DNA from: Nitrososphaerota archaeon
GTDB lineage: Archaea > Thermoproteota > Nitrososphaeria > Nitrososphaerales > Nitrosopumilaceae
Direction of reading: 5' to 3'
Assembly: GCA_005877205.1 (NCBI GenBank)
Contig: VBPL01000041.1
Coordinates: 1 to 64,000 of the forward strand
DNA: 64,000 bases
Positions 1-64,000 of this stretch are shown here, piece by piece. A model generated the notes under the pieces. The model was not told the DNA's origin. It saw only the letters and a list, made by a program, of their open reading frames with translations, and did not search any database. The position numbers were made by a program, and so were the translations under genes. Positions within the stretch are counted from its first letter, which is position 1. The number at the start of each line of letters is the position of its first letter.

Positions 1-102
1 CATAACATCTTCAATTTTGCAATTAGAACAGCTGAAAAGAATCTTTTGATTGAAGATCCTCTGAACATCAATCTTAGACTTACATTTGGGACATGAATGC
101 AT
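1..102 (-). CDS. Zinc-ribbon protein, N-terminal part (runs off left edge)
   Basis: The first 34 codons of a minus-strand gene are visible. An in-frame TAA lies directly before the ATG, so this start is secure. The peptide opens with CPKC at residues 4-7 and has CSNC about 18 residues later, the spacing of a small zinc ribbon. It recalls the ribbons of transcription factors or LysW-like carriers, but too little is visible to name it. The rest of the gene lies outside the window. Confidence 0.5.
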   Translation of the reverse strand, partial: MHSCPKCKSKIDVQRIFNQKILFSCSNCKIEDVM

Positions 103-253
103 TAAATCATCAAAACAACGCGTCAGATTTAATTTTTGGCGAAGATCTTAATTTCACTCTGGGTTAAACTTCAAGACCTGAAAAGTAAGCAAGAAATTAC
201 TATCGCTAAGATTCATGCTCAGAATCTAGCTGGTTTCTTTATAATAAGATCCT

Positions 254-331
254 TTAGTTACCGCGTCTTTTTCTATTTCTTGCACCTTTCTTGCCTGCTG
301 CTACATAAGATGCATGTGATCGCTTTTTCAT
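254..331 (-). CDS. Candidate 25-residue basic mini-protein
   Basis: A short ATG-to-TAA frame encodes a peptide with ten Lys/Arg residues among 25; its C-terminal half (AAGKKGARNRKRRGN) is almost all Gly, Ala and basic residues. A TATAAT-like element on the minus strand at about 356-361 is some 27 bases before the ATG, the spacing expected of a leaderless archaeal transcript. No other convincing gene occupies 103-446. I do not recognise a family. It may bind nucleic acid, or it may be chance. Confidence 0.3.
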   Translation of the reverse strand: MKKRSHASYVAAGKKGARNRKRRGN

Positions 332-446
332 ACTCGAATTAGAGTGTGTAAAGTCATTATAGGGAGCTAGTCACCAATAGTTGCTTTGTTAATGGAATTT
401 TTTAAGCTGATAGAGAGGCAGAACTAAAGTCCAAGGATATGGGTTG

Positions 447-551
447 GTGAAAGAATTGAGTTACTATAGACGAAAACGCTGTGAAGATTGTAACAGAATT
501 AATTGCAAGAAAGGATGCAACTGTGATTGCCATTATGAACCAAGAGGCTAA
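447..551 (+). CDS. Candidate Cys-rich 34-residue metal-binding mini-protein
   Basis: The GTG-started frame holds seven cysteines in 34 residues, with CEDC followed by CKKGCNCDCH, then a TAA stop. Cysteine density this high is not expected by chance in AT-rich DNA. An AAGGA sequence at 433-437 sits at ribosome-binding distance from the GTG. A different, longer frame overlaps this region from 481 but shows no family features before its Met at 589. A small zinc, iron or copper binding protein is the likely type; the exact function is unknown. A TTG at 444 is an alternative start. Confidence 0.45.
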   Translation: MKELSYYRRKRCEDCNRINCKKGCNCDCHYEPRG

Positions 552-588
552 AGAACATGATTTTGGTTTTCTCCAGGAAGTGGTGGCC

Positions 589-777
589 ATGAAAAAATTA
601 TCGATCATATTTTTTGGAATTGCTGTGTTTCTAGGCGTAGGTCTGCCGTTCTATTTTGCTCCATATGGATTCTACAATGGTTATCCTGAGTTAACGTCTT
701 TCATTCCAATCAGTATAGTTCTTGGTATTGGTTCAGCTGTAATTGGAGTTTGTCTTGCTTTTAAGTTGCAAAAATGA
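589..777 (+). CDS. Small membrane protein with two TM segments
   Basis: A 62-residue protein begins with MKKLSIIFFGIAVFLGVGL, a first hydrophobic segment, followed by a short Tyr/Pro-rich loop and a second hydrophobic segment, ending in a short basic tail (KLQK). I chose the ATG at 589 because the upstream in-frame extension to a GTG at 481 overlaps the Cys-rich mini-gene and is hydrophilic without features. AGGAAG at 575-580 can act as ribosome binding site. No family recognised; Thaumarchaeota carry many such two-helix proteins. Confidence 0.55.
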   Translation: MKKLSIIFFGIAVFLGVGLPFYFAPYGFYNGYPELTSFIPISIVLGIGSAVIGVCLAFKLQK

Positions 778-1121
778 CTCTGAAAGGACAACACAATTTT
801 CTATCTGTTAAGATGTCAGGCAAACAGGTTCACATAATGTCCGGATTAGATTCCTGACAAGAGATCATCCCGCTTGCCTTAATGTATATTTAGTTTTAGT
901 TATTAAAAAGGAACGCGTAGAATTTCACTGAACGCACAAGTCATTATTTTCACTATGATAATAAAGTTCTACGATACACAGATACATCCATAACTGTAGA
1001 GGCCATATTCCATAGAAGGCTTGTGATTAATCAGTATAGTAATTGTTATTTGTTCCGCTGAATTTTAATTCAAGTTTTATCCAAGATAATCCCTTTATGC
1101 CAGAAAACCATCTTCAATCTG
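778..1121. other. Intergenic region without a recognisable gene
   Basis: This 344-base gap shows no open frame with coding character, no tRNA-like T-loop and no long hairpin. The only marked element is a perfect 10-base palindrome, TGATTAATCA at 1024-1033, about 90 bases before the epimerase start, which could be a protein-binding site. Confidence 0.4.
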
Positions 1122-2009
1122 TTGAAGGTTCTTGTGACTGGCGGTACGGGGTTTATCGGTTCAAGATTGGTTGAAAGACTAGTGAGGTTAGGGGCGTCAG
1201 TTACATGTCTTGTTAGGTCAGGAGAGATTCTAAATCCCCAAGTTAAGAGCGTTAGAGGAGATCTGGCATATCCAGACTTTGTCTTTTCTGATGAATACGA
1301 TGTTGTGTATCATCTTGCTGCAGCATGGCCCGGTGAAAAAGATAAGAAGATACAAAGAAGAATAAACTATGATGGCACTGTAAACTTGTTTAGTGTTATA
1401 AAAGACAAGGCAAAATTCTTCATTCATGTTTCAGGGCTGGGCGCTTTCGGAAATCCACAAGACAATACAATTGATGAGAACCTTCCATTAAATCCAAATA
1501 CGGATTATGCAAAGATACGCCTCGAGGCTCAAAAGTTCCTCGAGGATGGTTGCAAACAACAAGGAATTCCTCTTACTGTTGCGTACCTAGGAGATGTCTA
1601 TGGAAATGGAGGTTGGTTCAAATCAATGATGGTAGCTAGACTCAAGAAAGGCTCGCTTAGGATGCCTGGATCCGGTAAATATTACAGAAGCTTCGTTCAC
1701 GTTGATGATGCAGTCTCCGCTTTAGTATCCATTGCAGAAAAGAATGCAACAAATCAGTCCTTTATTGTTACTGATTCAAAGCCAGTTGTATTCGAAGAAT
1801 TTGTAAAATTTGTTTGCGCGAAGCTGGGGGTAAAGTCCCCTGGATCTATTCCAGTACTTGTTGCCAAGGCTATGCTAGGTTCCGACTTTGTAAACTTGCT
1901 TACTACCTCAGCTAGGGCATCAAACTCAAAAATATCAAAAATCTGTGATTTTGTATATCCTACCTATCAGGAAGGGATCACATCTGTGATATCAGAGATG
2001 AAACTCTGA
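1122..2009 (+). CDS. NAD(P)-dependent epimerase/dehydratase (extended SDR)
   Basis: The N-terminus MKVLVTGGTGFIGSRLVERL is the Rossmann GxxGxxG motif of extended short-chain dehydrogenases acting on nucleotide sugars and related compounds. The 295-residue length fits the family. The HLAA motif after the fourth strand and a GDVYGNGG stretch are also typical. At the active site the expected YxxxK reads YAKIR, with Arg in place of Lys, so catalysis may differ from standard epimerases. The start is TTG. A UbiE-like methyltransferase and a carrier follow on the same strand, possibly as one unit. Confidence 0.8.
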   Translation: MKVLVTGGTGFIGSRLVERLVRLGASVTCLVRSGEILNPQVKSVRGDLAYPDFVFSDEYDVVYHLAAAWPGEKDKKIQRRINYDGTVNLFSVIKDKAKFFIHVSGLGAFGNPQDNTIDENLPLNPNTDYAKIRLEAQKFLEDGCKQQGIPLTVAYLGDVYGNGGWFKSMMVARLKKGSLRMPGSGKYYRSFVHVDDAVSALVSIAEKNATNQSFIVTDSKPVVFEEFVKFVCAKLGVKSPGSIPVLVAKAMLGSDFVNLLTTSARASNSKISKICDFVYPTYQEGITSVISEMKL

Positions 2010-2043
2010 TTGACATATAATATGCACTAGTTCCAAGTTTTGT

Positions 2044-2733
2044 GTGGGTCTTGGAAGCTATTGGTGTGAGGTCCTAGATGTTCTGGAAAAAATAATTCCA
2101 GTATACGATAAGGTTAATTCTTTCATCTCGCTTGGCAGAGACTCTGAATTTCGTCAGAGAGGAATTCAAGGAAGGGTGAAACAAGGTGAAACCGTGCTTG
2201 ATGCAGGTTCTGGTTTTGGCAACATGTCAAAAACTGCGTCAAGAATTTGCGGAGATGTTCTGCAAATCACACTATATGACCCACTAAGGCCCATGCTCAA
2301 AAACACAAGTAGATTATTTGCAAAGGCACCTGTGGTAGCGTGTGGAGTCTTTGAGCACATACCTTTTCGAGACGAAACATTTGACGCTGTTCTGTGTGGA
2401 TATTCACTGCGTGATGCAATAAGTTTGAGAACTGCTATAGCAGAAATACATCGAGTTCTAAAGAAGGGCGGAAGGCTCGTGATAGTAGACCTGGGCAAGC
2501 CAGATAACCCCCTGATTAGGGCAGGCGTCTCATTTTATCTTAGGTCGATGCTGCCCATTCTAGCCATGATTGCAGGAGGGAGACTTGGGCTCAAATTTGT
2601 TGCCCTTTATGGAACCTACAGGTTATGGCCAGAGAACAAAAAGTTGGAGTCATTGCTACATGACAAATTCCCTAGGGTAGAATTTGAAAAGGCCATGATG
2701 GGAGGTGCAATCATGGTTGCTGCATACAAGTAA
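2044..2733 (+). CDS. UbiE/MenG-type SAM-dependent methyltransferase
   Basis: A class I methyltransferase of 229 residues. The N-terminal YDKVNSFISLGRD resembles the start of UbiE/MenG quinone methyltransferases, and the SAM-binding motif is LDAGSGFGNMS at about residues 52-62. A post-motif stretch IHRVLKKGGRLVIVDLGKP also matches this group. The likely role is C-methylation of a menaquinone-type or other lipid precursor at the membrane, but the substrate is not provable here. The start is GTG. It lies 34 bases after the epimerase gene and one base before the start of the carrier gene, so co-transcription is likely. Confidence 0.7.
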   Translation: MGLGSYWCEVLDVLEKIIPVYDKVNSFISLGRDSEFRQRGIQGRVKQGETVLDAGSGFGNMSKTASRICGDVLQITLYDPLRPMLKNTSRLFAKAPVVACGVFEHIPFRDETFDAVLCGYSLRDAISLRTAIAEIHRVLKKGGRLVIVDLGKPDNPLIRAGVSFYLRSMLPILAMIAGGRLGLKFVALYGTYRLWPENKKLESLLHDKFPRVEFEKAMMGGAIMVAAYK

Positions 2734-2734
2734 G

Positions 2735-3871
2735 ATGAACAAGCGTGTAGTTCTTGTCTACATCACCGCACTAATTGTCGGTTTTTCCTATGGTATGCAC
2801 AATCCAATAGTTCCAGTATTCTCTCAAGTCATAGGGGCGTCGTATTTTGATCTGGGAATAATTGGATTTTCAAACTTTATTCCTTACATGTTTATTCCAC
2901 TTTTTGTAGGATTACTACTTGGTAGATTCAACAATGGCCTCCTTCTTTCGTTAGGTCTTGCACTTGATGCTGTTTCAATCTATCTACTCTCAACAGCAAA
3001 CTCAGTTCTTGAGGTTATTATTTTTAGAACATTGACAGGAGTAGCACATTCCTTCTTCTGGCCCCCATGTGAATCAATAATCTCACAAGCATCAAGCCCA
3101 GAAACACGAGTTAAATCAATTTCAAGATTTATGGCATTTTTTGTTATAGGAATTATGATGGGGCCATTGATAGGTTCATTCCTGCTTCAGAATCTGGATG
3201 TAACCTATCGAATCCTCTTTCAACTTGCAGCATTTGCCCTTGCTACGTCGATAATATCGTCACTGTTACTTACAAAGGATGGCAAGGCAAATCAAAAGGT
3301 AAAATTCTCAATTGCTTCTTCCAAAAAGATCATAGAATTTCCAATTGTTATACTCATTTTGCTCTTTTGCAGTGCGGCCTTTGGAATCTTCTTGACGATT
3401 CTGCCAGCATACATGAGTGATAGATCAATATCAGAATCAAACATCGAGTTACTTTTCTTCATATTCGGAATATCTCGTTTGGTTTCTTTGTTATCATCAG
3501 ATTTTCTCATGAAAAAATTCTTACCAAGCCTAATGGGCGTAATTCTTTCCATTGCAATTGGTATGATGGTTGTGTTCTATTCTCATTCAATTATGGAATT
3601 TGTTGTTGCTGTTTTGATACTAGGATTTGGCTTTAGCGTATATTTTCCGCTAACATTTGAGATCATAATGCGAAGAACAAGAAAAGAGTACGTAGGAAGC
3701 TTGATAGGCGCTTACGAGGCAACATTTGGTATTGGCTGGGCTGCAGGTCCGCTTGTTGCGGGTGTTATAGCCAATTCATTTGGAACCAGTGTTCCATACC
3801 TACTACTCTTTGTCGTAGGTCTAATCGTTACTGGTATTTCACTCTCAAGGAAGAGGTCAATTACCGTCTAA
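2735..3871 (+). CDS. Major facilitator superfamily transporter
   Basis: The 378-residue product has about twelve hydrophobic segments in two halves joined by a basic loop near the middle (KDGKANQKVKFS), the MFS plan. The N-terminus GMHNPIVPVFSQVIGAS and the later GFGFSVYFPLTFEIIMRRTR are typical of drug or metabolite exporters. I used the ATG at 2735, one base after the methyltransferase stop, in place of a GTG 30 bases upstream inside that gene. Substrate unknown. Confidence 0.75.
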   Translation: MNKRVVLVYITALIVGFSYGMHNPIVPVFSQVIGASYFDLGIIGFSNFIPYMFIPLFVGLLLGRFNNGLLLSLGLALDAVSIYLLSTANSVLEVIIFRTLTGVAHSFFWPPCESIISQASSPETRVKSISRFMAFFVIGIMMGPLIGSFLLQNLDVTYRILFQLAAFALATSIISSLLLTKDGKANQKVKFSIASSKKIIEFPIVILILLFCSAAFGIFLTILPAYMSDRSISESNIELLFFIFGISRLVSLLSSDFLMKKFLPSLMGVILSIAIGMMVVFYSHSIMEFVVAVLILGFGFSVYFPLTFEIIMRRTRKEYVGSLIGAYEATFGIGWAAGPLVAGVIANSFGTSVPYLLLFVVGLIVTGISLSRKRSITV

Positions 3872-3904
3872 AGCTTTAATTTCGGAAAGCAACCAAATTT
3901 TATC

Positions 3905-4264
3905 GTGACTGACGTCTCACTTGATATTATAGGCAATGAATGGATAATCATAATCTTTGTAGCGTTAATCTTGTTATTGGGAACAAAACGCCTTCCTGAA
4001 GCATCAAGAAAGATTGGTAAGATAGTTGGCGAATACAACAAGACAAAAAATGTTGTTCAAAACGAATTTCAAAAAACAAAAGGGGATTTGAGTATACCAA
4101 TAGAAGGTCCGGTAATGTCAGAGAGACAGAAACTTGAAACCATTGCAAAATCACTTGACATTGATCACACCAACAAAACAGATAATGATTTACGAGATCT
4201 GATTACTTCAAAGCTTGGAAAACCAAACACTACGCAAGGTTCTGACCAATCTTCGAAGCGGTAG
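3905..4264 (+). CDS. tatA: Twin-arginine translocase subunit TatA/TatB-like
   Basis: One N-terminal membrane helix (residues 13-27) is followed by GTKRLPEASRKIGK, the amphipathic-helix hinge of TatA/TatB proteins, and a hydrophilic C-terminal tail. Tat exports folded proteins, often metal enzymes, across the membrane. At 119 residues it is longer than minimal TatA. The tail carries a second short helical region (residues 75-105) not needed for the basic assignment. The start is GTG and no TatC is in this window. Confidence 0.8.
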   Translation: MTDVSLDIIGNEWIIIIFVALILLLGTKRLPEASRKIGKIVGEYNKTKNVVQNEFQKTKGDLSIPIEGPVMSERQKLETIAKSLDIDHTNKTDNDLRDLITSKLGKPNTTQGSDQSSKR

Positions 4265-4283
4265 TGCCTCATTTCTCAACAAA

Positions 4284-4292
4284 TTTAAATAC
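4284..4292 (+). promoter_or_regulatory. TATA-like promoter box of glutamate dehydrogenase
   Basis: TTTAAATAC lies about 33 bases before the TTG start of the glutamate dehydrogenase gene, giving a predicted transcript with a leader of only a few bases. Assignment is by archaeal TATA spacing alone. Confidence 0.4.
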
Positions 4293-4320
4293 AATATCCA
4301 GTGAGACATATCGATAAAGA

Positions 4321-5568
4321 TTGAATAAGATCGATCCATGGCAGAACGCTCTAAAACAACTTGTTAGTGCCGCAAAAATTTTGAAGCTTGATCCCGGTGT
4401 TCACGAAATGCTTGCAACACCAAAAAAAGTTCTAACTGTTTCTCTTCCAGTCAAAATGGATAACGGTAAGATTAAGGTGTTCACAGGATTTAGATCCCAA
4501 CATAATGATTTTAGAGGACCATTCAAGGGAGGAATTAGATATCACCCTGGTGTGACAATAGAAGAAGTAAAGGCACTTTCGATGTGGATGACATGGAAAT
4601 GTGCTATTGTAGACGTTCCTTTTGGTGGAGGAAAAGGAGGAATCATTTGTGATCCAAAGAGACTTTCAGCAGGTGAAAAGGAGCGATTAACACGTAGATA
4701 TGCATATGCAATATCTGAGATAATCGGACCAGGAAAAGATATCCCAGCTCCTGATGTCTACACAACTGGAACTGAGATGGCACAGATAATGGATGTATAC
4801 AGCATGATGCACGGACAAGCCGAGCCTGCAGTCATTACAGGAAAGCCAATTCCAGTAGGAGGATCTCTGGCAAGAAATGTTGCAACTGGTTTGGGAGTTG
4901 CATATTGTGTGAGAGAAGCTGCCAAGAAAGTTGGACTCAGACTCAAGGGAGCAAAAGTTGTTATCCAAGGATATGGCAATGCAGGCACATTCTCAGCCGA
5001 GTATCTAGAAAAGATGGGCGCAAAAATAATTGCAGTAAGTGATTCAAAGGGCTCAATAATAAATACAAAGGGACTTGACTCAAAGAAGGTCCTTGATTAT
5101 AAGAATAAACACGGAAGTGTTCTAGGATATCCAGGAAGCAAGAAGATATCGACAGAACAACTTCTCACCACTCCTTGTGATGTGCTAGTTCCCGCTGCTC
5201 TTGAAAACCAGATTACTCCTCAAATTGCGCGAAATATAGACTGCAAGATAATTGCCGAGGCAGCTAACGGTCCAACAACTCCAGAAGCAGATGAAATTCT
5301 ATACAAAAATAAGATAATGGTCATCCCAGACATTCTTGCAAACTCTGGAGGAGTATGCATCTCGTATCTTGAATGGGTGCAAAACCTGCAAAGATACTAC
5401 TGGACCTTCGACGAAGTTGCGGACAAGATGGAAAAACATATCGTGCGTGGCTTTAATGATACTTATGCACTATCAAAGAAACATAGTGTAGACATGAGAA
5501 AAGCTAGCATGGTGCTGGCAGTTGGAAGAGTGCTAGATGCATATGAAGCAAGAGGCCTCTGGCCGTAG
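4321..5568 (+). CDS. gdhA: Glutamate dehydrogenase
   Basis: This 415-residue hexameric-type enzyme interconverts glutamate with 2-oxoglutarate and ammonia, the main ammonia-assimilation option in this region. The substrate loop PFKGGIRYHP (Lys69), the catalytic VDVPFGGGKGGI (Lys105), the dinucleotide-binding GYGNAG at 217-222 and the C-terminal ANSGGVCISYLEW are all present. Length matches archaeal GDH. The cofactor (NAD or NADP) cannot be fixed from sequence alone. The start is TTG. A RAM-domain protein gene follows after 33 bases on the same strand and may sense amino acids. Confidence 0.95.
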   Translation: MNKIDPWQNALKQLVSAAKILKLDPGVHEMLATPKKVLTVSLPVKMDNGKIKVFTGFRSQHNDFRGPFKGGIRYHPGVTIEEVKALSMWMTWKCAIVDVPFGGGKGGIICDPKRLSAGEKERLTRRYAYAISEIIGPGKDIPAPDVYTTGTEMAQIMDVYSMMHGQAEPAVITGKPIPVGGSLARNVATGLGVAYCVREAAKKVGLRLKGAKVVIQGYGNAGTFSAEYLEKMGAKIIAVSDSKGSIINTKGLDSKKVLDYKNKHGSVLGYPGSKKISTEQLLTTPCDVLVPAALENQITPQIARNIDCKIIAEAANGPTTPEADEILYKNKIMVIPDILANSGGVCISYLEWVQNLQRYYWTFDEVADKMEKHIVRGFNDTYALSKKHSVDMRKASMVLAVGRVLDAYEARGLWP

Positions 5569-5601
5569 GAAGCCGAAAGTTCTAACAATATACTATCAGA
5601 A

Positions 5602-5829
5602 ATGACAAAGGCGTTTGTTGCGATTCATTGTGAGACAGGAAAAGAAAATCAAGTCATAAGGAACATTATGGAGATAAAAGGTGTAAAAGAAGTCACGGGA
5701 GTTTTGGGTCTCTATGATGTTATCACAAAGATCGAAGCTCAGGACTCTGTTACCTTAGAACAAATAATCACAAAGTATGTGCGAAAGGTACCACACGTTC
5801 TTACTACTATGACTCTGATTGTGATCTAA
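5602..5829 (+). CDS. Stand-alone Lrp/AsnC ligand-binding (RAM) domain protein
   Basis: At 75 residues this is only the effector-binding half of an Lrp/AsnC regulator; there is no helix-turn-helix. The motif VLGLYDVITKIEAQD and the closing VPHVLTTMTLIVI are those of the RAM fold. Such stand-alone domains bind amino acids and may associate with full Lrp regulators. Its place after gdhA suggests a link to amino-acid status. A second one lies at 40887-41117. Confidence 0.8.
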   Translation: MTKAFVAIHCETGKENQVIRNIMEIKGVKEVTGVLGLYDVITKIEAQDSVTLEQIITKYVRKVPHVLTTMTLIVI

Positions 5830-5845
5830 AAATTAAGCTAGTACT

Positions 5846-5867
5846 TATTTTGTTATAGTACAAAATA
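5846..5867. terminator. Bidirectional hairpin terminator candidate
   Basis: TATTTTG and CAAAATA form a perfect 7-base stem around an 8-base loop between two convergent genes. A-rich and T-rich flanks fit termination on both strands. Confidence 0.4.
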
Positions 5868-5887
5868 AAAATTAAGAAATTGTGAAT

Positions 5888-6238
5888 TTAAGAGGTGCTA
5901 AATGAGTGACCACAAGAGCATGACTTGGTTACGTTTGGATTGTTTATCTTAAATCCAGCGCCCATGAGGCTTTCAATGTAGTCAATACTTGCGCCTTTCA
6001 GATAATCAGCGCTGTAACTGTCAACTAGCATTTTTACACCGTGCTCTTCGATTACAATGTCGTCCTCTTCTGCCTTTTTCTCAAATCCCATTCCATAGGA
6101 CAAGCCGGAGCATCCTCCACCCTGTACATAGACTCGCAGAAATTCTGGTTGCTCTGCTTCCTCTTTCATGAAAGCCGCTACCTTTTCTGCTGCCTTTGGT
6201 GTGATTGTAACTACCTTTGTTGCCTGAGTATTGCTCAT
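5888..6238 (-). CDS. HesB/IscA/ErpA-type iron-sulfur assembly protein
   Basis: A 116-residue A-type carrier that delivers Fe-S clusters to apo-enzymes. The three cluster cysteines are present: one in VQGGGCSGLSYG near residue 43 and two in the C-terminal SCSCGHSF. Length is typical of the family. It is a single gene facing the RAM-domain gene across a hairpin. Many Fe-S enzymes of carbon fixation and methylthiotransferase MtaB (32.3 kb) would be clients, by inference. Confidence 0.92.
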   Translation of the reverse strand: MSNTQATKVVTITPKAAEKVAAFMKEEAEQPEFLRVYVQGGGCSGLSYGMGFEKKAEEDDIVIEEHGVKMLVDSYSADYLKGASIDYIESLMGAGFKINNPNVTKSCSCGHSFSTS

Positions 6239-6320
6239 GGATTTGATTCGTGCTCGAAATTATAAGAATCTTTTCATACCTGGCATATTAGGAATCATGA
6301 GAGGTAGGTACAACTGGCAC

Positions 6321-7082
6321 TTACTTCTTCGACTTGTTGACAAAGGCAGTCATTCTTTCTGATCTGTCAGGATGAGTAAAGCACAGTCCCCAGGTGTAAA
6401 GTTCAAGTGCAAGACCAGTATCGATGTCTGAATTTCTACCCTTGTTTATGGCAATCTTTGACATCCTTACTGCCATCGCAGAGTTTTGCGCAATCATCTT
6501 CGCAATATTTGTTGTCTCTTCCATCAATTTTGAAAGCTCAACTACCTTGTTTGCTAATCCCATCTCTTTTGCTTCATCCGCCTTGACCATTCTTCCGGTG
6601 TAAATCAAATCCTTGGCTCTTGATATGCCAACAATTCTTTGTAATCGCTGAGTTCCACCCCATCCAGGACAAACACCGATTGTTACCTCTGGCTGTCCCA
6701 TTTTTGATGTGTCAGCAGCGATTCTTAGGTCACATGCAAGGGCAAGCTCACAACCACCACCTAACGCAAATCCGTTTACGGCTGCTATTGTCGGTTTGCT
6801 ACAATTTTCAACGGTATAAGTTAGAAGATGACCAAGTTTTGCATATTTTTCAGCCTCAATGGGTGTGATTGTTGACATGTAAGCAATATCTGCACCTGCA
6901 GAGAACGCCTTGTCTCCCTCTCCTGTAAGTATTACAACCTTGACAGAATCGTCCGTCTCAATCTCTTTGAAGACCTTGATAATCTCATTTGCAACTTCCA
7001 TATTCATGGCATTCAACTTGTCAGGCCTGTTTATCTTAATGGTACAAATTCCATCTGACTTTGAGATATTAACTAGAGACAT
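6321..7082 (-). CDS. Enoyl-CoA hydratase family: 3-hydroxypropionyl-CoA dehydratase/crotonyl-CoA hydratase
   Basis: A 253-residue crotonase-fold enzyme. The oxyanion and active-site segments are clear: [29 protein letters not shown] and [19 protein letters not shown], including both catalytic glutamates. In Nitrosopumilus the enzyme encoded next to the ADP-forming 3-hydroxypropionate-CoA ligase serves as 3-hydroxypropionyl-CoA dehydratase and crotonyl-CoA hydratase in the HP/HB carbon-fixation cycle. Here the ligase gene lies directly upstream with a 24-base gap, so the same role is likely, by context. Confidence 0.85.
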
Positions 7083-7106
7083 GGTGAGGCTCTACTTGCG
7101 AGGAAA

Positions 7107-9230
7107 TTAAACCTTATCTGGATTGTGTTTTCCCCATTGATGCAGAGCTGATGCAGTAGCAACCCAATTTCTTATGTCGTCATAGACTGGAACTTGGTTT
7201 TTCTCAATTAGCGTTGATACTTTTTGTGTATAAGGACCGCCATTTCCACCTACCAATAATGGCTTTTTGGCCTGTTTTGAAAATTCTCCTAGATAATCTA
7301 TTATTGTCTCTTCCAGCGGGTCATCCTGAAAGACAAACCAAGGCATTACAATGTCGATGTTTGGATCATCCATAAATTTCTGAATTGCGTACCTGTAATC
7401 ATCAGCATTTGCCCCTCCTGTGACATCAACAGGGTTGCCATTTCCAATAACATAAGTTGGTGGATAATGTTCTTTCATCTCCTTTAGTGTCGCTTCTGTA
7501 ACTTTACCAAGCTCCAATCCAAATTTTTCAAACTGGTCGATTGCTCCGATCATTGGACCTGCACCATTGCTTACTAATCCAACTCTATTTCCTTTTGCTG
7601 CTGGCTGCCATCCCAATCCCTTGACAACAGAAGCAAGCTCCTGATAACTATCAACAGAAATTATTCCTGCTTGTTTGAAAGCACCCATGATAATAGCATT
7701 TGAACCACCAAGCGAACCTGTATGCGAAGCTGCCTGTTTTGCCCCTAATGCAGTTCTTCCACTCTTCCAAATCACAATAGGTTTATGTTTTTCTTTCATG
7801 ACACGCTTTGCGGTTTCAATAAACTTACGACCATCACCAAACCCTTCTACATATAATGCAATTACCTTTGTTTGTGGATCGTTTGCCAGATACCATATCA
7901 TGTCTGCTTCATCGACATCTGACCTGTTACCATAACTTACCATTTTTGACAATCCAAAGGAATCTGCTGTCTCAAGGAAGCTTATTCCCATAGTTCCGCT
8001 TTGAGATAATAGTGCAACTGGTCCCAACCTTGCGCGAATCATTCTTGCCTGGCCTTGGAATGCACAGTCTAATCTGTTTGCAGCATTAAACATACCAATG
8101 CAATTTGGACCTATTATTCTGATTTCGTGGTGTTCGGAGAGTCTCTTTATCTCAGCTTCGTACGCTGCTCTTTCGCCACCGAGTTCTTTTCCTCCGCCCG
8201 AAACAATCACAACATTGTGGATTCCTTTCTTTGCACAGGTTTCCAAAACAGGTGGAGTTACGGAAAGGTCAACACATACTATAACCAAATCAATTGGTTC
8301 GGTAACAGATTCAAGTGAGGGATAGCATTTGAGCCCGAGGATCTCTTCAGCTTTGGGATTTATTGGATAGACTTTACCTTTGTAGTCGTGCTTTGCTATG
8401 CTATCAAGAACCGAGTTTCCAATTTTACCAGGCGTAGCAGACGCACCTACAAGGGCAACAGACTTTGGTGTGAAGAAGGTTTCCATGAATTCGATATTGG
8501 GTCGGGTAGCAGAGATTGCATCTTTTTTGAATTCTTTTCGCAAAATAATTTTTGCGTCAACTACGTGATATGATTTTGGATATACCACAATTGGGTTAAA
8601 GTCAACACTGTCAAAGTAACCAGCATTGTCTACTCCTATCTTTCCTATCTGAACAAGTGCTTTTGCAAGCATATTCAAATCGATAGGCTTACTTCCTCTA
8701 TAACCTTGCAGGATCTTTGAACCCTTCAGTTCTGCAAGCATTGACTTTGCATCATCTACAGTAATCGGAAGCATTCTGAAAGCAACATCTCTGAAAATTT
8801 CTGTCAAGACTCCGCCTAGTCCAACCATTATTACTGGACCAAACTGAGGATCGTTTTGAAGTCCTACGATAATCTCAACACCTTGAGGAACCATCTTTTC
8901 AAGTAAGATCCCTTTTAACCGGACTCCATTCTTCTTTGAGAGTCTTGAATACATCTCAGTGAATGTCTTCTTCACTTCTTTTTCATTCTGTAGTCCTACC
9001 TTTACTCCGCCAACATCTGTCTTGTGAAGAATTTGTGGTGATACAACTTTCATGACAAGAGGAAAACCAAGTTTCTTAGCTTCCTTGGTTGCCTCTTTAG
9101 CTGTATTTACCAAGGCATATCCTGGAACTTTAACTCCATATTTTCTCAGGACTGCTTTTGAGAGATCTTCTGTGATTACCTTATGATCAGTTGAAATGGT
9201 TTCTTCAAAAATCTTTGTGACCGTGCTCAA
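7107..9230 (-). CDS. ADP-forming acyl-CoA ligase, likely 3-hydroxypropionate-CoA ligase
   Basis: A fused ADP-forming acyl-CoA synthetase of about 707 residues with the order ATP-grasp, CoA-binding, ligase. The ATP-grasp part has [20 protein letters not shown] near residues 57-76. The CoA-binding domain starts at [17 protein letters not shown] near residue 260. The phosphorylated histidine lies in [11 protein letters not shown]. In ammonia-oxidising archaea such enzymes activate 3-hydroxypropionate or 4-hydroxybutyrate at low ATP cost; the neighbouring dehydratase favours 3-hydroxypropionate. I chose the TTG at 9230, with GGTGA nearby. A GTG at 9278 would add 16 residues. Confidence 0.85.
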
Positions 9231-9337
9231 AACGGATTCACCACTTTTTTCTTTACAGATTGAGAATCTTTGACCCACCTAACTTGTGATATCATAACTA
9301 AATTCGAAAGTCTAAATGTCTTTATATTAAACTTTTG

Positions 9338-10027
9338 TCAAAGATTGAATTCTGACTTGAAATTCCGGTAAAACACACTCATGTTGTTTTGAATTGTGTC
9401 TATATTCTCGGGTATTTTTTTTGCTATTTCTTCTGGATCGATGTAAGGAACAGCATTGAGTTCGTTTTTAGACTTTTCAAGCCATAATCGTATGGTTGAT
9501 TCATCTACTTCAAGATGAAATTGTACGCCCACTGCGCTACGAAGTTTGAATGCTTGATTTTCGTAATCTTTTGAATGAGCCAGTCGTATGGCACCACTAG
9601 GAAGCTCAAAAGTGTCTCCGTGCCAATGAAATACCATGGCAGGACTCTTAATCCCATAGAAAAGCTTCGAGTCAGACATATTATCAAATTCAACATCGTG
9701 ATAGAAACCAATTTCTTTTTTGTTTCCCCGATAAACGCTTGCCCCAAATGCTTTTGCGATTAGTTGGGAGCCTAAACATATTCCAAGGATAGGTATGTTC
9801 CTTCTGACTGACTCTCTTATGAGGTTGAGTTCTTCGTTAAGGTACGGGAGATCATCGTTTGCACTCTCGGGTGCACCAAGAATCACTATGGCTCGTGGAT
9901 CTATTGAAGGAATCTTTTCTTTTTTTGCCAAGACAGTTGTAGTTTTGAATCCATCTCTGCTAAGTAATTCCCCCAGAACAGCAGGCCCTTCATATCTTGC
10001 GTTTTGTATGATTAGTATGTCGAACAT
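9338..10027 (-). CDS. Class I glutamine amidotransferase-like protein
   Basis: A 229-residue GATase1 domain resembling the GMP synthase glutaminase but without a synthase partner. The nucleophile elbow ILGICLGSQLIAKAFG carries the Cys near residue 83, and the catalytic His/Glu pair is in VQFHLEVDE near residue 172. It should release ammonia from glutamine or cleave a gamma-glutamyl bond. The acceptor is unknown. The start lies 46 bases from the divergent mini-Toprim gene (using its GTG start). Confidence 0.8.
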   Translation of the reverse strand: MFDILIIQNARYEGPAVLGELLSRDGFKTTTVLAKKEKIPSIDPRAIVILGAPESANDDLPYLNEELNLIRESVRRNIPILGICLGSQLIAKAFGASVYRGNKKEIGFYHDVEFDNMSDSKLFYGIKSPAMVFHWHGDTFELPSGAIRLAHSKDYENQAFKLRSAVGVQFHLEVDESTIRLWLEKSKNELNAVPYIDPEEIAKKIPENIDTIQNNMSVFYRNFKSEFNL

Positions 10028-10073
10028 TCAGATCGTTGAGAATTGCTTAATATTATCAGTTCTAAATAAGTTT

Positions 10074-10493
10074 GTGAATCTTGACGATGTTGAAATAACT
10101 GAGGTTCAAAATTTTGTTAGAATACTTAACTCAAAGAAGAACAGCATAGTTGTAGTTGAAGGAAAAAAGGATGAGGATGCTTTAAAGAGACTGGGGTTTT
10201 CTGGAAGAGTATGCCAATTTCACAGTTTCAAAGGGTTGGCAAGATTTGTAGATTCAATGCCACAAAATAAGCGTCTCATCATACTTCTTGATTCGGATAG
10301 GAAGGGCCGATACCTTACTCGTAGAATAATATCTCAGCTTCAACACAAAATGTCCATAGATTTATCCTTCAAGAGAAAACTCATGGCTATTACGAAAGGC
10401 AAGGTAAGGAATGTTGAGGATCTCTCATCCTATGCAGAGGTATTGGAGAATGACAATAAGCACTTATATCATCCTTTGAAGAAAATAGATTGA
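10074..10493 (+). CDS. Small Toprim-domain protein
   Basis: A Toprim core is visible: SIVVVEGKKDEDALKRLG supplies the glutamate motif and LIILLDSDRKGRYL the DxD motif that binds Mg2+. Small primase-like Toprim proteins of about 130 residues occur widely in archaea. I chose the GTG at 10074 because an AT-rich TATA-like stretch (about 10048) sits 26 bases upstream; an ATG at 10017 would overlap the divergent amidotransferase start. DnaG begins 23 bases downstream, so RNA processing or priming functions may be linked. Confidence 0.75.
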   Translation: MNLDDVEITEVQNFVRILNSKKNSIVVVEGKKDEDALKRLGFSGRVCQFHSFKGLARFVDSMPQNKRLIILLDSDRKGRYLTRRIISQLQHKMSIDLSFKRKLMAITKGKVRNVEDLSSYAEVLENDNKHLYHPLKKID

Positions 10494-10516
10494 TCAAAAA
10501 TTAAGAGGGTTATGAT

Positions 10517-11662
10517 TTGCCATATAGTGGAATTGTCAAGTATCACGTTAAGCTCAGCTTTGACGTCGATGGACTCGTTGAGAAGGCCGACATAATAGGT
10601 GCAATTTTTGGCCAAACAGAGGGACTGCTTGGCCCAGAGATGAACCTAAATGAACTTCAGAAGGTCTCCAAAGTGGGAAGAATCGAGGTCAATACTACGA
10701 CAACGACTAACCAAACAAAGGGAGACGCACTAATACCCATGAGCACTGATATCAACACAGCAGCCTTGATAGCTGCAGCCATTGAAAGTATAGATAAAGT
10801 AGGCCCATTTCAAGCTGCATTCAAGCTGGAAGCAATTGAAGACGTGCGCTCGGCTAAAAAAAAGGAAATCGTGGATAGAGCTCGTGAGATCGTCCAAAAA
10901 TGGTCAACAAAAACAATTAGCGAAGGAGATGAAATGCTAAAGGACGTATCCGAAGTCACATCCACAGGTAAACTAACTACTTTTGGAAAGGAAAAGTTAG
11001 CATGCGGCTCTGGAGTCTTCGACTCACCGTGGATAATACTAGTTGAAGGCAGAGCAGATGTGATAAATCTTTTACGAGCAGGTTTTGATAATGCGCTTGC
11101 AATAGAAGGCGCAAAAATTGACGAATCAATAAAATCGCTCTGTGAATCAAAATCAAAAGTCGTGGCATTTCTGGACGGTGACAGGGCTGGCGGATTTATT
11201 CTAAAAGAGCTCAAGTCAATGGTTCGTATAGATGTAGTCCACCGAGCACCAGAGGATGTCGAGGTTGAGGAACTGACACCTATGCAGATAGTGGAAATCC
11301 TCAAAGATACAGCCGAAGACATGAAGAAAGAAACTACAAAGCCGAGATTGCAAGACCCTAAGGATGAACCAATAGCAAATGTTGCAAAGAAAGTGTATCC
11401 AGATCTCAACGAGTCTCTTGAGGCAGTTGCATTAGATGAAGAACTCAATGAAGTTTTCAAGGTCCCAGTAAGTGAGGTTGTAGGAAAGCTTTCTCCAGGG
11501 TCTGGTATAAAGTACCTCGTACTGGATGGAATCATAACACAAAGACTAATTGATTCTGCAAAACAAGCCGGAATAGAATGTGTAATAGGGCATAGGATGG
11601 CCAATCTCAAATCTGCTGATGGATTGACACTCAAAACATTTACAGAGCTTGGTATTGCATAA
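10517..11662 (+). CDS. dnaG: Archaeal DnaG-like primase / exosome-associated protein
   Basis: The 381-residue product has the archaeal DnaG N-terminus with GLLGPEMNLNELQKVSKVGR and a Toprim domain with VEGRADVINLLRAG (Glu motif) and VVAFLDGDRAGGFI (DxD motif). In archaea this protein has primase activity and is also a stable exosome subunit that binds poly-A RNA. The long charged linker after residue 255 is usual. The start is TTG. It forms a same-strand group with the mini-Toprim gene upstream and RibK six bases downstream. Confidence 0.92.
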   Translation: MPYSGIVKYHVKLSFDVDGLVEKADIIGAIFGQTEGLLGPEMNLNELQKVSKVGRIEVNTTTTTNQTKGDALIPMSTDINTAALIAAAIESIDKVGPFQAAFKLEAIEDVRSAKKKEIVDRAREIVQKWSTKTISEGDEMLKDVSEVTSTGKLTTFGKEKLACGSGVFDSPWIILVEGRADVINLLRAGFDNALAIEGAKIDESIKSLCESKSKVVAFLDGDRAGGFILKELKSMVRIDVVHRAPEDVEVEELTPMQIVEILKDTAEDMKKETTKPRLQDPKDEPIANVAKKVYPDLNESLEAVALDEELNEVFKVPVSEVVGKLSPGSGIKYLVLDGIITQRLIDSAKQAGIECVIGHRMANLKSADGLTLKTFTELGIA

Positions 11663-11667
11663 GATCA

Positions 11668-12357
11668 ATGCCGGAACTTAAAATACAACACATCCTTACT
11701 CTTGCAGAACTTTTTGCTAAAGGGGCGCGGTATAATTTCATACCAATAACAACATCATCTCTGGGAAAGAGTATTCGCAAATCTCAACAGGCCGCATCAA
11801 AACATCTTTTGGAGCTTGAAGCCAGTGGATATATTGAGAGATTGCGAAGTGGGCCAAAAGTTTCTGTGAGGATCACAACTAGAGGGCATGCAGAAATATC
11901 AAAGATATTTTCAATTCTAAAAGTAAGCCTTGAGACATCCCCATCATACATTGAGTTCAAAGGCGCAATAATTTCCGGAATGGGGGAAGGTGCTTATTAC
12001 ATGTCATTGAAAGGGTATGCAAAGCAATTCAAGGCAAAACTTGGTTATGTTCCATTTCCTGGCACTCTAAACGTAAAGTTGAAAGACAAAGAGTTCATCG
12101 AAGCAAAACGCACTCTAGACGCATATCCTGCTATGATGATAAACGGTTTTTCAGACGACAAGCGCACCTACGGATGGGTAAAATGTTATCCTGCAAGGGT
12201 TAACAACCTCATCGACGCAGCCTTGATTTTATTGGAGAGAACTCATCACGATGATTCTGTAATAGAGCTAATCTCTAAAGACAACATAAAGAAGTCAACT
12301 AAACTGTCTACAGGTTCCCAGATCTCAATACGCGTACCCATAAAACCTAGTCCATGA
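11668..12357 (+). CDS. ribK: CTP-dependent riboflavin kinase with N-terminal HTH
   Basis: Archaeal RibK phosphorylates riboflavin to FMN using CTP. The C-terminal half holds SGMGEGAYYMSLKGY and the substrate-loop region GYVPFPGTLNVKL near residues 125-137. The N-terminal 85 residues form a winged helix (SQQAASKHLLELEASGYIER), so the protein may also regulate transcription, a fusion known in several archaea. The gene faces the FAD synthetase gene ribL, placing FMN and FAD steps side by side. Confidence 0.92.
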   Translation: MPELKIQHILTLAELFAKGARYNFIPITTSSLGKSIRKSQQAASKHLLELEASGYIERLRSGPKVSVRITTRGHAEISKIFSILKVSLETSPSYIEFKGAIISGMGEGAYYMSLKGYAKQFKAKLGYVPFPGTLNVKLKDKEFIEAKRTLDAYPAMMINGFSDDKRTYGWVKCYPARVNNLIDAALILLERTHHDDSVIELISKDNIKKSTKLSTGSQISIRVPIKPSP

Positions 12358-12373
12358 ATTAAATCTCAATTGC

Positions 12374-13000
12374 TCACAGGCCGTAAATTGATTTTCCATA
12401 ATCGCTCTCTATTTTTGAACTCTTTATGTCTGGGATGGGAGACTGTAATCTAGCAATTGACACATCAACACCAATTTTCTTGCATCCATCTACTATGAAT
12501 TTCTCCTGATGAATTTGGTCGTATCCTAGTGCTATGATATCAGGTTTTACAAGCTTGACCGTCTTGAAAATATCTCCTTCATAACCAACCATGGCATAAT
12601 CAACCATTGAAAGTGAACTAACCATTTCTCTTCGTAATTCCATGTTGTGAAGGGGTATTCTGTTTTTCATTTTTTGTGCAGTACTATCAGTCGCAATTAC
12701 AACTATCAAGACATTACCTAGAGCCTTTGCAGCCCTGAGCGTATGCAAATGCCCAGGATGAATGATGTCAAAAACTCCGCCTGCAAGAACTACTCGTATT
12801 GAACCTCTTCCCAGCTCTGTTAAGGTTTTCTTGTCTTTTTCGATAAAACCATTTTTTACAAGAGATTCTATTCTTTCTGATAGATAGTCCAAACTCACAG
12901 ACAACTTTCTTTTTAGAATCTCCACATGATTCTCTCCAGAAAGAGACGAAACATAGTAAGCTGAAATTATTTCCTTATCAAACACATCCAAATGTATCAC
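12374..13000 (-). CDS. ribL: FAD synthetase RibL-like nucleotidyltransferase with HTH
   Basis: A cytidylyltransferase-fold domain begins near residue 70 with VVLAGGVFDIIHPGHLHTLR, containing the HxGH nucleotide-binding motif, followed by VVIATDSTAQKMKNR and DIIALGYDQ. This is the archaeal RibL type that makes FAD from FMN. The first 65 residues look like a winged helix (LSERIESLVKNGFIEKDKKT), mirroring the HTH of the adjacent RibK. Glycerol-3-phosphate cytidylyltransferase is the main alternative; the ribK neighbour favours RibL. Confidence 0.85.
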   Translation of the reverse strand: MIHLDVFDKEIISAYYVSSLSGENHVEILKRKLSVSLDYLSERIESLVKNGFIEKDKKTLTELGRGSIRVVLAGGVFDIIHPGHLHTLRAAKALGNVLIVVIATDSTAQKMKNRIPLHNMELRREMVSSLSMVDYAMVGYEGDIFKTVKLVKPDIIALGYDQIHQEKFIVDGCKKIGVDVSIARLQSPIPDIKSSKIESDYGKSIYGL

Positions 13001-13028
13001 CAGGCAAAGCTTCTACTACCTGCTTAAT

Positions 13029-14075
13029 CTATAAACTCTGTGCCCAGGGATCTATTCCCTTTGACAGACGTAATGCGTCTATCAGACCTTCAGCATATCC
13101 TACGCTCAATACAGCAAGTTCGTCTTTCCCTTCTTTTTGAAATTTCTCAGCATCGTCTAAGTATAGATGTGCATTTTCTATAATTGGTTGCACATCTTTA
13201 TTGTCCTTGAACTGCCTTTGTACTTCTTCAAGTGCCTTTCTTGCTTTTGGTAAGTACTTTAGAAGCATTTGTTGTGATATTTTTTGAATTTTGGACGAGT
13301 TATCTGATGGATCATCTAAACATTTGGCTAAGGTCTTGATGGCGTCATCCTCCGTAAAATGTAACTTACCTGGTATGATAATGGTGTGGGGTGGCTTTCC
13401 AAAATCAGCATCCATAAGCGATGACAATTTACCCGCAATAATGCTCTGATTTTTTGTACCAATTCGTGATGCAACCATCGCAAATATTGATTCGTTTATC
13501 ACGTTTCTTTTTTGTGAACCTTCTGTAAGAAGAAGATTCGAGAATGCTTCCTTGGGTCCTAAAAAGAAATTGGTATCGCTGTTATATTCCAAAATCAAGA
13601 TACTGTGGCTATCTCTTATCAGATTTTCATAAATGGTGTAATACACGGTTGTCAAAGACGAAATCTCCCTCATGATGGTAACAGGTCGACCTATCTTGTA
13701 ATGATGTAATCCACATTCTCCCACAAGCGATGTTATTGCAGAGGCGCCATGTATTGTCCTTGTTCCAATTTTTTCTGTTTCTGCTCTAGTACGTAACTCA
13801 ATGTGAGTAGTTGCCACATAGGGATCGCCATATGAAAGTAGAACAACTGTCTTTCTTTTGGCTTCTAGAAGAATCGTTTTACCATCTTCCACCATCCAGC
13901 GTGGTGCAATCTTGAACTTTCTTCTAACAAGTTTCTCAATTTTTGATACTTCCTGCTTTCCTATGGGACTTGTAAAATTCTCAAGGAAAATAACATCGGC
14001 CTTTTTTATAATCTTAAGTGTGTTTGAACTAATTCCATCTATGCCAGAAATGCCAAGACCAATAAACCATAACAT
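13029..14075 (-). CDS. dphB: Diphthine synthase with C-terminal DUF357-like extension
   Basis: DphB methylates the modified histidine of elongation factor 2 on the way to diphthamide. The N-terminus MLWFIGLGISGIDGIS and the VVLLSYGDPYVATTH motif are those of the tetrapyrrole-methylase fold. A normal DphB has roughly 250-270 residues; this one has 348. The extra C-terminal helices (about 265-345) contain LYLDDAEKFQKEGKDELA followed by a YAEGLIDALR motif, typical of DUF357, a helical domain usually encoded separately. It is 50 bases downstream of lysK on the same strand. Confidence 0.9.
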   Translation of the reverse strand: MLWFIGLGISGIDGISSNTLKIIKKADVIFLENFTSPIGKQEVSKIEKLVRRKFKIAPRWMVEDGKTILLEAKRKTVVLLSYGDPYVATTHIELRTRAETEKIGTRTIHGASAITSLVGECGLHHYKIGRPVTIMREISSLTTVYYTIYENLIRDSHSILILEYNSDTNFFLGPKEAFSNLLLTEGSQKRNVINESIFAMVASRIGTKNQSIIAGKLSSLMDADFGKPPHTIIIPGKLHFTEDDAIKTLAKCLDDPSDNSSKIQKISQQMLLKYLPKARKALEEVQRQFKDNKDVQPIIENAHLYLDDAEKFQKEGKDELAVLSVGYAEGLIDALRLSKGIDPWAQSL

Positions 14076-14125
14076 AGCAGAAGTTCACCTGTTGTATATT
14101 TTGAGTTTCGTTTTGTGTTGCTCTA

Positions 14126-15271
14126 CTATGTGGATACTTTTTGTGGTTTAATTGGCCTTGCATGTAATCGTTTTAGGTGTTGTAGCGTTCGCTTAAACAC
14201 CTCAACACTCCTAAGGTATTCATCCGTGAACACTCGTTCGTCAATTGTGTGGGAGGCATGAGGATCACCAGGACCGTAGGTTACAACCGGTATATTCAAA
14301 GCATTTCCGATGATATTCATATCTCCTGTACCAGTTTTTCTTATTAGCTGTGGCCTTGCCTTTTCTACGTCAATGACGCCCAGTGTTAGTGCCCTCACAA
14401 GTGGAGAATTATGTGGTGCTTCAAAGGGTTCGGTTTCATCCAATATTGAATAAAATGCATTTACACCTTGCTTCTTTGCAATTTCTTGAACCGTGGTTGC
14501 AATCTTTTCTCCCACCATCTTGCAGTTCATGTCTACCGGTATCCTGATATCCAAAATGGCATCACATTCTAGGGCTGTCACGTTGTGGCTTGTACCGCCC
14601 TTGATCTCAGTGAGAGCAGCCGTTAACATCAGGCCCTTTGGTTTATTAGATTGATTGCCTTCTAATACATTCTTTAATGCATTAGTAAAAACATATGATT
14701 CCTCTATCGCATTTTTTGCTAGCCAAGGAGCACTTGCGTGAGCACTGTTACCAACATTTATTTTTAGATTTATGGCTATCCTGCCCTTGTATGCAATTGT
14801 GATATTTCTAATTCCGCTGGGTTCTCCAAAAATTGCATAATCTATGTCGGGTTTTTGTTTTACAAGACTCTTTATCCCAGTTGCATTTCCTTCTTCGTCT
14901 ACAACTCCTGCAAAGACTACGGTTCCGCTATTGTTTTGAAGAGAGGCTGCTGCAATAAGCATGGCCATCAACGACGCTTTTGCATCTGAGGCTCCGCGGC
15001 CATAAATAAACCCATTTTCGTTTTTTACCTTAATCTTTCCAGGTACCGTGTCCATATGGCCACATAATAAGATCTTTGGAGAGCCAGAGCCTTTTGTTGC
15101 GATCAGATTACCTACTTCATCGATGCGTATATTTTCAAATCCAAGATCATCACATTTGTCAGCCAAGAACTCGGCTAGTTGTTTTTCTGACAGAGAAGGA
15201 GTATATAGTCTCAGAGCCTTCTCTAGCATCTTTATGGAGTACCTGGGTGTAATGGTTATTGAAGAGTCCAA
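14126..15271 (-). CDS. lysK: [LysW]-lysine/[LysW]-ornithine hydrolase (M20 peptidase)
   Basis: A 381-residue M20-family zinc carboxypeptidase that releases lysine (and probably ornithine) from the LysW carrier. Metal ligands are visible in LLCGHMDTVPG (His/Asp), RGASDAKASL (Asp), VDEEGNATG (Glu/Glu) and DPHASHTIDERVFTDE (His). It starts with TTG three bases after the lysX stop, so it is translated from the same message. ArgE or DapE would be the alternative names, but the LysW neighbours decide for LysK. Confidence 0.88.
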   Translation of the reverse strand: MDSSITITPRYSIKMLEKALRLYTPSLSEKQLAEFLADKCDDLGFENIRIDEVGNLIATKGSGSPKILLCGHMDTVPGKIKVKNENGFIYGRGASDAKASLMAMLIAAASLQNNSGTVVFAGVVDEEGNATGIKSLVKQKPDIDYAIFGEPSGIRNITIAYKGRIAINLKINVGNSAHASAPWLAKNAIEESYVFTNALKNVLEGNQSNKPKGLMLTAALTEIKGGTSHNVTALECDAILDIRIPVDMNCKMVGEKIATTVQEIAKKQGVNAFYSILDETEPFEAPHNSPLVRALTLGVIDVEKARPQLIRKTGTGDMNIIGNALNIPVVTYGPGDPHASHTIDERVFTDEYLRSVEVFKRTLQHLKRLHARPIKPQKVST

Positions 15272-15274
15272 TTC

Positions 15275-16123
15275 TTATCTTCTCGACTTTATTGCGTAAT
15301 CAATCATCAAGGCTGGTATATCTACGCCAGTAACTCTAACGGTATTTTTGTATTCCGTTGTATTGTTAACCTCGTGAACTACCAAGCCCCTTTCCCTGCT
15401 TTCCATAAGATCGATACCAACTATTTGACCCTGAACAGCATTTTTTGCTTTGACACAAATATCTTCAAGCTCCTTAGTAACCTTACATTGTTCTGCCTTG
15501 CCGCCTAATGCCATGTTCGTTTTCCACTGGCCATTCCCAGAATATCTGTATATTGCTGCAACAACTTTGTCCCCTATTGTAATTGCCCTAAGATCTCGAG
15601 GCGGCCTGTCAACAAATTCCTCCAAATAGTATACTTGATAAATTGGATACATCTTCTCCCTTGTTTCCATTATGCCTTCGGCTGAATCACGATCTTTTAG
15701 TAATGCTATCATTCTACCCCAGCTTCCAACCGTAGGTTTCAATACCATCGGATAACCTCTTTTCTCAAGAAGTTCTAGAGCAGATTCCTCCGAGAAAGCT
15801 ACAGCACTGAAGGGAGTGGGTATTCCGTGTTTCGCTAGAAGCATATGAGTAAACAATTTATTTCCAGCGAAAATGCTAGTGTTCAAGGAGTTTATCACGT
15901 TTACTCCTTTACCTTCAAGTGCTGCAGTAGAATGAAGACTACGGTAATAGCTAACACATCTTTGGATAACAGTTCCAAAATTTTCTTCATTTTTATCCAA
16001 GTTTACAAATAAGTTCTTACAGTCTACCATCTTTGTATCGATGCCCTTTGCCTTGGCAGCATCGAAGAGAGCTTTTTCTTCCCACCTGATGGTATCGTAG
16101 AGAATCGATAAACTCGAGCTCAC
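15275..16123 (-). CDS. lysX: Alpha-aminoadipate-[LysW] ligase
   Basis: A 282-residue ATP-grasp ligase that joins the amino group of alpha-aminoadipate to the C-terminal residue of LysW. ATP-grasp motifs include PMVLKPTVGSWGR near residue 125 and the C-terminal HEVNNTTEYKN. The tail TTEYKNTVRVTGVDIPALM resembles bacterial LysX more than the second ligase at 21.1 kb does, and homocitrate synthase is in the same operon, so I assign lysine specificity here. The GTG start overlaps the lysW stop as GTGA. Confidence 0.82.
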   Translation of the reverse strand: MSSSLSILYDTIRWEEKALFDAAKAKGIDTKMVDCKNLFVNLDKNEENFGTVIQRCVSYYRSLHSTAALEGKGVNVINSLNTSIFAGNKLFTHMLLAKHGIPTPFSAVAFSEESALELLEKRGYPMVLKPTVGSWGRMIALLKDRDSAEGIMETREKMYPIYQVYYLEEFVDRPPRDLRAITIGDKVVAAIYRYSGNGQWKTNMALGGKAEQCKVTKELEDICVKAKNAVQGQIVGIDLMESRERGLVVHEVNNTTEYKNTVRVTGVDIPALMIDYAIKSRR

Positions 16124-16284
16124 TGGCCCCAGTCCTCACCAACAGTTTGTGCTGGTTTCAACTCAAAGCCGGAGGATCCCTTTGCAAGCTCAAAACTTGT
16201 CCCACAGTCTGGGCATGTTACTATCTCTCCTTCTATTGAATCCTTTGGAGGATTGATACTGGCATCACATTCTGGACATTTCAT
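16120..16284 (-). CDS. lysW: LysW-type carrier protein ending in Gln
   Basis: A 54-residue acidic carrier with a zinc ribbon: CPEC at 3-6 and CPDC at 24-27. Canonical LysW ends in EDWGE, and the side-chain carboxyl of the last Glu forms the bond with the substrate. This copy ends EDWGQ, read from codons GGC CAG TGA, so the acceptor carboxyl is an amide. The second copy at 21.9 kb keeps the Glu. The ATG is one base past the stop of homocitrate synthase, and the stop overlaps the lysX start by four bases. Possible explanations are deamidation, an inactive or regulatory copy, or a sequence error. Confidence 0.9.
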   Translation of the reverse strand: MKCPECDASINPPKDSIEGEIVTCPDCGTSFELAKGSSGFELKPAQTVGEDWGQ

Positions 16285-16285
16285 G

Positions 16286-17476
16286 TTATTTACCTGTCTT
16301 TATCTTCACTTGGGTGTCATTAATTATCTTTTTTTCAAGCCTGTCATCTAGAGGAATCTCAAGTAGATCTCCCATCCTTAGGTTCTTGAGCCCAGCAGCC
16401 ACCCTCTTTGCATGTTCATCATTCTGGTCCAGGCCTAAAAGTGACATGAGATAGGCAGCACCATTCTTACCAGCAAGTTCGCCAAAAACCATTCTCCTTC
16501 TGTTACCTACAACTTTTGGTTCTATAGGCTCGTATGCAGCAGGGTTCCTGAGAATTGCCGCTAGGTGAGTGCCAGCTTTGTGTTTGTAAGCTGTTGCACC
16601 AACAATAGGCTTGGAATCGTACGGCACTATATCTGTGTATTGTTCAATCAGTCTTGAAAGATCCATTAACATGTCTAATCTGAAATTGTTTGGAGATTTG
16701 TAAAGATAGGTTAGTGTAACTGCTGTTTCAGCAAGAGCGGGTATGCCAGTTCTTTCGCCAACTCCATCAATTGTAGTATGAATCTGATCTGCGCCTGCAT
16801 CACATCCTGCTAAAGCATTTGCTAATGCCAAACCAATATCATTGTGACAGTGTACGTCAAGTGGAGTCTTGATTTCATCATGAACAGTTTTCACGAGGTT
16901 ATACATACCGTTTGGTCTCATTATTCCAACCGTATCTGGTATACTTATTCTGTCTACACCTGCATCTGAGATTGCTTTGCATACCTTAATCAGAAATTCA
17001 GGCTCTGCCCTGCTAGCATCCTCTACCGTGAATCGCATTTTCAAACCATGTGACTTGGCATATTCTACAGTTTCAACTGCTCTTCTCATGGCCTCTTCTC
17101 GGGTTATTCTTAGTTTGTCTTTCATATGTACATCTGATATACCAAGGTACGTTGCCATCCAGCTTGCATCGCAGTCAAGTACTATGTCAACATCTTCTCG
17201 CAGGGCACGTACATGTGCTACAATATCAGCTCTTAATCCCTGCTTGATTATCGTCTTTGTTGCCTCTTTATGATCAGGCGAAACTACTGGCGAAATTTCT
17301 ATTTGATCAACTCCAAAGTAATCAAGCATCCACGCAATCTGGATTCGTTGCTTGTTCGAAAACGTTACACCGGGATGCTGCTCTCCTTCCCTAAGAGTAC
17401 TATCAAGAATACGAATCTTCTTTGGCATTGTGCCAATCTCGTTATACTTGTATGCGTAATAATTCGGATCGTCCAT
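16286..17476 (-). CDS. lysS: Homocitrate synthase
   Basis: A 396-residue member of the 2-isopropylmalate/homocitrate synthase family that condenses acetyl-CoA with 2-oxoglutarate, the first step of the aminoadipate lysine route. The catalytic opening IRILDSTLREGEQHPGVTFS and the metal-binding histidines in TPLDVHCHNDIGLALAN are intact. It leads the lysS-lysW-lysX-lysK group, which argues for homocitrate rather than isopropylmalate or citramalate synthesis. The ATG at 17476 or a downstream ATG (residue 17) could be the start. A palindrome lies just upstream. Confidence 0.88.
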   Translation of the reverse strand: MDDPNYYAYKYNEIGTMPKKIRILDSTLREGEQHPGVTFSNKQRIQIAWMLDYFGVDQIEISPVVSPDHKEATKTIIKQGLRADIVAHVRALREDVDIVLDCDASWMATYLGISDVHMKDKLRITREEAMRRAVETVEYAKSHGLKMRFTVEDASRAEPEFLIKVCKAISDAGVDRISIPDTVGIMRPNGMYNLVKTVHDEIKTPLDVHCHNDIGLALANALAGCDAGADQIHTTIDGVGERTGIPALAETAVTLTYLYKSPNNFRLDMLMDLSRLIEQYTDIVPYDSKPIVGATAYKHKAGTHLAAILRNPAAYEPIEPKVVGNRRRMVFGELAGKNGAAYLMSLLGLDQNDEHAKRVAAGLKNLRMGDLLEIPLDDRLEKKIINDTQVKIKTGK

Positions 17477-17500
17477 TGCTTATTTAGTATAAAAATTTAG

Positions 17501-17518
17501 CGAATATAAACATATTCG
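17501..17518. promoter_or_regulatory. Palindromic operator candidate at the lysS promoter
   Basis: CGAATATAAACATATTCG has perfect 7-base arms around a 4-base spacer, 25 bases before the lysS ATG. Read on the minus strand it contains TTTATATTC, which can itself act as the TATA box. A repressor bound here would block initiation. The Lrp-type regulator encoded next door at 17593-18012 is the obvious candidate protein, by position only. Confidence 0.5.
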
Positions 17519-17592
17519 TACAGAATTCGGCTAAATATGGCATTTACACGACGATTTACGTCATTAACTAGAAGAAGGAGCCGAACTTCGTT

Positions 17593-18012
17593 TTAGGTAA
17601 TAGTTCGAAGTATTATTACAGTATTGGTGTCAAAAACACCAGGAACTTTTCGTAGATTATCAATACAGGCGTTTATGTCTGTGATTGTTGGTGCTCTAAT
17701 AATTACAGCAATATCATATTGACCGGTTATTTCAAAAACCGTGTGTACACCTTGTAATTTTGCAAGTTTCGCTGAGACTTTGGATGTATCTGTTGCAGAA
17801 TCAACTGAAATCAGGATTATCGCGCTTGTAGAGTTAGCATCACCAGTTTCAATGGTAAATTTTTTTATCACACCACTATCAGTTAAGTTCTTTACTCTTC
17901 TTCTAACTGCAGATTCTGAAAGACTTAGTTTTTCTCCGATTTCAACAAAAGACTGTCTTGAATCTTTTTTTAACATTTCAATTATTGTCTCGTCTGTCTT
18001 GTCCCTATACAT
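17593..18012 (-). CDS. lysM: Lrp/AsnC-family transcription regulator (LysM-like)
   Basis: A full-length Lrp regulator of 139 residues: an N-terminal helix-turn-helix (SRQSFVEIGEKLSLSESAVR) and a C-terminal RAM domain with ITGQYDIAVIIRAP. LysM proteins regulate lysine synthesis in Sulfolobus, and this gene sits inside the lysine/arginine cluster between lysJ and lysS. AGGAGG precedes the ATG at 18012, which overlaps the lysJ end by eight bases; a start at 18048 would overlap by 44. It probably senses lysine or a related amino acid. Confidence 0.82.
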   Translation of the reverse strand: MYRDKTDETIIEMLKKDSRQSFVEIGEKLSLSESAVRRRVKNLTDSGVIKKFTIETGDANSTSAIILISVDSATDTSKVSAKLAKLQGVHTVFEITGQYDIAVIIRAPTITDINACIDNLRKVPGVFDTNTVIILRTIT

Positions 18013-19180
18013 TTCTTCTCTGTTCCTCCTTTGATAATATGGCATCAAGCGTTTCTAAAGCTTTGTTTATATCTGATTCGGAGATTACTAGAGGTGGCAA
18101 TAATCGCAATATGTTTTTGCCTGAGTAGAGTAACAATAGATTATTTGCGATTCCATCGAACAAAATGTCTTTTACATCAAATTTCATTTCGATTCCGATC
18201 ATCAAACCCCTGCCTCGCACTTCACGAATTATTTTGTGTTTTTCTTTTAACCTTTCCAATCCATCACGAAAGATATTTCCCATTTTGACAGCATTTTCTA
18301 CTAATCCATCTTCTGTTAGAGCCTGGATGGTTGCTATTCCTGCTGCACATGAGAGTGGATTTCCACCAAAGGTAGACGATTGTTCGCCTTTGCTAATAGA
18401 AGATAAAATGTCTGGTCTTACTAGAGTCGCTCCCATGGGGACTCCACCCGCTATTCCTTTTGCAAGGCACATAATGTCAGGTGTGGTCTCCCAGTGTTGG
18501 CTTGCCCACATTTTACCGGTCCTTCCTAAACCTGATTGGATTTCATCAAATATCAAGACAATTCCTTTTTCATTACACAACCTTCTTACCTCTTGCAGGA
18601 AACCATCTGGTACCACATGAATGCCACTTTCTCCTTGAATTGGTTCAAGGATGACAAGCGCTGTTTCAGAATTTACAGTAGACCGCAACGAGTCAAGATC
18701 TCCAAATGGTGAAAAAGAAACACTTTCTACAAGTGGTTCAAAGGATTTGCGATATTTTGGATTGAAGGTAACTGAAAGTGACCCAAATGATTTTCCATGG
18801 TACGATCCGTTCATTGCTACCATTCCTTTCTTTCCAGTGAATTTACGCGCGAATTTTAAGGCAGCCTCAACAGCTTCAGCTCCACTATTATTAAGAAACA
18901 CTTGACTTAGACCCTTAGGTGCTATCTTAATGAGGTTCTCAAGAAATTCTTCTCTAGTTTTGTTGTATAGTGAACTGTGGACTGTGATTATTTTTTCAAG
19001 TTGTGCCTTTAGTGCACGTACTACACGTGGATTACAGTGACCCACTAGAGCTACTCCATAACCGCCCATACAGTCTATGTACTCCTTTCCGTTTATGTCC
19101 CACACATGAGCTCCAAGCCCACGTTCTATCGTAACTGGAAATCTTTGGTAGATATTTCCCATGAATTGATCTTCAGTCAT
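18005..19180 (-). CDS. lysJ: [LysW]-aminoadipate semialdehyde/[LysW]-glutamate semialdehyde transaminase
   Basis: A class III PLP aminotransferase of 391 residues. FDEIQSGLGRTGKMW carries the PLP-binding Asp and CLAKGIAGGVPMGATL the Schiff-base Lys. It aminates the semialdehyde on the LysW carrier; in archaea of this type one enzyme normally serves both lysine and ornithine branches. I chose the ATG at 19180, whose ATGA overlaps the lysZ stop. A further ATG lies 18 bases upstream. Confidence 0.87.
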   Translation of the reverse strand: MTEDQFMGNIYQRFPVTIERGLGAHVWDINGKEYIDCMGGYGVALVGHCNPRVVRALKAQLEKIITVHSSLYNKTREEFLENLIKIAPKGLSQVFLNNSGAEAVEAALKFARKFTGKKGMVAMNGSYHGKSFGSLSVTFNPKYRKSFEPLVESVSFSPFGDLDSLRSTVNSETALVILEPIQGESGIHVVPDGFLQEVRRLCNEKGIVLIFDEIQSGLGRTGKMWASQHWETTPDIMCLAKGIAGGVPMGATLVRPDILSSISKGEQSSTFGGNPLSCAAGIATIQALTEDGLVENAVKMGNIFRDGLERLKEKHKIIREVRGRGLMIGIEMKFDVKDILFDGIANNLLLLYSGKNILRLLPPLVISESDINKALETLDAILSKEEQRRNV

Positions 19181-19977
19181 TTTGAAATCACTGTGCAATT
19201 GTCGTGAGCAATGGCCGATGATACAGGATTTTCTTTTTGGCCATTTGCAATTAGAGCTTCTTTTACACCCATCTCTAATGCTTCTGTGGAGGCTAGAATT
19301 TTCTTTTCCATCCCAAATCCTATTTTTGGTAGAATCTCCTTTGCTTCTGCTAAAGATAACTTGTTGACTAGCTTATCATCCATTAGTAGACCGTCTACGT
19401 TTGTAAGAAATAGTATCTTGTCTGACCGCATCTTTCCAGCTACATATGCAGCAGCTCTGTCACCGTCCACATTTAGAAAATCAAATTCCTCACTGATTGC
19501 TATCGGTGATATGACAGGAACATATCCTTGATCCAAGATTGACCTTACAAGATTAGTATTTACATCTTGTATCTTTCCAGTATATCCTCCATCAATTGCC
19601 ATCTTTCTTCCTTTTTCGTTAATGACAACCAGCTTCTTTTTTCGCTCTGCCTGGATTATTTTTCCATCTATTCCTGAAAGACCAACCGCATTGATTCCAT
19701 TTTTTTGAAGCATTCCAACAATTATTTTGTTTATCTTGCCAGACATAACCATTGTGAAAATTTCTGCTGTTTCCTTGTCAGTGTATCTACTTTTGATTCC
19801 TCCAGGCGATACAATGAATTTCTGTTCTTTTCCAAGAGCTTCAGAAATCTTGGTGACCTCTTTGCCTCCACCATGTACTAGTATTACTTTTTCTTGTTCG
19901 GACACTTTCTTGAGATCAGATATTGTGGAAGGATGAAGACCATCTACTACACTCCCTCCTATCTTGATTGTTATCAT
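19177..19977 (-). CDS. lysZ: [LysW]-aminoadipate/[LysW]-glutamate kinase
   Basis: An amino-acid kinase of 266 residues that phosphorylates the carrier-bound acyl chain. MITIKIGGSVVDG at the start and VILVHGGGKEVTK near residue 35 are the phosphate and substrate loops, and FLNVDGDRAAAYVAGKM is the conserved C-terminal site. It resembles ArgB but its LysW-linked neighbours decide the name. It lies four bases after lysY and overlaps lysJ by four bases. Confidence 0.87.
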   Translation of the reverse strand: MITIKIGGSVVDGLHPSTISDLKKVSEQEKVILVHGGGKEVTKISEALGKEQKFIVSPGGIKSRYTDKETAEIFTMVMSGKINKIIVGMLQKNGINAVGLSGIDGKIIQAERKKKLVVINEKGRKMAIDGGYTGKIQDVNTNLVRSILDQGYVPVISPIAISEEFDFLNVDGDRAAAYVAGKMRSDKILFLTNVDGLLMDDKLVNKLSLAEAKEILPKIGFGMEKKILASTEALEMGVKEALIANGQKENPVSSAIAHDNCTVISK

Positions 19978-19981
19978 TTTT

Positions 19982-21034
19982 TCACACTGGAGTGAGGGGA
20001 GAATACGCTATGCCATCCATCTCATTAAATCCTGCCATTACATTCATGTTTTGTATGGCAGAACCTGCTGCACCTTTCATAAGATTGTCTGATGCAGAGA
20101 GTGCAATTAATCTATGATTGTCCTCATCTATATCAAATCCAATATCGCAAAAGTTGGATCCTACGACAAATTTTGGATCAGGGAATTTATAGAATCCTTT
20201 CTTGTCACGAATCAGTCTGATGAATTTTTCATTTTGGTACTGTTCACGATAGATTTTCCATATATCCATTTCACTTACCTCCTGAATAAGGAAAGTGTGA
20301 TTTGTACACAAGATTCCCCTCACAACATCCACCGCATGAGGACTCATTGATATCTTGATTTTCTTTCCTGCCACTTGGCTTAGCTCCTGTTCAATTTCTC
20401 CAGTGTGTCTATGTTTGGCGGGTTTGTACGGTCTTATGACTCCAGACCTCATAGCGTGATGAGTTCCTGCCTCAGAACCTGCCCCCGCTCCTGATGAACC
20501 GATCTTTGAATCTACTACAATGTGTTCAGAATCAATAATGTCCCTTTTTACTAGCGGATATAATGCAAGAATTGATGTTACTGCCATACATCCGGGACAT
20601 GAAACTAGCTGAGCCTTTTTGATTTCTTCTCTGTGTATTTCTGGAATGCCAAAGACTGACTTTGAGAGCAGCTCGGGATACGGATGCTGCCATCCATACC
20701 ACTTGTCATAATCAGGTGCGTTGTGCAACCTATAATCTGCACTCAAGTCTATTACCTTCATACCACGATCGTAAAATGCTTTTACAATATCCACAGCAGT
20801 TCCATGTGGTACCGCTGTAAACACTAGATCGCATTTGTCTGATAACTTGTCATAATCAAGCTCGGAAAATGTCAGATCAGTGAATCCTTTCAAGGCAGGT
20901 TGAATCCTCGAAATGTATTCTCCAACATACTGCCTTGAAGTAACCATTGCTATTTCGACTTTGGGATGACTAACAAGTAGTCTTAGAATTTCTCCACCGA
21001 CATACCCTGATGCTCCAACTACTCCGATTTTCAT
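19982..21034 (-). CDS. lysY: [LysW]-aminoadipyl/[LysW]-glutamyl phosphate reductase
   Basis: An ArgC-type reductase of 350 residues. The NADP-binding N-terminus is MKIGVVGASGYVGGEILRLL and the catalytic cysteine lies in LVSCPGCMAVTSIL near residue 148. It reduces the carrier-bound acyl phosphate to the semialdehyde. It follows argX by 30 bases in the minus-strand operon and probably serves both amino-acid branches. Confidence 0.88.
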   Translation of the reverse strand: MKIGVVGASGYVGGEILRLLVSHPKVEIAMVTSRQYVGEYISRIQPALKGFTDLTFSELDYDKLSDKCDLVFTAVPHGTAVDIVKAFYDRGMKVIDLSADYRLHNAPDYDKWYGWQHPYPELLSKSVFGIPEIHREEIKKAQLVSCPGCMAVTSILALYPLVKRDIIDSEHIVVDSKIGSSGAGAGSEAGTHHAMRSGVIRPYKPAKHRHTGEIEQELSQVAGKKIKISMSPHAVDVVRGILCTNHTFLIQEVSEMDIWKIYREQYQNEKFIRLIRDKKGFYKFPDPKFVVGSNFCDIGFDIDEDNHRLIALSASDNLMKGAAGSAIQNMNVMAGFNEMDGIAYSPLTPV

Positions 21035-21064
21035 TGATACACTCCTACCATAACACAGTATAAT

Positions 21065-21919
21065 TTATCTTATAGCTGAAGTAACTGCGTATTCGATCAT
21101 TTCTTTTGGAATGTTTCGTTTTGCAACCTTTGCCAGCCCCTTGAATTCTACGGTATTGTTTATTTCGTGAACTACGAGCCCATGCTTTTCATCTTCCATG
21201 ATGTCAATACCCAGGATTCCACCACCGACAGCTTGGGATGCCTTGATGCAAAGATCCTCAAGTTCTTTGGTGATTTCGCAGGAGATTGGTTCTGCGCCAA
21301 GAGCGATGTTTGTCTTAAAACCACGCGAAGTTCGATACATGGCTGCAATTACATTACCTCCAACTGCTATCGCTCGAATATCCCTCGGGGGTCTTTTCAC
21401 CATTTCCTGCAAATAGTATATCCTATCGAGAGGGCCATCGCTTAATTCTCTTACTTCGACTATTGCGTCAGCAGTATCTCTATCCTTTAACGGCATGACG
21501 CCTCTACCCCAACTTCCTATGACGGGTTTGATAACCAACGGGTATCCCTCTTTATCTAATATCTCCAATGCCGCCTCCGAAGAAAATGCAAAGTAGGTCT
21601 TTGGAGTAGGTACATTGTGCTTTTTTAACAAAAGAGATGTTAGCATCTTGTTTCCGCAATTATTGGCAACTTCAAACTTGTTGACTACGGGTACATCTAG
21701 GAATTCTAGACATGCAGTGAAATGAAGGCCGCGAAAATAACTAACACATCTTTCAATTACTACATCCCCAAAGTCAAAATTATTTTTCTTGCTTTCAGTG
21801 CTGATTTGGGTTATTTTTGCATCAATCATCTTCGTATCGTGTCCTAGCTCGATTGCTTTCTCTTCGAGCATTTTCTCCTCTACTCTTACTCTATCGAACA
21901 CGATGCAAACCTTCGGCAT
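21065..21919 (-). CDS. argX: Glutamate-[LysW] ligase
   Basis: The second ATP-grasp ligase, 284 residues and clearly paralogous to LysX at 15.3 kb (shared PMV/PLVIKPV-GSWGR, SLHSTA/GLHFTA and NNT-E-K motifs). Its tail NNTVEFKGLAKVAKRNIPK diverges from LysX. Placement between a canonical LysW and argininosuccinate synthase suggests that it loads glutamate for arginine synthesis. The ATG directly follows the lysW stop. The specificity call is by context and could be reversed. Confidence 0.78.
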   Translation of the reverse strand: MPKVCIVFDRVRVEEKMLEEKAIELGHDTKMIDAKITQISTESKKNNFDFGDVVIERCVSYFRGLHFTACLEFLDVPVVNKFEVANNCGNKMLTSLLLKKHNVPTPKTYFAFSSEAALEILDKEGYPLVIKPVIGSWGRGVMPLKDRDTADAIVEVRELSDGPLDRIYYLQEMVKRPPRDIRAIAVGGNVIAAMYRTSRGFKTNIALGAEPISCEITKELEDLCIKASQAVGGGILGIDIMEDEKHGLVVHEINNTVEFKGLAKVAKRNIPKEMIEYAVTSAIR

Positions 21920-22087
21920 CTATTCTCCCCAATCTTCGCCTACTTTTTCAGCATGTTTTAATTCGCATACGCTACCGTTTTTGGAAGCAATCTCAAAATC
22001 TGACCCACAATCAGGGCAGGAGATTATTTCTCCAACACTTGCGTCGTCTGGAATTTTTATTTTGGCGTCACATTCTGGGCAATTCAT
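21920..22087 (-). CDS. lysW: LysW/ArgW amino-group carrier protein (canonical EDWGE end)
   Basis: A 55-residue carrier with CPEC and CPDC zinc knuckles and the normal C-terminus GEDWGE. It holds the growing substrate by an isopeptide bond to its final Glu. I chose the ATG at 22087 because GAGGTGA precedes it at ribosome-binding distance. A GTG at 22102 overlaps the argG stop as GTGA and would add five residues. It is the only LysW in the window with the loading residue intact. Confidence 0.92.
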   Translation of the reverse strand: MNCPECDAKIKIPDDASVGEIISCPDCGSDFEIASKNGSVCELKHAEKVGEDWGE

Positions 22088-22098
22088 TCTTTGATCTT

Positions 22099-23286
22099 TC
22101 ACCTCTTTTTTAGTAATTTATTAGCTTCTGTTGATTGAAGTCCCCATAATTCAACAAATCCCTTTGCAAGAGTTTGGTCAAAAGTGGAACCAGAGCCGTA
22201 TGTTGCCAAGTCATGACTATACAGGGAATAATCGGATTTTCTCCCAACAACTCGAAGACTTCCTTTGAACATTTTCAGTTTTACAGTTCCGCTAACTCTC
22301 TTTTGTGTCGCATTGATAAACATATCTAAATCTGATTTCAGAGGATCTTGCCAAAGCCCAGAATAAGCTAACCAAGCCCATTCTGAATCGACGATGGCTT
22401 TGAATTTCAATTCATGTTTTGTTAGAACCATTTTTTCCAGATCGGTATGTGCTTCAATGAGACAAGTAGCAGCCGGCGTTTCATAGACTTCCCGTGATTT
22501 TATCCCTATTACCCTATCTTCGATGTGATCTACTATGCCTATACCACAGTTTCCGGCCTTTTTGTTGATGTATCCAATAAGTTCTATTGGTTTGAGATTC
22601 TTACCATCAGCTGATATTGGTACTCCTTCCTTAAACTTGACTTCTAAATACTGCGGTTTTTCAGGTAAATCCTTTGTTTTTACCCAGATGAACGCATCTT
22701 GTGGAGGTTCTGCGTATGCATTTTCCAAGTCCCCTCCTTCTATTGCCCTTCCCCACAAGTTTTGATCGACGCTAAATCTTTTTGCTGTGGTATCAATTTC
22801 TATTCCATGTTTTTTTGCAAATTTTAATTCGATATCACGCGTAAGATTGAGATCTCGGATTGGAGCAATAATTGGAAGGCCTGAACTAGATCGCATTGTG
22901 ACATCAAACCTGACTTGATCGTTTCCTTTTCCGGTACATCCATGAGCCAGCGCCTTCGCATTTTCCTTTTTTGCTATTTCTACAACTTTTTGTGCAATAA
23001 GTGGCCTAGCTAGCGCAGTTGCAAGACAGTATTTCTTTTGATACAGAGCATTTGCCTTGATGGATGGGAAGATGAAATCTCTTACGAATTCTTCTCTAGC
23101 ATCTAAATTATAATGCCTTACGACTCCAAGTCTCTTTGCTTTTGTAGCAACCTTTTTTTTATCATCGCCTTGGCCAACATCTATTGTTACTGTGATGACA
23201 TCGAGGTTGTGTTTTTCTTGAAGATATTTCACAACTACTGATGTATCTAACCCACCAGAGAAAGCCAAGACCGCTTTTCCTTTCAT
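22099..23286 (-). CDS. argG: Argininosuccinate synthase
   Basis: A 395-residue enzyme joining citrulline and aspartate. The ATP pyrophosphatase loop VLAFSGGLDTSVVVKYL starts the protein, and GCTGKGNDQVRFDV and the later SDYSLYSHDLATYGSG are typical. It heads the operon argG-lysW-argX-lysY-lysZ-lysJ, tying the canonical LysW to arginine. ArgH is not in the window. Confidence 0.95.
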   Translation of the reverse strand: MKGKAVLAFSGGLDTSVVVKYLQEKHNLDVITVTIDVGQGDDKKKVATKAKRLGVVRHYNLDAREEFVRDFIFPSIKANALYQKKYCLATALARPLIAQKVVEIAKKENAKALAHGCTGKGNDQVRFDVTMRSSSGLPIIAPIRDLNLTRDIELKFAKKHGIEIDTTAKRFSVDQNLWGRAIEGGDLENAYAEPPQDAFIWVKTKDLPEKPQYLEVKFKEGVPISADGKNLKPIELIGYINKKAGNCGIGIVDHIEDRVIGIKSREVYETPAATCLIEAHTDLEKMVLTKHELKFKAIVDSEWAWLAYSGLWQDPLKSDLDMFINATQKRVSGTVKLKMFKGSLRVVGRKSDYSLYSHDLATYGSGSTFDQTLAKGFVELWGLQSTEANKLLKKR

Positions 23287-23456
23287 TGAGGGTTTCTGTG
23301 ATCAGAATTTCGCATTTATCTTTTATGATCTGATATTTTCTGCCATTTTGTTTTAGTATAAAATTGGGAAAATTATTTTTCAAAAGATGAGATAAAACGA
23401 ATTAGTCCAAGCTAAAATTCGATCACTATTTAACCGCATTATTATAACGCTGTTAT

Positions 23457-23525
23457 ATGAAATTAATTCTAGACCTGGGTAGCTGCAAAGTGCTTGGTGA
23501 AGTGAAAATAGGGGAGAGATCGTGA
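23457..23525 (+). CDS. Possible 22-residue leader peptide before the ABC operon
   Basis: An ATG-started frame of 22 codons (MKLILDLGSCKVLGEVKIG and three more residues) ends in TGA overlapping the GTG start of the ABC ATPase as GTGA. TATTTAA at 23427-23433 is 24-30 bases before this ATG, so a leaderless transcript would begin here. Translating it would deliver ribosomes to the ATPase start. It has no repeated regulatory codon, so simple attenuation is not indicated. Confidence 0.4.
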   Translation: MKLILDLGSCKVLGEVKIGERS

Positions 23526-24298
23526 CAAAACTTCAGGCAAGAAACGTCATTAAACACTTTGATCATAATGGAAATTCTGTTGTAGCATTAAACGGAATCA
23601 ACCTTAACGTTGAAGAAGGTGATTTCGTATGCATTGTAGGTCCTTCAGGATGTGGAAAATCTACTTTTTTGAATATTGTAGCTGGACTTGAAAAACCAGA
23701 TTCCGGTGAAATTCTTCTCAATGGAAAACCCATCTCCAGTCCGGGACCTGATAGGACATTAGTTTTTCAGGAAGGCGCACTATTTCCTTGGCTTAAAGTA
23801 ATTGATAACGTTGAATTTGGACTCAAAATGGCTGGAATCCCAAAAAACGAACGAAGTGAGATCTCCAAAAGATATCTGGATATGATGCAGCTAACCAAGT
23901 TTGCTGACTCTTATACGTATCAGCTTTCAACTGGAATGAAGCAAAGAGTCGCTATAGCAAGAGCTCTTGCCATGGATCCGGAAATTCTTCTGATGGATGA
24001 ACCATTTGCCGCGCTTGATTCTCAGACAAGAGATCTGTTATTGGTAGAGTTGCAATTGATATGGGAAAGAACTAGAAAGACAATCATATTTGTGACACAT
24101 AATATTTCCGAATCTGTAATTCTTGGAAACAGAGTTGTAGTATTCAAAAACAGACCTTCCAAAATAAAAAAGGAAATAGTGATTGATTACAGGCGACCAA
24201 GACTTGCAGAGGACGAAAATCTTCAGAAATATTATCATCAAATTCTTGATGAGCTAAAAAGTGAAGTAATTGCAAGAGCAAAAGATGAAAATCAATGA
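23522..24298 (+). CDS. ABC transporter ATPase, NitT/TauT type
   Basis: A 258-residue ATPase of the nitrate/sulfonate/taurine importer class. Walker A is GPSGCGKST near residue 41, Walker B is EILLMDEPFAALD near 160. The signature loop reads LSTGMKQR instead of the usual LSGGM/Q. It overlaps the permease gene by four bases and is the first gene of a three-gene importer. The substrate could be a sulfonate, nitrate-like anion or vitamin precursor; the sequence does not decide. Confidence 0.88.
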   Translation: MTKLQARNVIKHFDHNGNSVVALNGINLNVEEGDFVCIVGPSGCGKSTFLNIVAGLEKPDSGEILLNGKPISSPGPDRTLVFQEGALFPWLKVIDNVEFGLKMAGIPKNERSEISKRYLDMMQLTKFADSYTYQLSTGMKQRVAIARALAMDPEILLMDEPFAALDSQTRDLLLVELQLIWERTRKTIIFVTHNISESVILGNRVVVFKNRPSKIKKEIVIDYRRPRLAEDENLQKYYHQILDELKSEVIARAKDENQ

Positions 24299-25101
24299 CT
24301 GAATCCCTGACCACAACACAAAAAACACATCACAGAAATCTTGATGATGCTGCCAATGCTGTCTTGCTTTTGGCAGTATTCATCGGCATATGGCAATTAG
24401 TGTTTATGCTTGGCATATGGCCTAAAGTTTCTCTGCCGTCACCTGCAATGGTTACAGAGTCTTTTTCCAGAATTGTATGGAATCATTCTCTTCCAGTGAG
24501 CATAGGGGTAACTCTAGCCAGACTTGTTGGCGCATTTGCTATTTCTATGGCTCTTGGTATGCTTATTGGGCTTGGCATGATTAGGTTCAAAGGATTCGGG
24601 AAAACACTGAATTCATTTTCTGCGGGACTTTTATCTTTTCCAAGTATTGCTTGGGTCCCTTTTTCCATTCTCTTAATTGGATTTAATGAATTTGGTATAA
24701 TGTTTGTAGTTATAATGAGCTCGATTTTTTCAATAATGATTTCAACCTACAGTAGTATTAGAAACATACCTCCACTCTATCTTGATGCTGCAAAGAACAT
24801 GGGTGCAAAAGGTTTCGCACTTTTTAGACATGTTACAATTCCAGCCGCCACACCTTCTCTGATAATTGGTTTAAGGCAAGCATGGTCGTTTGCATGGCAC
24901 GCGATAATAGGAGCAGAAATACTTATGTCAATTTTAGGTCTGGGACACATCCTGTCTGTTGGAAGAGAATTTCTTGACATGAGTCAAGTAATTGCCAGTA
25001 TGATTACTATTTTTGCAATCGGTTTGTTAGTTGACCGACTAATATTGTATAAAGTGGAAGAGAGGGTACGAAGGAAATGGGGATTGGATTTTCATCGTTA
25101 A
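24295..25101 (+). CDS. ABC transporter permease, NitT/TauT type
   Basis: A 268-residue inner-membrane permease with about six helices. The coupling-loop signature that docks with the ATPase is in the region YLDAAKNMGAKGFALFRHV, followed by IPAATPSLIIGLRQAWSFAW, characteristic of SsuC/TauC proteins. ATGA overlap with the ATPase gene shows translational coupling. Confidence 0.88.
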   Translation: MTESLTTTQKTHHRNLDDAANAVLLLAVFIGIWQLVFMLGIWPKVSLPSPAMVTESFSRIVWNHSLPVSIGVTLARLVGAFAISMALGMLIGLGMIRFKGFGKTLNSFSAGLLSFPSIAWVPFSILLIGFNEFGIMFVVIMSSIFSIMISTYSSIRNIPPLYLDAAKNMGAKGFALFRHVTIPAATPSLIIGLRQAWSFAWHAIIGAEILMSILGLGHILSVGREFLDMSQVIASMITIFAIGLLVDRLILYKVEERVRRKWGLDFHR

Positions 25102-25116
25102 CAGGGTGATGAAAGA

Positions 25117-26172
25117 TTGAAACCACACTCAAAATTTGGAATTGCCGGAGCAATTATTGCAGTTGTAATTGCGTTATCATTAACATCACAGTCTGGAATT
25201 CAACAATCACATCCAGTAGAAAGCTCTTCTGATACTTTGAGAATAGGTTATTTTCCAAACATAAATCACGCTCAAGCAGTTATTGGTCTGGGAAATGGAG
25301 ATTTTCAAAAAGCACTTGGAGACGTTAAGATAGAGACTCAAGTCTTCAATGCAGGGCCCTCAGCAATTGAAGCGCTCTTTGCAAACAGAATTGATGTTAC
25401 ATACGTAGGCCCAAATCCGACAATTAATGGCTATATAAAATCTGAAGGTCAAGACCTTAGAATTATCGCGGGAGCTTCAAGCGGTGGAGCAGTGTTTATA
25501 ATTCGAAACGATTCAGGAATATCGACAACACAGGACTTTGCTGGTAAAAAGTTTGCCTCACCTCAGCTTGGTAACACTCAGGATGTTGCTCTGAGGGCTT
25601 ATCTGCTAAAAAATGGATACAAAACTTCTGAGAATGGCGGTAACGTTCAGGTAATACCTGCCAAGAATGCCGATATAGTCACTATGATGATCAAAAAAGA
25701 CATAGAGGGAGCCTGGGTGCCAGAACCATGGGGAGCAAAACTTGTCAAAGAAGCAAACGGAAAAATCTTTGTTGATGAAAGAGATCTGTGGCCAGATGGT
25801 AAGTTTGTAACTACCCTAATTGCAGTAAGATCCGACTACTTGCAGAGTCATCCAGTTATAATTAAGAAATTCCTTGAAGCACATGTGGATGAAACTATTT
25901 GGATTAATAATAACAGCGAAGATGCGATCAAGATTTTCAATGAACAGAATGAAAAATTGACAGGCAAGAAAATTCCAGTAGACGAACTCAAAGAAGCATT
26001 TTCACGAATGGAGATAACATACGATCCTGTGAAAAGCTCACTCTACAAATCTGCTGATGATGCTTACAACCTAGGGTTCTTGGGAGATAAGAAACCTGAT
26101 CTAAGCAACATCTTTGACTTGAAACTACTTGACGAAGTTTTACAAGAAAAAAATCTAGCTAAAATTCCCTAA
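25117..26172 (+). CDS. ABC transporter substrate-binding protein, SsuA/TauA type
   Basis: A 351-residue extracytoplasmic binding protein. An N-terminal hydrophobic segment (residues 8-24) anchors or exports it. The mature part begins with LRIGYFPNINHAQAVIGL and contains GPSAIEALFANRIDVTYVGP, the ligand-cleft pattern of nitrate/sulfonate/taurine binders. The start is TTG, 15 bases after the permease. No ligand can be named. Its end overlaps the convergent membrane-protein gene by four bases. Confidence 0.87.
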   Translation: MKPHSKFGIAGAIIAVVIALSLTSQSGIQQSHPVESSSDTLRIGYFPNINHAQAVIGLGNGDFQKALGDVKIETQVFNAGPSAIEALFANRIDVTYVGPNPTINGYIKSEGQDLRIIAGASSGGAVFIIRNDSGISTTQDFAGKKFASPQLGNTQDVALRAYLLKNGYKTSENGGNVQVIPAKNADIVTMMIKKDIEGAWVPEPWGAKLVKEANGKIFVDERDLWPDGKFVTTLIAVRSDYLQSHPVIIKKFLEAHVDETIWINNNSEDAIKIFNEQNEKLTGKKIPVDELKEAFSRMEITYDPVKSSLYKSADDAYNLGFLGDKKPDLSNIFDLKLLDEVLQEKNLAKIP

Positions 26173-27218
26173 TCTGTTTTCCTTTTCCAAATGACTATGC
26201 TGATTACAGCCGCGGCAACTGGTATTATTATTAGAAAATAATTTCTGTAATTGCCCACAGGAAGTAATGGATACTGTTCAAAACCACCGATGGAGACATA
26301 AGAAGTAGATTTGGGAGCCAGATTGAAGGCTACGTGCCAATTACCGTCGGGGTCTTTGCTTTGTAGGAAATCGATCGGAGCTCCGTTTGAGGCTACCGAG
26401 AACTTTTGATCTTGAGATTCTTGTGGAAACATAAAGTTTACAAATTCAGTATCGGGGAACGGATTCCTCGCTGTGAGGGTAATCGTTTCTTGTAGATTAT
26501 CAAATTTTGCGTCAGTAACGTAACCTGAAGACAAATAAGTGAAATGGTATTTGTTGCCATCTCTTTCTATGGCAACGGTTTGGGTAGGATCTTCGCCTAG
26601 TGCAAAACAGCTGTAATAACTCACTTTAGAGGCAAGAGTGGCGTCTGGATATATTGAAAAGGCAAGTTTTTTGCCAGGTTCCATTTTCTCAATGGTCTCA
26701 ACACTCTTACCAACATCGAGGAACTTGGCATCTTTACCATAGATTACGGCATATACTTTAACACCGAATACGGGAACAGTGCCATTATTGAAAATAAAAC
26801 CAGTGGTATGCCCATCTGTATGTTTCACAAGGGCCCTGTCATAGATTACATCGACATTCATCGCATCGTGATCTGCAGGAACAAAAGCGACTTCCGGTTT
26901 TTCAAGAATTGCGCTTTTATCTTGGATGGCAGCTAGTTCAATTTTGAACGGAATATCTTTTGACGGATTCACGATTGAAAGAGTATAGGACTCGGATACG
27001 GTTCTATTATCATCTTTAACATTAATGACAATTGTAGGAACTATCGCTTTATCTTCGGTATTCTTTACAGCACCTATGACAGTATACACACCGTTTGAAT
27101 CGTAATAGGCATCAAATTCATTATTTGGAATCCATACATCTGCATTTGCTGGATGGAATGAAAATAACGCTAATGCACACAAAATGATAAGAATCGGTAT
27201 TACTCGCAAGAAATCCAT
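26169..27218 (-). CDS. Secreted, C-terminally anchored protein of unknown function
   Basis: A 349-residue protein with an N-terminal signal segment (RVIPILIILCALALFSF) ending near ANA, a long beta-rich exterior with repeated GAVKNTEDKA-like and GKKLAFSIYPD elements, and a C-terminal membrane helix (YFLIIIPVAAAVISIVIW) before a basic tail. The early part resembles FxLYD-like domains that describe changed or new interactions over time, but I cannot prove that. Surface location is likely. Confidence 0.6.
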   Translation of the reverse strand: MDFLRVIPILIILCALALFSFHPANADVWIPNNEFDAYYDSNGVYTVIGAVKNTEDKAIVPTIVINVKDDNRTVSESYTLSIVNPSKDIPFKIELAAIQDKSAILEKPEVAFVPADHDAMNVDVIYDRALVKHTDGHTTGFIFNNGTVPVFGVKVYAVIYGKDAKFLDVGKSVETIEKMEPGKKLAFSIYPDATLASKVSYYSCFALGEDPTQTVAIERDGNKYHFTYLSSGYVTDAKFDNLQETITLTARNPFPDTEFVNFMFPQESQDQKFSVASNGAPIDFLQSKDPDGNWHVAFNLAPKSTSYVSIGGFEQYPLLPVGNYRNYFLIIIPVAAAVISIVIWKRKTD

Positions 27219-27257
27219 CTGATAACAATGAAATTAGCTATAATCTCCAATTTTAAG

Positions 27258-28271
27258 CTAGGCACTCATTGCCATTCTTGCCATCTTGGTGCCTTCAACC
27301 ATAGCTTTTAATTTTTCAAAGGCAACACTTCTAGTTCTGGTTCTAAGACCACAATCTGGATTTACATATATTTTTGAGGGATCTCCTAACGCCTTTGCAG
27401 AATAGATTATCCTATCACGAACAAGTCGTGGGGGTTCAATTCTGTCGTTGTGAACATCGGTTACGCCTATACCTATCTCACCTTTGAATCCATATTCTTT
27501 GAACAACTTTAGAACATGGTATCCTTTTCTTTCTCTATCGCTAACACCCAAGTTCCACGAGTCGCGGTTGGCAAATTCAAGAGTGTATTGCTTCGCCTTT
27601 ATTTCTGGCATTTGTGGTGCTAATACGGAGTAGTCATTTCCTGAAAAGCAGGCGTGAATAACAAATTTCGCATTAATTCCTTTTACTGACTCATTTACAG
27701 ACTCACGAAAAATATCCATCTCAGCAGGATGTGTTGTGGCGGCAGGCTCATCAATCTGAATCAGTCTTGCTCCAGCTTTTACCAAGTCTTTTATCAGTGG
27801 TCTGACAACTTTTTTTGCTAAAGCAATCACAAAATCTGACTTTGATTTGTAGAATTCGTCAAATGACCAATCAGCTAGTGTATAAGCTCCTGTAACAGGA
27901 ACTTTAATTCTATGTTTTGAGTTTTCTTTGATGAATTTGAATTCAGTCGCATGAAAGTTGCTTTGGTATGCCACATCACGTATTACTCTGGCTTTTCTGT
28001 AGTATTTGTTATCCCATGATCGTACCCTACCAGCAAACTCAAAACCTTTGATGTGGCGTACTGGCTCTTCATACATTTCGACTCTTCTTACTTCTCCGTC
28101 GTAAATAATGTCAAGACCAATGTCTTCAAGCGTTCTTATATTGAGCAGAGCTGCGTCATTTCTCGCTTTTGCTTTATCCTCATGGGAAATACCGGGGTCT
28201 TTTACTATGTTCAAAAGCCAGGATGGTTTTTTTAGACTTCCTATCTCTTGAGTAGGAAAATACTTATGCAA
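27258..28271 (-). CDS. Methionine synthase, MetE C-terminal-domain type (core-MetE)
   Basis: A 337-residue protein equal to the catalytic barrel of cobalamin-independent MetE. The zinc ligands are all visible: His and Cys in VIHACFSGND, Glu in YTLEFANRDSW and Cys in NPDCGLRTR. It transfers a methyl group to homocysteine. The methyl donor of such short archaeal forms is not always folate. It overlaps the upstream MetE-like gene by eight bases and shares its operon with a MetF-like reductase. Confidence 0.85.
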   Translation of the reverse strand: MHKYFPTQEIGSLKKPSWLLNIVKDPGISHEDKAKARNDAALLNIRTLEDIGLDIIYDGEVRRVEMYEEPVRHIKGFEFAGRVRSWDNKYYRKARVIRDVAYQSNFHATEFKFIKENSKHRIKVPVTGAYTLADWSFDEFYKSKSDFVIALAKKVVRPLIKDLVKAGARLIQIDEPAATTHPAEMDIFRESVNESVKGINAKFVIHACFSGNDYSVLAPQMPEIKAKQYTLEFANRDSWNLGVSDRERKGYHVLKLFKEYGFKGEIGIGVTDVHNDRIEPPRLVRDRIIYSAKALGDPSKIYVNPDCGLRTRTRSVAFEKLKAMVEGTKMARMAMSA

Positions 28272-29190
28272 TTTTGACCCCTCTTGCTATCTGGCCCAAT
28301 CTGAATATCTTTTTTACTGCAAAATATTTTGGCAAGTACTGCAAATCAAAATTAGTTGTTACATAAATTTCATTAGGTCTTGTTTGCAAAAACATATCAT
28401 TTAATTGTGCGATTGCTTCATCACTGTCTTCAAGTTTGGTGTTGTACGAATCGATTATGCCAACAGCAAGAAGTTTCCCAGAAAAACTATGCCTTTTAAT
28501 CGATGATATGGGAGTAGATGTAGCATCTAACCCAAGTCCTGATATCGGTAAGTCCAAAAGACTTTCAAGTTTTTTTGAAATGTCTCCAAAATACAGATGA
28601 AGAATGGTCTTGGCCTTGAGTCCCTTAGTAATGATCTCTAGTCCCTTCTTTACAACCTCAAAATTTACTTTTGGGTTATACGCAATGGAAGGACCGAGAA
28701 GCTGAATTAAATCAAAACCAGATTTTGCCAACGTATCAGCTTCTTTTCTTAACATCTTTGCTAATGATATTATGAAATCCTCTCTCGTTTTATATTTGGA
28801 ACTTGTATGCGATTCCGCAAACGTATAAGGTTCTACCATGCAAACGGATCTATTAGCGGGCAGTAGTGAAATATTCAAATTTGATTTTATTATATTTCCA
28901 GCATCTTTGAAGGAATCACCAAACGAAATTTTCCTGTAAAACATGTTTGTTTCATATACTCGGTTTAGGGCTTCGAGATTTGCTGATTTTAACTTGGAGA
29001 ATGGTCTGTAAATATCGTCCCAATCTACTAGTGGATCGCAAATATACCCTAGACCTGCCTTTTTTTGCAACGTAACGTATTCTTTTTTTTCCTTCAAATA
29101 CAATGATGAAAGATTCTTTACATTTTTTCGTGTAGCTTCGATGAGGTCTTCTGACCTAGGATAAATTCCAACAGTGTAGGAGGATATCAA
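28264..29190 (-). CDS. MetE N-terminal-domain-like partner lacking zinc ligands
   Basis: A 308-residue barrel related to MetE but without the catalytic zinc set: the HxC motif reads ILHLYFGD and the last Cys region reads VTTNFDLQY. This matches the non-catalytic N-terminal half of full-length MetE, here a separate gene next to the catalytic half. It probably supports methyl-donor binding, by inference. It overlaps metF by four bases and the catalytic gene by eight. Confidence 0.75.
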   Translation of the reverse strand: MISSYTVGIYPRSEDLIEATRKNVKNLSSLYLKEKKEYVTLQKKAGLGYICDPLVDWDDIYRPFSKLKSANLEALNRVYETNMFYRKISFGDSFKDAGNIIKSNLNISLLPANRSVCMVEPYTFAESHTSSKYKTREDFIISLAKMLRKEADTLAKSGFDLIQLLGPSIAYNPKVNFEVVKKGLEIITKGLKAKTILHLYFGDISKKLESLLDLPISGLGLDATSTPISSIKRHSFSGKLLAVGIIDSYNTKLEDSDEAIAQLNDMFLQTRPNEIYVTTNFDLQYLPKYFAVKKIFRLGQIARGVKIA

Positions 29191-29942
29191 TTAATTCCCC
29201 TTAGAAGTTCTATCGCTCCTTTAAAATCATTTGGCGAACTTATCAAAACGTTGCCAGCTATTTTATTTATCTCTTTTACAAACCCTATCATGTCTTTACT
29301 ATAACTTGACCAGTCAAGTTTCAGCATTTGGGCAGACTCTAAATTGCGTTTAGACGCCAACAGCACACAAGGTATTATCTTGAATCCTTGTGGTTTTAAC
29401 TTGTCTGTGATTCTTGTTACCTGATCAACAGAACTTATCACTTGAGTTACAAAGCCTTTTGGTTGTGATTCTATCTTTTTATGCATCTTTTCAAAATTAG
29501 GATTACTGGGAATTGAAAGATAGAGATCTATTCTTTTTCCAAAACCTTGTTCGTTAAATTGCTTAACGACTTCACTTGGCACCAGCCTAGAATCTTTTGG
29601 TCCTGCAGGAGGGGTATCACCCTTTACGATAAGAACCCCATTCAAATTAAGCAATATAGCATCACAAACGGTCTGAGCAATCGAGATAAAGTTTCGGTCC
29701 CTTACTCTTACACTTGCAGATATTCTGATTTTATTATTGGAATTTCTAATAAAAAATCCAGCAGTAATAGGAGAAATTCTTGGTATTCCAAGAACAGAGT
29801 CTGTTACATGAATACTATTACATACTTGTCCTATCTCTGAGGCTTTGGTTCTCAGCTTATTCACAGATTTTTCCAATTCCTCGTGCGAGAGAACAGTATT
29901 TTGCATGACCTTTGGAGGATTTAGTTCGTAAGTTATAGTCAT
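29187..29942 (-). CDS. Methylenetetrahydrofolate reductase family protein
   Basis: A 251-residue protein of the MetF flavoprotein family. The start MTITYELNPPKV, the VTDSVLGIPRISPI region, the VLIVKGDTPPAGP motif and KGFVTQVISSVDQV match the MetF barrel. It would reduce a methylene-C1 carrier to the methyl level for methionine. It is first of a three-gene operon with the two MetE-like proteins. It is shorter than bacterial MetF (about 295), as archaeal forms often are. Confidence 0.8.
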   Translation of the reverse strand: MTITYELNPPKVMQNTVLSHEELEKSVNKLRTKASEIGQVCNSIHVTDSVLGIPRISPITAGFFIRNSNNKIRISASVRVRDRNFISIAQTVCDAILLNLNGVLIVKGDTPPAGPKDSRLVPSEVVKQFNEQGFGKRIDLYLSIPSNPNFEKMHKKIESQPKGFVTQVISSVDQVTRITDKLKPQGFKIIPCVLLASKRNLESAQMLKLDWSSYSKDMIGFVKEINKIAGNVLISSPNDFKGAIELLRGIN

Positions 29943-30075
29943 AAGGGACTGTGACGGTTTACCCGATTATAACGCTATGGGCACCGAAATTCAGAAATTA
30001 AATCCAAAGTCAAGGATTTCGTAGATAGAATAAATTCGATCATAAAAGACAATAACAAACTGGTGGATTGATATC

Positions 30076-30639
30076 ATGTTGGACATTCAAAAGATTCGAG
30101 ATGCTCTGACAAGCTCCATTATGCCAGAACCTCGAAATGACATAAAAGGAAGACTTGCTGCTGTACTGATAATGGTCTATGGAGCTAGGCCCATGATAAT
30201 AATGACCGAGAGGCCAAATACCATGAACCATCATGCAGGTGAGATTTCGTTTCCAGGGGGTACTTGGAAGCAAGATGACAAGGACCTATTGGACACCGCT
30301 ATTCGGGAGACAAAAGAAGAATTAGGAATAGAAATTTCAAGACACGATGTAATAGGACAACTCAAGCCAGTTGCTACTTTAAATTCAGGTTTTACAATTA
30401 CCCCGTTCACCATATTCTTAGACGATACTCCCTCCTTGGTGCCAAATTCAGAGATTGCATCCATACTGAGAATACCGTTACTGGATCTGTTAAAGACCAT
30501 CGAGAATGATAGTGATCCTACTCACAAATCAATTCATGAGATGTATACATTCAAATTTCAAAACCACTTGATTTGGGGAGCTTCTGCACGAATGCTAAGA
30601 CAAATACTTGCCAAGTTATCAGCTGCAGGATTGGTTTAA
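30076..30639 (+). CDS. Nudix hydrolase, CoA pyrophosphatase type
   Basis: A 187-residue Nudix protein. The Nudix box starts with GGTWKQDDKDLLDTAIRE and continues TKEELGIEI; the NHHAGEISFPGG before it is the CoA-diphosphatase signature. It probably cleaves CoA or a related nucleotide to control pool quality. It lies upstream of the eL39-eL31 pair but has its own start region and a promoter-like gap on either side. Confidence 0.85.
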   Translation: MLDIQKIRDALTSSIMPEPRNDIKGRLAAVLIMVYGARPMIIMTERPNTMNHHAGEISFPGGTWKQDDKDLLDTAIRETKEELGIEISRHDVIGQLKPVATLNSGFTITPFTIFLDDTPSLVPNSEIASILRIPLLDLLKTIENDSDPTHKSIHEMYTFKFQNHLIWGASARMLRQILAKLSAAGLV

Positions 30640-30655
30640 GGAATAATTGAGATTC

Positions 30656-30666
30656 ATTTAAAAAGA
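30656..30666 (+). promoter_or_regulatory. TATA-like promoter box of the eL39-eL31 operon
   Basis: CATTTAAAAAG lies with its centre about 27 bases before the eL39 ATG. This spacing predicts a leaderless or nearly leaderless mRNA. Confidence 0.5.
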
Positions 30667-30687
30667 GGTCAAGATTTTCAAATTTTC

Positions 30688-30846
30688 ATGGCTGCCCATA
30701 AATCAACTCCAAGGAAGATCAGGCTTATGAAGAAACTAAAACAGAATTCACCTGTTCCAGCTTGGGTTATAGTTAGAACAAAAAGAAAAGTTAGGACAAA
30801 TCCCAAGAAGAGACAATGGCGTAGAACCGATGTGGGGGTTGGTTAG
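30688..30846 (+). CDS. rpl39e: Large-subunit ribosomal protein eL39
   Basis: A 52-residue basic protein: MAAHKSTPRKIRLMKKLKQ, then QNSPVPAWVIVRT and the ending RQWRRTDVGVG, the highly conserved eL39 sequence that lines the exit tunnel. The stop TAG is directly followed by the ATG of eL31, the usual archaeal order. Confidence 0.95.
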   Translation: MAAHKSTPRKIRLMKKLKQNSPVPAWVIVRTKRKVRTNPKKRQWRRTDVGVG

Positions 30847-31275
30847 ATGTCAGAAGAAGTATTGGAACGAATTTACACAATTAATCTTGGAAAAGTATTG
30901 TTATCTCCAAATAACCAACGAGCTAAACGTGCAATAAACATGATACGAGAATTTGCCTCGAGACACATGAAATCCGAAAATGTGAAGATAGAAGAAGACG
31001 TTAACCACCTAGTTTGGGAACGCGGTATTAGGCATCCCCCCAGAAAGATAAGAGTCAAGATAACTAAAGATGATGATGGCAACATTATAGTTTCTGAATA
31101 TCAAGAAGAAAAGAAAGTAGAAGAGAAACCAAAAGAGAAGAAAGAAGAAAAGAAAGTAGAAGAGAAACCAAAAGAGAAGAAAGAAGAAAAGAAAGTAGAA
31201 GAGAAACCAAAAGAGAAGAAAGAAGAAAAGAAAATAAGCAGTTCTAAGTCAGGTAAGAAACAGAAGAAAGAATAA
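30847..31275 (+). CDS. rpl31e: Large-subunit ribosomal protein eL31 with Lys/Glu tail
   Basis: The first 85 residues are eL31: ERIYTINLGKVLLSPNNQRA and NHLVWERGIRHPPRKIRVKI. A normal archaeal eL31 stops near here. This copy extends to 142 residues with a Lys/Glu-rich tail built from three identical 13-residue units (KVEEKPKEKKEEK) and a final SSSKSGKKQKKE. The tail likely extends from the ribosome surface near the exit tunnel and may bind RNA or factors. Confidence 0.93.
   Translation: MSEEVLERIYTINLGKVLLSPNNQRAKRAINMIREFASRHMKSENVKIEEDVNHLVWERGIRHPPRKIRVKITKDDDGNIIVSEYQEEKKVEEKPKEKKEEKKVEEKPKEKKEEKKVEEKPKEKKEEKKISSSKSGKKQKKE
31113..31229 (+). repeat. Three perfect 39-base tandem repeats in the eL31 gene
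   Basis: Units begin at 31113, 31152 and 31191 and are identical at the DNA level, including silent positions. Each encodes 13 residues. Identity without silent drift points to recent expansion or slippage, or to gene-conversion-like maintenance. Confidence 0.95.
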
Positions 31276-31277
31276 TT

Positions 31278-32252
31278 CTATTCTAATTGTTCTAGGTCAA
31301 GATCTATCTTTATGCTAGAATCTGGTTCATCCCAATCGAGTACACTTTGTTTTGGAATGAAACCTAACGGATCATATTTGTCAAAACGAGTCTCTCCTTC
31401 TATTGATGTCAACAAGACTACCTTAGATCTTTCACCACCGGTAACGGATAGACTAACACGAGTGCTATCATCGCCAAATATTCCACTAATTGTATTTACC
31501 ATTGAATTCAGAACACCAACCGGAACTTTACTTCCTCCAACAACATACAGCAATGCACTTTTGATACTATTTGGTGAAGCATCTTCATAGAGCATCTTAA
31601 TTGAGTCTCTAAGGGACGTCTCTACGTCAGGTATATCTTTGCTTGTTGAAAGTATGTTTGTTTGAAGTGGAAGCGACGAATTTCTTAGACCGGAAATAAC
31701 TTGTAATAATGCCGAGTTTGATATGCCATTACATGAATCTGGAGTTAGGTCTGGGTTGCTTTCTAGTAGTGCATCATTATCTACTATTATAGTACAGTCA
31801 GAGTTTGCCTTCAGTCTCTTAAGGGAAACTCCAGAGAAGAAGATTCTATCCTTTTCGAACTTGAATGGCATAATCCCAAAGGAAAGAACATTCTTTCCAA
31901 ACTCCTTTCCAATTTGAGAAACTATCGGCGCCAATGCGGCACCTGATTTTCCTGCTAAATTAGCGATTATAATAATAGTAGAATAAGGCTTCATTCTCTC
32001 TGCAATTGATCCTCGAGCGCCAAACGATATACCTCTTATAAGATATGCAGATGGATTCAGAATGGGATTAGTATTTATCAAAATTCTAGAACCTTCATGA
32101 TCAAGATCTCTTTGGTCGTGACTTATTAAAAGACACTCATAACCGAGTTTGTCTCTTATACTAATTGCAAGTTTACACCCCGCTCCACCTAAGCCGACAA
32201 CTAGGACGGGGTCTTGCATTACAAATTCCATGACTCTCCTTCTGCTTGCCAA
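31278..32252 (-). CDS. ftsZ: FtsZ-like tubulin-superfamily protein, thaumarchaeal divergent type
   Basis: A 324-residue protein with the FtsZ opening VLVVGLGGAGCKLAISIRDK (residues 16-35) and the general strand order of FtsZ. The canonical GGGTGTG loop is replaced by ANLAGKSGAALAP at 98-110, and the catalytic T7 loop with its NxDxxD is not recognisable near 196-212. Thaumarchaea divide with Cdv proteins and keep such altered FtsZ copies of unclear function. GTP-driven polymerisation is doubtful here. Starts at 32252, or at Met8. It converges on eL31 and lies 55 bases after the MtaB gene in the same direction. Confidence 0.8.
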   Translation of the reverse strand: MASRRRVMEFVMQDPVLVVGLGGAGCKLAISIRDKLGYECLLISHDQRDLDHEGSRILINTNPILNPSAYLIRGISFGARGSIAERMKPYSTIIIIANLAGKSGAALAPIVSQIGKEFGKNVLSFGIMPFKFEKDRIFFSGVSLKRLKANSDCTIIVDNDALLESNPDLTPDSCNGISNSALLQVISGLRNSSLPLQTNILSTSKDIPDVETSLRDSIKMLYEDASPNSIKSALLYVVGGSKVPVGVLNSMVNTISGIFGDDSTRVSLSVTGGERSKVVLLTSIEGETRFDKYDPLGFIPKQSVLDWDEPDSSIKIDLDLEQLE

Positions 32253-32306
32253 AATGATTAAAAAACTTTGTTGATTAGTTTTGATCTAAGCTCCGATCTA
32301 AAAAAT

Positions 32307-33575
32307 TTAGCTCAGAGGCACGCCATACAAACCACGTGCTGTGGCATTCTTAATCTCCACCTGAATCCTTTGTCCCAATCTTACTTTTTCATCAACAACT
32401 ACTGGTTTGTATGCAAAATTTCTTCCTTTGACTATTCCTTTGGAGACTTCATCAAATAATACCTCGCCATTCCATCCTATCCATTCTTTATTTCTCTCAT
32501 GTGCGATTTTTTTGACTAGTTCAAAGATTATTTTACTTCTGCGCCTCACCTCAGCGACATCCAGTTGCTTCATTTTTGACGCTTTCGTGCCTGGCCTTGC
32601 GCTATATCTGGAAAGATTTATCACATCAGGCCTTGTCTCTTTGATTAAATCTAATGTTTGAATAAAGTCCTCTTCACTTTCAGATGGAAATCCAACAATA
32701 ATATCAGTAGAAATTGTAAATCTTGCAAATTTCTCCCTAAACGACTCGTTTGCTTTACTAAACACCTCTACAGTGTGACCCCTTTTCATATCTTTTAGGA
32801 CTTTGTCGCTACCGCTCTGTACTGGAATGTGAAGAAATTTGAAGACTTTGGTGCTTTCGAATGCCTTTGCAAGCCCTTCTTTAATGCGTGATAGGTACAT
32901 TGGATTCATCATACCCACGCGGATCATAAAATCTTCCTCGATTTCACCTACTGAGCGTATCAGCTCAGGGAGGTTAGTTCCTATGTCGAATCCATAACAG
33001 CCGTTGTCTGTAGATGTGAGCCAAACCTCGCTGCAACCCTCGTGTATTTCATTTTTTACCTGTCTTACTATGTCTCCAATTCTATAGCTTTTCAAACCTC
33101 CCTTCGATATCCTTGTCTGGCAGAATGTGCATTCACTCATGCAACCACTTGCAATCTCAATTATTCCTACAGCCGGATTTAATCGAACTTTTGGAAGACC
33201 AACCTTTGTTAGATCTGAGTCAGCAAGTTCAATCCTCCTTACTCCCTTTAGAGTTGACGCAATAACGTCTATGGTTTTTCCCAAGGAATTTGGTCCCAAT
33301 AGACTTGCTTTGGGGCCGAATTTCTCTACAGTGGATTGTTCCGCTTTTGGTAGACAGCCAGCTACTACAAGTGGTTTGGATCTAAGAGTCTTTATTCTAT
33401 GTATCATTTTATTTGCAGTGGCATCCTTAACAGAACAGGTTACTATCATATTCAAGTCAGATTCGTCTTCACTTTGAGCAAGCATATGACCACTGTTTAA
33501 AATAAGACCAGAAATCATTTCAGAGTCAGCAAAACTTGAAGAACAACCGTATGCTTCTACCCAGATCTTTGCCAT
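32307..33575 (-). CDS. tRNA threonylcarbamoyladenosine methylthiotransferase (MtaB/e-MtaB type)
   Basis: A 422-residue radical SAM enzyme adding a methylthio group to t6A37 of tRNAs. The N-terminal domain has cysteines in EAYGCSSSFADSEM, VTCSVKDATANK and VAGCLPKAEQ for one cluster, and GCMSECTFCQTRISKGG (CxxxCxxC) for the SAM cluster. A C-terminal TRAM domain region (YKPVVVDEKVRLGQRIQVEI) follows. Archaeal/eukaryal (CDKAL1-like) class is likely by length and motifs. Confidence 0.88.
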   Translation of the reverse strand: MAKIWVEAYGCSSSFADSEMISGLILNSGHMLAQSEDESDLNMIVTCSVKDATANKMIHRIKTLRSKPLVVAGCLPKAEQSTVEKFGPKASLLGPNSLGKTIDVIASTLKGVRRIELADSDLTKVGLPKVRLNPAVGIIEIASGCMSECTFCQTRISKGGLKSYRIGDIVRQVKNEIHEGCSEVWLTSTDNGCYGFDIGTNLPELIRSVGEIEEDFMIRVGMMNPMYLSRIKEGLAKAFESTKVFKFLHIPVQSGSDKVLKDMKRGHTVEVFSKANESFREKFARFTISTDIIVGFPSESEEDFIQTLDLIKETRPDVINLSRYSARPGTKASKMKQLDVAEVRRRSKIIFELVKKIAHERNKEWIGWNGEVLFDEVSKGIVKGRNFAYKPVVVDEKVRLGQRIQVEIKNATARGLYGVPLS

Positions 33576-33577
33576 TT

Positions 33578-34972
33578 TTATCCCAGTAAGACCTTTACTT
33601 CTTTCTCACTCATTAGTCCTTTTGAAATTACTAGTTGCCTGATTGTTTTACCGGTCTTTAGTGACTCTTTGTACAAACCAGCTGATACTTGATAACCAAG
33701 CTTTGGTGAAAGAAGAGTGACTATGACAGGAGTGTTTTCTATGTATTGACGAAGTTTTTCTCTATTTGCGGTCAGACCATCAATAAGATTCTTGGAATAA
33801 ATTGGAACAAAATTTCGTAACATATCCATAGAATCTAATACAGCTTTGAGCATTACTGGGAGCATAACGTTGAGTTCAAACTGTCCAGCTTGTGAAGCAA
33901 ACGCAACAGTAGAATCATTGCCTATTATATCAAAGCAAATCATGTTCATGCATTCAGCCAGAGATGGATTGATTTTTCCTGGCATGATGGAAGATCCTGC
34001 GTGAACCGCTGGAATGCCAATCTCTGATAATCCTGAAACTGGTCCAGACGCCATCAATCTGATATCATTTGATATTCTACCTAACTCTAGCGCTAGGTTT
34101 CTCAGACCAGATGACATATTTGCTACAGCAAATCTGCTCTGCAAAGCAAATTGCATGTCTTGTTGCGGTTTAAGTGGCAGCTTGGATATCTTTGAAAGCT
34201 CAAATATCGCAATACTTCTGTATCCTTTTGGTGTGTTGGCTCCAGTGCCTACTGCAGTTCCTCCTAATGCTATGTATTCCAATTCCTTTTTTGCGTTAAA
34301 AATTGCGTCACGGACTTTTGCAATGGCAGTAGCATAGGCAGCAAACTCACTACCTAGACTCACAGGTAGCGCATCCATGAGGTGTGTTCTTCCAATTTTT
34401 CTATAATCGGAAAACTCCTTTGCCTTTTTGATTAGAGTTTTTATTAATTCGTCAAGTACTGGAATAACCTGTTTTACATTAAACAAAATTGCAACATGCA
34501 TTGCTGTTGGAAACGTATCATTACTTGACTGTGACATGTTTACATGATCATTTGGATGTATAACCTCGTAGTTTCCTTTTCTCTTACCAGAAATTTCAAG
34601 CGCAATATTTGCAATCACTTCGTTTGTATTCATGTTAAATGCTGTGCCTGCTCCAGAGTTGATTGCTTCAACAACAAAGTGGTCAAGATGTTTTCCAGTT
34701 AGAATCTGATCACATGCTCTTACTATCGCATTTCCTCGTTTCTTGTCAAGTACACCTGTTCTGATATTTGCTAAGGCTGATGATCTTTTGATCATTACAT
34801 ATGCCATGATCAAATATGGATGTGCTCGTTGTCCAGTGACATGATACTGCTTGATTGCTCTAGCTGTAAATGCGCCATAGTATGAATCAGAAGGAATTTG
34901 GACCTCTCCCAGAGAATCTTTATCAGTTCTAAATTTCACGCCAACCCTTGAATTAATTTTCCTAATATTCAT
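33578..34972 (-). CDS. Fumarase class II / aspartase family lyase
   Basis: A lyase of 464 residues from the ATG at 34972. The three conserved regions are present: INSGAGTAFNMNTNEVI, HPNDHVNMSQSSNDTFPTA and the signature GSSIMPGKINPS. Class II fumarase hydrates fumarate to malate; aspartase deaminates aspartate. Sequence alone does not separate them. In this genome a TCA/HP-HB role as fumarase is likelier, by inference. A start at 35041 would add 23 residues lacking family character. Confidence 0.87.
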   Translation of the reverse strand: MNIRKINSRVGVKFRTDKDSLGEVQIPSDSYYGAFTARAIKQYHVTGQRAHPYLIMAYVMIKRSSALANIRTGVLDKKRGNAIVRACDQILTGKHLDHFVVEAINSGAGTAFNMNTNEVIANIALEISGKRKGNYEVIHPNDHVNMSQSSNDTFPTAMHVAILFNVKQVIPVLDELIKTLIKKAKEFSDYRKIGRTHLMDALPVSLGSEFAAYATAIAKVRDAIFNAKKELEYIALGGTAVGTGANTPKGYRSIAIFELSKISKLPLKPQQDMQFALQSRFAVANMSSGLRNLALELGRISNDIRLMASGPVSGLSEIGIPAVHAGSSIMPGKINPSLAECMNMICFDIIGNDSTVAFASQAGQFELNVMLPVMLKAVLDSMDMLRNFVPIYSKNLIDGLTANREKLRQYIENTPVIVTLLSPKLGYQVSAGLYKESLKTGKTIRQLVISKGLMSEKEVKVLLG

Positions 34973-35045
34973 TCGCTTTTCAAAAATCTTGAGAACAGCA
35001 AAAGTTTTCAAAAAACCACGACTTTCGTCCAAAATACCCAATAAG

Positions 35046-35055
35046 TTAATATACT
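35046..35055 (+). promoter_or_regulatory. TATA box of nirK
   Basis: TTAATATACT is centred 26 bases before the nirK ATG, matching a leaderless archaeal promoter. Confidence 0.55.
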
Positions 35056-35076
35056 TTGATTTAAAGATCCGAAACG

Positions 35077-36414
35077 ATGAACAGACGATACAGTATGCTG
35101 TCTATTGCCGCAGTAGTGGCAGTAGCAGGAATATTGTTCGCTAGCACATATTCGCAGACACAAATGACTGCCTCAAGAATGAATCTTGCAACGCAAGACA
35201 CAGACTTGATTCAAAAAGTACGTGAAATGGGTGGTCTTGAATTGCAAATGCCATCTGCATTTGCTCAGATACCACTGGATCAGGTTGATACCATGGCAAG
35301 CCAGGGACGTCATGTAGTAGATGTCAAGTTAACAGCACAAAGTGTTGACTTGCCTATTATGGGCGGTGGAAAATACCACGCAATGACCTTCAGTGGTCAA
35401 GTTCCAGCACCAACGATAAGAGTTACACAAGGTGATATCATCAGAATGACTCTTGATGTACCATCAACTGAACCAACACCACACGGAAATGATATGCATG
35501 CATCACAGATGACTGCTGTACCAAGCTTTGGTGCTGTCAAACCAGGTGAATCCAAAACATATGCTTACATTGCTGAAGTACCTGGTACCTTCAAGTACCA
35601 CTGCTCAGGTGTTAATGTAGCTGCAATGGACCAACATGTACTATCCGGTATGTACGGATTGACAATCGTGGATCCATTGAATGGATACAATCCACTCTTG
35701 GTTGAAAAAACTAAAGTAGAAAATGGTCAAGTTGCACTCGACAAACAAAGAGTTTCTGCTGACGCGAAAGAATTCGTGTTAGAGTACAACCAATTGTACT
35801 TGAACGCAGATGGTAGCTATGACCAGACAGCTATGTTCTTACATAACACAACACAAACCGTTGTTAACGGATTTGCATTTGGTTATGTTCCAAACGCAGA
35901 CATCAATAAACTAGTCAAAGGTGATGAAAAGCAGAACATCTTTGTTGCACAGCCATGGAACTCTGCAGACCTGAAACAGTATCAATCACACCCACTGTTT
36001 GTTGATACTGGAGTTCACTACAGAATCTTCGTTGAGAACCAAGGAAACATGCCAGTATTCTTCCACATTGTCGGTGAAATTATCGACCGTGTGACACAAG
36101 GAAACAGGATACAAGCTCAGGGAACAGAGACTTGGAACATTGGTGGCTCTCAGGGCGCAATAATGGATGTCGTCTTTGACAACCCAGGTGCATATGTTGC
36201 AGTTAATCATGACTATGCAGCAATCTTCACTGGTGCTGCTACGGTATTTGTCGCAGGTGACCCGTTCAAATTGGGATACGGACCAGGTGACATGCCAAAC
36301 CCATCTGACGCAGTACCGCCAATGGGCAAGAACAGCATTGCACAAAAAGAGGTTGTTCACTGCCTGTGTACTGATGACAGAGCTGCAGAAATAGCGAAAG
36401 AAATCGGTGGTTAA
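35077..36414 (+). CDS. nirK: Copper nitrite reductase, AOA type
   Basis: A 445-residue secreted two-domain multicopper enzyme with an N-terminal export helix (residues 6-23). The CuNIR ligand pattern is clear: HGNDMH (His136, Asp139, His141), YHC (His175, Cys176), His187 and Met192 for the type 1 and type 2 copper sites, and later His330 in VFFHIVGE and His378 in VNHDYA. Ammonia oxidisers use it in nitrite/NO metabolism, and the protein is usually very abundant. A C-terminal HCLCTDD extension with two extra Cys follows the core. Strong TATA and T-rich terminator flank the gene, so it is monocistronic. Confidence 0.93.
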   Translation: MNRRYSMLSIAAVVAVAGILFASTYSQTQMTASRMNLATQDTDLIQKVREMGGLELQMPSAFAQIPLDQVDTMASQGRHVVDVKLTAQSVDLPIMGGGKYHAMTFSGQVPAPTIRVTQGDIIRMTLDVPSTEPTPHGNDMHASQMTAVPSFGAVKPGESKTYAYIAEVPGTFKYHCSGVNVAAMDQHVLSGMYGLTIVDPLNGYNPLLVEKTKVENGQVALDKQRVSADAKEFVLEYNQLYLNADGSYDQTAMFLHNTTQTVVNGFAFGYVPNADINKLVKGDEKQNIFVAQPWNSADLKQYQSHPLFVDTGVHYRIFVENQGNMPVFFHIVGEIIDRVTQGNRIQAQGTETWNIGGSQGAIMDVVFDNPGAYVAVNHDYAAIFTGAATVFVAGDPFKLGYGPGDMPNPSDAVPPMGKNSIAQKEVVHCLCTDDRAAEIAKEIGG

Positions 36415-36423
36415 ACACCAACT

Positions 36424-36437
36424 CCTTTTTTGTTTTT
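36424..36437 (+). terminator. T-rich terminator of nirK
   Basis: CCTTTTTTGTTTTT follows the nirK stop by ten bases. Oligo-T tracts end archaeal transcription. Confidence 0.5.
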
Positions 36438-36480
36438 AATTCACATAATGATTATATTCTGTTCTTGATGGTTTCCTTGC

Positions 36481-37431
36481 ATGTCGATGAACCAATCAGT
36501 CTTAATTTGTGATCAAGTTGCTCCTATTTTGAATGATATCTTGCAAAAAAATGGTCTAAAGGTATCATACGAACCAGAAATCACAGCTGAGCAAATAAAG
36601 GAAAAGATCGGAAATTTTGATATCGTCATAGTAAGAAGCAGAACAAAAATTACAAAAGAAATGATTGACAAAGCGTTAAAGTGCAAACTAATTGCACGTG
36701 TCGGTGTCGGTCTTGACAACATCGATACTGATGCAGCAACAGCAAAAGGAATTCGCGTTATAAATGCGGTGGAGGGAGCAATGAATGCAGTAGCTGAACT
36801 TGTTTTAGGATTGATGCTGTCTTTGGCAAGAGAGATTCCACGAGCTGACAGAAAAATACGAGAAGGCGGATGGCCCAAAAAAGATCTTATGGGAATTGAA
36901 CTCTCAGGTAAATATCTGGGAATAGTTGGTCTTGGAAATATCGGCAAGAAACTTGCAAGACACGCAAGAGCACTTAATATGAATATTATCGGTTACGATG
37001 TTATTCCTATTCCTGATGATTTTACAAGAGAAGTGGGACTTGTCAAGACTGACATTGATACCTTACTGTCAAGCGCAGATTTCATTTCATTCCATGTACC
37101 ACTAACAGAAAGCACATACCATCTGGTAAACAAAGAGAAGCTCTCAAAGATGAAAAAAACTGCATATCTAATCAATACCTCGAGAGGAGAGATAATTGAT
37201 GAAGCTGCGTTGTTACAAGCTCTAAAAGAACGCAAAATTGCAGGTGCTGCGTTGGATGTGCGTGAAAAAGAACCTGACCCGTCTTCTGATACCGCTGTTG
37301 GGAGCGAACTTACTCAACTTCCAAATGTAATCTCCACACCACACATAGGAGCTCAGACAAAAGAAGCTCAGGTTTTAGCTGCAAATGTTATAGCAGAAAA
37401 AATAATAATGATTCTCCGTGGCGTTATATAG
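36481..37431 (+). CDS. serA: D-3-phosphoglycerate dehydrogenase (short form)
   Basis: A 316-residue 2-hydroxyacid dehydrogenase. GLGNIGKKLARHARAL near residue 146 binds NAD, and the catalytic residues lie in NTSRGEIIDEAALLQAL (Arg), the VREKEPDPSSD region (Glu) and STPHIGAQTKEAQ (His). It oxidises 3-phosphoglycerate for serine synthesis. It lacks the C-terminal ACT regulatory domain of longer SerA. The next gene begins directly after its stop. Confidence 0.85.
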   Translation: MSMNQSVLICDQVAPILNDILQKNGLKVSYEPEITAEQIKEKIGNFDIVIVRSRTKITKEMIDKALKCKLIARVGVGLDNIDTDAATAKGIRVINAVEGAMNAVAELVLGLMLSLAREIPRADRKIREGGWPKKDLMGIELSGKYLGIVGLGNIGKKLARHARALNMNIIGYDVIPIPDDFTREVGLVKTDIDTLLSSADFISFHVPLTESTYHLVNKEKLSKMKKTAYLINTSRGEIIDEAALLQALKERKIAGAALDVREKEPDPSSDTAVGSELTQLPNVISTPHIGAQTKEAQVLAANVIAEKIIMILRGVI

Positions 37432-38193
37432 TTGGAACACTTGAAATTCTTTTTGTCACTGCTATTTCTTCTGACCTTTTCTTTTGTTTTTGCCTTTGCA
37501 GAGACAGGTGACCTAACAGTAGTATCAGGAAAAGAGTTTACTATTCATTATGAGACAAAAGATTCACATGTCCTAAGTGTAGAACCAAACAAAGACGATT
37601 TTGGACTAGTATTTTCGATTCAAGCCAACAGTCCTGTTGCTACTCTTGAGCTAACATTGCCTCGTGAATTGATCGATTCCACAGAGGCAAACGGAAAAGA
37701 TTCGGACTACATAGTACTTCTTGATGGAACCTTTGCATCATATATCAATGAGGGTTCAACTTCTACTAGCAGAACAATTTTGATACAACTTGCTCCTGAT
37801 AACAAGGAACTAGAAATCATTGGAACGCATTTAGCTACTAGAACTTCAAGCGCAAATAATCCTCAAACTGGCCAGCCAGCTACAAATACATCTGAAAAGC
37901 CAACCGAACAAAAATCAAATGAAATAGAAACTGCACAGCAACCGGGACAAAGTACATCGTCGACACCACAACAGCCATCACAGATGAATACTGGAAGCAT
38001 TACAAAAACTGAGCAGAAGCAACCTCTTAATGAAATAATCTCTTCGATACAACTAAAATCTGGAAACTTGTCTCTTAATTTAGACAAGGAGCAACTTGTT
38101 GAATACTCAGTGATTGGGGCTATAGTCTTAATTATAATAATAGTAATTGCCTCATCAGCTAGATCTAAAACCAGAAGGCAAATTCGTAAATAA
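37432..38193 (+). CDS. Secreted membrane-anchored protein with LPREL motif
   Basis: A 253-residue protein with an N-terminal signal (FFLSLLFLLTFSFVFAFA), a beta domain containing ATLELTLPRELID, a Ser/Thr/Gln-rich linker (residues 142-200) likely exposed, and a C-terminal membrane helix (VIGAIVLIIIIVIA) with a basic tail. TTG start. The same LPR-L-type motif occurs in the secreted proteins at 39.4 and 62.9 kb. Function unknown. Confidence 0.6.
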   Translation: MEHLKFFLSLLFLLTFSFVFAFAETGDLTVVSGKEFTIHYETKDSHVLSVEPNKDDFGLVFSIQANSPVATLELTLPRELIDSTEANGKDSDYIVLLDGTFASYINEGSTSTSRTILIQLAPDNKELEIIGTHLATRTSSANNPQTGQPATNTSEKPTEQKSNEIETAQQPGQSTSSTPQQPSQMNTGSITKTEQKQPLNEIISSIQLKSGNLSLNLDKEQLVEYSVIGAIVLIIIIVIASSARSKTRRQIRK

Positions 38194-38194
38194 C

Positions 38195-38827
38195 TCAGAC
38201 TGACATGAACCCGGAATTTATCAGATATTGAATTGCAAAGCCAAATTCATTATCAGTGATAGAATCATCTGACCACCACTTTACATTAGTTTTGAACCAT
38301 ACGGGAATGTGTATTATATGTGCAGTCTGGAAATCATACCCTGGTACGTTTATTATATCAAAATATATCAACTCACGAATTAGGCCTGCATAGTCTTTGT
38401 CAGTCGCAGTTCCTTTGAGCCATGTTTGCGCCAATGTTTTGTACTCTGTTGGAATTGCAATCTTGCCTGAATCAACTAGGTCAAAGGAAATACTGGATTG
38501 TGTCCCTGCATATTCCGCGTTGATATGATACGTACCAGGACTGTAAGTTGTTTTGTAAAAAGGAATAGGTGAAGAAATCGTACTATTCCATTTGTTTATT
38601 GAAATGTTAATTGGAGCACTTGCTTTACCGGAACTATCGATTATATGGACAATGATTGGGTTACCTGTCAATTCTGATACCTGAAAGGTAATAGAGAGAA
38701 AATCCCCATATGCGTAAACATGTTTGCCTGTGGAAACTGTAAGAGATGGTGTTGCAAAACTATGGTGTACGCCCATAACTAGGAACCCTATAGAAATAAC
38801 TAACACGATCTTTGAAGACCAAATCAT
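38195..38827 (-). CDS. Secreted protein with Thaumarchaeota-type WF-WW C-terminal domain
   Basis: A 210-residue protein with signal peptide (residues 5-24), an Ig-like beta domain (LTVSTGKHVYAYGDFLSITF) and a C-terminal domain with IPVWFKTNVKWWSDDSITD and FAIQYLINSGFM. The last pattern (IPxWFKxNxxWW followed by IQxLIxxG) recurs in many thaumarchaeal secreted proteins, which supports export and surface function. No enzymatic motif is visible. Confidence 0.65.
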   Translation of the reverse strand: MIWSSKIVLVISIGFLVMGVHHSFATPSLTVSTGKHVYAYGDFLSITFQVSELTGNPIIVHIIDSSGKASAPINISINKWNSTISSPIPFYKTTYSPGTYHINAEYAGTQSSISFDLVDSGKIAIPTEYKTLAQTWLKGTATDKDYAGLIRELIYFDIINVPGYDFQTAHIIHIPVWFKTNVKWWSDDSITDNEFGFAIQYLINSGFMSV

Positions 38828-38938
38828 GAAACATAGAAAAAATCAATTTCATAAATAGGCTTCCTTGTGATCGGCTTTCATTTAATCCCCTGAATTCCAA
38901 TTCAATTTTCTAACAAATTATTAAGGGGTAAATCAGTA

Positions 38939-39406
38939 GTGGCGAGTATGATTAGTTACCAGGATCAAGTCTGGCTAAGAATGTGGAAGGAAAATGCTCC
39001 AGAACTCAGAGCCAAGGCGATAGCATGGAGAAGACAAAACGCTTTGGTAAGGGTTGAGAGACCTAGTAGGATCCAAAGGGCAAGACGACTGGGATATAAA
39101 GCAAAACAAGGAATTGTTGTAGTTCGAATGCGTGTAGGCAAAGGTAACATGCGTAAGAAGAGGCCTGTTGCAGGAAGGAGACCTAAACATCTTGGTGTAT
39201 TAAGAATAAAACCTGCACTTAGCATGCAGAACGTTGCAGAACGTAGAGTTTTAGAAAGATTTCCTAACATGAAACTTCTTGGTTCATACTATCTTTACCA
39301 GGATGGTCTATACCTTTGGTATGAGGTAATTCTGGCAGACCCATCACATCCAAGAATAGTGAAAGACAAAGAAATACGTGGTAAACTTTCTGGTCTGAAG
39401 AATTGA
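38939..39406 (+). CDS. rpl15e: Large-subunit ribosomal protein eL15
   Basis: A 155-residue basic protein. ERPSRIQRARRLGYKAKQGI, VVRMRVGKGNMRKKRPVAGR and NMKLLGSYYLYQDGLYLWYE are the conserved eL15 blocks; it lies deep in the 50S subunit. Starts at the GTG (38939) or an ATG nine bases later, which fits TATA spacing from AATTATTAAG slightly better. Its stop overlaps the TTG of the next gene. Confidence 0.95.
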   Translation: MASMISYQDQVWLRMWKENAPELRAKAIAWRRQNALVRVERPSRIQRARRLGYKAKQGIVVVRMRVGKGNMRKKRPVAGRRPKHLGVLRIKPALSMQNVAERRVLERFPNMKLLGSYYLYQDGLYLWYEVILADPSHPRIVKDKEIRGKLSGLKN

Positions 39407-39909
39407 AATCTGTTGTAATATTATCTTCTATCCTAATCTTAGGACTGTTATTGGGACATGCTTTTGGTGAACAGACAATAACCCCTAAGAATCTCACTCT
39501 TGATTACCCAGGCATCAAATGGAACTGGAAGATAAAGGCAGATAACTACACATTTGTCGTGGACACTATCTCAAATTACGATGTGAAAAATGTAACCTTA
39601 AACAAGAGTAACAAGGAATTGATTTTTACAGGAATTAGTGATCACACTGGAAATATAGCTGAAATCGAAATACCGCGTGACCTCATTGGCGGAAATCTAA
39701 CAGTTTTCCAAAATTCAAAACAGATCTTCCCTCTTATAATAAACAGCGGAAGCAACTCACTTGTAGTTCTCAAATTCAACGAGACTGGCGACAGCACAAC
39801 AAATATCATTGGGACAACCTATCTGCCTGAATTTGCAAATATTGCGCCAGTGGTCATGATGATCTCTTTTATAATCGTGTTTTTGACATTAAGAATACGT
39901 AAATTTTAG
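39403..39909 (+). CDS. Secreted protein with PEF-like C-terminal anchor
   Basis: A 168-residue protein: signal helix (ILSSILILGLLLGHAFG), a beta domain with AEIEIPRDLIGG near residue 88, and a C-terminal end YLPEFANIAPVVMMISFII plus basic residues. LPEF before a terminal helix resembles the PEFG-CTERM sorting tail, with Ala for Gly. Family unknown; likely surface-exposed. Confidence 0.6.
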   Translation: MKSVVILSSILILGLLLGHAFGEQTITPKNLTLDYPGIKWNWKIKADNYTFVVDTISNYDVKNVTLNKSNKELIFTGISDHTGNIAEIEIPRDLIGGNLTVFQNSKQIFPLIINSGSNSLVVLKFNETGDSTTNIIGTTYLPEFANIAPVVMMISFIIVFLTLRIRKF

Positions 39910-40595
39910 TACCCATTCATGTAGTCTTCCCACATGTTGGCACGGGTAGTAAGCTTGTTCATCTCATAAAATATGCCACCAACGATTCCTGCTTGATAAA
40001 AAGCATAAAGATACACTTGGGAATGTGTGGGATCGCTATGCGTGAAGCTTAATGCTATCATTGAAAAGAAGATGAATGTCCCTATGAACGTGAAAAATTT
40101 GCTGAAAAATCCTTCCATTCCTACTATTCGTCTTGTGGCAGCTGCCATTATGGTGATACTTGATATTATGAGAAAAGTGAGCCCACCATTTGCCTGAATA
40201 AATTCAGTCAACCAAGGAATTAATCCGTCAGTGAAAATTGATTTATGCGGAGAATGGGCTCCACCATGTAATGCAAATGAAACAGATGTGAAAATTGCTC
40301 CCATCATGAAGAAGAACAAGAATGCTTTGAATATTGCTCTTTTTAGCGGGGTCCTTGGTCCTGAGGGCTCCATAACTCTATCAGTCATTTTGATTCCGTA
40401 AATTAACCCAATTGAAAATGATGGTATGAACATCAAGTCAATTATGATAGGAGATTGTTTTGTTATCTTATCGATATCTGGGCCAAAAATCAAATAGACT
40501 ATTAGCGCAAGAGCGGCTGCTCCAGCAAATATGCTGATGTCCACCCAACTTCTGGTATGTCTAATCTCAAATAGGTCAGGTCCCCATTCGTCCAA
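39906..40595 (-). CDS. Six-helix membrane protein of unknown function
   Basis: A 229-residue integral membrane protein with about six hydrophobic segments. Histidines at SFALHGGAHSPHKS (about residue 108) and ALSFTHSDPTHSQ (about 190) lie next to helices and could bind metal or haem, which is speculative. No signature I recognise. It overlaps the end of the convergent gene by four bases. Confidence 0.55.
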   Translation of the reverse strand: MDEWGPDLFEIRHTRSWVDISIFAGAAALALIVYLIFGPDIDKITKQSPIIIDLMFIPSFSIGLIYGIKMTDRVMEPSGPRTPLKRAIFKAFLFFFMMGAIFTSVSFALHGGAHSPHKSIFTDGLIPWLTEFIQANGGLTFLIISSITIMAAATRRIVGMEGFFSKFFTFIGTFIFFSMIALSFTHSDPTHSQVYLYAFYQAGIVGGIFYEMNKLTTRANMWEDYMNGY

Positions 40596-40699
40596 TCTGA
40601 TTTGCTTTTCAAAAATGAATTAAAGATGGAAATCCAAATGATTTTGCCTAATTTATCAACTCATTTTGCCTTTTATGTTCAGTTTGTTGTAATTAGGGC

Positions 40700-40912
40700 A
40701 TGAGAGGAGGATTCGTAATGATAGCTATTGGACTAGCTGTTATTGTATTTGGCATAGTTTTCTTTCTACAAGGAAATTCTATAGTTGGGCCTACTACGTC
40801 ATTTATGTACTCAAACCCACAATGGATTGTAAACGGAGAGTGGATTGCTATATCTGGTGTAATAATTTTGGTAGTCGGAACAGGAATTAGTTTACGACAC
40901 CCAAGGTCATAG
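40700..40912 (+). CDS. Small two-helix membrane protein
   Basis: A 70-residue protein with hydrophobic segments at residues 5-23 and 45-63 and a loop between them. No known family. Its end overlaps the end of the convergent RAM-domain gene by 26 bases. Confidence 0.55.
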   Translation: MRGGFVMIAIGLAVIVFGIVFFLQGNSIVGPTTSFMYSNPQWIVNGEWIAISGVIILVVGTGISLRHPRS

Positions 40913-41117
40913 TAGACCTGACCTTCTCTATTTTACGAATTTTCTTAGTAATCAAATTATCCATTTGAGCTTCTGTGTCAGTTTCTGCTTCTACCACAAT
41001 ATCATAATCACCATATACAACTTTTGCATTTTTTACCTTATCCAGTCGCAAAAGCTTTCCAACAATTTCATTCTCTGCTCCAAGCTCACAACCAATCAAA
41101 ATGTAAGCCTTTTCCAT
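40887..41117 (-). CDS. Stand-alone Lrp/AsnC ligand-binding (RAM) domain protein
   Basis: A 76-residue effector-binding domain without HTH, like the protein after gdhA. VVYGDYDIVVEAETDTEAQ and the closing VRSTMTLGVVN are typical RAM elements. It could sense amino acids or join a full Lrp regulator. Confidence 0.8.
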   Translation of the reverse strand: MEKAYILIGCELGAENEIVGKLLRLDKVKNAKVVYGDYDIVVEAETDTEAQMDNLITKKIRKIEKVRSTMTLGVVN

Positions 41118-41287
41118 GTTATGCTAACTAGGAACGATCTTAAATCCTTATTCTAATTTGAAGATTATTGAAGCCTAGACTTTACTTTTTGATAATTATT
41201 ACATTTTAGCGAGCTCGATATGTTAGTTTACTTGTATCGAAACCAAAGCCAGAAATCAGTCTTATTCTTGAGATTTGGAATTCTTAA

Positions 41288-41581
41288 ATGACGGTCCAGA
41301 TAAGAATGGACATGGGCCTATTTGGTAAAACAAAACAAAAGGATGAGGCGGTAGAACAAATCAAGATACTGCTTGATAGGTTCGAGTTCACTGATCTTCT
41401 TAATCTTTGTTCCGAAGTTATTGGTAGAGAACTCGCTTCTACTGATAAAAAAGAACGTCTTGAGAGAATCGAGGTTTTAGATTTTATCTGGGAAAATTAT
41501 CACAAAGGCAGTGTTAACTTTTCACAGGTCAAAGATTTTGCAATTAAGCGTGGAATAGTAACGCAGGCCTTTTTTGATTAA
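41288..41581 (+). CDS. Conserved-looking small helical protein
   Basis: A 97-residue mostly helical, charged protein. The likely body begins at MGLFGKTKQKDEAVEQIK (internal Met at residue 9), followed by LLNLCSEVIGRELASTDKK. I recognise no family. It stands alone with a promoter-like gap of 170 bases upstream. Confidence 0.5.
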   Translation: MTVQIRMDMGLFGKTKQKDEAVEQIKILLDRFEFTDLLNLCSEVIGRELASTDKKERLERIEVLDFIWENYHKGSVNFSQVKDFAIKRGIVTQAFFD

Positions 41582-41618
41582 GTACCATTTAGAGCTTTAA
41601 ATTCTTGGTTCTGAAAGA

Positions 41619-42818
41619 CTAGAAGCCAGCAGTAACAGGATTTGCTGGTTTGATAATCTCTCTTAAGAGAACTGTTGCATAAGAACCCCTTGAGAGTGTG
41701 AAACTTAGGTAAGGTTCGTTAATCGAAAAATTACTGCATTGCATCACAGCTTGTCTGAAGCCACCTTCGTTGCTTACTTCCTGCATTTCTTTGATAAAAA
41801 AATCTTTTGCACTAATTTGTTCTTCGTCTAGGATTTGTGAGATCTCATGATCGAACCTGTTCTTTTTTGAATAAGAATAACCTACAAACGGAATTGCTAA
41901 TTTTTGTTCAGGATCATTTTGGTATCTCCCTAAATCATCATTTTTATCAAAGCAGACATCCCCATCTGTAGGTCGTAGTAATTCTTCATCAATTTCGTAT
42001 GCCATAGAAACAGTTCGATTGAAGATAAATGATTGAAACGCTTGAACAAAAAATCTTCGTAAAGGAAGAGGTATTACATGCAAAGCCTTTAATGCATTTC
42101 CATGGTCGATGATCTCTTTGATAACAAGTCTTTCAATATCCATTTGTGGGGGAATTTCGTTGAAAACTCTTGAATAATTCGATTTACTTTTGAGGGTCTC
42201 TCTTACTTGGTTATTCTCAGGCAAGTCATATTCAGAAGTAAAAGAGAGAAGAGTTTCTATGGCAAAATCAAAATTTTTTTGTAGGATGGCCTTTCCTATG
42301 AGATGAGAGAGTGGTCTTTTGCTGCCAAATCTCTGGTAGCCGTAGAAATTAAGAATCTTATCTCGTTCCTTGAAATCTGAGATTTTTGTAAAGTCGGCAT
42401 AATCTATTTTTACTCTAAAATTATTTCCAATCATATCTTTTTTTGTAAATGGTTTTTGAATAAATCCAATTTTTTCGATAGTATATCTGTTTGTGGCTAT
42501 GTTTTGAATTCCTTTACCAGTACTAGTATCACAGACATATTGTTCCGAAATAGCATTTGCATCCTTTAATCCCAATGCCTTGAGTCTAAGACCATATCTT
42601 TTGAAAATCTCAGATAATGCATGATTTGTATCAATTCCGGATTTTTTCAATTTGTATACTGCGTAACTTCCCGAGCTAGATATGTTAGAAAGGGCGCTTT
42701 CGCGAAGTATTTCCGAAACGAAGAAATGCTCAGGTAAAGATCTTATTTTGCCGCCAGTTCCCTCTGTTCTGGTGCAGTAGATGGAAATTCCAATTAAACT
42801 GTCTAATTTAGGAACCAC
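41619..42818 (-). CDS. truD: tRNA pseudouridine synthase TruD, archaeal type
   Basis: A 399-residue enzyme making pseudouridine 13 in tRNA. LKALGLKDANAISEQYVC holds the catalytic Asp near residue 80; NFYGYQRFGSKRP and the later FFVQAFQSFIFNR are the other TruD blocks. Length and sequence are archaeal. It follows the propeller gene by three bases on the same strand. Confidence 0.9.
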   Translation of the reverse strand: MVPKLDSLIGISIYCTRTEGTGGKIRSLPEHFFVSEILRESALSNISSSGSYAVYKLKKSGIDTNHALSEIFKRYGLRLKALGLKDANAISEQYVCDTSTGKGIQNIATNRYTIEKIGFIQKPFTKKDMIGNNFRVKIDYADFTKISDFKERDKILNFYGYQRFGSKRPLSHLIGKAILQKNFDFAIETLLSFTSEYDLPENNQVRETLKSKSNYSRVFNEIPPQMDIERLVIKEIIDHGNALKALHVIPLPLRRFFVQAFQSFIFNRTVSMAYEIDEELLRPTDGDVCFDKNDDLGRYQNDPEQKLAIPFVGYSYSKKNRFDHEISQILDEEQISAKDFFIKEMQEVSNEGGFRQAVMQCSNFSINEPYLSFTLSRGSYATVLLREIIKPANPVTAGF

Positions 42819-42821
42819 TTC

Positions 42822-44381
42822 TTACATTATGGTTACAGTAACGAATTTTGATATTGTAACGTCTTGATATCGTATACTGACTAGAACCTTGTAGGAGTCT
42901 GAAAGAGCAAAGTTATCGGCTGCGATGTTGATATTTATAGACTTTGGCTTGTCCAACGTGATTTCATGATCGGAAGAGGTAACTGAGATGTTATGTAGAC
43001 CAGCTGTATGTGTAGTGAGAATGTCTACTGTTGAGCTTAGCTGTTCGTTTGGAGTGAGTGTTAACAAAATAGTTGCGTTTTGACCACGGTGCAATGTAAT
43101 TGAGGATGAAGATGTACTTATGTCAAATGGTAAACTTGCAGAAGGATCTAAAAGACCTATGTTGTTCTCAACCCACTCAGTAAACCATACTTTGTCATGA
43201 TCAACTGTGAAATCTAATATCTGCGCTACTCCACAATCTTGCAAGGTTCCACAGTCTGACCAGTTGGGGTTCTTTGAGGGCACTAAATATTCTACAAGAG
43301 ATTCTTTCGTTGGATCAAAAACTCCTAGTGAATTTGCTACTTGTTCGTTAATCCAGAGTCTTCCCTTATCATCAAAGTGGTTCCAATATGGCCTAGATAT
43401 TGGCGTCTTTATCAGACCTGATGAGTTACCATAGGTAGATGCCGGGGGAGGAGATGTTACAAACTTTGAAAATTGCTTTGATTGAGGATCAAAATTGAGG
43501 AAGAAATTGCTTGCTGTATCTGTTATCCATATCTTGCCACTAGAATCGACTGAAATTCCGTTCGGAGCATCAATGCCTGGAGGCAAAGTAAATTCGGTAG
43601 AATTGCCTGTCTTAGGGTCATAACTTACAAGAGAGCCGCCCTGCTGGTATATCCAAACAGTATACCAGATCTTGCCGTTGGCATCTGCAACCATTGTACT
43701 TGTAAAGTTATAGTTGCCCGGAGAGGGTATCTTTGTGGTCTGTAACGAAGGACCAGTTTGATCAGTACCAAAAACAGCTATCTTTCTTCCCGTAAAGTCG
43801 TTTACAAGTATGTTACTGCCATCTGTTACAAGCATCTGAGGAAATACATCTTGTCCAGCAGTTTTTGGAAAGACAAAACTTGAATAGTCTTTCTGTTGAG
43901 GATTGAATTTCCATATCAAACTGTGCTGCGAATCGCTAAACCAGAGATTTCCATCAGCTGCAAAATCAATTCCCCACATCATTGACTTTTCTCCCTTCTG
44001 CCACTGTGGGTTTTTAAACTCTTCAAATGTCTCTGTTGAAGAATCAAACTTGCCTATATTTCCCGTATTGGACTCTGTAAACCAAACAATTCCAGACGAA
44101 TCTATCGTGATTGCTAGTGGTTGGGTACAAGCAGTAGTAATCTTAAACTCCGTTACGTATCTGCTTGATTTTGCTCCTCCACTTTCACAAAAGGTGGTTC
44201 GTTTGTCATCGGGATAATTGTCTGCAGGAGTACCAGTAATTGTTAAACCGGGTTTATTTTGCTCATTTTGTTGCTTATTTCCTCCAATAGGAAATAGAGC
44301 AGCTGTTGAACTTGCAACCATGATTATACCAAACAACGCCGCCATGGAAATTTTCAAAATCTTCTTCGTCTTTTGCTTCAC
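42822..44381 (-). CDS. Secreted beta-propeller protein (Vgb/NHL-like) with C-terminal Ig-like domain
   Basis: A 519-residue exported protein with an N-terminal helix (residues 10-29). Repeats of the type IDSSGIVWFTESNTGNIGKF and VDSSGKIWITDTASN form a six-bladed propeller like virginiamycin B lyase or SMP-30. The last 110 residues are a beta domain rich in Ser/Thr. Lyase activity on streptogramins is unlikely to be its natural role. A sensor or binding role on the surface is likelier. It is separated from TruD by three bases. Confidence 0.75.
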   Translation of the reverse strand: MKQKTKKILKISMAALFGIIMVASSTAALFPIGGNKQQNEQNKPGLTITGTPADNYPDDKRTTFCESGGAKSSRYVTEFKITTACTQPLAITIDSSGIVWFTESNTGNIGKFDSSTETFEEFKNPQWQKGEKSMMWGIDFAADGNLWFSDSQHSLIWKFNPQQKDYSSFVFPKTAGQDVFPQMLVTDGSNILVNDFTGRKIAVFGTDQTGPSLQTTKIPSPGNYNFTSTMVADANGKIWYTVWIYQQGGSLVSYDPKTGNSTEFTLPPGIDAPNGISVDSSGKIWITDTASNFFLNFDPQSKQFSKFVTSPPPASTYGNSSGLIKTPISRPYWNHFDDKGRLWINEQVANSLGVFDPTKESLVEYLVPSKNPNWSDCGTLQDCGVAQILDFTVDHDKVWFTEWVENNIGLLDPSASLPFDISTSSSSITLHRGQNATILLTLTPNEQLSSTVDILTTHTAGLHNISVTSSDHEITLDKPKSININIAADNFALSDSYKVLVSIRYQDVTISKFVTVTIM

Positions 44382-44529
44382 AAAGACAGGCTGGCTTTCC
44401 CTCGTTATATCTTATACGCAGTATCAGTGTAGATCCATTCGTAATTTAAAAAAATTGAAACTGAAAGATGTGGGAGATGATTCTAGATATTTTATAAGTA
44501 AAAGCCCTGTAAGTAAATAGAATAGCAGA

Positions 44530-45480
44530 TCAACCTTTTATTCCGTGTGATAAAAATACTGAATAGCAACCTAATCCACAGTCCTCGCATATTGGCTTCA
44601 TGGAATCATTTTCGGCACTTCCAATACAGCATGGTTGCTTTTCTCGGCCTAAGTGATCAACTGCAAGTATGGTCCATGTGGGGCAATCAACTGGGATTGT
44701 TCCCCTGCCTCCCCAATTTCGCTTCATAAGCTCAAGCTGCTTTTTTGGATTTATTATATAGTCATCCTCATAGTTGTTCTTAAGTGCAATCATGTCATCT
44801 ACAAGCTTTGTTCTGTCAGGACCAAATGGGAACCAGAGTGGATCCCCTTTCATAAACGGAGTATGGAATTGAAATCCTATCTTGTTGACATGAGGATACC
44901 ATTCCTCGATAACATCCTTGACTGTTTTGTAGTTAACTGAATTTATGGTCATTGAAATCCAAATATCTTTCCACGCCTTTTTTCCATTTTTTTCGATGTA
45001 ATCTAGAATATTTTTTCTAGTCTTTTCATGCGCTCCCTTGCCTCTAATAGTATCATGAACTTGTTGCGTACCATCGATGGAGATCCAGTAAAAATAAACA
45101 CCAGGAGTTTTTTTTAACGGAAAAGTACCATTTGAGACAACACAAACTCTGTTTGGGTATTCTTTTGCGAATAATTCTATAACATCAGGCCTTAGGGTTG
45201 GTTCGCCACCAACTAGAGTAACTATGAATACATGTCTCTTTTTGAATTTGTTCTCAATTACTTGCTTCCACTGTTCTACTGAAAGCTCTTCCTGGTCTTT
45301 TCTATTTAACCACCAGTAGCAGTGAGTACAATGTAAATTGCAGACATTTATGATATCGGCAGAACCATAAATTGGGCTTCGTTTGTTAAACAGTTTGTAA
45401 CCTGCAATTTTCATACCTACGCGGAAATATGCGGGGGCTTCTTGCATTATTTGACGAAACCCCCTACCCATTATCTCCAT
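44530..45480 (-). CDS. Radical SAM protein with C-terminal Cys cluster
   Basis: A 316-residue radical SAM enzyme. The cluster motif CNLHCTHC lies in ADIINVCNLHCTHCYWW near residue 48. Extra cysteines appear at the end (QPCCIGSAEN, ICEDCGLGCYS), which may hold a second cluster as in SPASM-like enzymes. The early LFNKRSPIYGSADI and length recall HpnH-type hopanoid or lipid-modifying enzymes, but the substrate is unproved. Divergent to the TRAM gene. Confidence 0.75.
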   Translation of the reverse strand: MEIMGRGFRQIMQEAPAYFRVGMKIAGYKLFNKRSPIYGSADIINVCNLHCTHCYWWLNRKDQEELSVEQWKQVIENKFKKRHVFIVTLVGGEPTLRPDVIELFAKEYPNRVCVVSNGTFPLKKTPGVYFYWISIDGTQQVHDTIRGKGAHEKTRKNILDYIEKNGKKAWKDIWISMTINSVNYKTVKDVIEEWYPHVNKIGFQFHTPFMKGDPLWFPFGPDRTKLVDDMIALKNNYEDDYIINPKKQLELMKRNWGGRGTIPVDCPTWTILAVDHLGREKQPCCIGSAENDSMKPICEDCGLGCYSVFLSHGIKG

Positions 45481-45565
45481 TTATTTACAGATAGTAATAC
45501 AACATCCTCCTCTAAAACAATTTACATCCATTTTTATTACGGCATGAACCGCAAAAAGATAAGAA

Positions 45566-45573
45566 AGGAGGTG
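45566..45573 (+). promoter_or_regulatory. Strong Shine-Dalgarno site before the TRAM gene
   Basis: AGGAGGTG ends five bases before the ATG and is an ideal match to the archaeal 16S rRNA 3' end. It stands out in a region where many genes look leaderless. Confidence 0.6.
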
Positions 45574-45578
45574 CAAGG

Positions 45579-45872
45579 ATGAGTTATAGCGGAGGTTTTG
45601 GTCGTGGTAACAGAGGATACGGCGGCGGTCGATTTGGCGGCGGTAGACGATTTAACGATGGACCAAAACCAGTAGAAACCGGAAAGGAATACGATGTTTC
45701 CATAACGGAAATTAGTAGAAAAGGAGACGGTATCGCAAGAGTAGAAGGCTTTGTGATATTTGTTAAAAACGGAAAGGTTGGCCAGAATGCAAAAGTGAAA
45801 ATTCTTGAAGTTGGTCAACGATTTGCTTCTGCCGAAGTAGTGGAAAGTTCTTCACAACCGGCAACTGAGTAA
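45579..45872 (+). CDS. TRAM-domain RNA-binding protein with Gly-rich N-terminus
   Basis: A 97-residue protein. Residues 1-28 are Gly/Arg/Phe-rich (RGG-like), typical of RNA-binding tails, and residues 32-95 form a TRAM domain (VSITEISRKGDGIARVEGFV and VGQNAKVKILEVGQRFA). Archaeal TRAM proteins act as RNA chaperones and are often linked with cold response. A 12-codon frame (45544-45580) overlaps its start as ATGA. Confidence 0.9.
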   Translation: MSYSGGFGRGNRGYGGGRFGGGRRFNDGPKPVETGKEYDVSITEISRKGDGIARVEGFVIFVKNGKVGQNAKVKILEVGQRFASAEVVESSSQPATE

Positions 45873-45892
45873 GTTTTCGCGCCTGAAAGACT

Positions 45893-45918
45893 AGTTTTCT
45901 TCAATTTTTTCTATTTTT
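45893..45918 (+). terminator. T-rich terminator after the TRAM gene
   Basis: Three T-runs of four to seven bases follow the TRAM stop, enough for archaeal transcription termination on the plus strand. Confidence 0.5.
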
Positions 45919-45931
45919 TTACCTTTGAATA

Positions 45932-46480
45932 TTAGTAGTTCTTCTTAATCGATAGCGTCTTTTGCACTTCATTCATGCTGCTTAGAAACTTCTGTTTTGC
46001 CTCATATTCATCTGTTACCTTTATGAGAATTTCAGAAGCAGAAAACATCACATCTTTTACCAGAATTGGGGCGCTAAGGCCCAGCAGTTCGCTTAAAATC
46101 TCAAATATGCTGGTAAAGACTGTTCCATTTTTGTATTTGAAAGTAGTATTGCCATCAACAATCTTTGGATTTGGGTCCAAAGGTATGACGAGCTCAGGCG
46201 ATGTAAATTCTGTTATGAAAGTTGTTATGTCTTCCTTTATTTTGTTAGCAAGGTTTTCTTTTTCAACAGTAAGCTTTTGCTTTGCATTCTCTAATTCTGA
46301 TGTAGCATCATTGTATTGTTCTCCTATCATTTTTGCAAAAGTTGATTCTGTAGAAATCTTGAGAGGAATCTCGTGAATTCTGAAATTTATTGTGGCAAGC
46401 TCATCCTCAACATCGGCTAACTGTTGCCTGTTTCTCTTAATGCGAGTAGCGACTTGTTCTAGGTAATTAAAGTCGGCCAT
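45932..46480 (-). CDS. Coiled-coil protein encoded with artubulin
   Basis: A 182-residue protein. About the first 100 residues are heptad-like helices (IKRNRQQLADVEDELATINF, LENAKQKLTVEKENLANKI), followed by a beta/alpha tail with VIPLDPNPKIVDGNTTF and LVKDVMFSASEILIKV. No known family. The ATG is two bases after the artubulin stop; a TTG overlapping it as TTGA adds two residues. Such tight coupling suggests a direct partner of the tubulin, for example a nucleator, anchor or regulator, by inference. Confidence 0.8.
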   Translation of the reverse strand: MADFNYLEQVATRIKRNRQQLADVEDELATINFRIHEIPLKISTESTFAKMIGEQYNDATSELENAKQKLTVEKENLANKIKEDITTFITEFTSPELVIPLDPNPKIVDGNTTFKYKNGTVFTSIFEILSELLGLSAPILVKDVMFSASEILIKVTDEYEAKQKFLSSMNEVQKTLSIKKNY

Positions 46481-46482
46481 GC

Positions 46483-47871
46483 TCAACTGAATTGGTGTAC
46501 GACATCCATAAGACTTTGCTTGAACTCTTCAGTTGTAAGCCCCCACTTGCCATATTCTTCCTTGTACGCATCCCATGATGCCTCTGCTTCACTTGCAATC
46601 TCTAGGATCTTTGGTCCTATAGCTTTTGTATTTACAAGAATTGTGACATTTGCTTGCTCACTCTCTAAGATTGGGATTTTAATAAATATCATTCTTGATT
46701 CCTCAATATGGAACCTGTCTTTTATCATATTTTTTAGAATCTCTCTTTCCCTTACATCAAACTCTCCTTTGACTTTGACTAGTGCACAGCATGAATCCTT
46801 AGGTCCGCCCTTATCTCGAATATCATTTTCATCTATATCAAATAATACGGCATCTTCTCGCTTGTGTATGTGTTCAACAATGGCTTCCATCATGTTGGCC
46901 TTGCCGCCGGGAATAAAGTCGCTTCCCCACGGTCTATCTTCTGGAATAATTGGAATTACCCACGGTATGGCAAATCTTGGTCTCTTTGTTGCAAGCCATG
47001 TTCTATAATTTGACATATCCCATTCGGTCTCCCTAGCAAACGAAGCGATGAACATAGCAATGGCATTTGCCGCAATCAAATTCATACCTCTATATTCTTT
47101 CCAACCTATTTCGTGTTCTTTTGGAAGATCGTCAATTATTGATTGCAGTTTTTCCAATCTTTTCTCGTGTTTATGAGATAGATATCTTAGAGTCTTGTTT
47201 GAAAATAGAATTGAACAATCACTGTACTTTATTTGGTGTTCCAGATTCATTACGATATTGATTGCAGATGCCTCCAGGATTACTGGGTCCCATCCAAATT
47301 CTGGAAGTAATCCAAACGACGCTATAGTTGCATGCTCTTTCGTGTCCTTTTTGATATACTGCATAAACGCACTAGCAAACGAGCTTCCAGTTCCTCCTCC
47401 CATCGCAAATGGTATGGTAAAACCTCTGACTGGTTCTGGTGAAAGACCTGCTAGCTGTTTTTGCATGTCAAACTTTGAGCTTACCTCTTTCATGAATCTG
47501 GTACGTCCTTCTGCCCAGTTTCTTGCTGCACCGCCAGCTCCGTGAATTACATGCTTGTCTCTTAGAGCAAACAGATCGGGATATGATTGTAATATGAGAT
47601 TAGCTGCTCTTGGGTCCAAATCTATCAATAAAGCTCTTGGTATCAATGGAATTTCGCTACCCCCATAAGAATTTGGAAATCTTAGAATAGTACTGCCATA
47701 GCGCTTCAGAACTCGCGCTTCTTCCTTTTCACCCTTGAGAGTTGGCTTGAGTGGGTTGGCTCCTACGTCAAGTAATAATCTTCTATATGCTTCTGCTCCA
47801 AGTCCTATACCACAATGACCAAAACATGTCATCAATACAGGCGCTGGTGGTAAGGGGGCAAGCTTTGACAA
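46483..47871 (-). CDS. Artubulin (archaeal tubulin homologue)
   Basis: A 462-residue protein with eukaryotic-tubulin order and length. FGHCGIGLGAEAYR (residues 18-30) fits the T1 loop of tubulin (AGQCGNQIG), ALLIDLDPRA (80-89) the AVFVDLEP strand, GAGGAARNWAEG (111-122) the ANNYARG loop, FAMGGGTGSSFASAFM (155-170) the GGGTGSG phosphate loop, SDCSILFSN the SDCAFMVDN region, and KRPRFAIPW the YPRIHFPL region. Asp285 in TEWDMSNY sits where the T7 catalytic acid is expected, though the preceding Asn is Glu. GTP binding and polymer formation are likely. Start is TTG. Confidence 0.88.
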   Translation of the reverse strand: MSKLAPLPPAPVLMTCFGHCGIGLGAEAYRRLLLDVGANPLKPTLKGEKEEARVLKRYGSTILRFPNSYGGSEIPLIPRALLIDLDPRAANLILQSYPDLFALRDKHVIHGAGGAARNWAEGRTRFMKEVSSKFDMQKQLAGLSPEPVRGFTIPFAMGGGTGSSFASAFMQYIKKDTKEHATIASFGLLPEFGWDPVILEASAINIVMNLEHQIKYSDCSILFSNKTLRYLSHKHEKRLEKLQSIIDDLPKEHEIGWKEYRGMNLIAANAIAMFIASFARETEWDMSNYRTWLATKRPRFAIPWVIPIIPEDRPWGSDFIPGGKANMMEAIVEHIHKREDAVLFDIDENDIRDKGGPKDSCCALVKVKGEFDVREREILKNMIKDRFHIEESRMIFIKIPILESEQANVTILVNTKAIGPKILEIASEAEASWDAYKEEYGKWGLTTEEFKQSLMDVVHQFS

Positions 47872-48042
47872 ATCTAATCACTATATGGACAGATTACTTC
47901 TCTCTTTAACCAAGCAGTGCAAGATTGTGAAGTCCGAACTTGATTGTTATAGACATGAAATTGTATGCTTGATTGCAATAGCTTTGCACTTAGATCATCT
48001 TTTGCTTTTTTGAATTTAAGATTTAAGAAGAAATTGTTCTTT

Positions 48043-48360
48043 TTAGTCTTCAGTTAACGCTTTTTTCAATTCCCTAAATTCATCGATTGTTATCTGGCCT
48101 TCTGCAAGTCTGATTCTGAGAAGATTTAGGGATTCGTCGCTTGGTTTAGGTTTCTCTTTCTTAGAAGATCTATCCTCATATTTGTCTTCTACCACTTGTT
48201 GTTCTGAATCATCTGATGTAAGACTTTGGATGTATCTATAGTCTGACAAAAGAAGAGGGTTTCCTTGCTTTATCGTGTCAATTATCACTCGTAACCGTTT
48301 GGCGTCGCCCTTGCGAGAAGCTATTAAGTCTCTAACAGTCTTTAGAAGGTCTTCTGACAT
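48043..48360 (-). CDS. SHOCT-domain protein with thaumarchaeal N-terminal module
   Basis: A 105-residue soluble protein. Residues 1-48 form a helical module (SEDLLKTVRDLIASRKGDA, GNPLLLSDYRYIQSL) shared with proteins at 56.5 and 60.5 kb. After a charged linker, LRIRLAEGQITIDEFRELKK is a SHOCT oligomerisation motif. It begins one base after the TPR-protein stop, so it may act with it. Function unknown. Confidence 0.7.
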   Translation of the reverse strand: MSEDLLKTVRDLIASRKGDAKRLRVIIDTIKQGNPLLLSDYRYIQSLTSDDSEQQVVEDKYEDRSSKKEKPKPSDESLNLLRIRLAEGQITIDEFRELKKALTED

Positions 48361-48361
48361 C

Positions 48362-49174
48362 TTATTTCACAATTGCCTTAAACCGAGGATCCTCTTTTAG
48401 TTTATTGAACGTCGCATCCTTTATGGCCCAGTTTTTTATTGTCCTACCGTAATACGATATCGCCTGGGCAAGAAGAACAAGTGCATCATCATCTCTGCCA
48501 ACTTTAGCTATGCTTCTTGCCTTTGCATAGATTACAGTACCGTTCTTTGGATGTTCCTTGAGAATTTTATCAAATACTGAAATGGCTTCGTTATGTTGTC
48601 CAAGCTCTGAAAGCTCATTGGCTTTGTAAAATAATGCCTCGTAATTTTCAGGTTCTTTTTCTAGGACCTTATCAAAGCATAATGCTGCCTCATCATGCTT
48701 TTTCAGCTTCCCTAGGACAAGTCCTTTGTAGTATATCATGGATGTATTTTCTGGTTCTATCTTTAGGGCATCATTGAAACAACCAAGAGATTCATCATAT
48801 TTTCCAAGTTTTATTTTGGCTAAACCTTTGTTGTACAGAGCTGGTGCATAGTGAGGATCAATATTCAGGGCTCTGTCATAGAAACTAAGTGCCTTTTCAA
48901 ATTGGTTCAATTCTGCAAAAGAATTTCCAAGGTTGTTTAATCCAGAAATATGATTTTGATCTTTTTCAAGAATTTGCTCAAAGCAAGATATGGCTTCCTT
49001 GGGTTTGCCTAATTTAGTTAACGATAATCCTTTGTTGTACAGGGCTTCAACATTGCATTGTTCGCCTTTTAACACTTTATCAAAAAATGAAATGGCCTCC
49101 TTATGCTTACCTAACTTGGCATAAGACATTCCTTCAGAAATTGTCATATCAACCTCGCCTCTGGTTAGATTCAT
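48362..49174 (-). CDS. TPR-repeat protein
   Basis: A 270-residue protein made of about seven tetratricopeptide repeats, e.g. EALYNKGLSLTKLGKPKEAI and PALYNKGLAKIKLGKYDESL, forming a helical scaffold for protein-protein contacts. No signal peptide, so it is cytosolic. Partner not visible; the adjacent SHOCT protein gene is a candidate. Confidence 0.88.
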   Translation of the reverse strand: MNLTRGEVDMTISEGMSYAKLGKHKEAISFFDKVLKGEQCNVEALYNKGLSLTKLGKPKEAISCFEQILEKDQNHISGLNNLGNSFAELNQFEKALSFYDRALNIDPHYAPALYNKGLAKIKLGKYDESLGCFNDALKIEPENTSMIYYKGLVLGKLKKHDEAALCFDKVLEKEPENYEALFYKANELSELGQHNEAISVFDKILKEHPKNGTVIYAKARSIAKVGRDDDALVLLAQAISYYGRTIKNWAIKDATFNKLKEDPRFKAIVK

Positions 49175-49216
49175 TTGGTATGGATTCTAATCAATCTCGA
49201 TATATTACTTGATAAT

Positions 49217-50497
49217 TTATTGAGAAATAGTTGTCTGTGGAAAAGCTTTTTTGATGTATCGCGATAGTGCAGGATACTGAATTATTAGTGATGAAAGAAC
49301 AACACCGAATGTAATTGCCTTTAGAATTTCCTTAATTTCACTTTCAGGAAGTGTTGCTACTAGCGCAACAGAGATCGCTCCTCTCATCCCTCCTATCATG
49401 ACCACGTGCCTCCATGCGGTTGGATACTTTTCCTTTGTGAACCTGCTCATCATTGCAAGTATTGGATAGGTGGAGGCTGCTCTTGCTGCCAAAACTACAG
49501 CAAAGGCCATGCCTATCATTGGTAAGTTCTGTCCTATTCTTACCACATCCATGCTCAATCCAAGGTACAAGAATGCCACCGAATTTGCAAAAAATGCAGT
49601 CATTTCCCAGAATTGAGACGTGTATGTTCTAGTTTTATCACTTATGATGTCTTTAGCTTTCATTGTCGCATTACCAAAATACAATCCTGCTGCTGCAGCA
49701 GCGACCAAACCAGATAACCCTAATGAATTTGCAACGACTACCGAGCCCAATAAGACAGCTAGTGAAAGAGCTGTTTCAGAGAATGGTTCATCCATCAACT
49801 TGTGAAGTATCCTTGCCCCAGCTGAGAATCCAAGTCCCACAGCTATGCCACCAAAAAATACTATGGCAAAGTGAATTATCTGTTCAATGATATTTACGTT
49901 AATCTGTGCTTGAACTCCTGGTGATTCTAGTACCGATCCTTGTGCAAATGCTATGGCAATAATTGACGAAAATATGATTACGCCAGTTGCATCATTGAAA
50001 CTTGCTTCCGCTTCCATAAGCGTAGAAAGATTTGCCGGTACTCTTACTCTTTTGAAGACTTCAATTACAATTGCTGCGTCAGTAGGGGCAATTAATGCAG
50101 CAAAGGCAAATGCAATTATTGTTGGTAAACCTGCGACATATGACAACAAGAATCCTCCAACTATTGTGGCAAGAGCTACTCCTGCAGTAGCAAGTAAAAG
50201 AGAAGAAATTCTTATTGCCTTGAAGTGTTCATTGTCTATTCGCATCATTGCTTCATAGATAAGAGGTGGAACTATGAAATACAGAATCAGCTTAGGGTCT
50301 ACTTTTAATTGACCAATGTTTAGTGGAACCACGCCAGCCAAATGGGAAACTGAAATAGCAATACCTATTCCTACTAAGATCATGGTATACGGAATTTTTA
50401 TTTTGAAGGCAAGTAGGGACGCAAGAAAAATCGTTCCAAGAAATATCGGTACCAGATATTCGGTACTAAGCACACTACCTAAGCCTATTTCCGCCAT
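49217..50497 (-). CDS. CPA1-family Na+/H+ antiporter
   Basis: A 426-residue membrane transporter with about twelve helices. APTDAAIVIEVFKRVRVP and EAEASFNDATGVIIFSSII contain the ion-site Asp residues, including the ND pair of electroneutral exchangers. MIGGMRGAISVALVATLP is the conserved late helix. It should exchange Na+ (or K+) for H+ to control pH and ion balance. No regulatory C-terminal domain is present. Confidence 0.88.
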   Translation of the reverse strand: MAEIGLGSVLSTEYLVPIFLGTIFLASLLAFKIKIPYTMILVGIGIAISVSHLAGVVPLNIGQLKVDPKLILYFIVPPLIYEAMMRIDNEHFKAIRISSLLLATAGVALATIVGGFLLSYVAGLPTIIAFAFAALIAPTDAAIVIEVFKRVRVPANLSTLMEAEASFNDATGVIIFSSIIAIAFAQGSVLESPGVQAQINVNIIEQIIHFAIVFFGGIAVGLGFSAGARILHKLMDEPFSETALSLAVLLGSVVVANSLGLSGLVAAAAAGLYFGNATMKAKDIISDKTRTYTSQFWEMTAFFANSVAFLYLGLSMDVVRIGQNLPMIGMAFAVVLAARAASTYPILAMMSRFTKEKYPTAWRHVVMIGGMRGAISVALVATLPESEIKEILKAITFGVVLSSLIIQYPALSRYIKKAFPQTTISQ

Positions 50498-50587
50498 CTT
50501 TGAATTTCATACATCTAAATTATAAAAATGGTTGCAAAACCTGAAAATTGCATCGTTTTTTCTTACTTAATTGAGTATTGTCGTTTT

Positions 50588-53077
50588 TCATGAGCCAAAA
50601 TCCTTTCTAGCATTCTCGAGGAATCTTGCATTTATTCTAATTCTCTCTAGTGTCTGTGTAATCTTCATTTCGGTGCCTGGTACGTGATGCTTTGCAAAGA
50701 AACGCTTCACTTCCCTCTCTTTTTCCATATCTGATGCGACTGATATGCTTCCAATTATCCTGTTAAGTAATGGATTACCAACGCCGAACCTTGAAACAAT
50801 TCTCTTCCAGTTCTTTTTAATCCACGGCCATATGAGGTCCTTACCGTATGGATTTGCAACCATCTTTGATATTGGTACAAAAAGATTCTGCGTTCTAACT
50901 TCTTTTGAAAGTGAGAAATCTAATGTTTTTGCAAGAAGTTTTTTGTCTTGGAAATTGGAAAGTGATCCCAAGAATCTCACCTTCTCTTCCTGAGTTTGTG
51001 CTTTGCGGTACATCCAAAGAAACTGTCTGTATGTTTTCAAATCTCCCCGCCATGCTATTATTGAATAAACAGCATTTCGCAAGTCTGGATTTAATGAGCC
51101 TGATTTGATAAAACTTGAAAATCTTGAATCTGACTCTTTCATAATTTCTTCATCATCAAGCTTGCCAAGTGAGCTAATCACCGCACTTCGTAATAATGCA
51201 TAGGTAGATTTTTCACCTTTAGCTGGGTCCCATCCGAGTCTTTCGAATGTCTTTCTGAAGAAATACTGATTGAATTCCTTAACCTCATTCCAAAACTTTT
51301 CTTCTAACATAAGAACATAGAAAAAATTCAAGCTGCTAACTATGTCAGACAACACTGCATAGTCGTCTTCTTCTTCGTAATGTCGGACAAAGTCAAGGTA
51401 CTGTGCAAACGATACCTGACCTGAAAGGCATAATGCGTAAAGATCATGGTGAATGCTCCAACGATCCACATTTGATATTCTCTTTTCTTCAACAAGTATG
51501 CCAAGTGAATCTAAAGTACTTTCATCATACTTGACACGATAGAATCCCTTTTGGCCGTCATTTACTTTAAACCATTCAAAAGTCTTGGGAATAGAAACTG
51601 GTCCTATCATTAATTTGGTAATGACTTTGTGCCCTGTTCTTACAGACAGTGGTATTATCCAATTTCCAGGTCTTAATTTACCATTTCCCTCAAGTAGGAA
51701 TCTTTTTTGAACCATCTTTATCTTGGAATCTGTTACTGTTGCCTCAACTATTGGATAACCTGCCTGCCTTACCCACGTATTCATCATTTGTCTCACTGGT
51801 TGCCGTGATACAGTACCAAGTGAATTCCAAAGATCCTCTGTGGTTGCATTTGCGTACTTGTACTTCTTTAGATAGTTGTGGAGTGCCTTACGGAAGTTTT
51901 CTTCACCTATGAAATTTTCCAGCATCATTAACACACTTCCTCCCTTGTTGTAGCTTATCTCATCGAAGATTTGACGAACATCAGATGGGCTTTTTACATT
52001 GATATCTATTGGATGAGATGACTTTAATGAATCAAGACTAAGACCACCAGTCATCTCTGATATGAGAAACTGATCCCAAAAGTCCCACTCTGGATATAAT
52101 CTGTCTACTGCCTTTGTTGCCATGAATGTTGCAAAACTTTCGTTAAGCCAGAGATCATTCCACCATTTCATAGTAACCAAATTACCGAACCATTGATGAG
52201 CAATCTCATGTGCAGTTACTTCGGCAATGTGTTGCTTTGTTTCTGTCGAGGATATTTTTGGATCATAAAGTAAAACTGTCTCCCGAAAAGTGATGGCACC
52301 CCAGTTTTCCATGGCACCTGACGCAAAATCTGGAATTGCAATCATGTCAAGCTTTGGAAGCGGATATGCGATCTTGAAATAATTTTGAAAATAGGCAAGG
52401 AACTGCTTTGTGAACTCTAATGAAAGTCTTCCCTGTTCTTTCTTTCCTCGTGTTGTAACAATCCTTACAGTTGTTCTTCCTTGCTTGCTTTGTGTGAACT
52501 CAAAGTCACCAACACCAAGATATAGAAGATATGTAGACATTACAGGAGTACGGTCGAATCTATATCGAATCTTGTTGCCAACCCTTTTCTTGTATATGAC
52601 TGGCATGTTTGAAATTGCGCTAAGATTCTTTTCTACTATGAGGGAGACATCAAAGGTTGCCTTAGCCTCAGGCTCGTCCCAACAAGGAAAGGCTCGTCTT
52701 GCGTCTGCAGCTTCAAACTGTGTGGTGGCAAGATATCTCTGTTTTCCCTTGTACTCGTATTTGCTTCTGTAAAAGCCTACTAGCTTGTCGTTCAGTATGC
52801 CAACAAAATCTATCAAAAGATATGCTTTCCCAGATATTTTCTGCGGTAGCCTAATTGTTAGCTTTTCGTTCTTAGCGTCTAATTTTATCTGCGCTGTAAT
52901 GGTTTTTTCATTCCATAATACCTTGCAATCTCTTATCACAAGTTGTGCAGCATTGAGAACTATCTTATCTGTGGGCTTCGATGTTCTGATCACGATCTTC
53001 TCTTTTCCTCTAAACGTGAACTTCTTAAGATCGGGTTCAAATTCTAAATCATAGCTTACCGGAAAAACAGTTTTCAC
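50588..53077 (-). CDS. M1-family zinc aminopeptidase
   Basis: An 829-residue gluzincin of the tricorn-interacting-factor/ERAP type. The substrate loop GAMENWGAITF and zinc site HEIAHQWFGNLVTMKWW followed by NESFATFM (second Glu) are intact. Domains run as N-terminal beta saddle (1-185), catalytic domain (to about 430), beta domain and a C-terminal helical bowl. No signal peptide, so it trims peptides released by the proteasome in the cytosol. Confidence 0.93.
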   Translation of the reverse strand: MKTVFPVSYDLEFEPDLKKFTFRGKEKIVIRTSKPTDKIVLNAAQLVIRDCKVLWNEKTITAQIKLDAKNEKLTIRLPQKISGKAYLLIDFVGILNDKLVGFYRSKYEYKGKQRYLATTQFEAADARRAFPCWDEPEAKATFDVSLIVEKNLSAISNMPVIYKKRVGNKIRYRFDRTPVMSTYLLYLGVGDFEFTQSKQGRTTVRIVTTRGKKEQGRLSLEFTKQFLAYFQNYFKIAYPLPKLDMIAIPDFASGAMENWGAITFRETVLLYDPKISSTETKQHIAEVTAHEIAHQWFGNLVTMKWWNDLWLNESFATFMATKAVDRLYPEWDFWDQFLISEMTGGLSLDSLKSSHPIDINVKSPSDVRQIFDEISYNKGGSVLMMLENFIGEENFRKALHNYLKKYKYANATTEDLWNSLGTVSRQPVRQMMNTWVRQAGYPIVEATVTDSKIKMVQKRFLLEGNGKLRPGNWIIPLSVRTGHKVITKLMIGPVSIPKTFEWFKVNDGQKGFYRVKYDESTLDSLGILVEEKRISNVDRWSIHHDLYALCLSGQVSFAQYLDFVRHYEEEDDYAVLSDIVSSLNFFYVLMLEEKFWNEVKEFNQYFFRKTFERLGWDPAKGEKSTYALLRSAVISSLGKLDDEEIMKESDSRFSSFIKSGSLNPDLRNAVYSIIAWRGDLKTYRQFLWMYRKAQTQEEKVRFLGSLSNFQDKKLLAKTLDFSLSKEVRTQNLFVPISKMVANPYGKDLIWPWIKKNWKRIVSRFGVGNPLLNRIIGSISVASDMEKEREVKRFFAKHHVPGTEMKITQTLERIRINARFLENARKDFGS

Positions 53078-53150
53078 AAGAATCAGGTTCTAAAAGACAA
53101 GTAATATACCTTAAGACTTTTAGGTGCCTTCAGTTTTATCATCGTAATCT

Positions 53151-53318
53151 ATGGAATTCAAGGAATTGTATTGTTATTCATGTAAAAAGTCCTTGGGCAG
53201 GTACAATACTAGATATTTCACCGATGCGTATCTGAATGACATAATAATGAAAAACCACATTTTGTGTGTCCGTCAAGGACACGGAATCATGATTCGAAGG
53301 CATTCAGGCAAATCATAA
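53151..53318 (+). CDS. Small Cys-containing protein, possible zinc ribbon
   Basis: A 55-residue frame starts with MEFKELYCYSCKKSLGRYN, a CxxC knuckle, and has a lone Cys and a GHG later (ILCVRQGHG). The body looks like a small metal-binding protein. It stands alone between the aminopeptidase and DedA genes. The arrangement (three Cys plus His) could hold zinc. Family not recognised. Confidence 0.5.
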   Translation: MEFKELYCYSCKKSLGRYNTRYFTDAYLNDIIMKNHILCVRQGHGIMIRRHSGKS

Positions 53319-53366
53319 TCATACCGTAACCTATTTGCATCTTTTTTGTCTATAAACTCTTGAAAC

Positions 53367-53864
53367 CTATGGAAGAATGTGAAGTAAAGACTGGAGAACC
53401 CAACTACTGAGAAAGACTATGGCAATTGCCTTTATCGTCTTTCCTGCGACCATTGCAATTGTGAACTTTCTTATGTCATACCTCTGTGTCCCTGCTACAA
53501 TTGATGCAACGTCTCCAATAATTGGCATCCATGGGGAGAAGAAAATTACTACCGCCCAACCATATTTGTTCATCATGGATACACTTTTTCTTTCGTACTT
53601 TTTTTCCGGCGTTTTGCGTAGTCTCTTTAATAATTTTACGTTATAACCGATGTAATATGCGATAAAACCACCTATGATTGAACCTATGTTTAACACAAGA
53701 AAGACATCGAAGGGGTTTATGCCACCCAAGAGCAGGGCTGAAGTTGTTGCTTCTGTGGGTATAGGAATAAATGAAGAAAACATTCCGTTGAAAAAGAGAC
53801 CTATCAAACCATATTTTATAAAAAAAGTATTGTGAACTATTGCATCTATGGTCGGACTTAACAT
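53367..53864 (-). CDS. DedA/VTT-domain membrane protein
   Basis: A 165-residue protein of the SNARE-associated/DedA family. ALLLGGINPFDVFLVLNIGS and IGGFIAYYIGYNVK with the later FFSPWMPIIGDVASIVAG fit the VTT domain. It has about four to five membrane segments. DedA proteins act in lipid carrier or phospholipid flipping. It is a little shorter than bacterial DedA. Confidence 0.75.
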   Translation of the reverse strand: MLSPTIDAIVHNTFFIKYGLIGLFFNGMFSSFIPIPTEATTSALLLGGINPFDVFLVLNIGSIIGGFIAYYIGYNVKLLKRLRKTPEKKYERKSVSMMNKYGWAVVIFFSPWMPIIGDVASIVAGTQRYDIRKFTIAMVAGKTIKAIAIVFLSSWVLQSLLHILP

Positions 53865-53876
53865 TGTTTCAGATTC

Positions 53877-54113
53877 CTACAAGCTTGTTTTAAATGAATT
53901 GCCATATTTTACATCGTAATCATAAATTGCAATGGAAATCTGTTTGAGCAGCTTTGTTTTCGACTTTTGCGCCTTTGTATCATGGCTATAGTCCTTTTGT
54001 TCAAGGAGATATTGTAGACGTTCAAGCTCTATTCTGGACAATGTCTTGATGCCTTTTTGAGAAACAATATTCAAAAGTCTAAGCCTCTCAAGATCATCGC
54101 TTTTGTCTGACAC
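53877..54113 (-). CDS. Small charged helical protein
   Basis: A 78-residue protein beginning SDKSDDLERLRLLNIVSQK after its GTG start; a long helical, Lys-rich middle follows. I chose the GTG at 54113 since it lies about 24 bases from a TATA element, in place of an ATG 60 bases upstream beyond the promoter. No known family. Confidence 0.5.
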   Translation of the reverse strand: MSDKSDDLERLRLLNIVSQKGIKTLSRIELERLQYLLEQKDYSHDTKAQKSKTKLLKQISIAIYDYDVKYGNSFKTSL

Positions 54114-54131
54114 CAAGAGAAATCTCCAATG

Positions 54132-54142
54132 TTTAATATTTA
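54132..54142. promoter_or_regulatory. Shared palindromic TATA element for divergent genes
   Basis: TTTAATATTTA reads nearly the same on both strands. It is about 26 bases from the plus-strand GTG at 54163 and about 24 from the minus-strand GTG at 54113, the spacing of leaderless starts in both directions. Confidence 0.45.
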
Positions 54143-54162
54143 TCTTGTATGAAAAGTGTATA

Positions 54163-54372
54163 GTGTTATACAAGGTTTCTGTTTCGTTTCATAGAGACTT
54201 TATTAAAATCAAAGATGATCATATTGAAATTGGTGTAATGGCAAAGCCACTAAAAGGCAAGGCAAACTCTGAGATAATTAAAAGAATTGCAAAGCATTTT
54301 GGCATCTCGCGCTCAAGCGTTAGAATAGTGAGAGGCGAAAAATCAAGAAACAAGGTGGTAGAGGTAATATAG
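54163..54372 (+). CDS. DUF167/YggU-family protein
   Basis: A 69-residue protein with the DUF167 signature AKPLKGKANSEIIKRIAKHF and the closing RIVRGEKSRNKVVEV. The fold is a small alpha/beta domain of uncertain function. The GTG start at 54163 gives the family's usual length; the frame remains open 60 bases upstream but that part is unlike the family. Confidence 0.85.
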   Translation: MLYKVSVSFHRDFIKIKDDHIEIGVMAKPLKGKANSEIIKRIAKHFGISRSSVRIVRGEKSRNKVVEVI

Positions 54373-54413
54373 TGCCCCAAAAACCCTAAAAAATGGGATA
54401 AACCAAAATTATT

Positions 54414-54818
54414 TTGTTGAAAAATTTTGTGACCGTGGTAATTCTGGCAGGAATTGTATTATCATACATTCCACCTGTAGCTTACTCAGATCTTTCCGAC
54501 AAAAATTCAGTCACCCTGAAAAATGGTGTCTGGGAAACCAACGTTGGTAAGCAGGTGCAAATCGAGGCCGATGTTACAAATGGACAGGATAGGACACAGC
54601 CCTTTGCATATATTGTCCAGGTCCAGAACCAGGATGGTGTGGTGGTATCATTATCATGGCTTACAGGTACGCTTGATGCTGGTCAGTCTCTTAGTCCAGC
54701 TCAATCCTGGATTCCAACATCTTCTGGAGTATATACCGCACAAATCTTTGTCTGGGCTGGAATAGATAATCCCGATGCATTATCTCCACCACTTGCAATG
54801 AAAATCACAGTAACATAG
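54414..54818 (+). CDS. Secreted single-domain beta protein
   Basis: A 134-residue protein with an export signal (FVTVVILAGIVLSYIPPVAYS) and one Ig-like or CARDB-like beta domain (VQIEADVTNGQDRTQPFAYI, GQSLSPAQSWIPTSSGVYTA). No C-terminal anchor, so it is released or held by others. Function unknown. Confidence 0.6.
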   Translation: MLKNFVTVVILAGIVLSYIPPVAYSDLSDKNSVTLKNGVWETNVGKQVQIEADVTNGQDRTQPFAYIVQVQNQDGVVVSLSWLTGTLDAGQSLSPAQSWIPTSSGVYTAQIFVWAGIDNPDALSPPLAMKITVT

Positions 54819-54857
54819 TTCAGCATCCATTATAATTTAGAAAAATAGCCAAAGTTC

Positions 54858-55196
54858 GTGAATCGAAGAAAAGTAATAATGACTGGTATTTTTCTTGCCG
54901 CAGCCTCGGCTTTGGCATTCTACTTTGTCGGTTCTCCGTTTCTTAATCAAAATGACCAAGCAGAAAATCCTTTTTCCAATCTTAGTCAAAGCCCAGAATC
55001 AGTCAGTACAACGCAAAACGACATAGACACATGCATATCAAATCCTACATCTGATTGTGATCAGGAAATGCAGCAGATATCAAAATTCTGTGAACAAAAT
55101 AAAGATCAAAATATTCCATATTGCTCAGACCCGCGAGTACAAATGTATCTTGATCAAAGAGGTCTGTCTAGGGCAACAATCAACGAAGGTAAATGA
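54858..55196 (+). CDS. Secreted or anchored protein with four cysteines
   Basis: A 112-residue protein with an N-terminal hydrophobic segment (GIFLAAASALAFYFVGSPF) and an outside part carrying four Cys (DTCISNPTSDCDQEMQ, FCEQNKDQNIPYCSD), possibly two disulfides. GTG start. Directly adjoins the convergent gene end. Confidence 0.55.
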   Translation: MNRRKVIMTGIFLAAASALAFYFVGSPFLNQNDQAENPFSNLSQSPESVSTTQNDIDTCISNPTSDCDQEMQQISKFCEQNKDQNIPYCSDPRVQMYLDQRGLSRATINEGK

Positions 55197-55610
55197 TTAT
55201 TTTTCAGCTTCTTTTAGAAAGTCTGTCATATTTTTACGCACAAGAGGAATTACTTTTTTCGTTATAATTTCATGAAAATTATCTGCATCCGAATCAAATG
55301 AAAGCAACAATACATGAGAAAGCCTGCTGTTTTCATCGGCAATAGGTATTGTAGCTCTTATCAACTTGGTATAGTGGGAGCTTGCGTACGAGATTTTGCC
55401 AAGCAGATATTCCCATCTTAATCTAGTGTATTGTCTTGTAGCTGCGGTTATGGCATATTGTGCCCTTTCTTCTGGAGTTAACAGCGGCTTGAGGCCAGTT
55501 CTTTCGGCTGTACCTTCAAGCTTACCGTCCCCATCAGCTATTCCTGCGAACCTTATCTTAGGGTCTAAGGCGGTGACACTTTTACAAAAGTCTTCAAAGA
55601 ACTTTTTCAT
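55197..55610 (-). CDS. Uncharacterised soluble protein, alpha/beta
   Basis: A 137-residue protein with an alternating helix/strand pattern (DPKIRFAGIADGDGKLEGTA, SRLSHVLLLSFDSDADNF). Order and length recall roadblock/profilin-like folds, though I cannot prove it. Similar proteins are common in ammonia-oxidising archaea as I recall. No catalytic motif. Confidence 0.5.
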   Translation of the reverse strand: MKKFFEDFCKSVTALDPKIRFAGIADGDGKLEGTAERTGLKPLLTPEERAQYAITAATRQYTRLRWEYLLGKISYASSHYTKLIRATIPIADENSRLSHVLLLSFDSDADNFHEIITKKVIPLVRKNMTDFLKEAEK

Positions 55611-55713
55611 TCAATAGGGGTAAAATTCGAAGCTATATTTGTTTTCTGGATATGTGAGTCATTTGCAAACTATTTTGATTATATGGTTATCTATTGATGC
55701 GACATAACGATCT

Positions 55714-55923
55714 TTAAGTGTCCTGAGATGCACGTCGTGGTTTTGTCTTTTGAAATAGAAAATTGCATAACAACATGAAGGCAACCCATATTCCGAGAAA
55801 TAAAACGGGAGTCAAGTAGCCAAAACATTCATGGCATATGAATTTGTTAACAAGAAATACTATAACTCCTCCAACAAAAACTCCTATAGCGTATTCAAGA
55901 AACCTCCACCAAAAATATTTCAT
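55714..55923 (-). CDS. Small two-helix membrane protein
   Basis: A 69-residue protein with two hydrophobic helices (YAIGVFVGGVIVFLVNKF, VLFLGIWVAFMLLCNFLF) and a basic C-terminus. A CHEC motif lies between them. No family known. Confidence 0.5.
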   Translation of the reverse strand: MKYFWWRFLEYAIGVFVGGVIVFLVNKFICHECFGYLTPVLFLGIWVAFMLLCNFLFQKTKPRRASQDT

Positions 55924-56060
55924 TGAGTGGGTTTACCATGTCCGAAATATAAGACTGATTCTTATCTGTACTAGACTTAAAGCTGGAGATTCATAAAACA
56001 AGATTCAATGAACAGAGAAAAAACAACTCATAAATGCACGTTTGAATTGATGACAAGATT

Positions 56061-56537
56061 ATGGTTCTAAAACCAAAGAGTCCAGAGGAATCAAAGGCAG
56101 AGATGACAGTCAGAATGTTTCCGTCTGAGGCCAACCCTGCTGGCAACGTATTTGGTGGGGAGATTCTAAAGCAAATTGACCTCATTTCAGGACTCGTGGC
56201 ACAAAGACATGCAAGAACCAATACAGTAACAGCTTCCATTGACAGAGTTAACTTCCTCAAGCCCGTTTATGTCGGAAATGCTTTGATTCTCAGCGCAAGG
56301 CTAACCTATGTTCATAGGTCATCGATGGAGATTGAGATTCGAGTAGAAGCAGAGGACCTGATTACTGGGATTAAAACTCTCACAAATACTGCGTATGTGA
56401 CAGCAGTAGCACTTGATAATGACGGAAAAACTGCCGGAGTACCACCACTGCTTATTGAAACAGAAGACGACAAAGCAAGATTTACGGAAGGAGAGCAGCG
56501 AATGATCCAAAGACTGAAAGAACGAAAAAAGAATTAG
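56061..56537 (+). CDS. Acyl-CoA thioesterase (hotdog fold)
   Basis: A 158-residue protein of the YciA/BFIT class. MFPSEANPAGNVFGGEILKQ and IDLISGLVAQRHA contain the catalytic Asp/Asn region, and VTASIDRVNFLKPVYVGNAL is typical. It hydrolyses acyl-CoA thioesters and could keep CoA pools free. One copy of the domain only. Confidence 0.88.
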   Translation: MVLKPKSPEESKAEMTVRMFPSEANPAGNVFGGEILKQIDLISGLVAQRHARTNTVTASIDRVNFLKPVYVGNALILSARLTYVHRSSMEIEIRVEAEDLITGIKTLTNTAYVTAVALDNDGKTAGVPPLLIETEDDKARFTEGEQRMIQRLKERKKN

Positions 56538-56543
56538 TGATTT

Positions 56544-57302
56544 TTATCTGCAGTCGTAAGAACCAGGAGGACCTTCTTTTACAATTCGTTGGAAATCTTG
56601 TACTGAATATTCTTTGTTAACTGAATAGGGAATGATTCCAAAGATTGGTGCATTTACTTTCGTGGCTATGCTAGCTTGAGTTGGGTCAAACGTAGTATTC
56701 TCATTGCGAAACTTGGCAAGGGCATCTCTGTTTAGGCTAAAGACTCCATCTAGTATCATAGATGACTTTGGAGAGATAGTGCTGCCGGAAATGGTAGCCT
56801 TTTCTATAGTGTCAGACTTGTAAAACGCAGTTATTTCGTATGTGTTAAAACTTACAGGAAAATATGATGGGTTACATGCGTCAGCTTTGATGCCAAGCTC
56901 GGTATCAGAAATTATAGTTTGACTACCACTGTGAGGTCTGAACTGGAGCGCATTTACTGCGTACACATCCAGTCCCAAATATGCTACTACTACCACTGCA
57001 ACAACGATTGCAGCTATGGCAATTCTCTTAGATTTGGCTCTTGTTTCTGGGTAGGTTTCTGACTTGTTTTGTGAATTATCAAAACTTGGGCTGGTTGGTA
57101 AAATGGAATTGTCTGCAGACTCTGCAATAATGGCATCTATCCGTTCTGTGTTAGCTGGAGTAAGGCTACCAATATACTCCTGGTCAGAGGAATCAAGTGG
57201 ATTTCCACTTTGTAATCTCTCAAGAATTTGCCTAAGTCTTCCCTCATCGCCTTTTCCAGAATTAATAAGATCCTGTATCTGTTTTATTAGATCCTCTGAC
57301 AT
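56544..57302 (-). CDS. Membrane protein with N-terminal module and LEA14-like domain
   Basis: A 252-residue protein: residues 1-50 are the module shared with the genes at 48.0 and 60.5 kb (SEDLIKQIQDLINSGKGDEG, GNPLDSSDQEYIGSL), a membrane helix at about 92-112 (AIAAIVVAVVVVAYLGLDVY) and an outside domain with NPSYFPVSFNTYEITAFY and ISGSTISPKSSMILDGVF, like LEA14/water-stress domains. It ends near a QDFQRIVK segment. Exported C-terminus expected. Confidence 0.65.
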   Translation of the reverse strand: MSEDLIKQIQDLINSGKGDEGRLRQILERLQSGNPLDSSDQEYIGSLTPANTERIDAIIAESADNSILPTSPSFDNSQNKSETYPETRAKSKRIAIAAIVVAVVVVAYLGLDVYAVNALQFRPHSGSQTIISDTELGIKADACNPSYFPVSFNTYEITAFYKSDTIEKATISGSTISPKSSMILDGVFSLNRDALAKFRNENTTFDPTQASIATKVNAPIFGIIPYSVNKEYSVQDFQRIVKEGPPGSYDCR

Positions 57303-57342
57303 TCTCTTGAAGACAGTCTAACTTAATTTAAAGTAACTCTAG

Positions 57343-57480
57343 CATGATACAATTTTAATCCTTGAGAGATACCAAAAAATCTGGAAAGCGAAAACTTATG
57401 GGATTTATGGCAACGGGAAAGATAGGAAAGAGAATATAGATGAAGTAAAGGAGTTTGCCAAAGTAGTAGAGAGCTCTTGA
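57343..57480 (+). pseudogene. Possible gene remnant (C-terminal coding-like fragment)
   Basis: A frame of about 45 codons has coding-like composition (YQKIWKAKTYGIYGNGKD, EVKEFAKVVESS) and ends in TGA but contains no ATG, GTG or TTG start after the preceding stop. It may be the tail of a decayed gene or chance. Confidence 0.25.
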
Positions 57481-57527
57481 TTAAGTTCTAACCAATCCAT
57501 ATTTAGCTCTATGCAGTTAGTTACCAT

Positions 57528-57707
57528 ATGACCTCAATCAAATCTATTGTCAAAGCATTTGCTCTTGTAGTAAGTGGTGTGGCAATAGTAGTAGTAGGAG
57601 GTTTTATGATGGGCGCCATAGCAAGATTGTGGTTGCCAAAAGAGCAAAAAAATCAGGGAAAGCTCAGATCTGAAGATGACGCAGACGATAGCGGAAAAAC
57701 AGATTAA
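57528..57707 (+). CDS. Single-helix small membrane protein
   Basis: A 59-residue protein with one long hydrophobic segment (residues 8-32, including VVSGVAIVVVGGFMMGAIA) followed by a charged acidic tail. ATG start. Too short for ordinary ORF calling. Function unknown. Confidence 0.5.
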   Translation: MTSIKSIVKAFALVVSGVAIVVVGGFMMGAIARLWLPKEQKNQGKLRSEDDADDSGKTD

Positions 57708-57738
57708 TATAAAACTCGTAAGTTTTGTATAATGAAAA

Positions 57739-58407
57739 ATGTCTCATTCAAATGAAACGTTTTCTGTATTGGATCCCCATGCAAAACTAAAGTCAATCAA
57801 GTATTTTACGCCTGCAAGAACCATTGAAGAAGCAAACTCCTTGATTTCCAAAGTCGATGAAATTATTGAAAACTATATCAAAACTCTTATTCCATGGAAA
57901 AAAGAAAATGATACAATTCAACATGCAAGCGATTCTCTCTGGGATCTGGCAAGAATTGCTGCAACAAAGGAAGGTAAGAACAATACTTGGGATTTTGCAT
58001 GGGATCTTGCTTGGAAAGAAGCAAGCAATTCTACTCGTGATAACTATGGTTGGTACGGTGGAAGTTACATATCAGGAGAGAGCGCACGGGATGCTGCAAG
58101 GGACGCGGCAAAATATGCGGCAAGATACATGGCATTTGAGAGCGCAAAGAACAAGCTTAACAATATCAATCCGTTTGAGCATGTCATAGAACTTTATTGG
58201 ATGGGACTCAAACCAACATATTTTAGAAAGGTAGGCGAACAAGAAAAATTCGTGATAGACTTTCCAATTAAAATGGGAGCCAAATTGTCACTTGGCTGTT
58301 ATGTTCATGGTGATAAACAGATTTTATTCACGCATGAATGGAAGGAATACTGCACGAATCTAAAGCCAGTTACAGAGAAAGAAACACAGTCAAGAACTCT
58401 AGGATAA
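57739..58407 (+). CDS. Uncharacterised protein with Ala/Asp/Trp helical repeats
   Basis: A 222-residue soluble protein. The middle (about 67-136) is made of Ala-rich helices with repeated WDLA/WDFAWDLAWKEA and ARDAARDAAKYAARY elements. The last 60 residues look like a small beta domain (EKFVIDFPIKMGAKLSLGCY). I do not recognise a family; such Ala/Asp repeats occur in several hypothetical bacterial and archaeal proteins. Confidence 0.6.
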   Translation: MSHSNETFSVLDPHAKLKSIKYFTPARTIEEANSLISKVDEIIENYIKTLIPWKKENDTIQHASDSLWDLARIAATKEGKNNTWDFAWDLAWKEASNSTRDNYGWYGGSYISGESARDAARDAAKYAARYMAFESAKNKLNNINPFEHVIELYWMGLKPTYFRKVGEQEKFVIDFPIKMGAKLSLGCYVHGDKQILFTHEWKEYCTNLKPVTEKETQSRTLG

Positions 58408-58449
58408 TCTGCACAGAACTTAAGTATCAGAATTTGCTATTGATTAGCC

Positions 58450-58572
58450 ATGTGCGAAATGATTGATGAGATAGAAATTGAGCATCTTCGAATGGCATTG
58501 GCTAGAGCAAGAAAAGAACAGCGAGAAGAGCCAGTAAAAGAAGAAGAACCGCTAGTCACCGCAGCTCAATGA
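58450..58572 (+). CDS. Candidate 40-residue acidic/basic small protein
   Basis: A short ATG frame (MCEMIDEIEIEHLRMALARA and a Glu/Lys-rich end) that looks like a single charged helix. It follows the previous gene by 42 bases and has good coding-like composition. Too short for family assignment. Confidence 0.4.
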   Translation: MCEMIDEIEIEHLRMALARARKEQREEPVKEEEPLVTAAQ

Positions 58573-58573
58573 T

Positions 58574-58828
58574 CTAGTACTTCCACTCATCAGTAACGTT
58601 GTTCCACCAGGAACGATAAGATTTGGCGTCCTTCTGAATTTCTTCTCTTATCCTATTTTCTATAGAAAAATACATGTTTTCCATCGCATCTACTCCACCG
58701 TCAGAGTAAAGTTCCCTGCCTATCTCAGCAACTCTTTGTCTCTGGCTCTCATAATCTTGAGAGTTTGGTCCATTTTGGATACAATATGTCAACAGATCAT
58801 ACAATTCTTCTTCAAGATATGCGTCCAA
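58574..58828 (-). CDS. Small helical protein of unknown function
   Basis: An 84-residue acidic helical protein with LYDLLTYCIQNGPNSQDYES and a C-terminal SYRSWWNNVTDEWKY. TTG start. It ends one base from the preceding convergent small gene. No family. Confidence 0.5.
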   Translation of the reverse strand: MDAYLEEELYDLLTYCIQNGPNSQDYESQRQRVAEIGRELYSDGGVDAMENMYFSIENRIREEIQKDAKSYRSWWNNVTDEWKY

Positions 58829-59024
58829 TCTATCGTAGAAAATATTTAGAAGCTATAAAAATATTCAACTACATTTTACAAAATCTGGATGTAAACTAGT
58901 ACAAAAACCAGTCTATTCTGGGAGTAGACAAGAAATTGGGCATTTTTCTATTTTAATGCTTGGTAAATTAGTTTGTGTCTTATCTGCACACATTGAATTC
59001 CTTAACCTACAGTCTAGTCCCTCC

Positions 59025-59651
59025 TTAACGTGTTATTCTAAGAAATCTTTCTTCAACTTCGGACCAATTAACCACATTCCACCACGCGCTCACATAATCA
59101 ACTCGTCTGTTTTGGTATTTGAGATAATATGCATGCTCCCAGACATCGAGCCCTAACAACGGTATCAGTCTTTGAGTCAATGGACTTGTCTGATTTTGAG
59201 TTGTAGTAAATTCCAATCTAGCATATGTGTGGTTATACACAAGCCAGGCCCAGCCACTTCCCTGTATTGAAATAGCTCCTTTTGCAAATTTTTCCTTGAG
59301 CTCGTTGAAGCTTCCAAAATAAACTCCAATCTCATCTGCCAATCTTCCACCAGGTTCTCCTCCGCCGCCATTTGGTTTCATGCTTTCCCAAAACATTCTG
59401 TGATTCTCGTATCCTCCACCATAGAAATTGATTGCGTCTCTTGCGATTTCTGGAACAGAATTTAGATCAGATAAAATGCCAATAATGTAGTTTTTGTGTG
59501 ATAACGCGTTTATCTGGATGAGAGTTTCGTTTAATCCATCTGTGTAGGCTTGATGATGCTTTTCATGATGTATCTTCATTGTAGTTTCGTCAATGTATGG
59601 CTCCAGCGCATCATACGAGTACGGCAAAGGTGGAAGCACGTATTTTCCCAT
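59025..59651 (-). CDS. sod: Fe/Mn superoxide dismutase
   Basis: A 208-residue enzyme that detoxifies superoxide. Metal ligands are visible: His in MKIHHEKHHQAY (about 27), His in ENHRMFWESM, and Asp/His in LLGLDVWEHAYYLKYQNRR. The ATG at 59651 gives the family's start MGKYVLPPLPYSYDALEPYI; an upstream extension lacks conservation. Fe or Mn preference cannot be settled. Ammonia oxidation makes reactive oxygen, so an SOD is expected. Confidence 0.94.
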   Translation of the reverse strand: MGKYVLPPLPYSYDALEPYIDETTMKIHHEKHHQAYTDGLNETLIQINALSHKNYIIGILSDLNSVPEIARDAINFYGGGYENHRMFWESMKPNGGGGEPGGRLADEIGVYFGSFNELKEKFAKGAISIQGSGWAWLVYNHTYARLEFTTTQNQTSPLTQRLIPLLGLDVWEHAYYLKYQNRRVDYVSAWWNVVNWSEVEERFLRITR

Positions 59652-59720
59652 GTTACATTTCAAAAAATTCTCTTTATATCCTATAGGAATGGTCACTACA
59701 ACAGAAAAAGGGGTGTGATA

Positions 59721-60194
59721 TTATTTATCAAGAAGTCTCTTCAAGTTGAGATATTCATTTGATGTAATTTCTCCCTTGGCAAGTCTTTCTTGTAGGATCT
59801 CAATGGAGCGGTTATTTGTTTGGGTTTCCTCATCAACAATTACCTCCTGTCCCTTTATTTCCATGGATGGCTCAAACGTTGTGTTATTTTCTTGCTGGAT
59901 AGTTGCAACCTGTTTTGCTTTTGGTTTGCCCTTTTTGCCTAATATGCCAAAGACTATAGCTCCCAATCCGCCCAACATCAATGCTAGGGAGGAATATTGT
60001 GTCATCTTGCCCATTTCCTCAGGTGTCGGTATGCCCATCATTCTATAGGGATCTATGCTAGGGCCTGTGTTATGCGCCACAACCCCGCCCGTGAAAGAGT
60101 CCATCATCTGGCTTATCGCAGCTGGTCCTGCCATGTAGCCGATAAGAGAAATGACGAATACGAACAGTCCAATAGCTAAAACTTTGCCTTTCAT
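59721..60194 (-). CDS. Membrane protein with SHOCT tail
   Basis: A 157-residue protein with an N-terminal helix (VLAIGLFVFVISLIGYMAG), a second helix near 75-90 (LALMLGGLGAIVFGILG) and a C-terminal SHOCT motif (ILQERLAKGEITSNEYLNLK). The ATG at 60194 starts the first helix; a farther ATG at 60281 adds 29 residues with no clear role. It shares the SHOCT motif with the protein at 48.0 kb. Confidence 0.6.
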   Translation of the reverse strand: MKGKVLAIGLFVFVISLIGYMAGPAAISQMMDSFTGGVVAHNTGPSIDPYRMMGIPTPEEMGKMTQYSSLALMLGGLGAIVFGILGKKGKPKAKQVATIQQENNTTFEPSMEIKGQEVIVDEETQTNNRSIEILQERLAKGEITSNEYLNLKRLLDK

Positions 60195-60473
60195 TAGATG
60201 AATGTAAAAAGAGCATGTAATTAGGATCTGTTTGTACTTTTCAAAGACAGACCCTACTATTCTTCCTTCATTCTCATTCACATAATGTGTTTTTATCCCT
60301 TGAATTAACGTCGATTCCTTTTCCTAATGTATATAGCAAAATGCCACTTTTTGAGACATATTTTGATCTGTTTATCTAATAATTTCGAACACCCAAATTA
60401 AACTCGTAAAGAGGCAATTAAACGAGTGGCGTTATAGTTGCAACAGGGGATTGTATGGAAGTGATGGTGCACA

Positions 60474-61160
60474 TTGGATGACAATCTGATAGCAAAGATA
60501 CAAAGAGAAATCGACTTGGGATATGGTGATAGCAGACTGCGATTCATATTAAATTGGGTCAAGTCTGGAAGACCTCTTTTTGAATGTGACAAAAGATATC
60601 TTGCACGGCATCTTGTTCATTACGCTGAAAATGAAACAAAACGTTATGAAAAATTTGACGCGCCACTAACAAAGGTAGAACACCACGTAAAAAATATACA
60701 AGAAAGCATGGAAGACAGCGACGTCAGTCGAGTTCCCAAACCTCAGAGGTCCTTAATTTCCGACGTGCCAGAATCTGACGATACTGCAATACGTCAGGTT
60801 AACGTAATAGTGGAGATGAGAAAAGATCTACATCACATCTTGGTAAGACTTGATCAGCTTGAAGAAAAGTTTCGAGAAGAAGCTCAACGTGAGAAACCAA
60901 AATATGAAGTAGCACATCGCGAAAGACCAACATATGAAGTAGCACAGCGCGAAAGACCAACACATTCCTATGATACACCACGAGAAAGACACTCTACCGT
61001 TTTGGAAAGACCAAGAGAAAAACCCAAAGAAAAAAAAGAGGAAGTATTTCAGAGTGCCAGAGAAATTCCAAAGGATAAACCAGGACTTGTCGCATTTGCC
61101 ATTGTTCTATCTGTTATAACAGTAGTTACAATCGGATTTTTGTTTTTGCAGCCATGGTAA
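60474..61160 (+). CDS. Tail-anchored protein with thaumarchaeal N-terminal module
   Basis: A 228-residue protein: an N-terminal module (MDDNLIAKIQREIDLGYGDS, SGRPLFECDKRYLARHL) like those at 48.0 and 56.5 kb, a coiled-coil stretch (MRKDLHHILVRLDQLEEKF), a repeat-rich charged region and a C-terminal membrane helix (FAIVLSVITVVTIGFLFL). Two 30-base repeats (60897-60956) encode YEVAHRERPT-type units. TTG start. A small membrane protein gene overlaps its end. Confidence 0.6.
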   Translation: MDDNLIAKIQREIDLGYGDSRLRFILNWVKSGRPLFECDKRYLARHLVHYAENETKRYEKFDAPLTKVEHHVKNIQESMEDSDVSRVPKPQRSLISDVPESDDTAIRQVNVIVEMRKDLHHILVRLDQLEEKFREEAQREKPKYEVAHRERPTYEVAQRERPTHSYDTPRERHSTVLERPREKPKEKKEEVFQSAREIPKDKPGLVAFAIVLSVITVVTIGFLFLQPW

Positions 61161-61330
61161 TTTTTAGTATCCCCGCATTGAGCGAAAAATTCCAAGGATA
61201 CGGAATAACTTATGATAAAGCCAAACAAATGCTTAACTGGTTTATGCCCGTACTGATCATTTATTTGGGCGCATGGGCCTCGTTTGGATTGCTTTATCTT
61301 CAGTCAACCAAGAAAGCAAAAAAGCGTTGA
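61154..61330 (+). CDS. Small membrane protein overlapping the previous gene
   Basis: A 58-residue protein with one hydrophobic helix (FMPVLIIYLGAWASFGLLYL) and a Lys-rich end. The ATG overlaps the upstream gene end (ATGGTAA). Tight overlap suggests a linked function with the tail-anchored protein. Confidence 0.5.
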   Translation: MVIFSIPALSEKFQGYGITYDKAKQMLNWFMPVLIIYLGAWASFGLLYLQSTKKAKKR

Positions 61331-61441
61331 TAAGATATCATTTATTGACTGACTTGTAGTCAAGTAATTAAAAAAATCTAATGCTTTATCAGGTCCGAAT
61401 CAAAGAATTATAATGACTCTGCAAACAATACAGAAAGCATC

Positions 61442-62134
61442 GTGAAATTTACTCAATTAAAGGAGCCAAGCATAGGCAAGCCACTCATGATCGCTGCAAT
61501 GCAAGATATGGGCGATGTTGGCAGTATCGTTATCGATTTTATTAACACAAATCTGAATACCGCAGTCTTCCGAGAAGTTCTTCCATCGTATCCTGCTTAT
61601 GTAATAGATAACGGCGGATACATCGACCTTCCTGAGGAAAAGTGGGAATACAGGTATGCCAAAGACATGATAGTTTTCGGCGGCGGATCTGGCCAACCAT
61701 CTTCAACTGAAGAACTAAACATCTTGTGCCAAGATGTCATCAGTACTGCAAAAAAATACTCGACCAGATTCATTTACACTCTAGGCGGGTTTCACACAGC
61801 AAGACCAACTGAGAGAAACCCAAAGACCTTTGTCACTACGACTTCAATGGAATTAACAGATCAGGTGAGAAAACTTGGAATTGAGACCACCCCTGAAGCA
61901 TCTTTAATCACAGGCTTTAACGGACTCATACTTGGATTTGCTAAAATGAATGGCATTCAGGGAATTGGTCTGTATGCGGAGCTTAACGAACCGAAGATAC
62001 CTCAATATCGCTCAGCCAAAAGTATCATCAAGACTCTTGAAAAACTAACATATCAAAAGTTTGGTAATACCTCAGAGCTTGACTTGATGGCAGAACAGGT
62101 GGAGTCAAAGACCCAGAGTGGAAATTTAGATTAA
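61442..62134 (+). CDS. PAC2-family protein (proteasome assembly chaperone-like)
   Basis: A 230-residue protein of the archaeal PAC2 family. AAMQDMGDVGSIVIDFINTN and the ending TLGGFHTARPTERNPK plus GLYAELNEPKIPQY match this group, whose eukaryotic relatives chaperone 20S proteasome assembly. Archaeal function is less clear. GTG start. Confidence 0.82.
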   Translation: MKFTQLKEPSIGKPLMIAAMQDMGDVGSIVIDFINTNLNTAVFREVLPSYPAYVIDNGGYIDLPEEKWEYRYAKDMIVFGGGSGQPSSTEELNILCQDVISTAKKYSTRFIYTLGGFHTARPTERNPKTFVTTTSMELTDQVRKLGIETTPEASLITGFNGLILGFAKMNGIQGIGLYAELNEPKIPQYRSAKSIIKTLEKLTYQKFGNTSELDLMAEQVESKTQSGNLD

Positions 62135-62174
62135 TATTATAATTATTTTTTAATCAGATTGGTTGTCTTGAAGT

Positions 62175-62897
62175 ATGAAAGATCATGATTTTTCAGGCAA
62201 AGTGGTATTGGTAACGGGTGGTACCGGAGCGCTGGGAAGAGAAGTTTGTCACGCCTTTCTAAAGGCAGGTGCCTTGGTTGCCACCACCTATGTTATTGAT
62301 GAAGAGATTCCAGCGCTAGAGTCCAAGATTGGGGATCTCAAGAAAAACATTTTCTTGATAAAAAAAGATTTGGGCAACGAAAAGGATGTCCAGGCTCTTG
62401 TATCAGAGATTGTTAAAAAATATGGAAGAATCGATGTATTGGCAAATGTAGTAGGAGGTTACATGGCAGGAAAGCCAGTAACAGAAATTGACGAAAAGGA
62501 TTGGGATACCATGATGAATCTCAACCTCAAAACAGCCTTTCTTTTAAGCAAACATGTTGTTGCACAAATGATTCGTCAGTCCAGCGGAAAAGTGATTCAT
62601 ACTGCTGCAAGGCCTGGACTTAAGGGAGGAGGAAACGATGCGGCATATGTTGCCTCAAAAAGCGGAGTGATAAGACTGGTTGAATCTCTAGCAGAAGAAG
62701 TAAAATCAAAAGGCATCAATGTTAACTGCATTCTTCCTAGCATTATAGATACAGAACCAAACAGAAGGGCGATGCCTAATGCAGATTTTTCAAAGTGGGT
62801 AAAACCATCGGAGATTGCAAGAATTATTCTTTTCTTAGCGACTGAAGACTCTAGACCAATTAACGGCGCAGCTATCCCAGTCTTTGGATTGGCCTAA
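62175..62897 (+). CDS. Short-chain dehydrogenase/reductase
   Basis: A 240-residue classical SDR. VVLVTGGTGALGREV binds NAD(P), NVVGGYMAG corresponds to the NAG-type strand, and DAAYVASKSGVIRLVESLAE supplies YxxxK. The catalytic Ser position reads VIHTAARPGL with Thr/Ala, which is unusual. Substrate unknown. Its end overlaps the convergent gene by 26 bases. Confidence 0.83.
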   Translation: MKDHDFSGKVVLVTGGTGALGREVCHAFLKAGALVATTYVIDEEIPALESKIGDLKKNIFLIKKDLGNEKDVQALVSEIVKKYGRIDVLANVVGGYMAGKPVTEIDEKDWDTMMNLNLKTAFLLSKHVVAQMIRQSSGKVIHTAARPGLKGGGNDAAYVASKSGVIRLVESLAEEVKSKGINVNCILPSIIDTEPNRRAMPNADFSKWVKPSEIARIILFLATEDSRPINGAAIPVFGLA

Positions 62898-63696
62898 ATC
62901 TTGCAAAGACCACTATTACAATTATTGAGATTGCAAGAACTATACCAGCAACCGGCCCAAACTCAGGCACTACTCGTGCTCCCGCAATACCGACTTTTTC
63001 AGTGAGTGGTGCGATAGTAATCTTGACTTCGTTAACCTCAGCTTCTTCAGTTATGGTAAAGTTTCTTGTCTGTTGATTGTCAACCCATACTCCAAGAAAT
63101 GGTCCGCTAATGAGAGCTTTGGGTAATCTTAACACAAGCTCACTATCAGTGTCAGCCTTTCCCACCAAGACAAAATTAACAGACCTGTCCTTTGTATTTA
63201 CTGAAGAGCTAACGATGTCTTTCACAGATGAATACTGCACATTATAAGTCGTCTTTCCATCACCGGCGTCTTGACCAACATTAGATACAACTTTGTATCC
63301 TGGAAGAGACGCTTGAACAAAGACCTTTCCTGTCATCCAAGGATAGTCTTTGTCATAGTAATGTAACACACCAATATCGGCCTGCCTTAGAGTATATGTA
63401 AAATATTGTCCAACAGCAAGTGGACCGCTATCGAACTTTCCGTCAGGGCCGTTGTCGGGAGTTCCAGAAGTGACAGAGTGTTCAACGGTATCGCTGTTGC
63501 CTATCTGAAGTTTATCGCCAACATATCCAGTGATAGTGGGTGGATAGAATGTAAGAGAGGCATATGGACTAGTAGAACCTGTGTGGATTCTAACATCTAA
63601 AATAGCGGCAAACGATGAAGCTGCCAGGGGAACCAGCAAAACAAGAGCTATTGCTAAAATTGCTATCTTGTACACGACAAGAAAGTGTAAGATCAT
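62872..63696 (-). CDS. PEFG-CTERM secreted cupredoxin-like protein
   Basis: A 274-residue protein: signal helix (KIAILAIALVLLVPLAAS), a plastocyanin-like domain with NSDTVEHSVTSG and GVLHYYDKDYPWMTGKV, a second beta domain with ELVLRLPKALISG, and the tail VVPEFGPVAGIVLAISIIVI, the PEFG-CTERM sorting signal of ammonia-oxidising archaea. His and Met of a blue-copper site can be seen, but the Cys ligand is absent, so type 1 copper binding is doubtful. It should be cell-surface located. Confidence 0.75.
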   Translation of the reverse strand: MILHFLVVYKIAILAIALVLLVPLAASSFAAILDVRIHTGSTSPYASLTFYPPTITGYVGDKLQIGNSDTVEHSVTSGTPDNGPDGKFDSGPLAVGQYFTYTLRQADIGVLHYYDKDYPWMTGKVFVQASLPGYKVVSNVGQDAGDGKTTYNVQYSSVKDIVSSSVNTKDRSVNFVLVGKADTDSELVLRLPKALISGPFLGVWVDNQQTRNFTITEEAEVNEVKITIAPLTEKVGIAGARVVPEFGPVAGIVLAISIIVIVVFARFRPIQRLG

Positions 63697-63716
63697 AAGT
63701 TAATAAATTTGGCTGT

Positions 63717-64000
63717 TTAATTCGTCGAAGCTGAGAATCTATTTGAAGTTTCAATTAGATCCTTTACATCAGATTCAGAGTGGGCAAATGATATAGCTCC
63801 AAGCTTTCCTGGGAGGAAGAATATGCCATCTTTTGCTATCATCTCAAAGTGATACCTATGGAGAAGTTCTGTATTACACCTTGAGGCGTCTGAGGCATTT
63901 TTTATCTCAGTAACACCATTTGCAAGAAAATGAGGCATAAACAAAGAGCCCATTCCAGTTATTGCTACCTTTCCATCAAAGGTCTTGGCTAATTCTTTTC
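63717..64000 (-). CDS. hemL: Glutamate-1-semialdehyde aminomutase, C-terminal part (runs off right edge)
   Basis: About 94 C-terminal residues are visible and remain open to the window edge. MGSLFMPHFL, YHFEMIAKDGIFFLPGKLGA and ISFAHSESDVKDLIETSNRF match the end of HemL, the PLP enzyme making 5-aminolevulinate for haem and cobalamin. The PLP-binding region lies beyond the window. Another class III aminotransferase is possible but less likely. Confidence 0.75.
   Translation of the reverse strand, partial: KELAKTFDGKVAITGMGSLFMPHFLANGVTEIKNASDASRCNTELLHRYHFEMIAKDGIFFLPGKLGAISFAHSESDVKDLIETSNRFSASTN

Follow-up and report, generated by a model that had tools for sequence, protein, structure and literature searches.

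Carriers of the LysW/ArgW type are known from T. thermophilus, S. acidocaldarius, T. kodakarensis and Natrinema gari, and their terminal Glu residue is regarded as the defining chemical handle of the family. The known loading site is the gamma-carboxyl of this residue, the GSWGR motif of the ligase reads the EDWGE tail, and the E54A mutation in the haloarchaeal ArgW of Natrinema leads to arginine auxotrophy (PMC10433800). The substrate of the ligase is reflected in a signature, which is Asn-Thr for aminoadipate and Gly-Phe for glutamate (PMC10433800). A second system of relevance is mycobacterial pupylation, where Pup-Gln is deamidated by Dop while species with Pup-Glu skip the deamidation (PMC12288473).

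The locus described here resembles the LysW/ArgW systems in the two zinc knuckles found in most of those carriers, in the EDWG tail, in the cognate LysX or ArgX gene adjoining the carrier gene and in the accompanying LysZ/Y/J/K set. It differs in that its lysX-side carrier encodes Gln, with a side-chain amide, whereas the known carriers end in Glu with a loaded gamma-carboxylate. Archaeal lineages that include the main soil and ocean ammonia oxidizers encode an amide at the LysW end, some of them without an alternative carrier. The choice would then lie between a maturation enzyme of lysine/arginine biosynthesis that has gone unrecognized and is convergent with Pup priming, and a linkage chemistry unlike that of the textbook. 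Annotation is affected as well, since EDWGE serves as the motif by which a LysW is recognized.

The lysX-side carrier gene and its last codon

The window, a stretch of 64,000 nucleotides from a Nitrososphaerota archaeon of the ammonia-oxidizing type, contains a lysine/arginine cluster at 14126-23286 with every gene on the minus strand (Table 1). The gene order is argG, lysW(E), argX, lysY, lysZ, lysJ, lysM, a homocitrate-synthase-family gene, lysW(Q), lysX and lysK, which places the Gln-ended copy between the homocitrate-synthase-family gene and lysX; the original prediction had put it in the homocitrate synthase-lysX operon. The ORF at the head of the arg part is presumably argG. The enzyme family encoded at 16286..17476 is certain, its exact substrate less so because the TIGR02146 score is under the cut-off. 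The ligase beside the Gln-ended carrier was assigned as LysX and the other as ArgX, since they carry EYKNTV and EFKGLA, respectively, at the published signature (PMC10433800).

Table 1 Features of the lysine/arginine cluster in window coordinates
Feature	Position	Strand	Evidence
LysK, [LysW]-lysine hydrolase (M20 metallo-amidohydrolase)	14126..15271	-	TIGR01902 258.7 bits, cut-off 163.1
LysX ligase; Asn-Thr (AAA-type) signature, GSWGR	15275..16123	-	TIGR02144 336 bits, cut-off 275.6; motifs from translation
LysW paralogue, EDWGQ end (lysX-side carrier)	16120..16284	-	NF041070, PF21344, two CxxC knuckles
Terminal CAG (Gln) codon; final G is first base of lysX GTG start	16123..16125	-	Sequence; Gln conserved genus-wide
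Homocitrate/isopropylmalate synthase-family enzyme, probably homocitrate synthase	16286..17476	-	TIGR02146 381.6 bits, cut-off 413.6
LysM-type Lrp regulator	17593..18048	-	NF040947 188.5 bits, cut-off 180
LysJ/ArgD aminotransferase	18005..19198	-	TIGR00707 430 bits, cut-off 410
LysZ, [LysW]-aminoadipate/glutamate kinase	19177..19977	-	NF010662 296 bits, cut-off 194
LysY/ArgC reductase	19982..21034	-	TIGR01850 422 bits, cut-off 233.6
ArgX ligase (Gly-Leu signature, glutamate-type)	21065..21919	-	TIGR02144 304 bits; motif from translation
Second LysW, EDWGE end (argX-side carrier)	21920..22102	-	NF041070 88.3 bits
Presumed argG (argininosuccinate synthase), head of arg part	22099..23286	-	ORF; same order in relatives

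The lysX-side carrier is a 54-aa ORF, MKCPECDASINPPKDSIEGEIVTCPDCGTSFELAKGSSGFELKPAQTVGEDWGQ, with EDWGQ at its C-terminus. Its gene ends on the minus strand with ...GGTGAGGACTGGGGCCAGTGA, in which CAG occupies 16125-16123 and the stop codon TGA 16122-16120; the Gln end that had been predicted was thus confirmed. The protein scored 84.1 bits against NCBIfam NF041070 (cut-off 75) and 42.2 bits against PF21344 (cut-off 27), while both window LysW copies fell under the cut-off of the narrower equivalog TIGR01206. The remainder of the carrier was likewise as described previously, with both zinc knuckles, CPEC and CPDC, and the EDWG motif intact in the translation. The canonical C-terminal Glu is lacking, and since CAG encodes Gln, we classify this protein as a Gln-ended variant rather than a canonical LysW.

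The GTG start of lysX begins with the final G of the CAG codon, so the third codon base is constrained in this genus. The first base, C or G, which decides between Gln and Glu, is free of this constraint. The possibility that the overlap with the lysX start forces the Gln residue was therefore rejected: it accounts for the third base only, and Gln also occurs without such an overlap, encoded by both CAA and CAG.

Distribution of the glutamine end

A base-call error, CAG in place of GAG, was one outcome that could have undone the original prediction, and a second was that close relatives might all carry EDWGE at this locus. Neither held. The lysX-side copies recovered from the same genus all end in EDWGQ and none in EDWGE, while the argX-side copies all end in EDWGE. 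In the class as a whole, EDWGQ followed by a stop was present in 211 of 300 genomes and the reversed control pattern in none; EDWGE followed by a stop was present in 233 of the 300. Since the same codon occurs in many independently assembled genomes, with both CAA and CAG in use and with intact reading frames, sequencing or assembly error, a local oddity or a pseudogene is refuted as an explanation, and we found nothing in its favor.

Within the class, the Gln end was found in the family of the window (f1), f2 and f8 (Nitrososphaeraceae), and the remaining families showed no end but Glu. When 84,980 species genomes were scanned for IKPAQVVGEDWG[EQ] followed by a stop, 42 records were returned, 39 of them with Gln, and their titles are mostly those of Nitrososphaera, Nitrosocosmicus and Nitrosocaldus. 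Among 139 distinct LysW sequences, the last residue was Gln in 78 (63 CAG and 15 CAA), Glu in 61 and nothing else, a range that is partly preset because part of this sample was retrieved by the Glu/Gln pattern. The EDWG preceding it is invariant. Pattern searches of the 300 genomes for GEDWG plus any residue outside the set of Glu, Gln, Asp and His revealed no LysW. These observations establish the Gln-ended LysW as a real and recurrent variant of a known carrier family. It is apparently unreported, as no paper in the collection searched names both LysW and EDWGQ and broader searches of titles and abstracts turned up no mention of it.

The original prediction had also raised the possibility that the Gln-ended copy is replaced by the argX-side copy with EDWGE. 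This is contradicted as a general explanation by genomes without any Glu-ended carrier. Five genomes of the Nitrosocosmicus genus, three of them single-contig, have one LysW over the threshold, ending in EDWGQ, together with two ligases. The full cluster was read in four of the five and runs argG-argX-lysY-lysZ-lysJ-lysM-HCS-lysW-lysX-lysK, with no second LysW over the profile threshold beside argX. In one of them (G031; L102, 1267-3328), the reading frame of argG runs into that of argX and leaves no room for it, so the argX-side LysW is truly lost there; a second EDWGQ match in this genome is attributed to chance because it is followed by TGG rather than a stop. Inorganic medium supplemented with vitamins supports pure cultures of Ca. 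N. franklandus, a member of this genus (PMC4830249). Nitrososphaera-type genomes (g40) have two LysW copies, both Gln-ended, and no Glu copy. In three unrelated Thermoproteota families (f32, f37 and f55), a Gln-ended LysW is the sole copy over the threshold, mostly inside lysYZ-W-X-J/K clusters, and Glu-ended sisters occur within the same genus or family; a further family (f58; G402) has EDWGQ plus a second, Glu-ended copy. The states are swapped in genus g41, with Gln on the argX side and Glu on the lysX side, and four genomes of f1 have Glu on both copies. With sole-Gln, double-Gln, swapped and double-Glu genomes all represented, a Glu copy cannot be doing all the work in general.

Some arrangements depart from that of the window. 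In genus g24, the former argX-side LysW now lies in an unrelated neighborhood away from argX (L206 of G167, 420-593; L120 of G077, near 7436-7591) and also ends in EDWGQ; argG is now immediately before argX (L207, L208). In a Nitrosocaldus-like family, the homocitrate-synthase gene is by the argX cluster and lysW-lysX-lysK is about 150 kb away (G025; L112, L113); this f2 genome, G025, clusters with Nitrosocaldus on the ligase tree. Two MAG records titled Nitrosopumilus sp. (L177, L185) contain Nitrosocosmicus-like LysW and LysX and look mislabelled. The only match of GEDWG to another residue, in G220 (L271, near 1500), was rejected as a LysW: it is the tail of an ammonium-transporter-like protein ending in ...AYGEDWGV, and its likeness to LysW is probably a coincidence.

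Use of a glutamine-ended carrier

A tree of 141 ligases, each tagged with the C-terminal residue of its neighboring LysW, shows 14 changes between Glu and Gln by a quick method with some long branches, and at least 9 when only the well-supported branches are trusted. Sister pairs that differ between Glu and Gln include G418/G438 versus G364/G398, G426 versus G391 and G140 versus G117. GSWGR is present in 140 of the 141 ligases, the exception being one distant sequence. None of the alignment columns tells Gln from Glu partners in every one of the ten sister contrasts, and those that rank highest are variable and lack a residue that recurs consistently. The ligase substrate motif follows the distinction between LysX and ArgX and not that between Gln and Glu. 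An ATP-grasp ligase cannot phosphorylate an amide. Direct acceptance of Gln would predict a differing tail-reading site and none differs, so Glu and Gln behave as interchangeable encodings of a single mature residue, as deamidation would predict and as is known from Pup.

Since hundreds of related archaea encode Gln, some of them with no other copy, an unrecognized step probably converts the Gln-ended carrier before its use. Deamidation after translation is the best supported of the options named in the original prediction, because Glu and Gln exchange recurrently with no corresponding change in the ligase; it is from this unmatched exchange that we infer it. The reading we favor, and consider rather probable, is that LysW-Gln is a working carrier that is first produced in an inactive amide form and then deamidated to Glu before loading, with LysK as the most economical deamidase. 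The deamidation, its timing and the role of LysK in it are all deduced from sequence comparison. In this scheme, LysW would be made with a C-terminal Gln, whose side-chain amide would be hydrolysed post-translationally to give Glu. LysX would then phosphorylate the Glu gamma-carboxylate and join alpha-aminoadipate to it through the usual isopeptide bond, after which LysZ, LysY, LysJ and LysK would finish the cycle. As LysK would release LysW-Glu after the first turn, deamidation would be needed only once per carrier. Encoding Gln has no evident benefit, which counts against the deamidation model. A gate responding to nitrogen status is a speculation as to the reason; priming of the carrier by LysK, if true, would link an activation step of amino-acid synthesis to nitrogen.

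The main rival is an alpha-linked intermediate, in which LysX and ArgX activate the C-terminal Gln at its alpha-carboxylate rather than at its side chain, forming an ordinary Gln-AAA peptide bond, and LysK acts as a carboxypeptidase. It would make a deamidase unnecessary and is in keeping with the families of both enzymes, since several RimK members, by their family names, form alpha-linked glutamate bonds and the M20 family of LysK includes carboxypeptidases. We nevertheless regard it as unlikely. The ligase motifs are the same for Gln and Glu partners even in sister species, so the regiochemistry would have to switch many times; an irrelevant side chain also predicts other last residues, of which the above search of 300 genomes, whose pattern excluded Glu, Gln, Asp and His, found none, and E54A abolishes function in Natrinema. 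A little less likely still is that spontaneous or housekeeping deamidation, with no dedicated enzyme or by an unrelated amidase, yields enough LysW-Glu. It would agree with the lack of a deamidase linked to the operons and with the recurrence of Gln in unrelated lineages without a shared gene gain. Peptide Gln deamidates slowly at moderate temperatures, however, and Gln is fixed in mesophilic lineages all the same.

The Gln copy could instead be an unloaded, structural or regulatory LysW, with the argX-side EDWGE copy serving both pathways. The window genome does have a Glu copy, and a single LysW suffices for both pathways in Sulfolobus (PMC10433800). This could hold in genomes with both Glu and Gln copies, but the gene there is an ortholog subject to the same constraint, and the genomes listed above with Gln copies only, one or two, make this explanation improbable. 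Very improbable is a decoding of the last codon as Glu, for example by Glu-tRNA(Gln) that escapes the amidotransferase. Archaea do form Gln-tRNA(Gln) by the indirect route through Glu-tRNA(Gln), but such escape would be a low-level error expected at all Gln codons and leaves the fixation of Gln at the LysW end unexplained.

LysK and the search for a deamidase

For deamidation before loading, our candidate enzyme is LysK, an assignment that we hold far less firmly than the deamidation itself. It is the sole suitable enzyme found adjoining most Gln-ended carriers, and we consider it the most economical choice because it binds LysW, hydrolyses an amide on the same gamma-carbonyl and occurs in each of the 31 genomes examined, whether of the Gln or the Glu type, although one fragmented genome of the Glu type gave a lower score. 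Its equal presence in Glu-only genomes means that the occurrence of LysK cannot discriminate between the models. The window LysK aligns over its length with the nearest solved structure, the [LysW]-lysine hydrolase LysK of PDB 5xoy, and conserves the M20 motifs GHxDTV, GRGAxDAK and GEPSG; activity on LysW-Gln would be a putative addition to its function. To our knowledge, deamidase activity of LysK has never been reported. The proposal draws as well on what the operons lack: those whose unassigned ORFs were read share no candidate for a dedicated deamidase, and a homologue of Pup ligase/Dop (Pup_ligase, PF03136) was found in none of 20 genomes searched, with a positive Corynebacterium control. 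Both absences also count against the deamidation model.

Pupylation nevertheless offers a close parallel. Both systems have a small carrier with an encoded C-terminal Gln, both have Gln and Glu versions in related species, and the chemistry of both needs the gamma-carboxylate of a C-terminal Glu. In pupylation, the amide hydrolase that removes the cargo also primes the carrier, a dual role that for LysK is only proposed. The two differ in that their sequences are unrelated, the LysW ligase is of the ATP-grasp type and not PafA, no Pup_ligase-family gene accompanies LysW in the 20 genomes, and deamidation has been shown for Pup where for LysW it is inferred. It is conceivable, though we hold it as doubtful, that Pup-like convergent priming by deamidation of a C-terminal Gln, with LysK as the enzyme, operates in the lysine and arginine synthesis of many Thermoproteota and above all of ammonia-oxidizing archaea. 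A class I glutamine amidotransferase-like ORF, rejected as the deamidase because other genera have no homologue near their Gln-LysW loci, is present in the window at 9338-10027, about 5 kb beyond lysK.

Follow-up and report, generated by a model that had tools for sequence, protein, structure and literature searches.

The stretch of DNA considered here (the window; 64,000 nucleotides of contig VBPL01000041.1, from a 1.56-Mb, 99% complete assembly of a Nitrososphaerota archaeon) carries two adjoining genes on the minus strand. The gene at 46483–47871 (−) encodes an artubulin of 462 residues and runs from a TTG start to a TGA stop, and the gene at 45932–46480 (−) encodes a partner protein of 182 residues, counted from a conserved ATG, which combines an N-terminal helical hairpin with a C-terminal alpha/beta domain. 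Translation of the open reading frames reproduced the coordinates given for both genes in a first-pass annotation of the window, and all motifs that this annotation had read as tubulin-like (FGHCGIG, ALLIDLDPRA, GAGGAARNWAEG, GGGTGSSF, SDCSILFSN and KRPRFAIPW) are present in the artubulin translation. Artubulin matches the Tubulin/FtsZ GTPase domain of Pfam (PF00091, E=1.5e-16), and PDB searches with its sequence return Asgard tubulins at the top (1.5e-17) and gamma-tubulin next (about 1e-12). With a profile built from 20 artubulins, Heim-alpha-tubulin is matched at E=5.7e-22 and gamma-tubulin at 7e-14, and FtsZ is absent among the 60 matches listed in the PDB searches with the sequence and the profile. 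The window's own FtsZ shares 25% identity with artubulin over 84 residues in a single comparison (E=0.003). The proposal that the protein is tubulin-like and not an FtsZ is borne out by these profile searches, which rank Asgard tubulins and gamma-tubulin first; none placed it outside the tubulin branch. Relatives in the window's family (f1), including Nitrosotalea and Nitrosotenuis records, are 75–97% identical over all or most of their length, and the protein thus displays both features by which an artubulin is recognised, namely greater likeness to tubulin than to FtsZ and full-length homology to the family of the ammonia oxidisers. Among nine near relatives, dN/dS is 0.015–0.034 for artubulin and 0.028–0.066 for the partner; hence, both genes are functional and under strong purifying selection.

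The GTP-binding T4 loop of artubulin, GGGTGSS, is encoded at 47380–47400 (−) and covers residues 158–164; its GGGTG core, the mark of GTP binding, does not vary among 28 artubulins from four families. The T7 loop and the start of helix H8, RETEWDMSNYRTWL, are encoded at 46993–47034 (−) (residues 280–293, with E283, D285 and N288), and in the same 28 artubulins the segment RETEWDMSN[YF]RTWL is invariant save for one Y/F position. As annotated, the T7 Asp is retained (Asp285) and Glu (E283) takes the place of the tubulin Asn. The position which we take to be that of the catalytic Glu254 of alpha-tubulin, in a register set by eye against tubulin sequence, holds neither Glu nor Asp; it is Asn288 in the window and Asn in 28 of 28 artubulins. 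HMMER alignments of artubulin with tubulins end near residue 234, before T7, and a search with the T7 region alone matched no tubulin. The role of Glu254/Lys254 has been described (PMC13394414). Given Asn288 at this catalytic position, GTP hydrolysis by artubulin may be slow or chemically different. Artubulin would be a GTP-binding and probably filament-forming protein of the tubulin family. The window also encodes an FtsZ paralogue of 324 residues (31278–32252, −), 15 kb from artubulin, and since its T4 loop is degenerate (NLAGKSGAALAP, not GGGTG), this protein may not bind GTP in the canonical way.

The partner ORF spans 45932–46486 (−) in full. Its likely start, the ATG at 46480, is conserved in relatives as M-x-D-F/L and lies 2 nt past the artubulin TGA, in agreement with the annotated distance of at most two bases; an alternative TTG start further upstream would overlap the artubulin stop by 4 nt. 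At loci with a clear start, the partner begins 2–16 nt after the artubulin stop, which suggests that translation of the two genes is coupled. The description of the partner as a coiled-coil protein holds for its N-terminal half but not for its C-terminal half, which AlphaFold2 models as a small alpha/beta domain. Helices are predicted at about residues 4–37 and 59–92, with a short helix between them, followed by a beta-alpha-beta domain that ends in a long helix. In one relative (L004) the two genes are separated by a single in-frame TAG, and reading through it yielded a fused chain of 646 residues, modelled with 31 alignment rows. Within this chain the partner has pLDDT values of mostly 80–95, which fall at the hairpin tip (residues 34–50), as might be expected of a binding loop. 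The artubulin half has a pLDDT of about 30, and a PDB fold match of the fused model to tubulins (E about 2e-4) was set aside as the product of a low-confidence chain. Folded alone, the partner reaches a pLDDT of 73, and a PDB fold search with this model gave no match at E<=0.001. Searches of Pfam, NCBIfam, PDB sequences and PDB folds returned no significant match to the partner; weak Pfam matches of single partner members, among them HMMR_N, Mis12 and Prefoldin, were regarded as coiled-coil noise, and an ASRP match (E=0.0012) was dismissed on the same ground. Profiles of Snf7/CdvB do not match the partner, and the families listed for 30 partner members do not include them.

Across the order, 98 artubulin genes were found in 95 of 400 sampled genomes, not counting three weak matches (E about 5e-4), which are to proteins of 900 residues with a tubulin domain. 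In 94 of the 98, the next gene downstream is the partner, in the same orientation and at most 35 nt away from the artubulin match, and the remaining four (G296, G334, G326 and G335) are at contig ends or truncated there. The expectation that the pair would be conserved in relatives is therefore upheld, and artubulin genes consistently lacking this neighbour were not seen. The pair is kept in the window's family and in families f3, f10 and f13, and pairing is still intact where identity has fallen to 53–59% for artubulin and about 25–34% for the partner; the other neighbours vary between genera. Artubulins had been said to occur in a few ammonia oxidisers, and they do occur there, but they are also found in two deep-branching families, at 53–59% identity. 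Outside the order, no artubulin was found in a 400-genome sample of the class or a 320-genome sample of the phylum, and no partner in the 400-genome class sample. One f3 genome (G002) harbours two complete artubulin–partner pairs in different surroundings (L130 and L131). A pair is also present on BMAH01000059.1 (L036), a record titled Gammaproteobacteria bacterium BBSC-SA02, with an artubulin 80% identical to that of the window; in view of this pair, the record probably carries a wrong label or is of mixed origin.

Where artubulin is absent, the partner is usually decayed or reduced. It is a 40-residue scrap with an internal stop in G183, from the window's genus, is reduced to frame-broken pieces in G220 (genus g4), and in G013 (f13) is 93% identical to an intact partner but contains stops and a frame break; artubulin was undetected in all three genomes. 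Among the f1 genomes of the 400-genome sample that lack artubulin, none was found to have an intact partner. In another f13 genome (G027) the contig breaks off on the artubulin side of the partner, and this case was excluded as uninformative. Two families differ. In six f2 genomes the partner is intact but lacks a four-residue Pro/Lys loop (residues 38–41, P-[LKR]-[KR]), and in about 40 f8 genomes it is shorter and the whole N-terminal hairpin is gone; artubulin was not found in either family within the samples searched, and the C-terminal domain is retained in both. The partner had been called dedicated to artubulin, a word to be qualified since the altered homologues of f2 and f8 persist without artubulin. 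Phylogeny alone could explain how the f2 and f8 partners differ.

The hairpin tip is encoded at 46322–46381 (−) and covers residues 34–53, which in the window's family read H-E-[ILV]-P-L-K-x-x-T-E-S-x-F-A-K-M-x-G. P39, the basic residue at 41, F48 and G53 are kept without exception in those aligned artubulin-linked families whose tip is intact. In f1 and f3, conservation along the partner peaks at the tip (0.78 identity versus 0.39–0.74 elsewhere). Between f1 and f10/f13, identity is 0.25–0.33 at the tip and 0.35 in the C-terminal domain, so that the tip is no more conserved over this distance. Because of this, the case for a tip contact draws on the few invariant residues and on the pattern of loss, from which we infer that the tip contacts artubulin and that the C-terminal domain does something else.

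Hence, we propose, with a probability of roughly 0.55, that the locus is a two-gene operon for artubulin and an obligate accessory protein that acts on the filament. Both proteins would be made from this one operon, and the accessory protein would form an antiparallel hairpin of helices and contact artubulin with its tip (P39-x-[KR]41 ... F48 ... G53). The C-terminal alpha/beta domain, at the opposite end, would hold a second, artubulin-independent contact, and the protein would anchor, cap or regulate the artubulin polymer as a filament-associated factor. That the operon is conserved is no proof of binding, and as adjacency shows only common regulation and a common need, the two proteins might be co-expressed in one pathway without touching. 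We consider this quite unlikely, as the pair stays joined although its surroundings differ between genera and as remodelling of the partner tracks the loss of artubulin, both of which fit physical coupling better. The partner might also be a folding or storage chaperone, with a role like that of prefoldin or the tubulin cofactors and no action on the filament. Prefoldin-type chaperones typically have hairpin coiled coils, and the tight coupling of the two genes and the loss of the partner along with artubulin would suit such a protein. However, only one of 30 partner members has a Prefoldin match, which is trivial (E=0.061), and the persistence of the C-terminal domain in f2 and f8 would be odd for a dedicated chaperone, which leaves this explanation unlikely in our estimation.

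The proposed operon of artubulin and a filament-associated protein comprises two genes across the order, and further neighbours appear to be local. Upstream of artubulin in the window lie a gene for a 105-residue protein with a weak SHOCT-like C-terminus (48043–48360, −), whose conservation does not reach beyond the window's genus and near relatives and which stands outside the core pair, and a gene for a 270-residue TPR protein (48362–49174, −), whose synteny is confined to the genus level and which persists in a relative that lost the artubulin–partner pair. Downstream of the partner, a radical SAM gene (44530–45480, −) was considered as a third order-wide member and rejected, as just the window and a single near relative have it behind the pair. 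In three f2 loci (L121, L122 and L123) a radical SAM gene, 45% identical, directly abuts the artubulin-free partner. In f10, a protein of 311–325 residues is encoded just downstream of the partner on the same strand (L110, L111, L113, L114 and L115; Pfam has no match for the L110 member), and a gene with a VWA domain is often found upstream of the pair in divergent orientation; both are possible extra members of the operon in that family.

Type III partition systems likewise place a small partner gene next to a gene of the tubulin family, and the pair could accordingly be read as a segregation cassette like TubZ–TubR, in which the partner would serve as DNA-binding adaptor. Yet the flanks, searched for repeat or iteron arrays, contain none, the partner has no match to a DNA-binding domain, and several pairs are located on single large contigs of 1.6–2.0 Mb. 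The combination that marks TubZRC, a DNA-binding adaptor and an iteron centromere beside the tubulin gene, is thus not what is found here, and we regard a segregation cassette as very improbable. TubZ–TubR and CetZ are prokaryotic filament systems of the tubulin superfamily too; compared with these, artubulin is closer to tubulin, and its locus is devoid of iterons and of a DNA-binding partner.

The adjacent gene that has received attention so far is a different one. Artubulins were defined by Yutin and Koonin in 2012, who stressed a neighbouring Snf7 gene (PMC3349469), and an adjacent Snf7/CdvB gene has been discussed for the artubulins of Nitrosarchaeum (PMC3349469) and Nitrosotenuis uzonensis (PMC3835317). 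In the window there is no CdvB gene beside the pair, and an adjacent CdvB gene is not constant and hence not defining for the artubulin family (PMC3835317). In the Nitrosarchaeum-type loci L128 and L133, a CdvB1/B2 gene (NF041005, E=5e-43) lies directly upstream of artubulin and the partner lies downstream; the previously reported Snf7 neighbour and the partner are therefore different genes on opposite sides of artubulin. As an extension of the 2012 proposal, the pair could cooperate with the Cdv/ESCRT-III machinery of cell division, with the partner as the link between artubulin and CdvB. Besides L128 and L133, a CdvB-like gene about 3 kb from the partner on one f13 contig speaks for such a link, but most genera, and likewise N. 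uzonensis (PMC3835317), have no CdvB gene beside the pair, and L132 retains its CdvB gene at the spot where the pair was lost; we hold this reading to be improbable.

The artubulin of the window resembles those of Nitrosarchaeum and N. uzonensis in being closest to eukaryotic tubulins, in belonging to the same archaeal order and in occurring alongside an FtsZ paralogue. In contrast to the 2012 and N. uzonensis accounts, as far as the accessible parts of both go, the constant neighbour is here the downstream coiled-coil gene, which was not singled out there, and the family now extends to deep-branching families of the order. A 2023 survey noted that coiled-coil genes are frequent near archaeal tubulin-like genes and mentioned Snf7 for artubulin; its main text, in the portion consulted, does not describe a conserved partner family (PMC9871819). 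The partner is not described in the literature text that we could consult, and an earlier depiction in figures or supplements is possible. What appears undescribed is thus the obligate partner family and its co-inheritance with artubulin throughout the order, the artubulin family itself having been known since 2012.

Accessory proteins are known from other prokaryotic tubulins. BtubC is reported to stabilise the BtubA/BtubB filament of Prosthecobacter (PMC9871819), and as proposed for the artubulin locus, the accessory protein is encoded in the operon. However, BtubC is a TPR protein whereas the artubulin partner combines a helical hairpin with an alpha/beta domain, and Prosthecobacter has an A/B pair of tubulins where the artubulin locus has one. 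A TPR protein thus also accompanies bacterial BtubAB, but the TPR link at the artubulin locus (Nitrosotalea) holds at the genus level only. The closest solved relatives of artubulin by sequence are Asgard AtubA/AtubB (PMC13394414) and OdinTubulin. The coiled-coil neighbours of the latter, Prc1/Snf8-like and ATG16-like, were reported as specific to one genome (PMC9871819), whereas the artubulin partner is conserved across an order. Possible archaeal microtubule-associated proteins were said in 2026 to remain to be probed (PMC13394414). Since it is almost always adjacent to artubulin and usually decayed or cut down where artubulin was lost, the partner stands out as a strong candidate for what would be the first helper known for a microtubule-like protein of archaea. 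A constant, co-lost partner provides a concrete second protein to study, with P39, K41, F48 and G53 as specific residues to target and the homologues of f2 (tip missing) and f8 (hairpin missing) as natural controls.

The distribution of the pair also bears on its history. In an rpoB tree rooted at midpoint, the families branch in the order f10, f13, f7, f2, f3 and then f8 with f1 (the f10 sequence of G121, an aberrant long branch, is to be ignored), and the main splits are common to the partner and artubulin trees. On the simplest reading, the ancestor of the order already had the pair, f2 and f8 lost artubulin, and f7 and many f1 genomes lost both genes; transfer is a possible alternative history. 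More tentatively, and with less confidence than we attach to the accessory-protein model, the pair may be a cytoskeletal module that the whole order inherited as a unit from its common ancestor. The partner would then be the first dedicated archaeal protein associated with a tubulin-family polymer; two families would have shed the hairpin or its tip after losing artubulin and kept the C-terminal domain for another job. Published trees leave the position of artubulin unresolved, and its spread through the order bears on whether it was acquired late or is an ancient tubulin of archaea. Two f7 genomes encode a tubulin-domain ORF of 431–439 residues near an ORF of 903–904 residues that also has a tubulin domain (G006:C9:37205-40623 and G021:C45:1704-5122).
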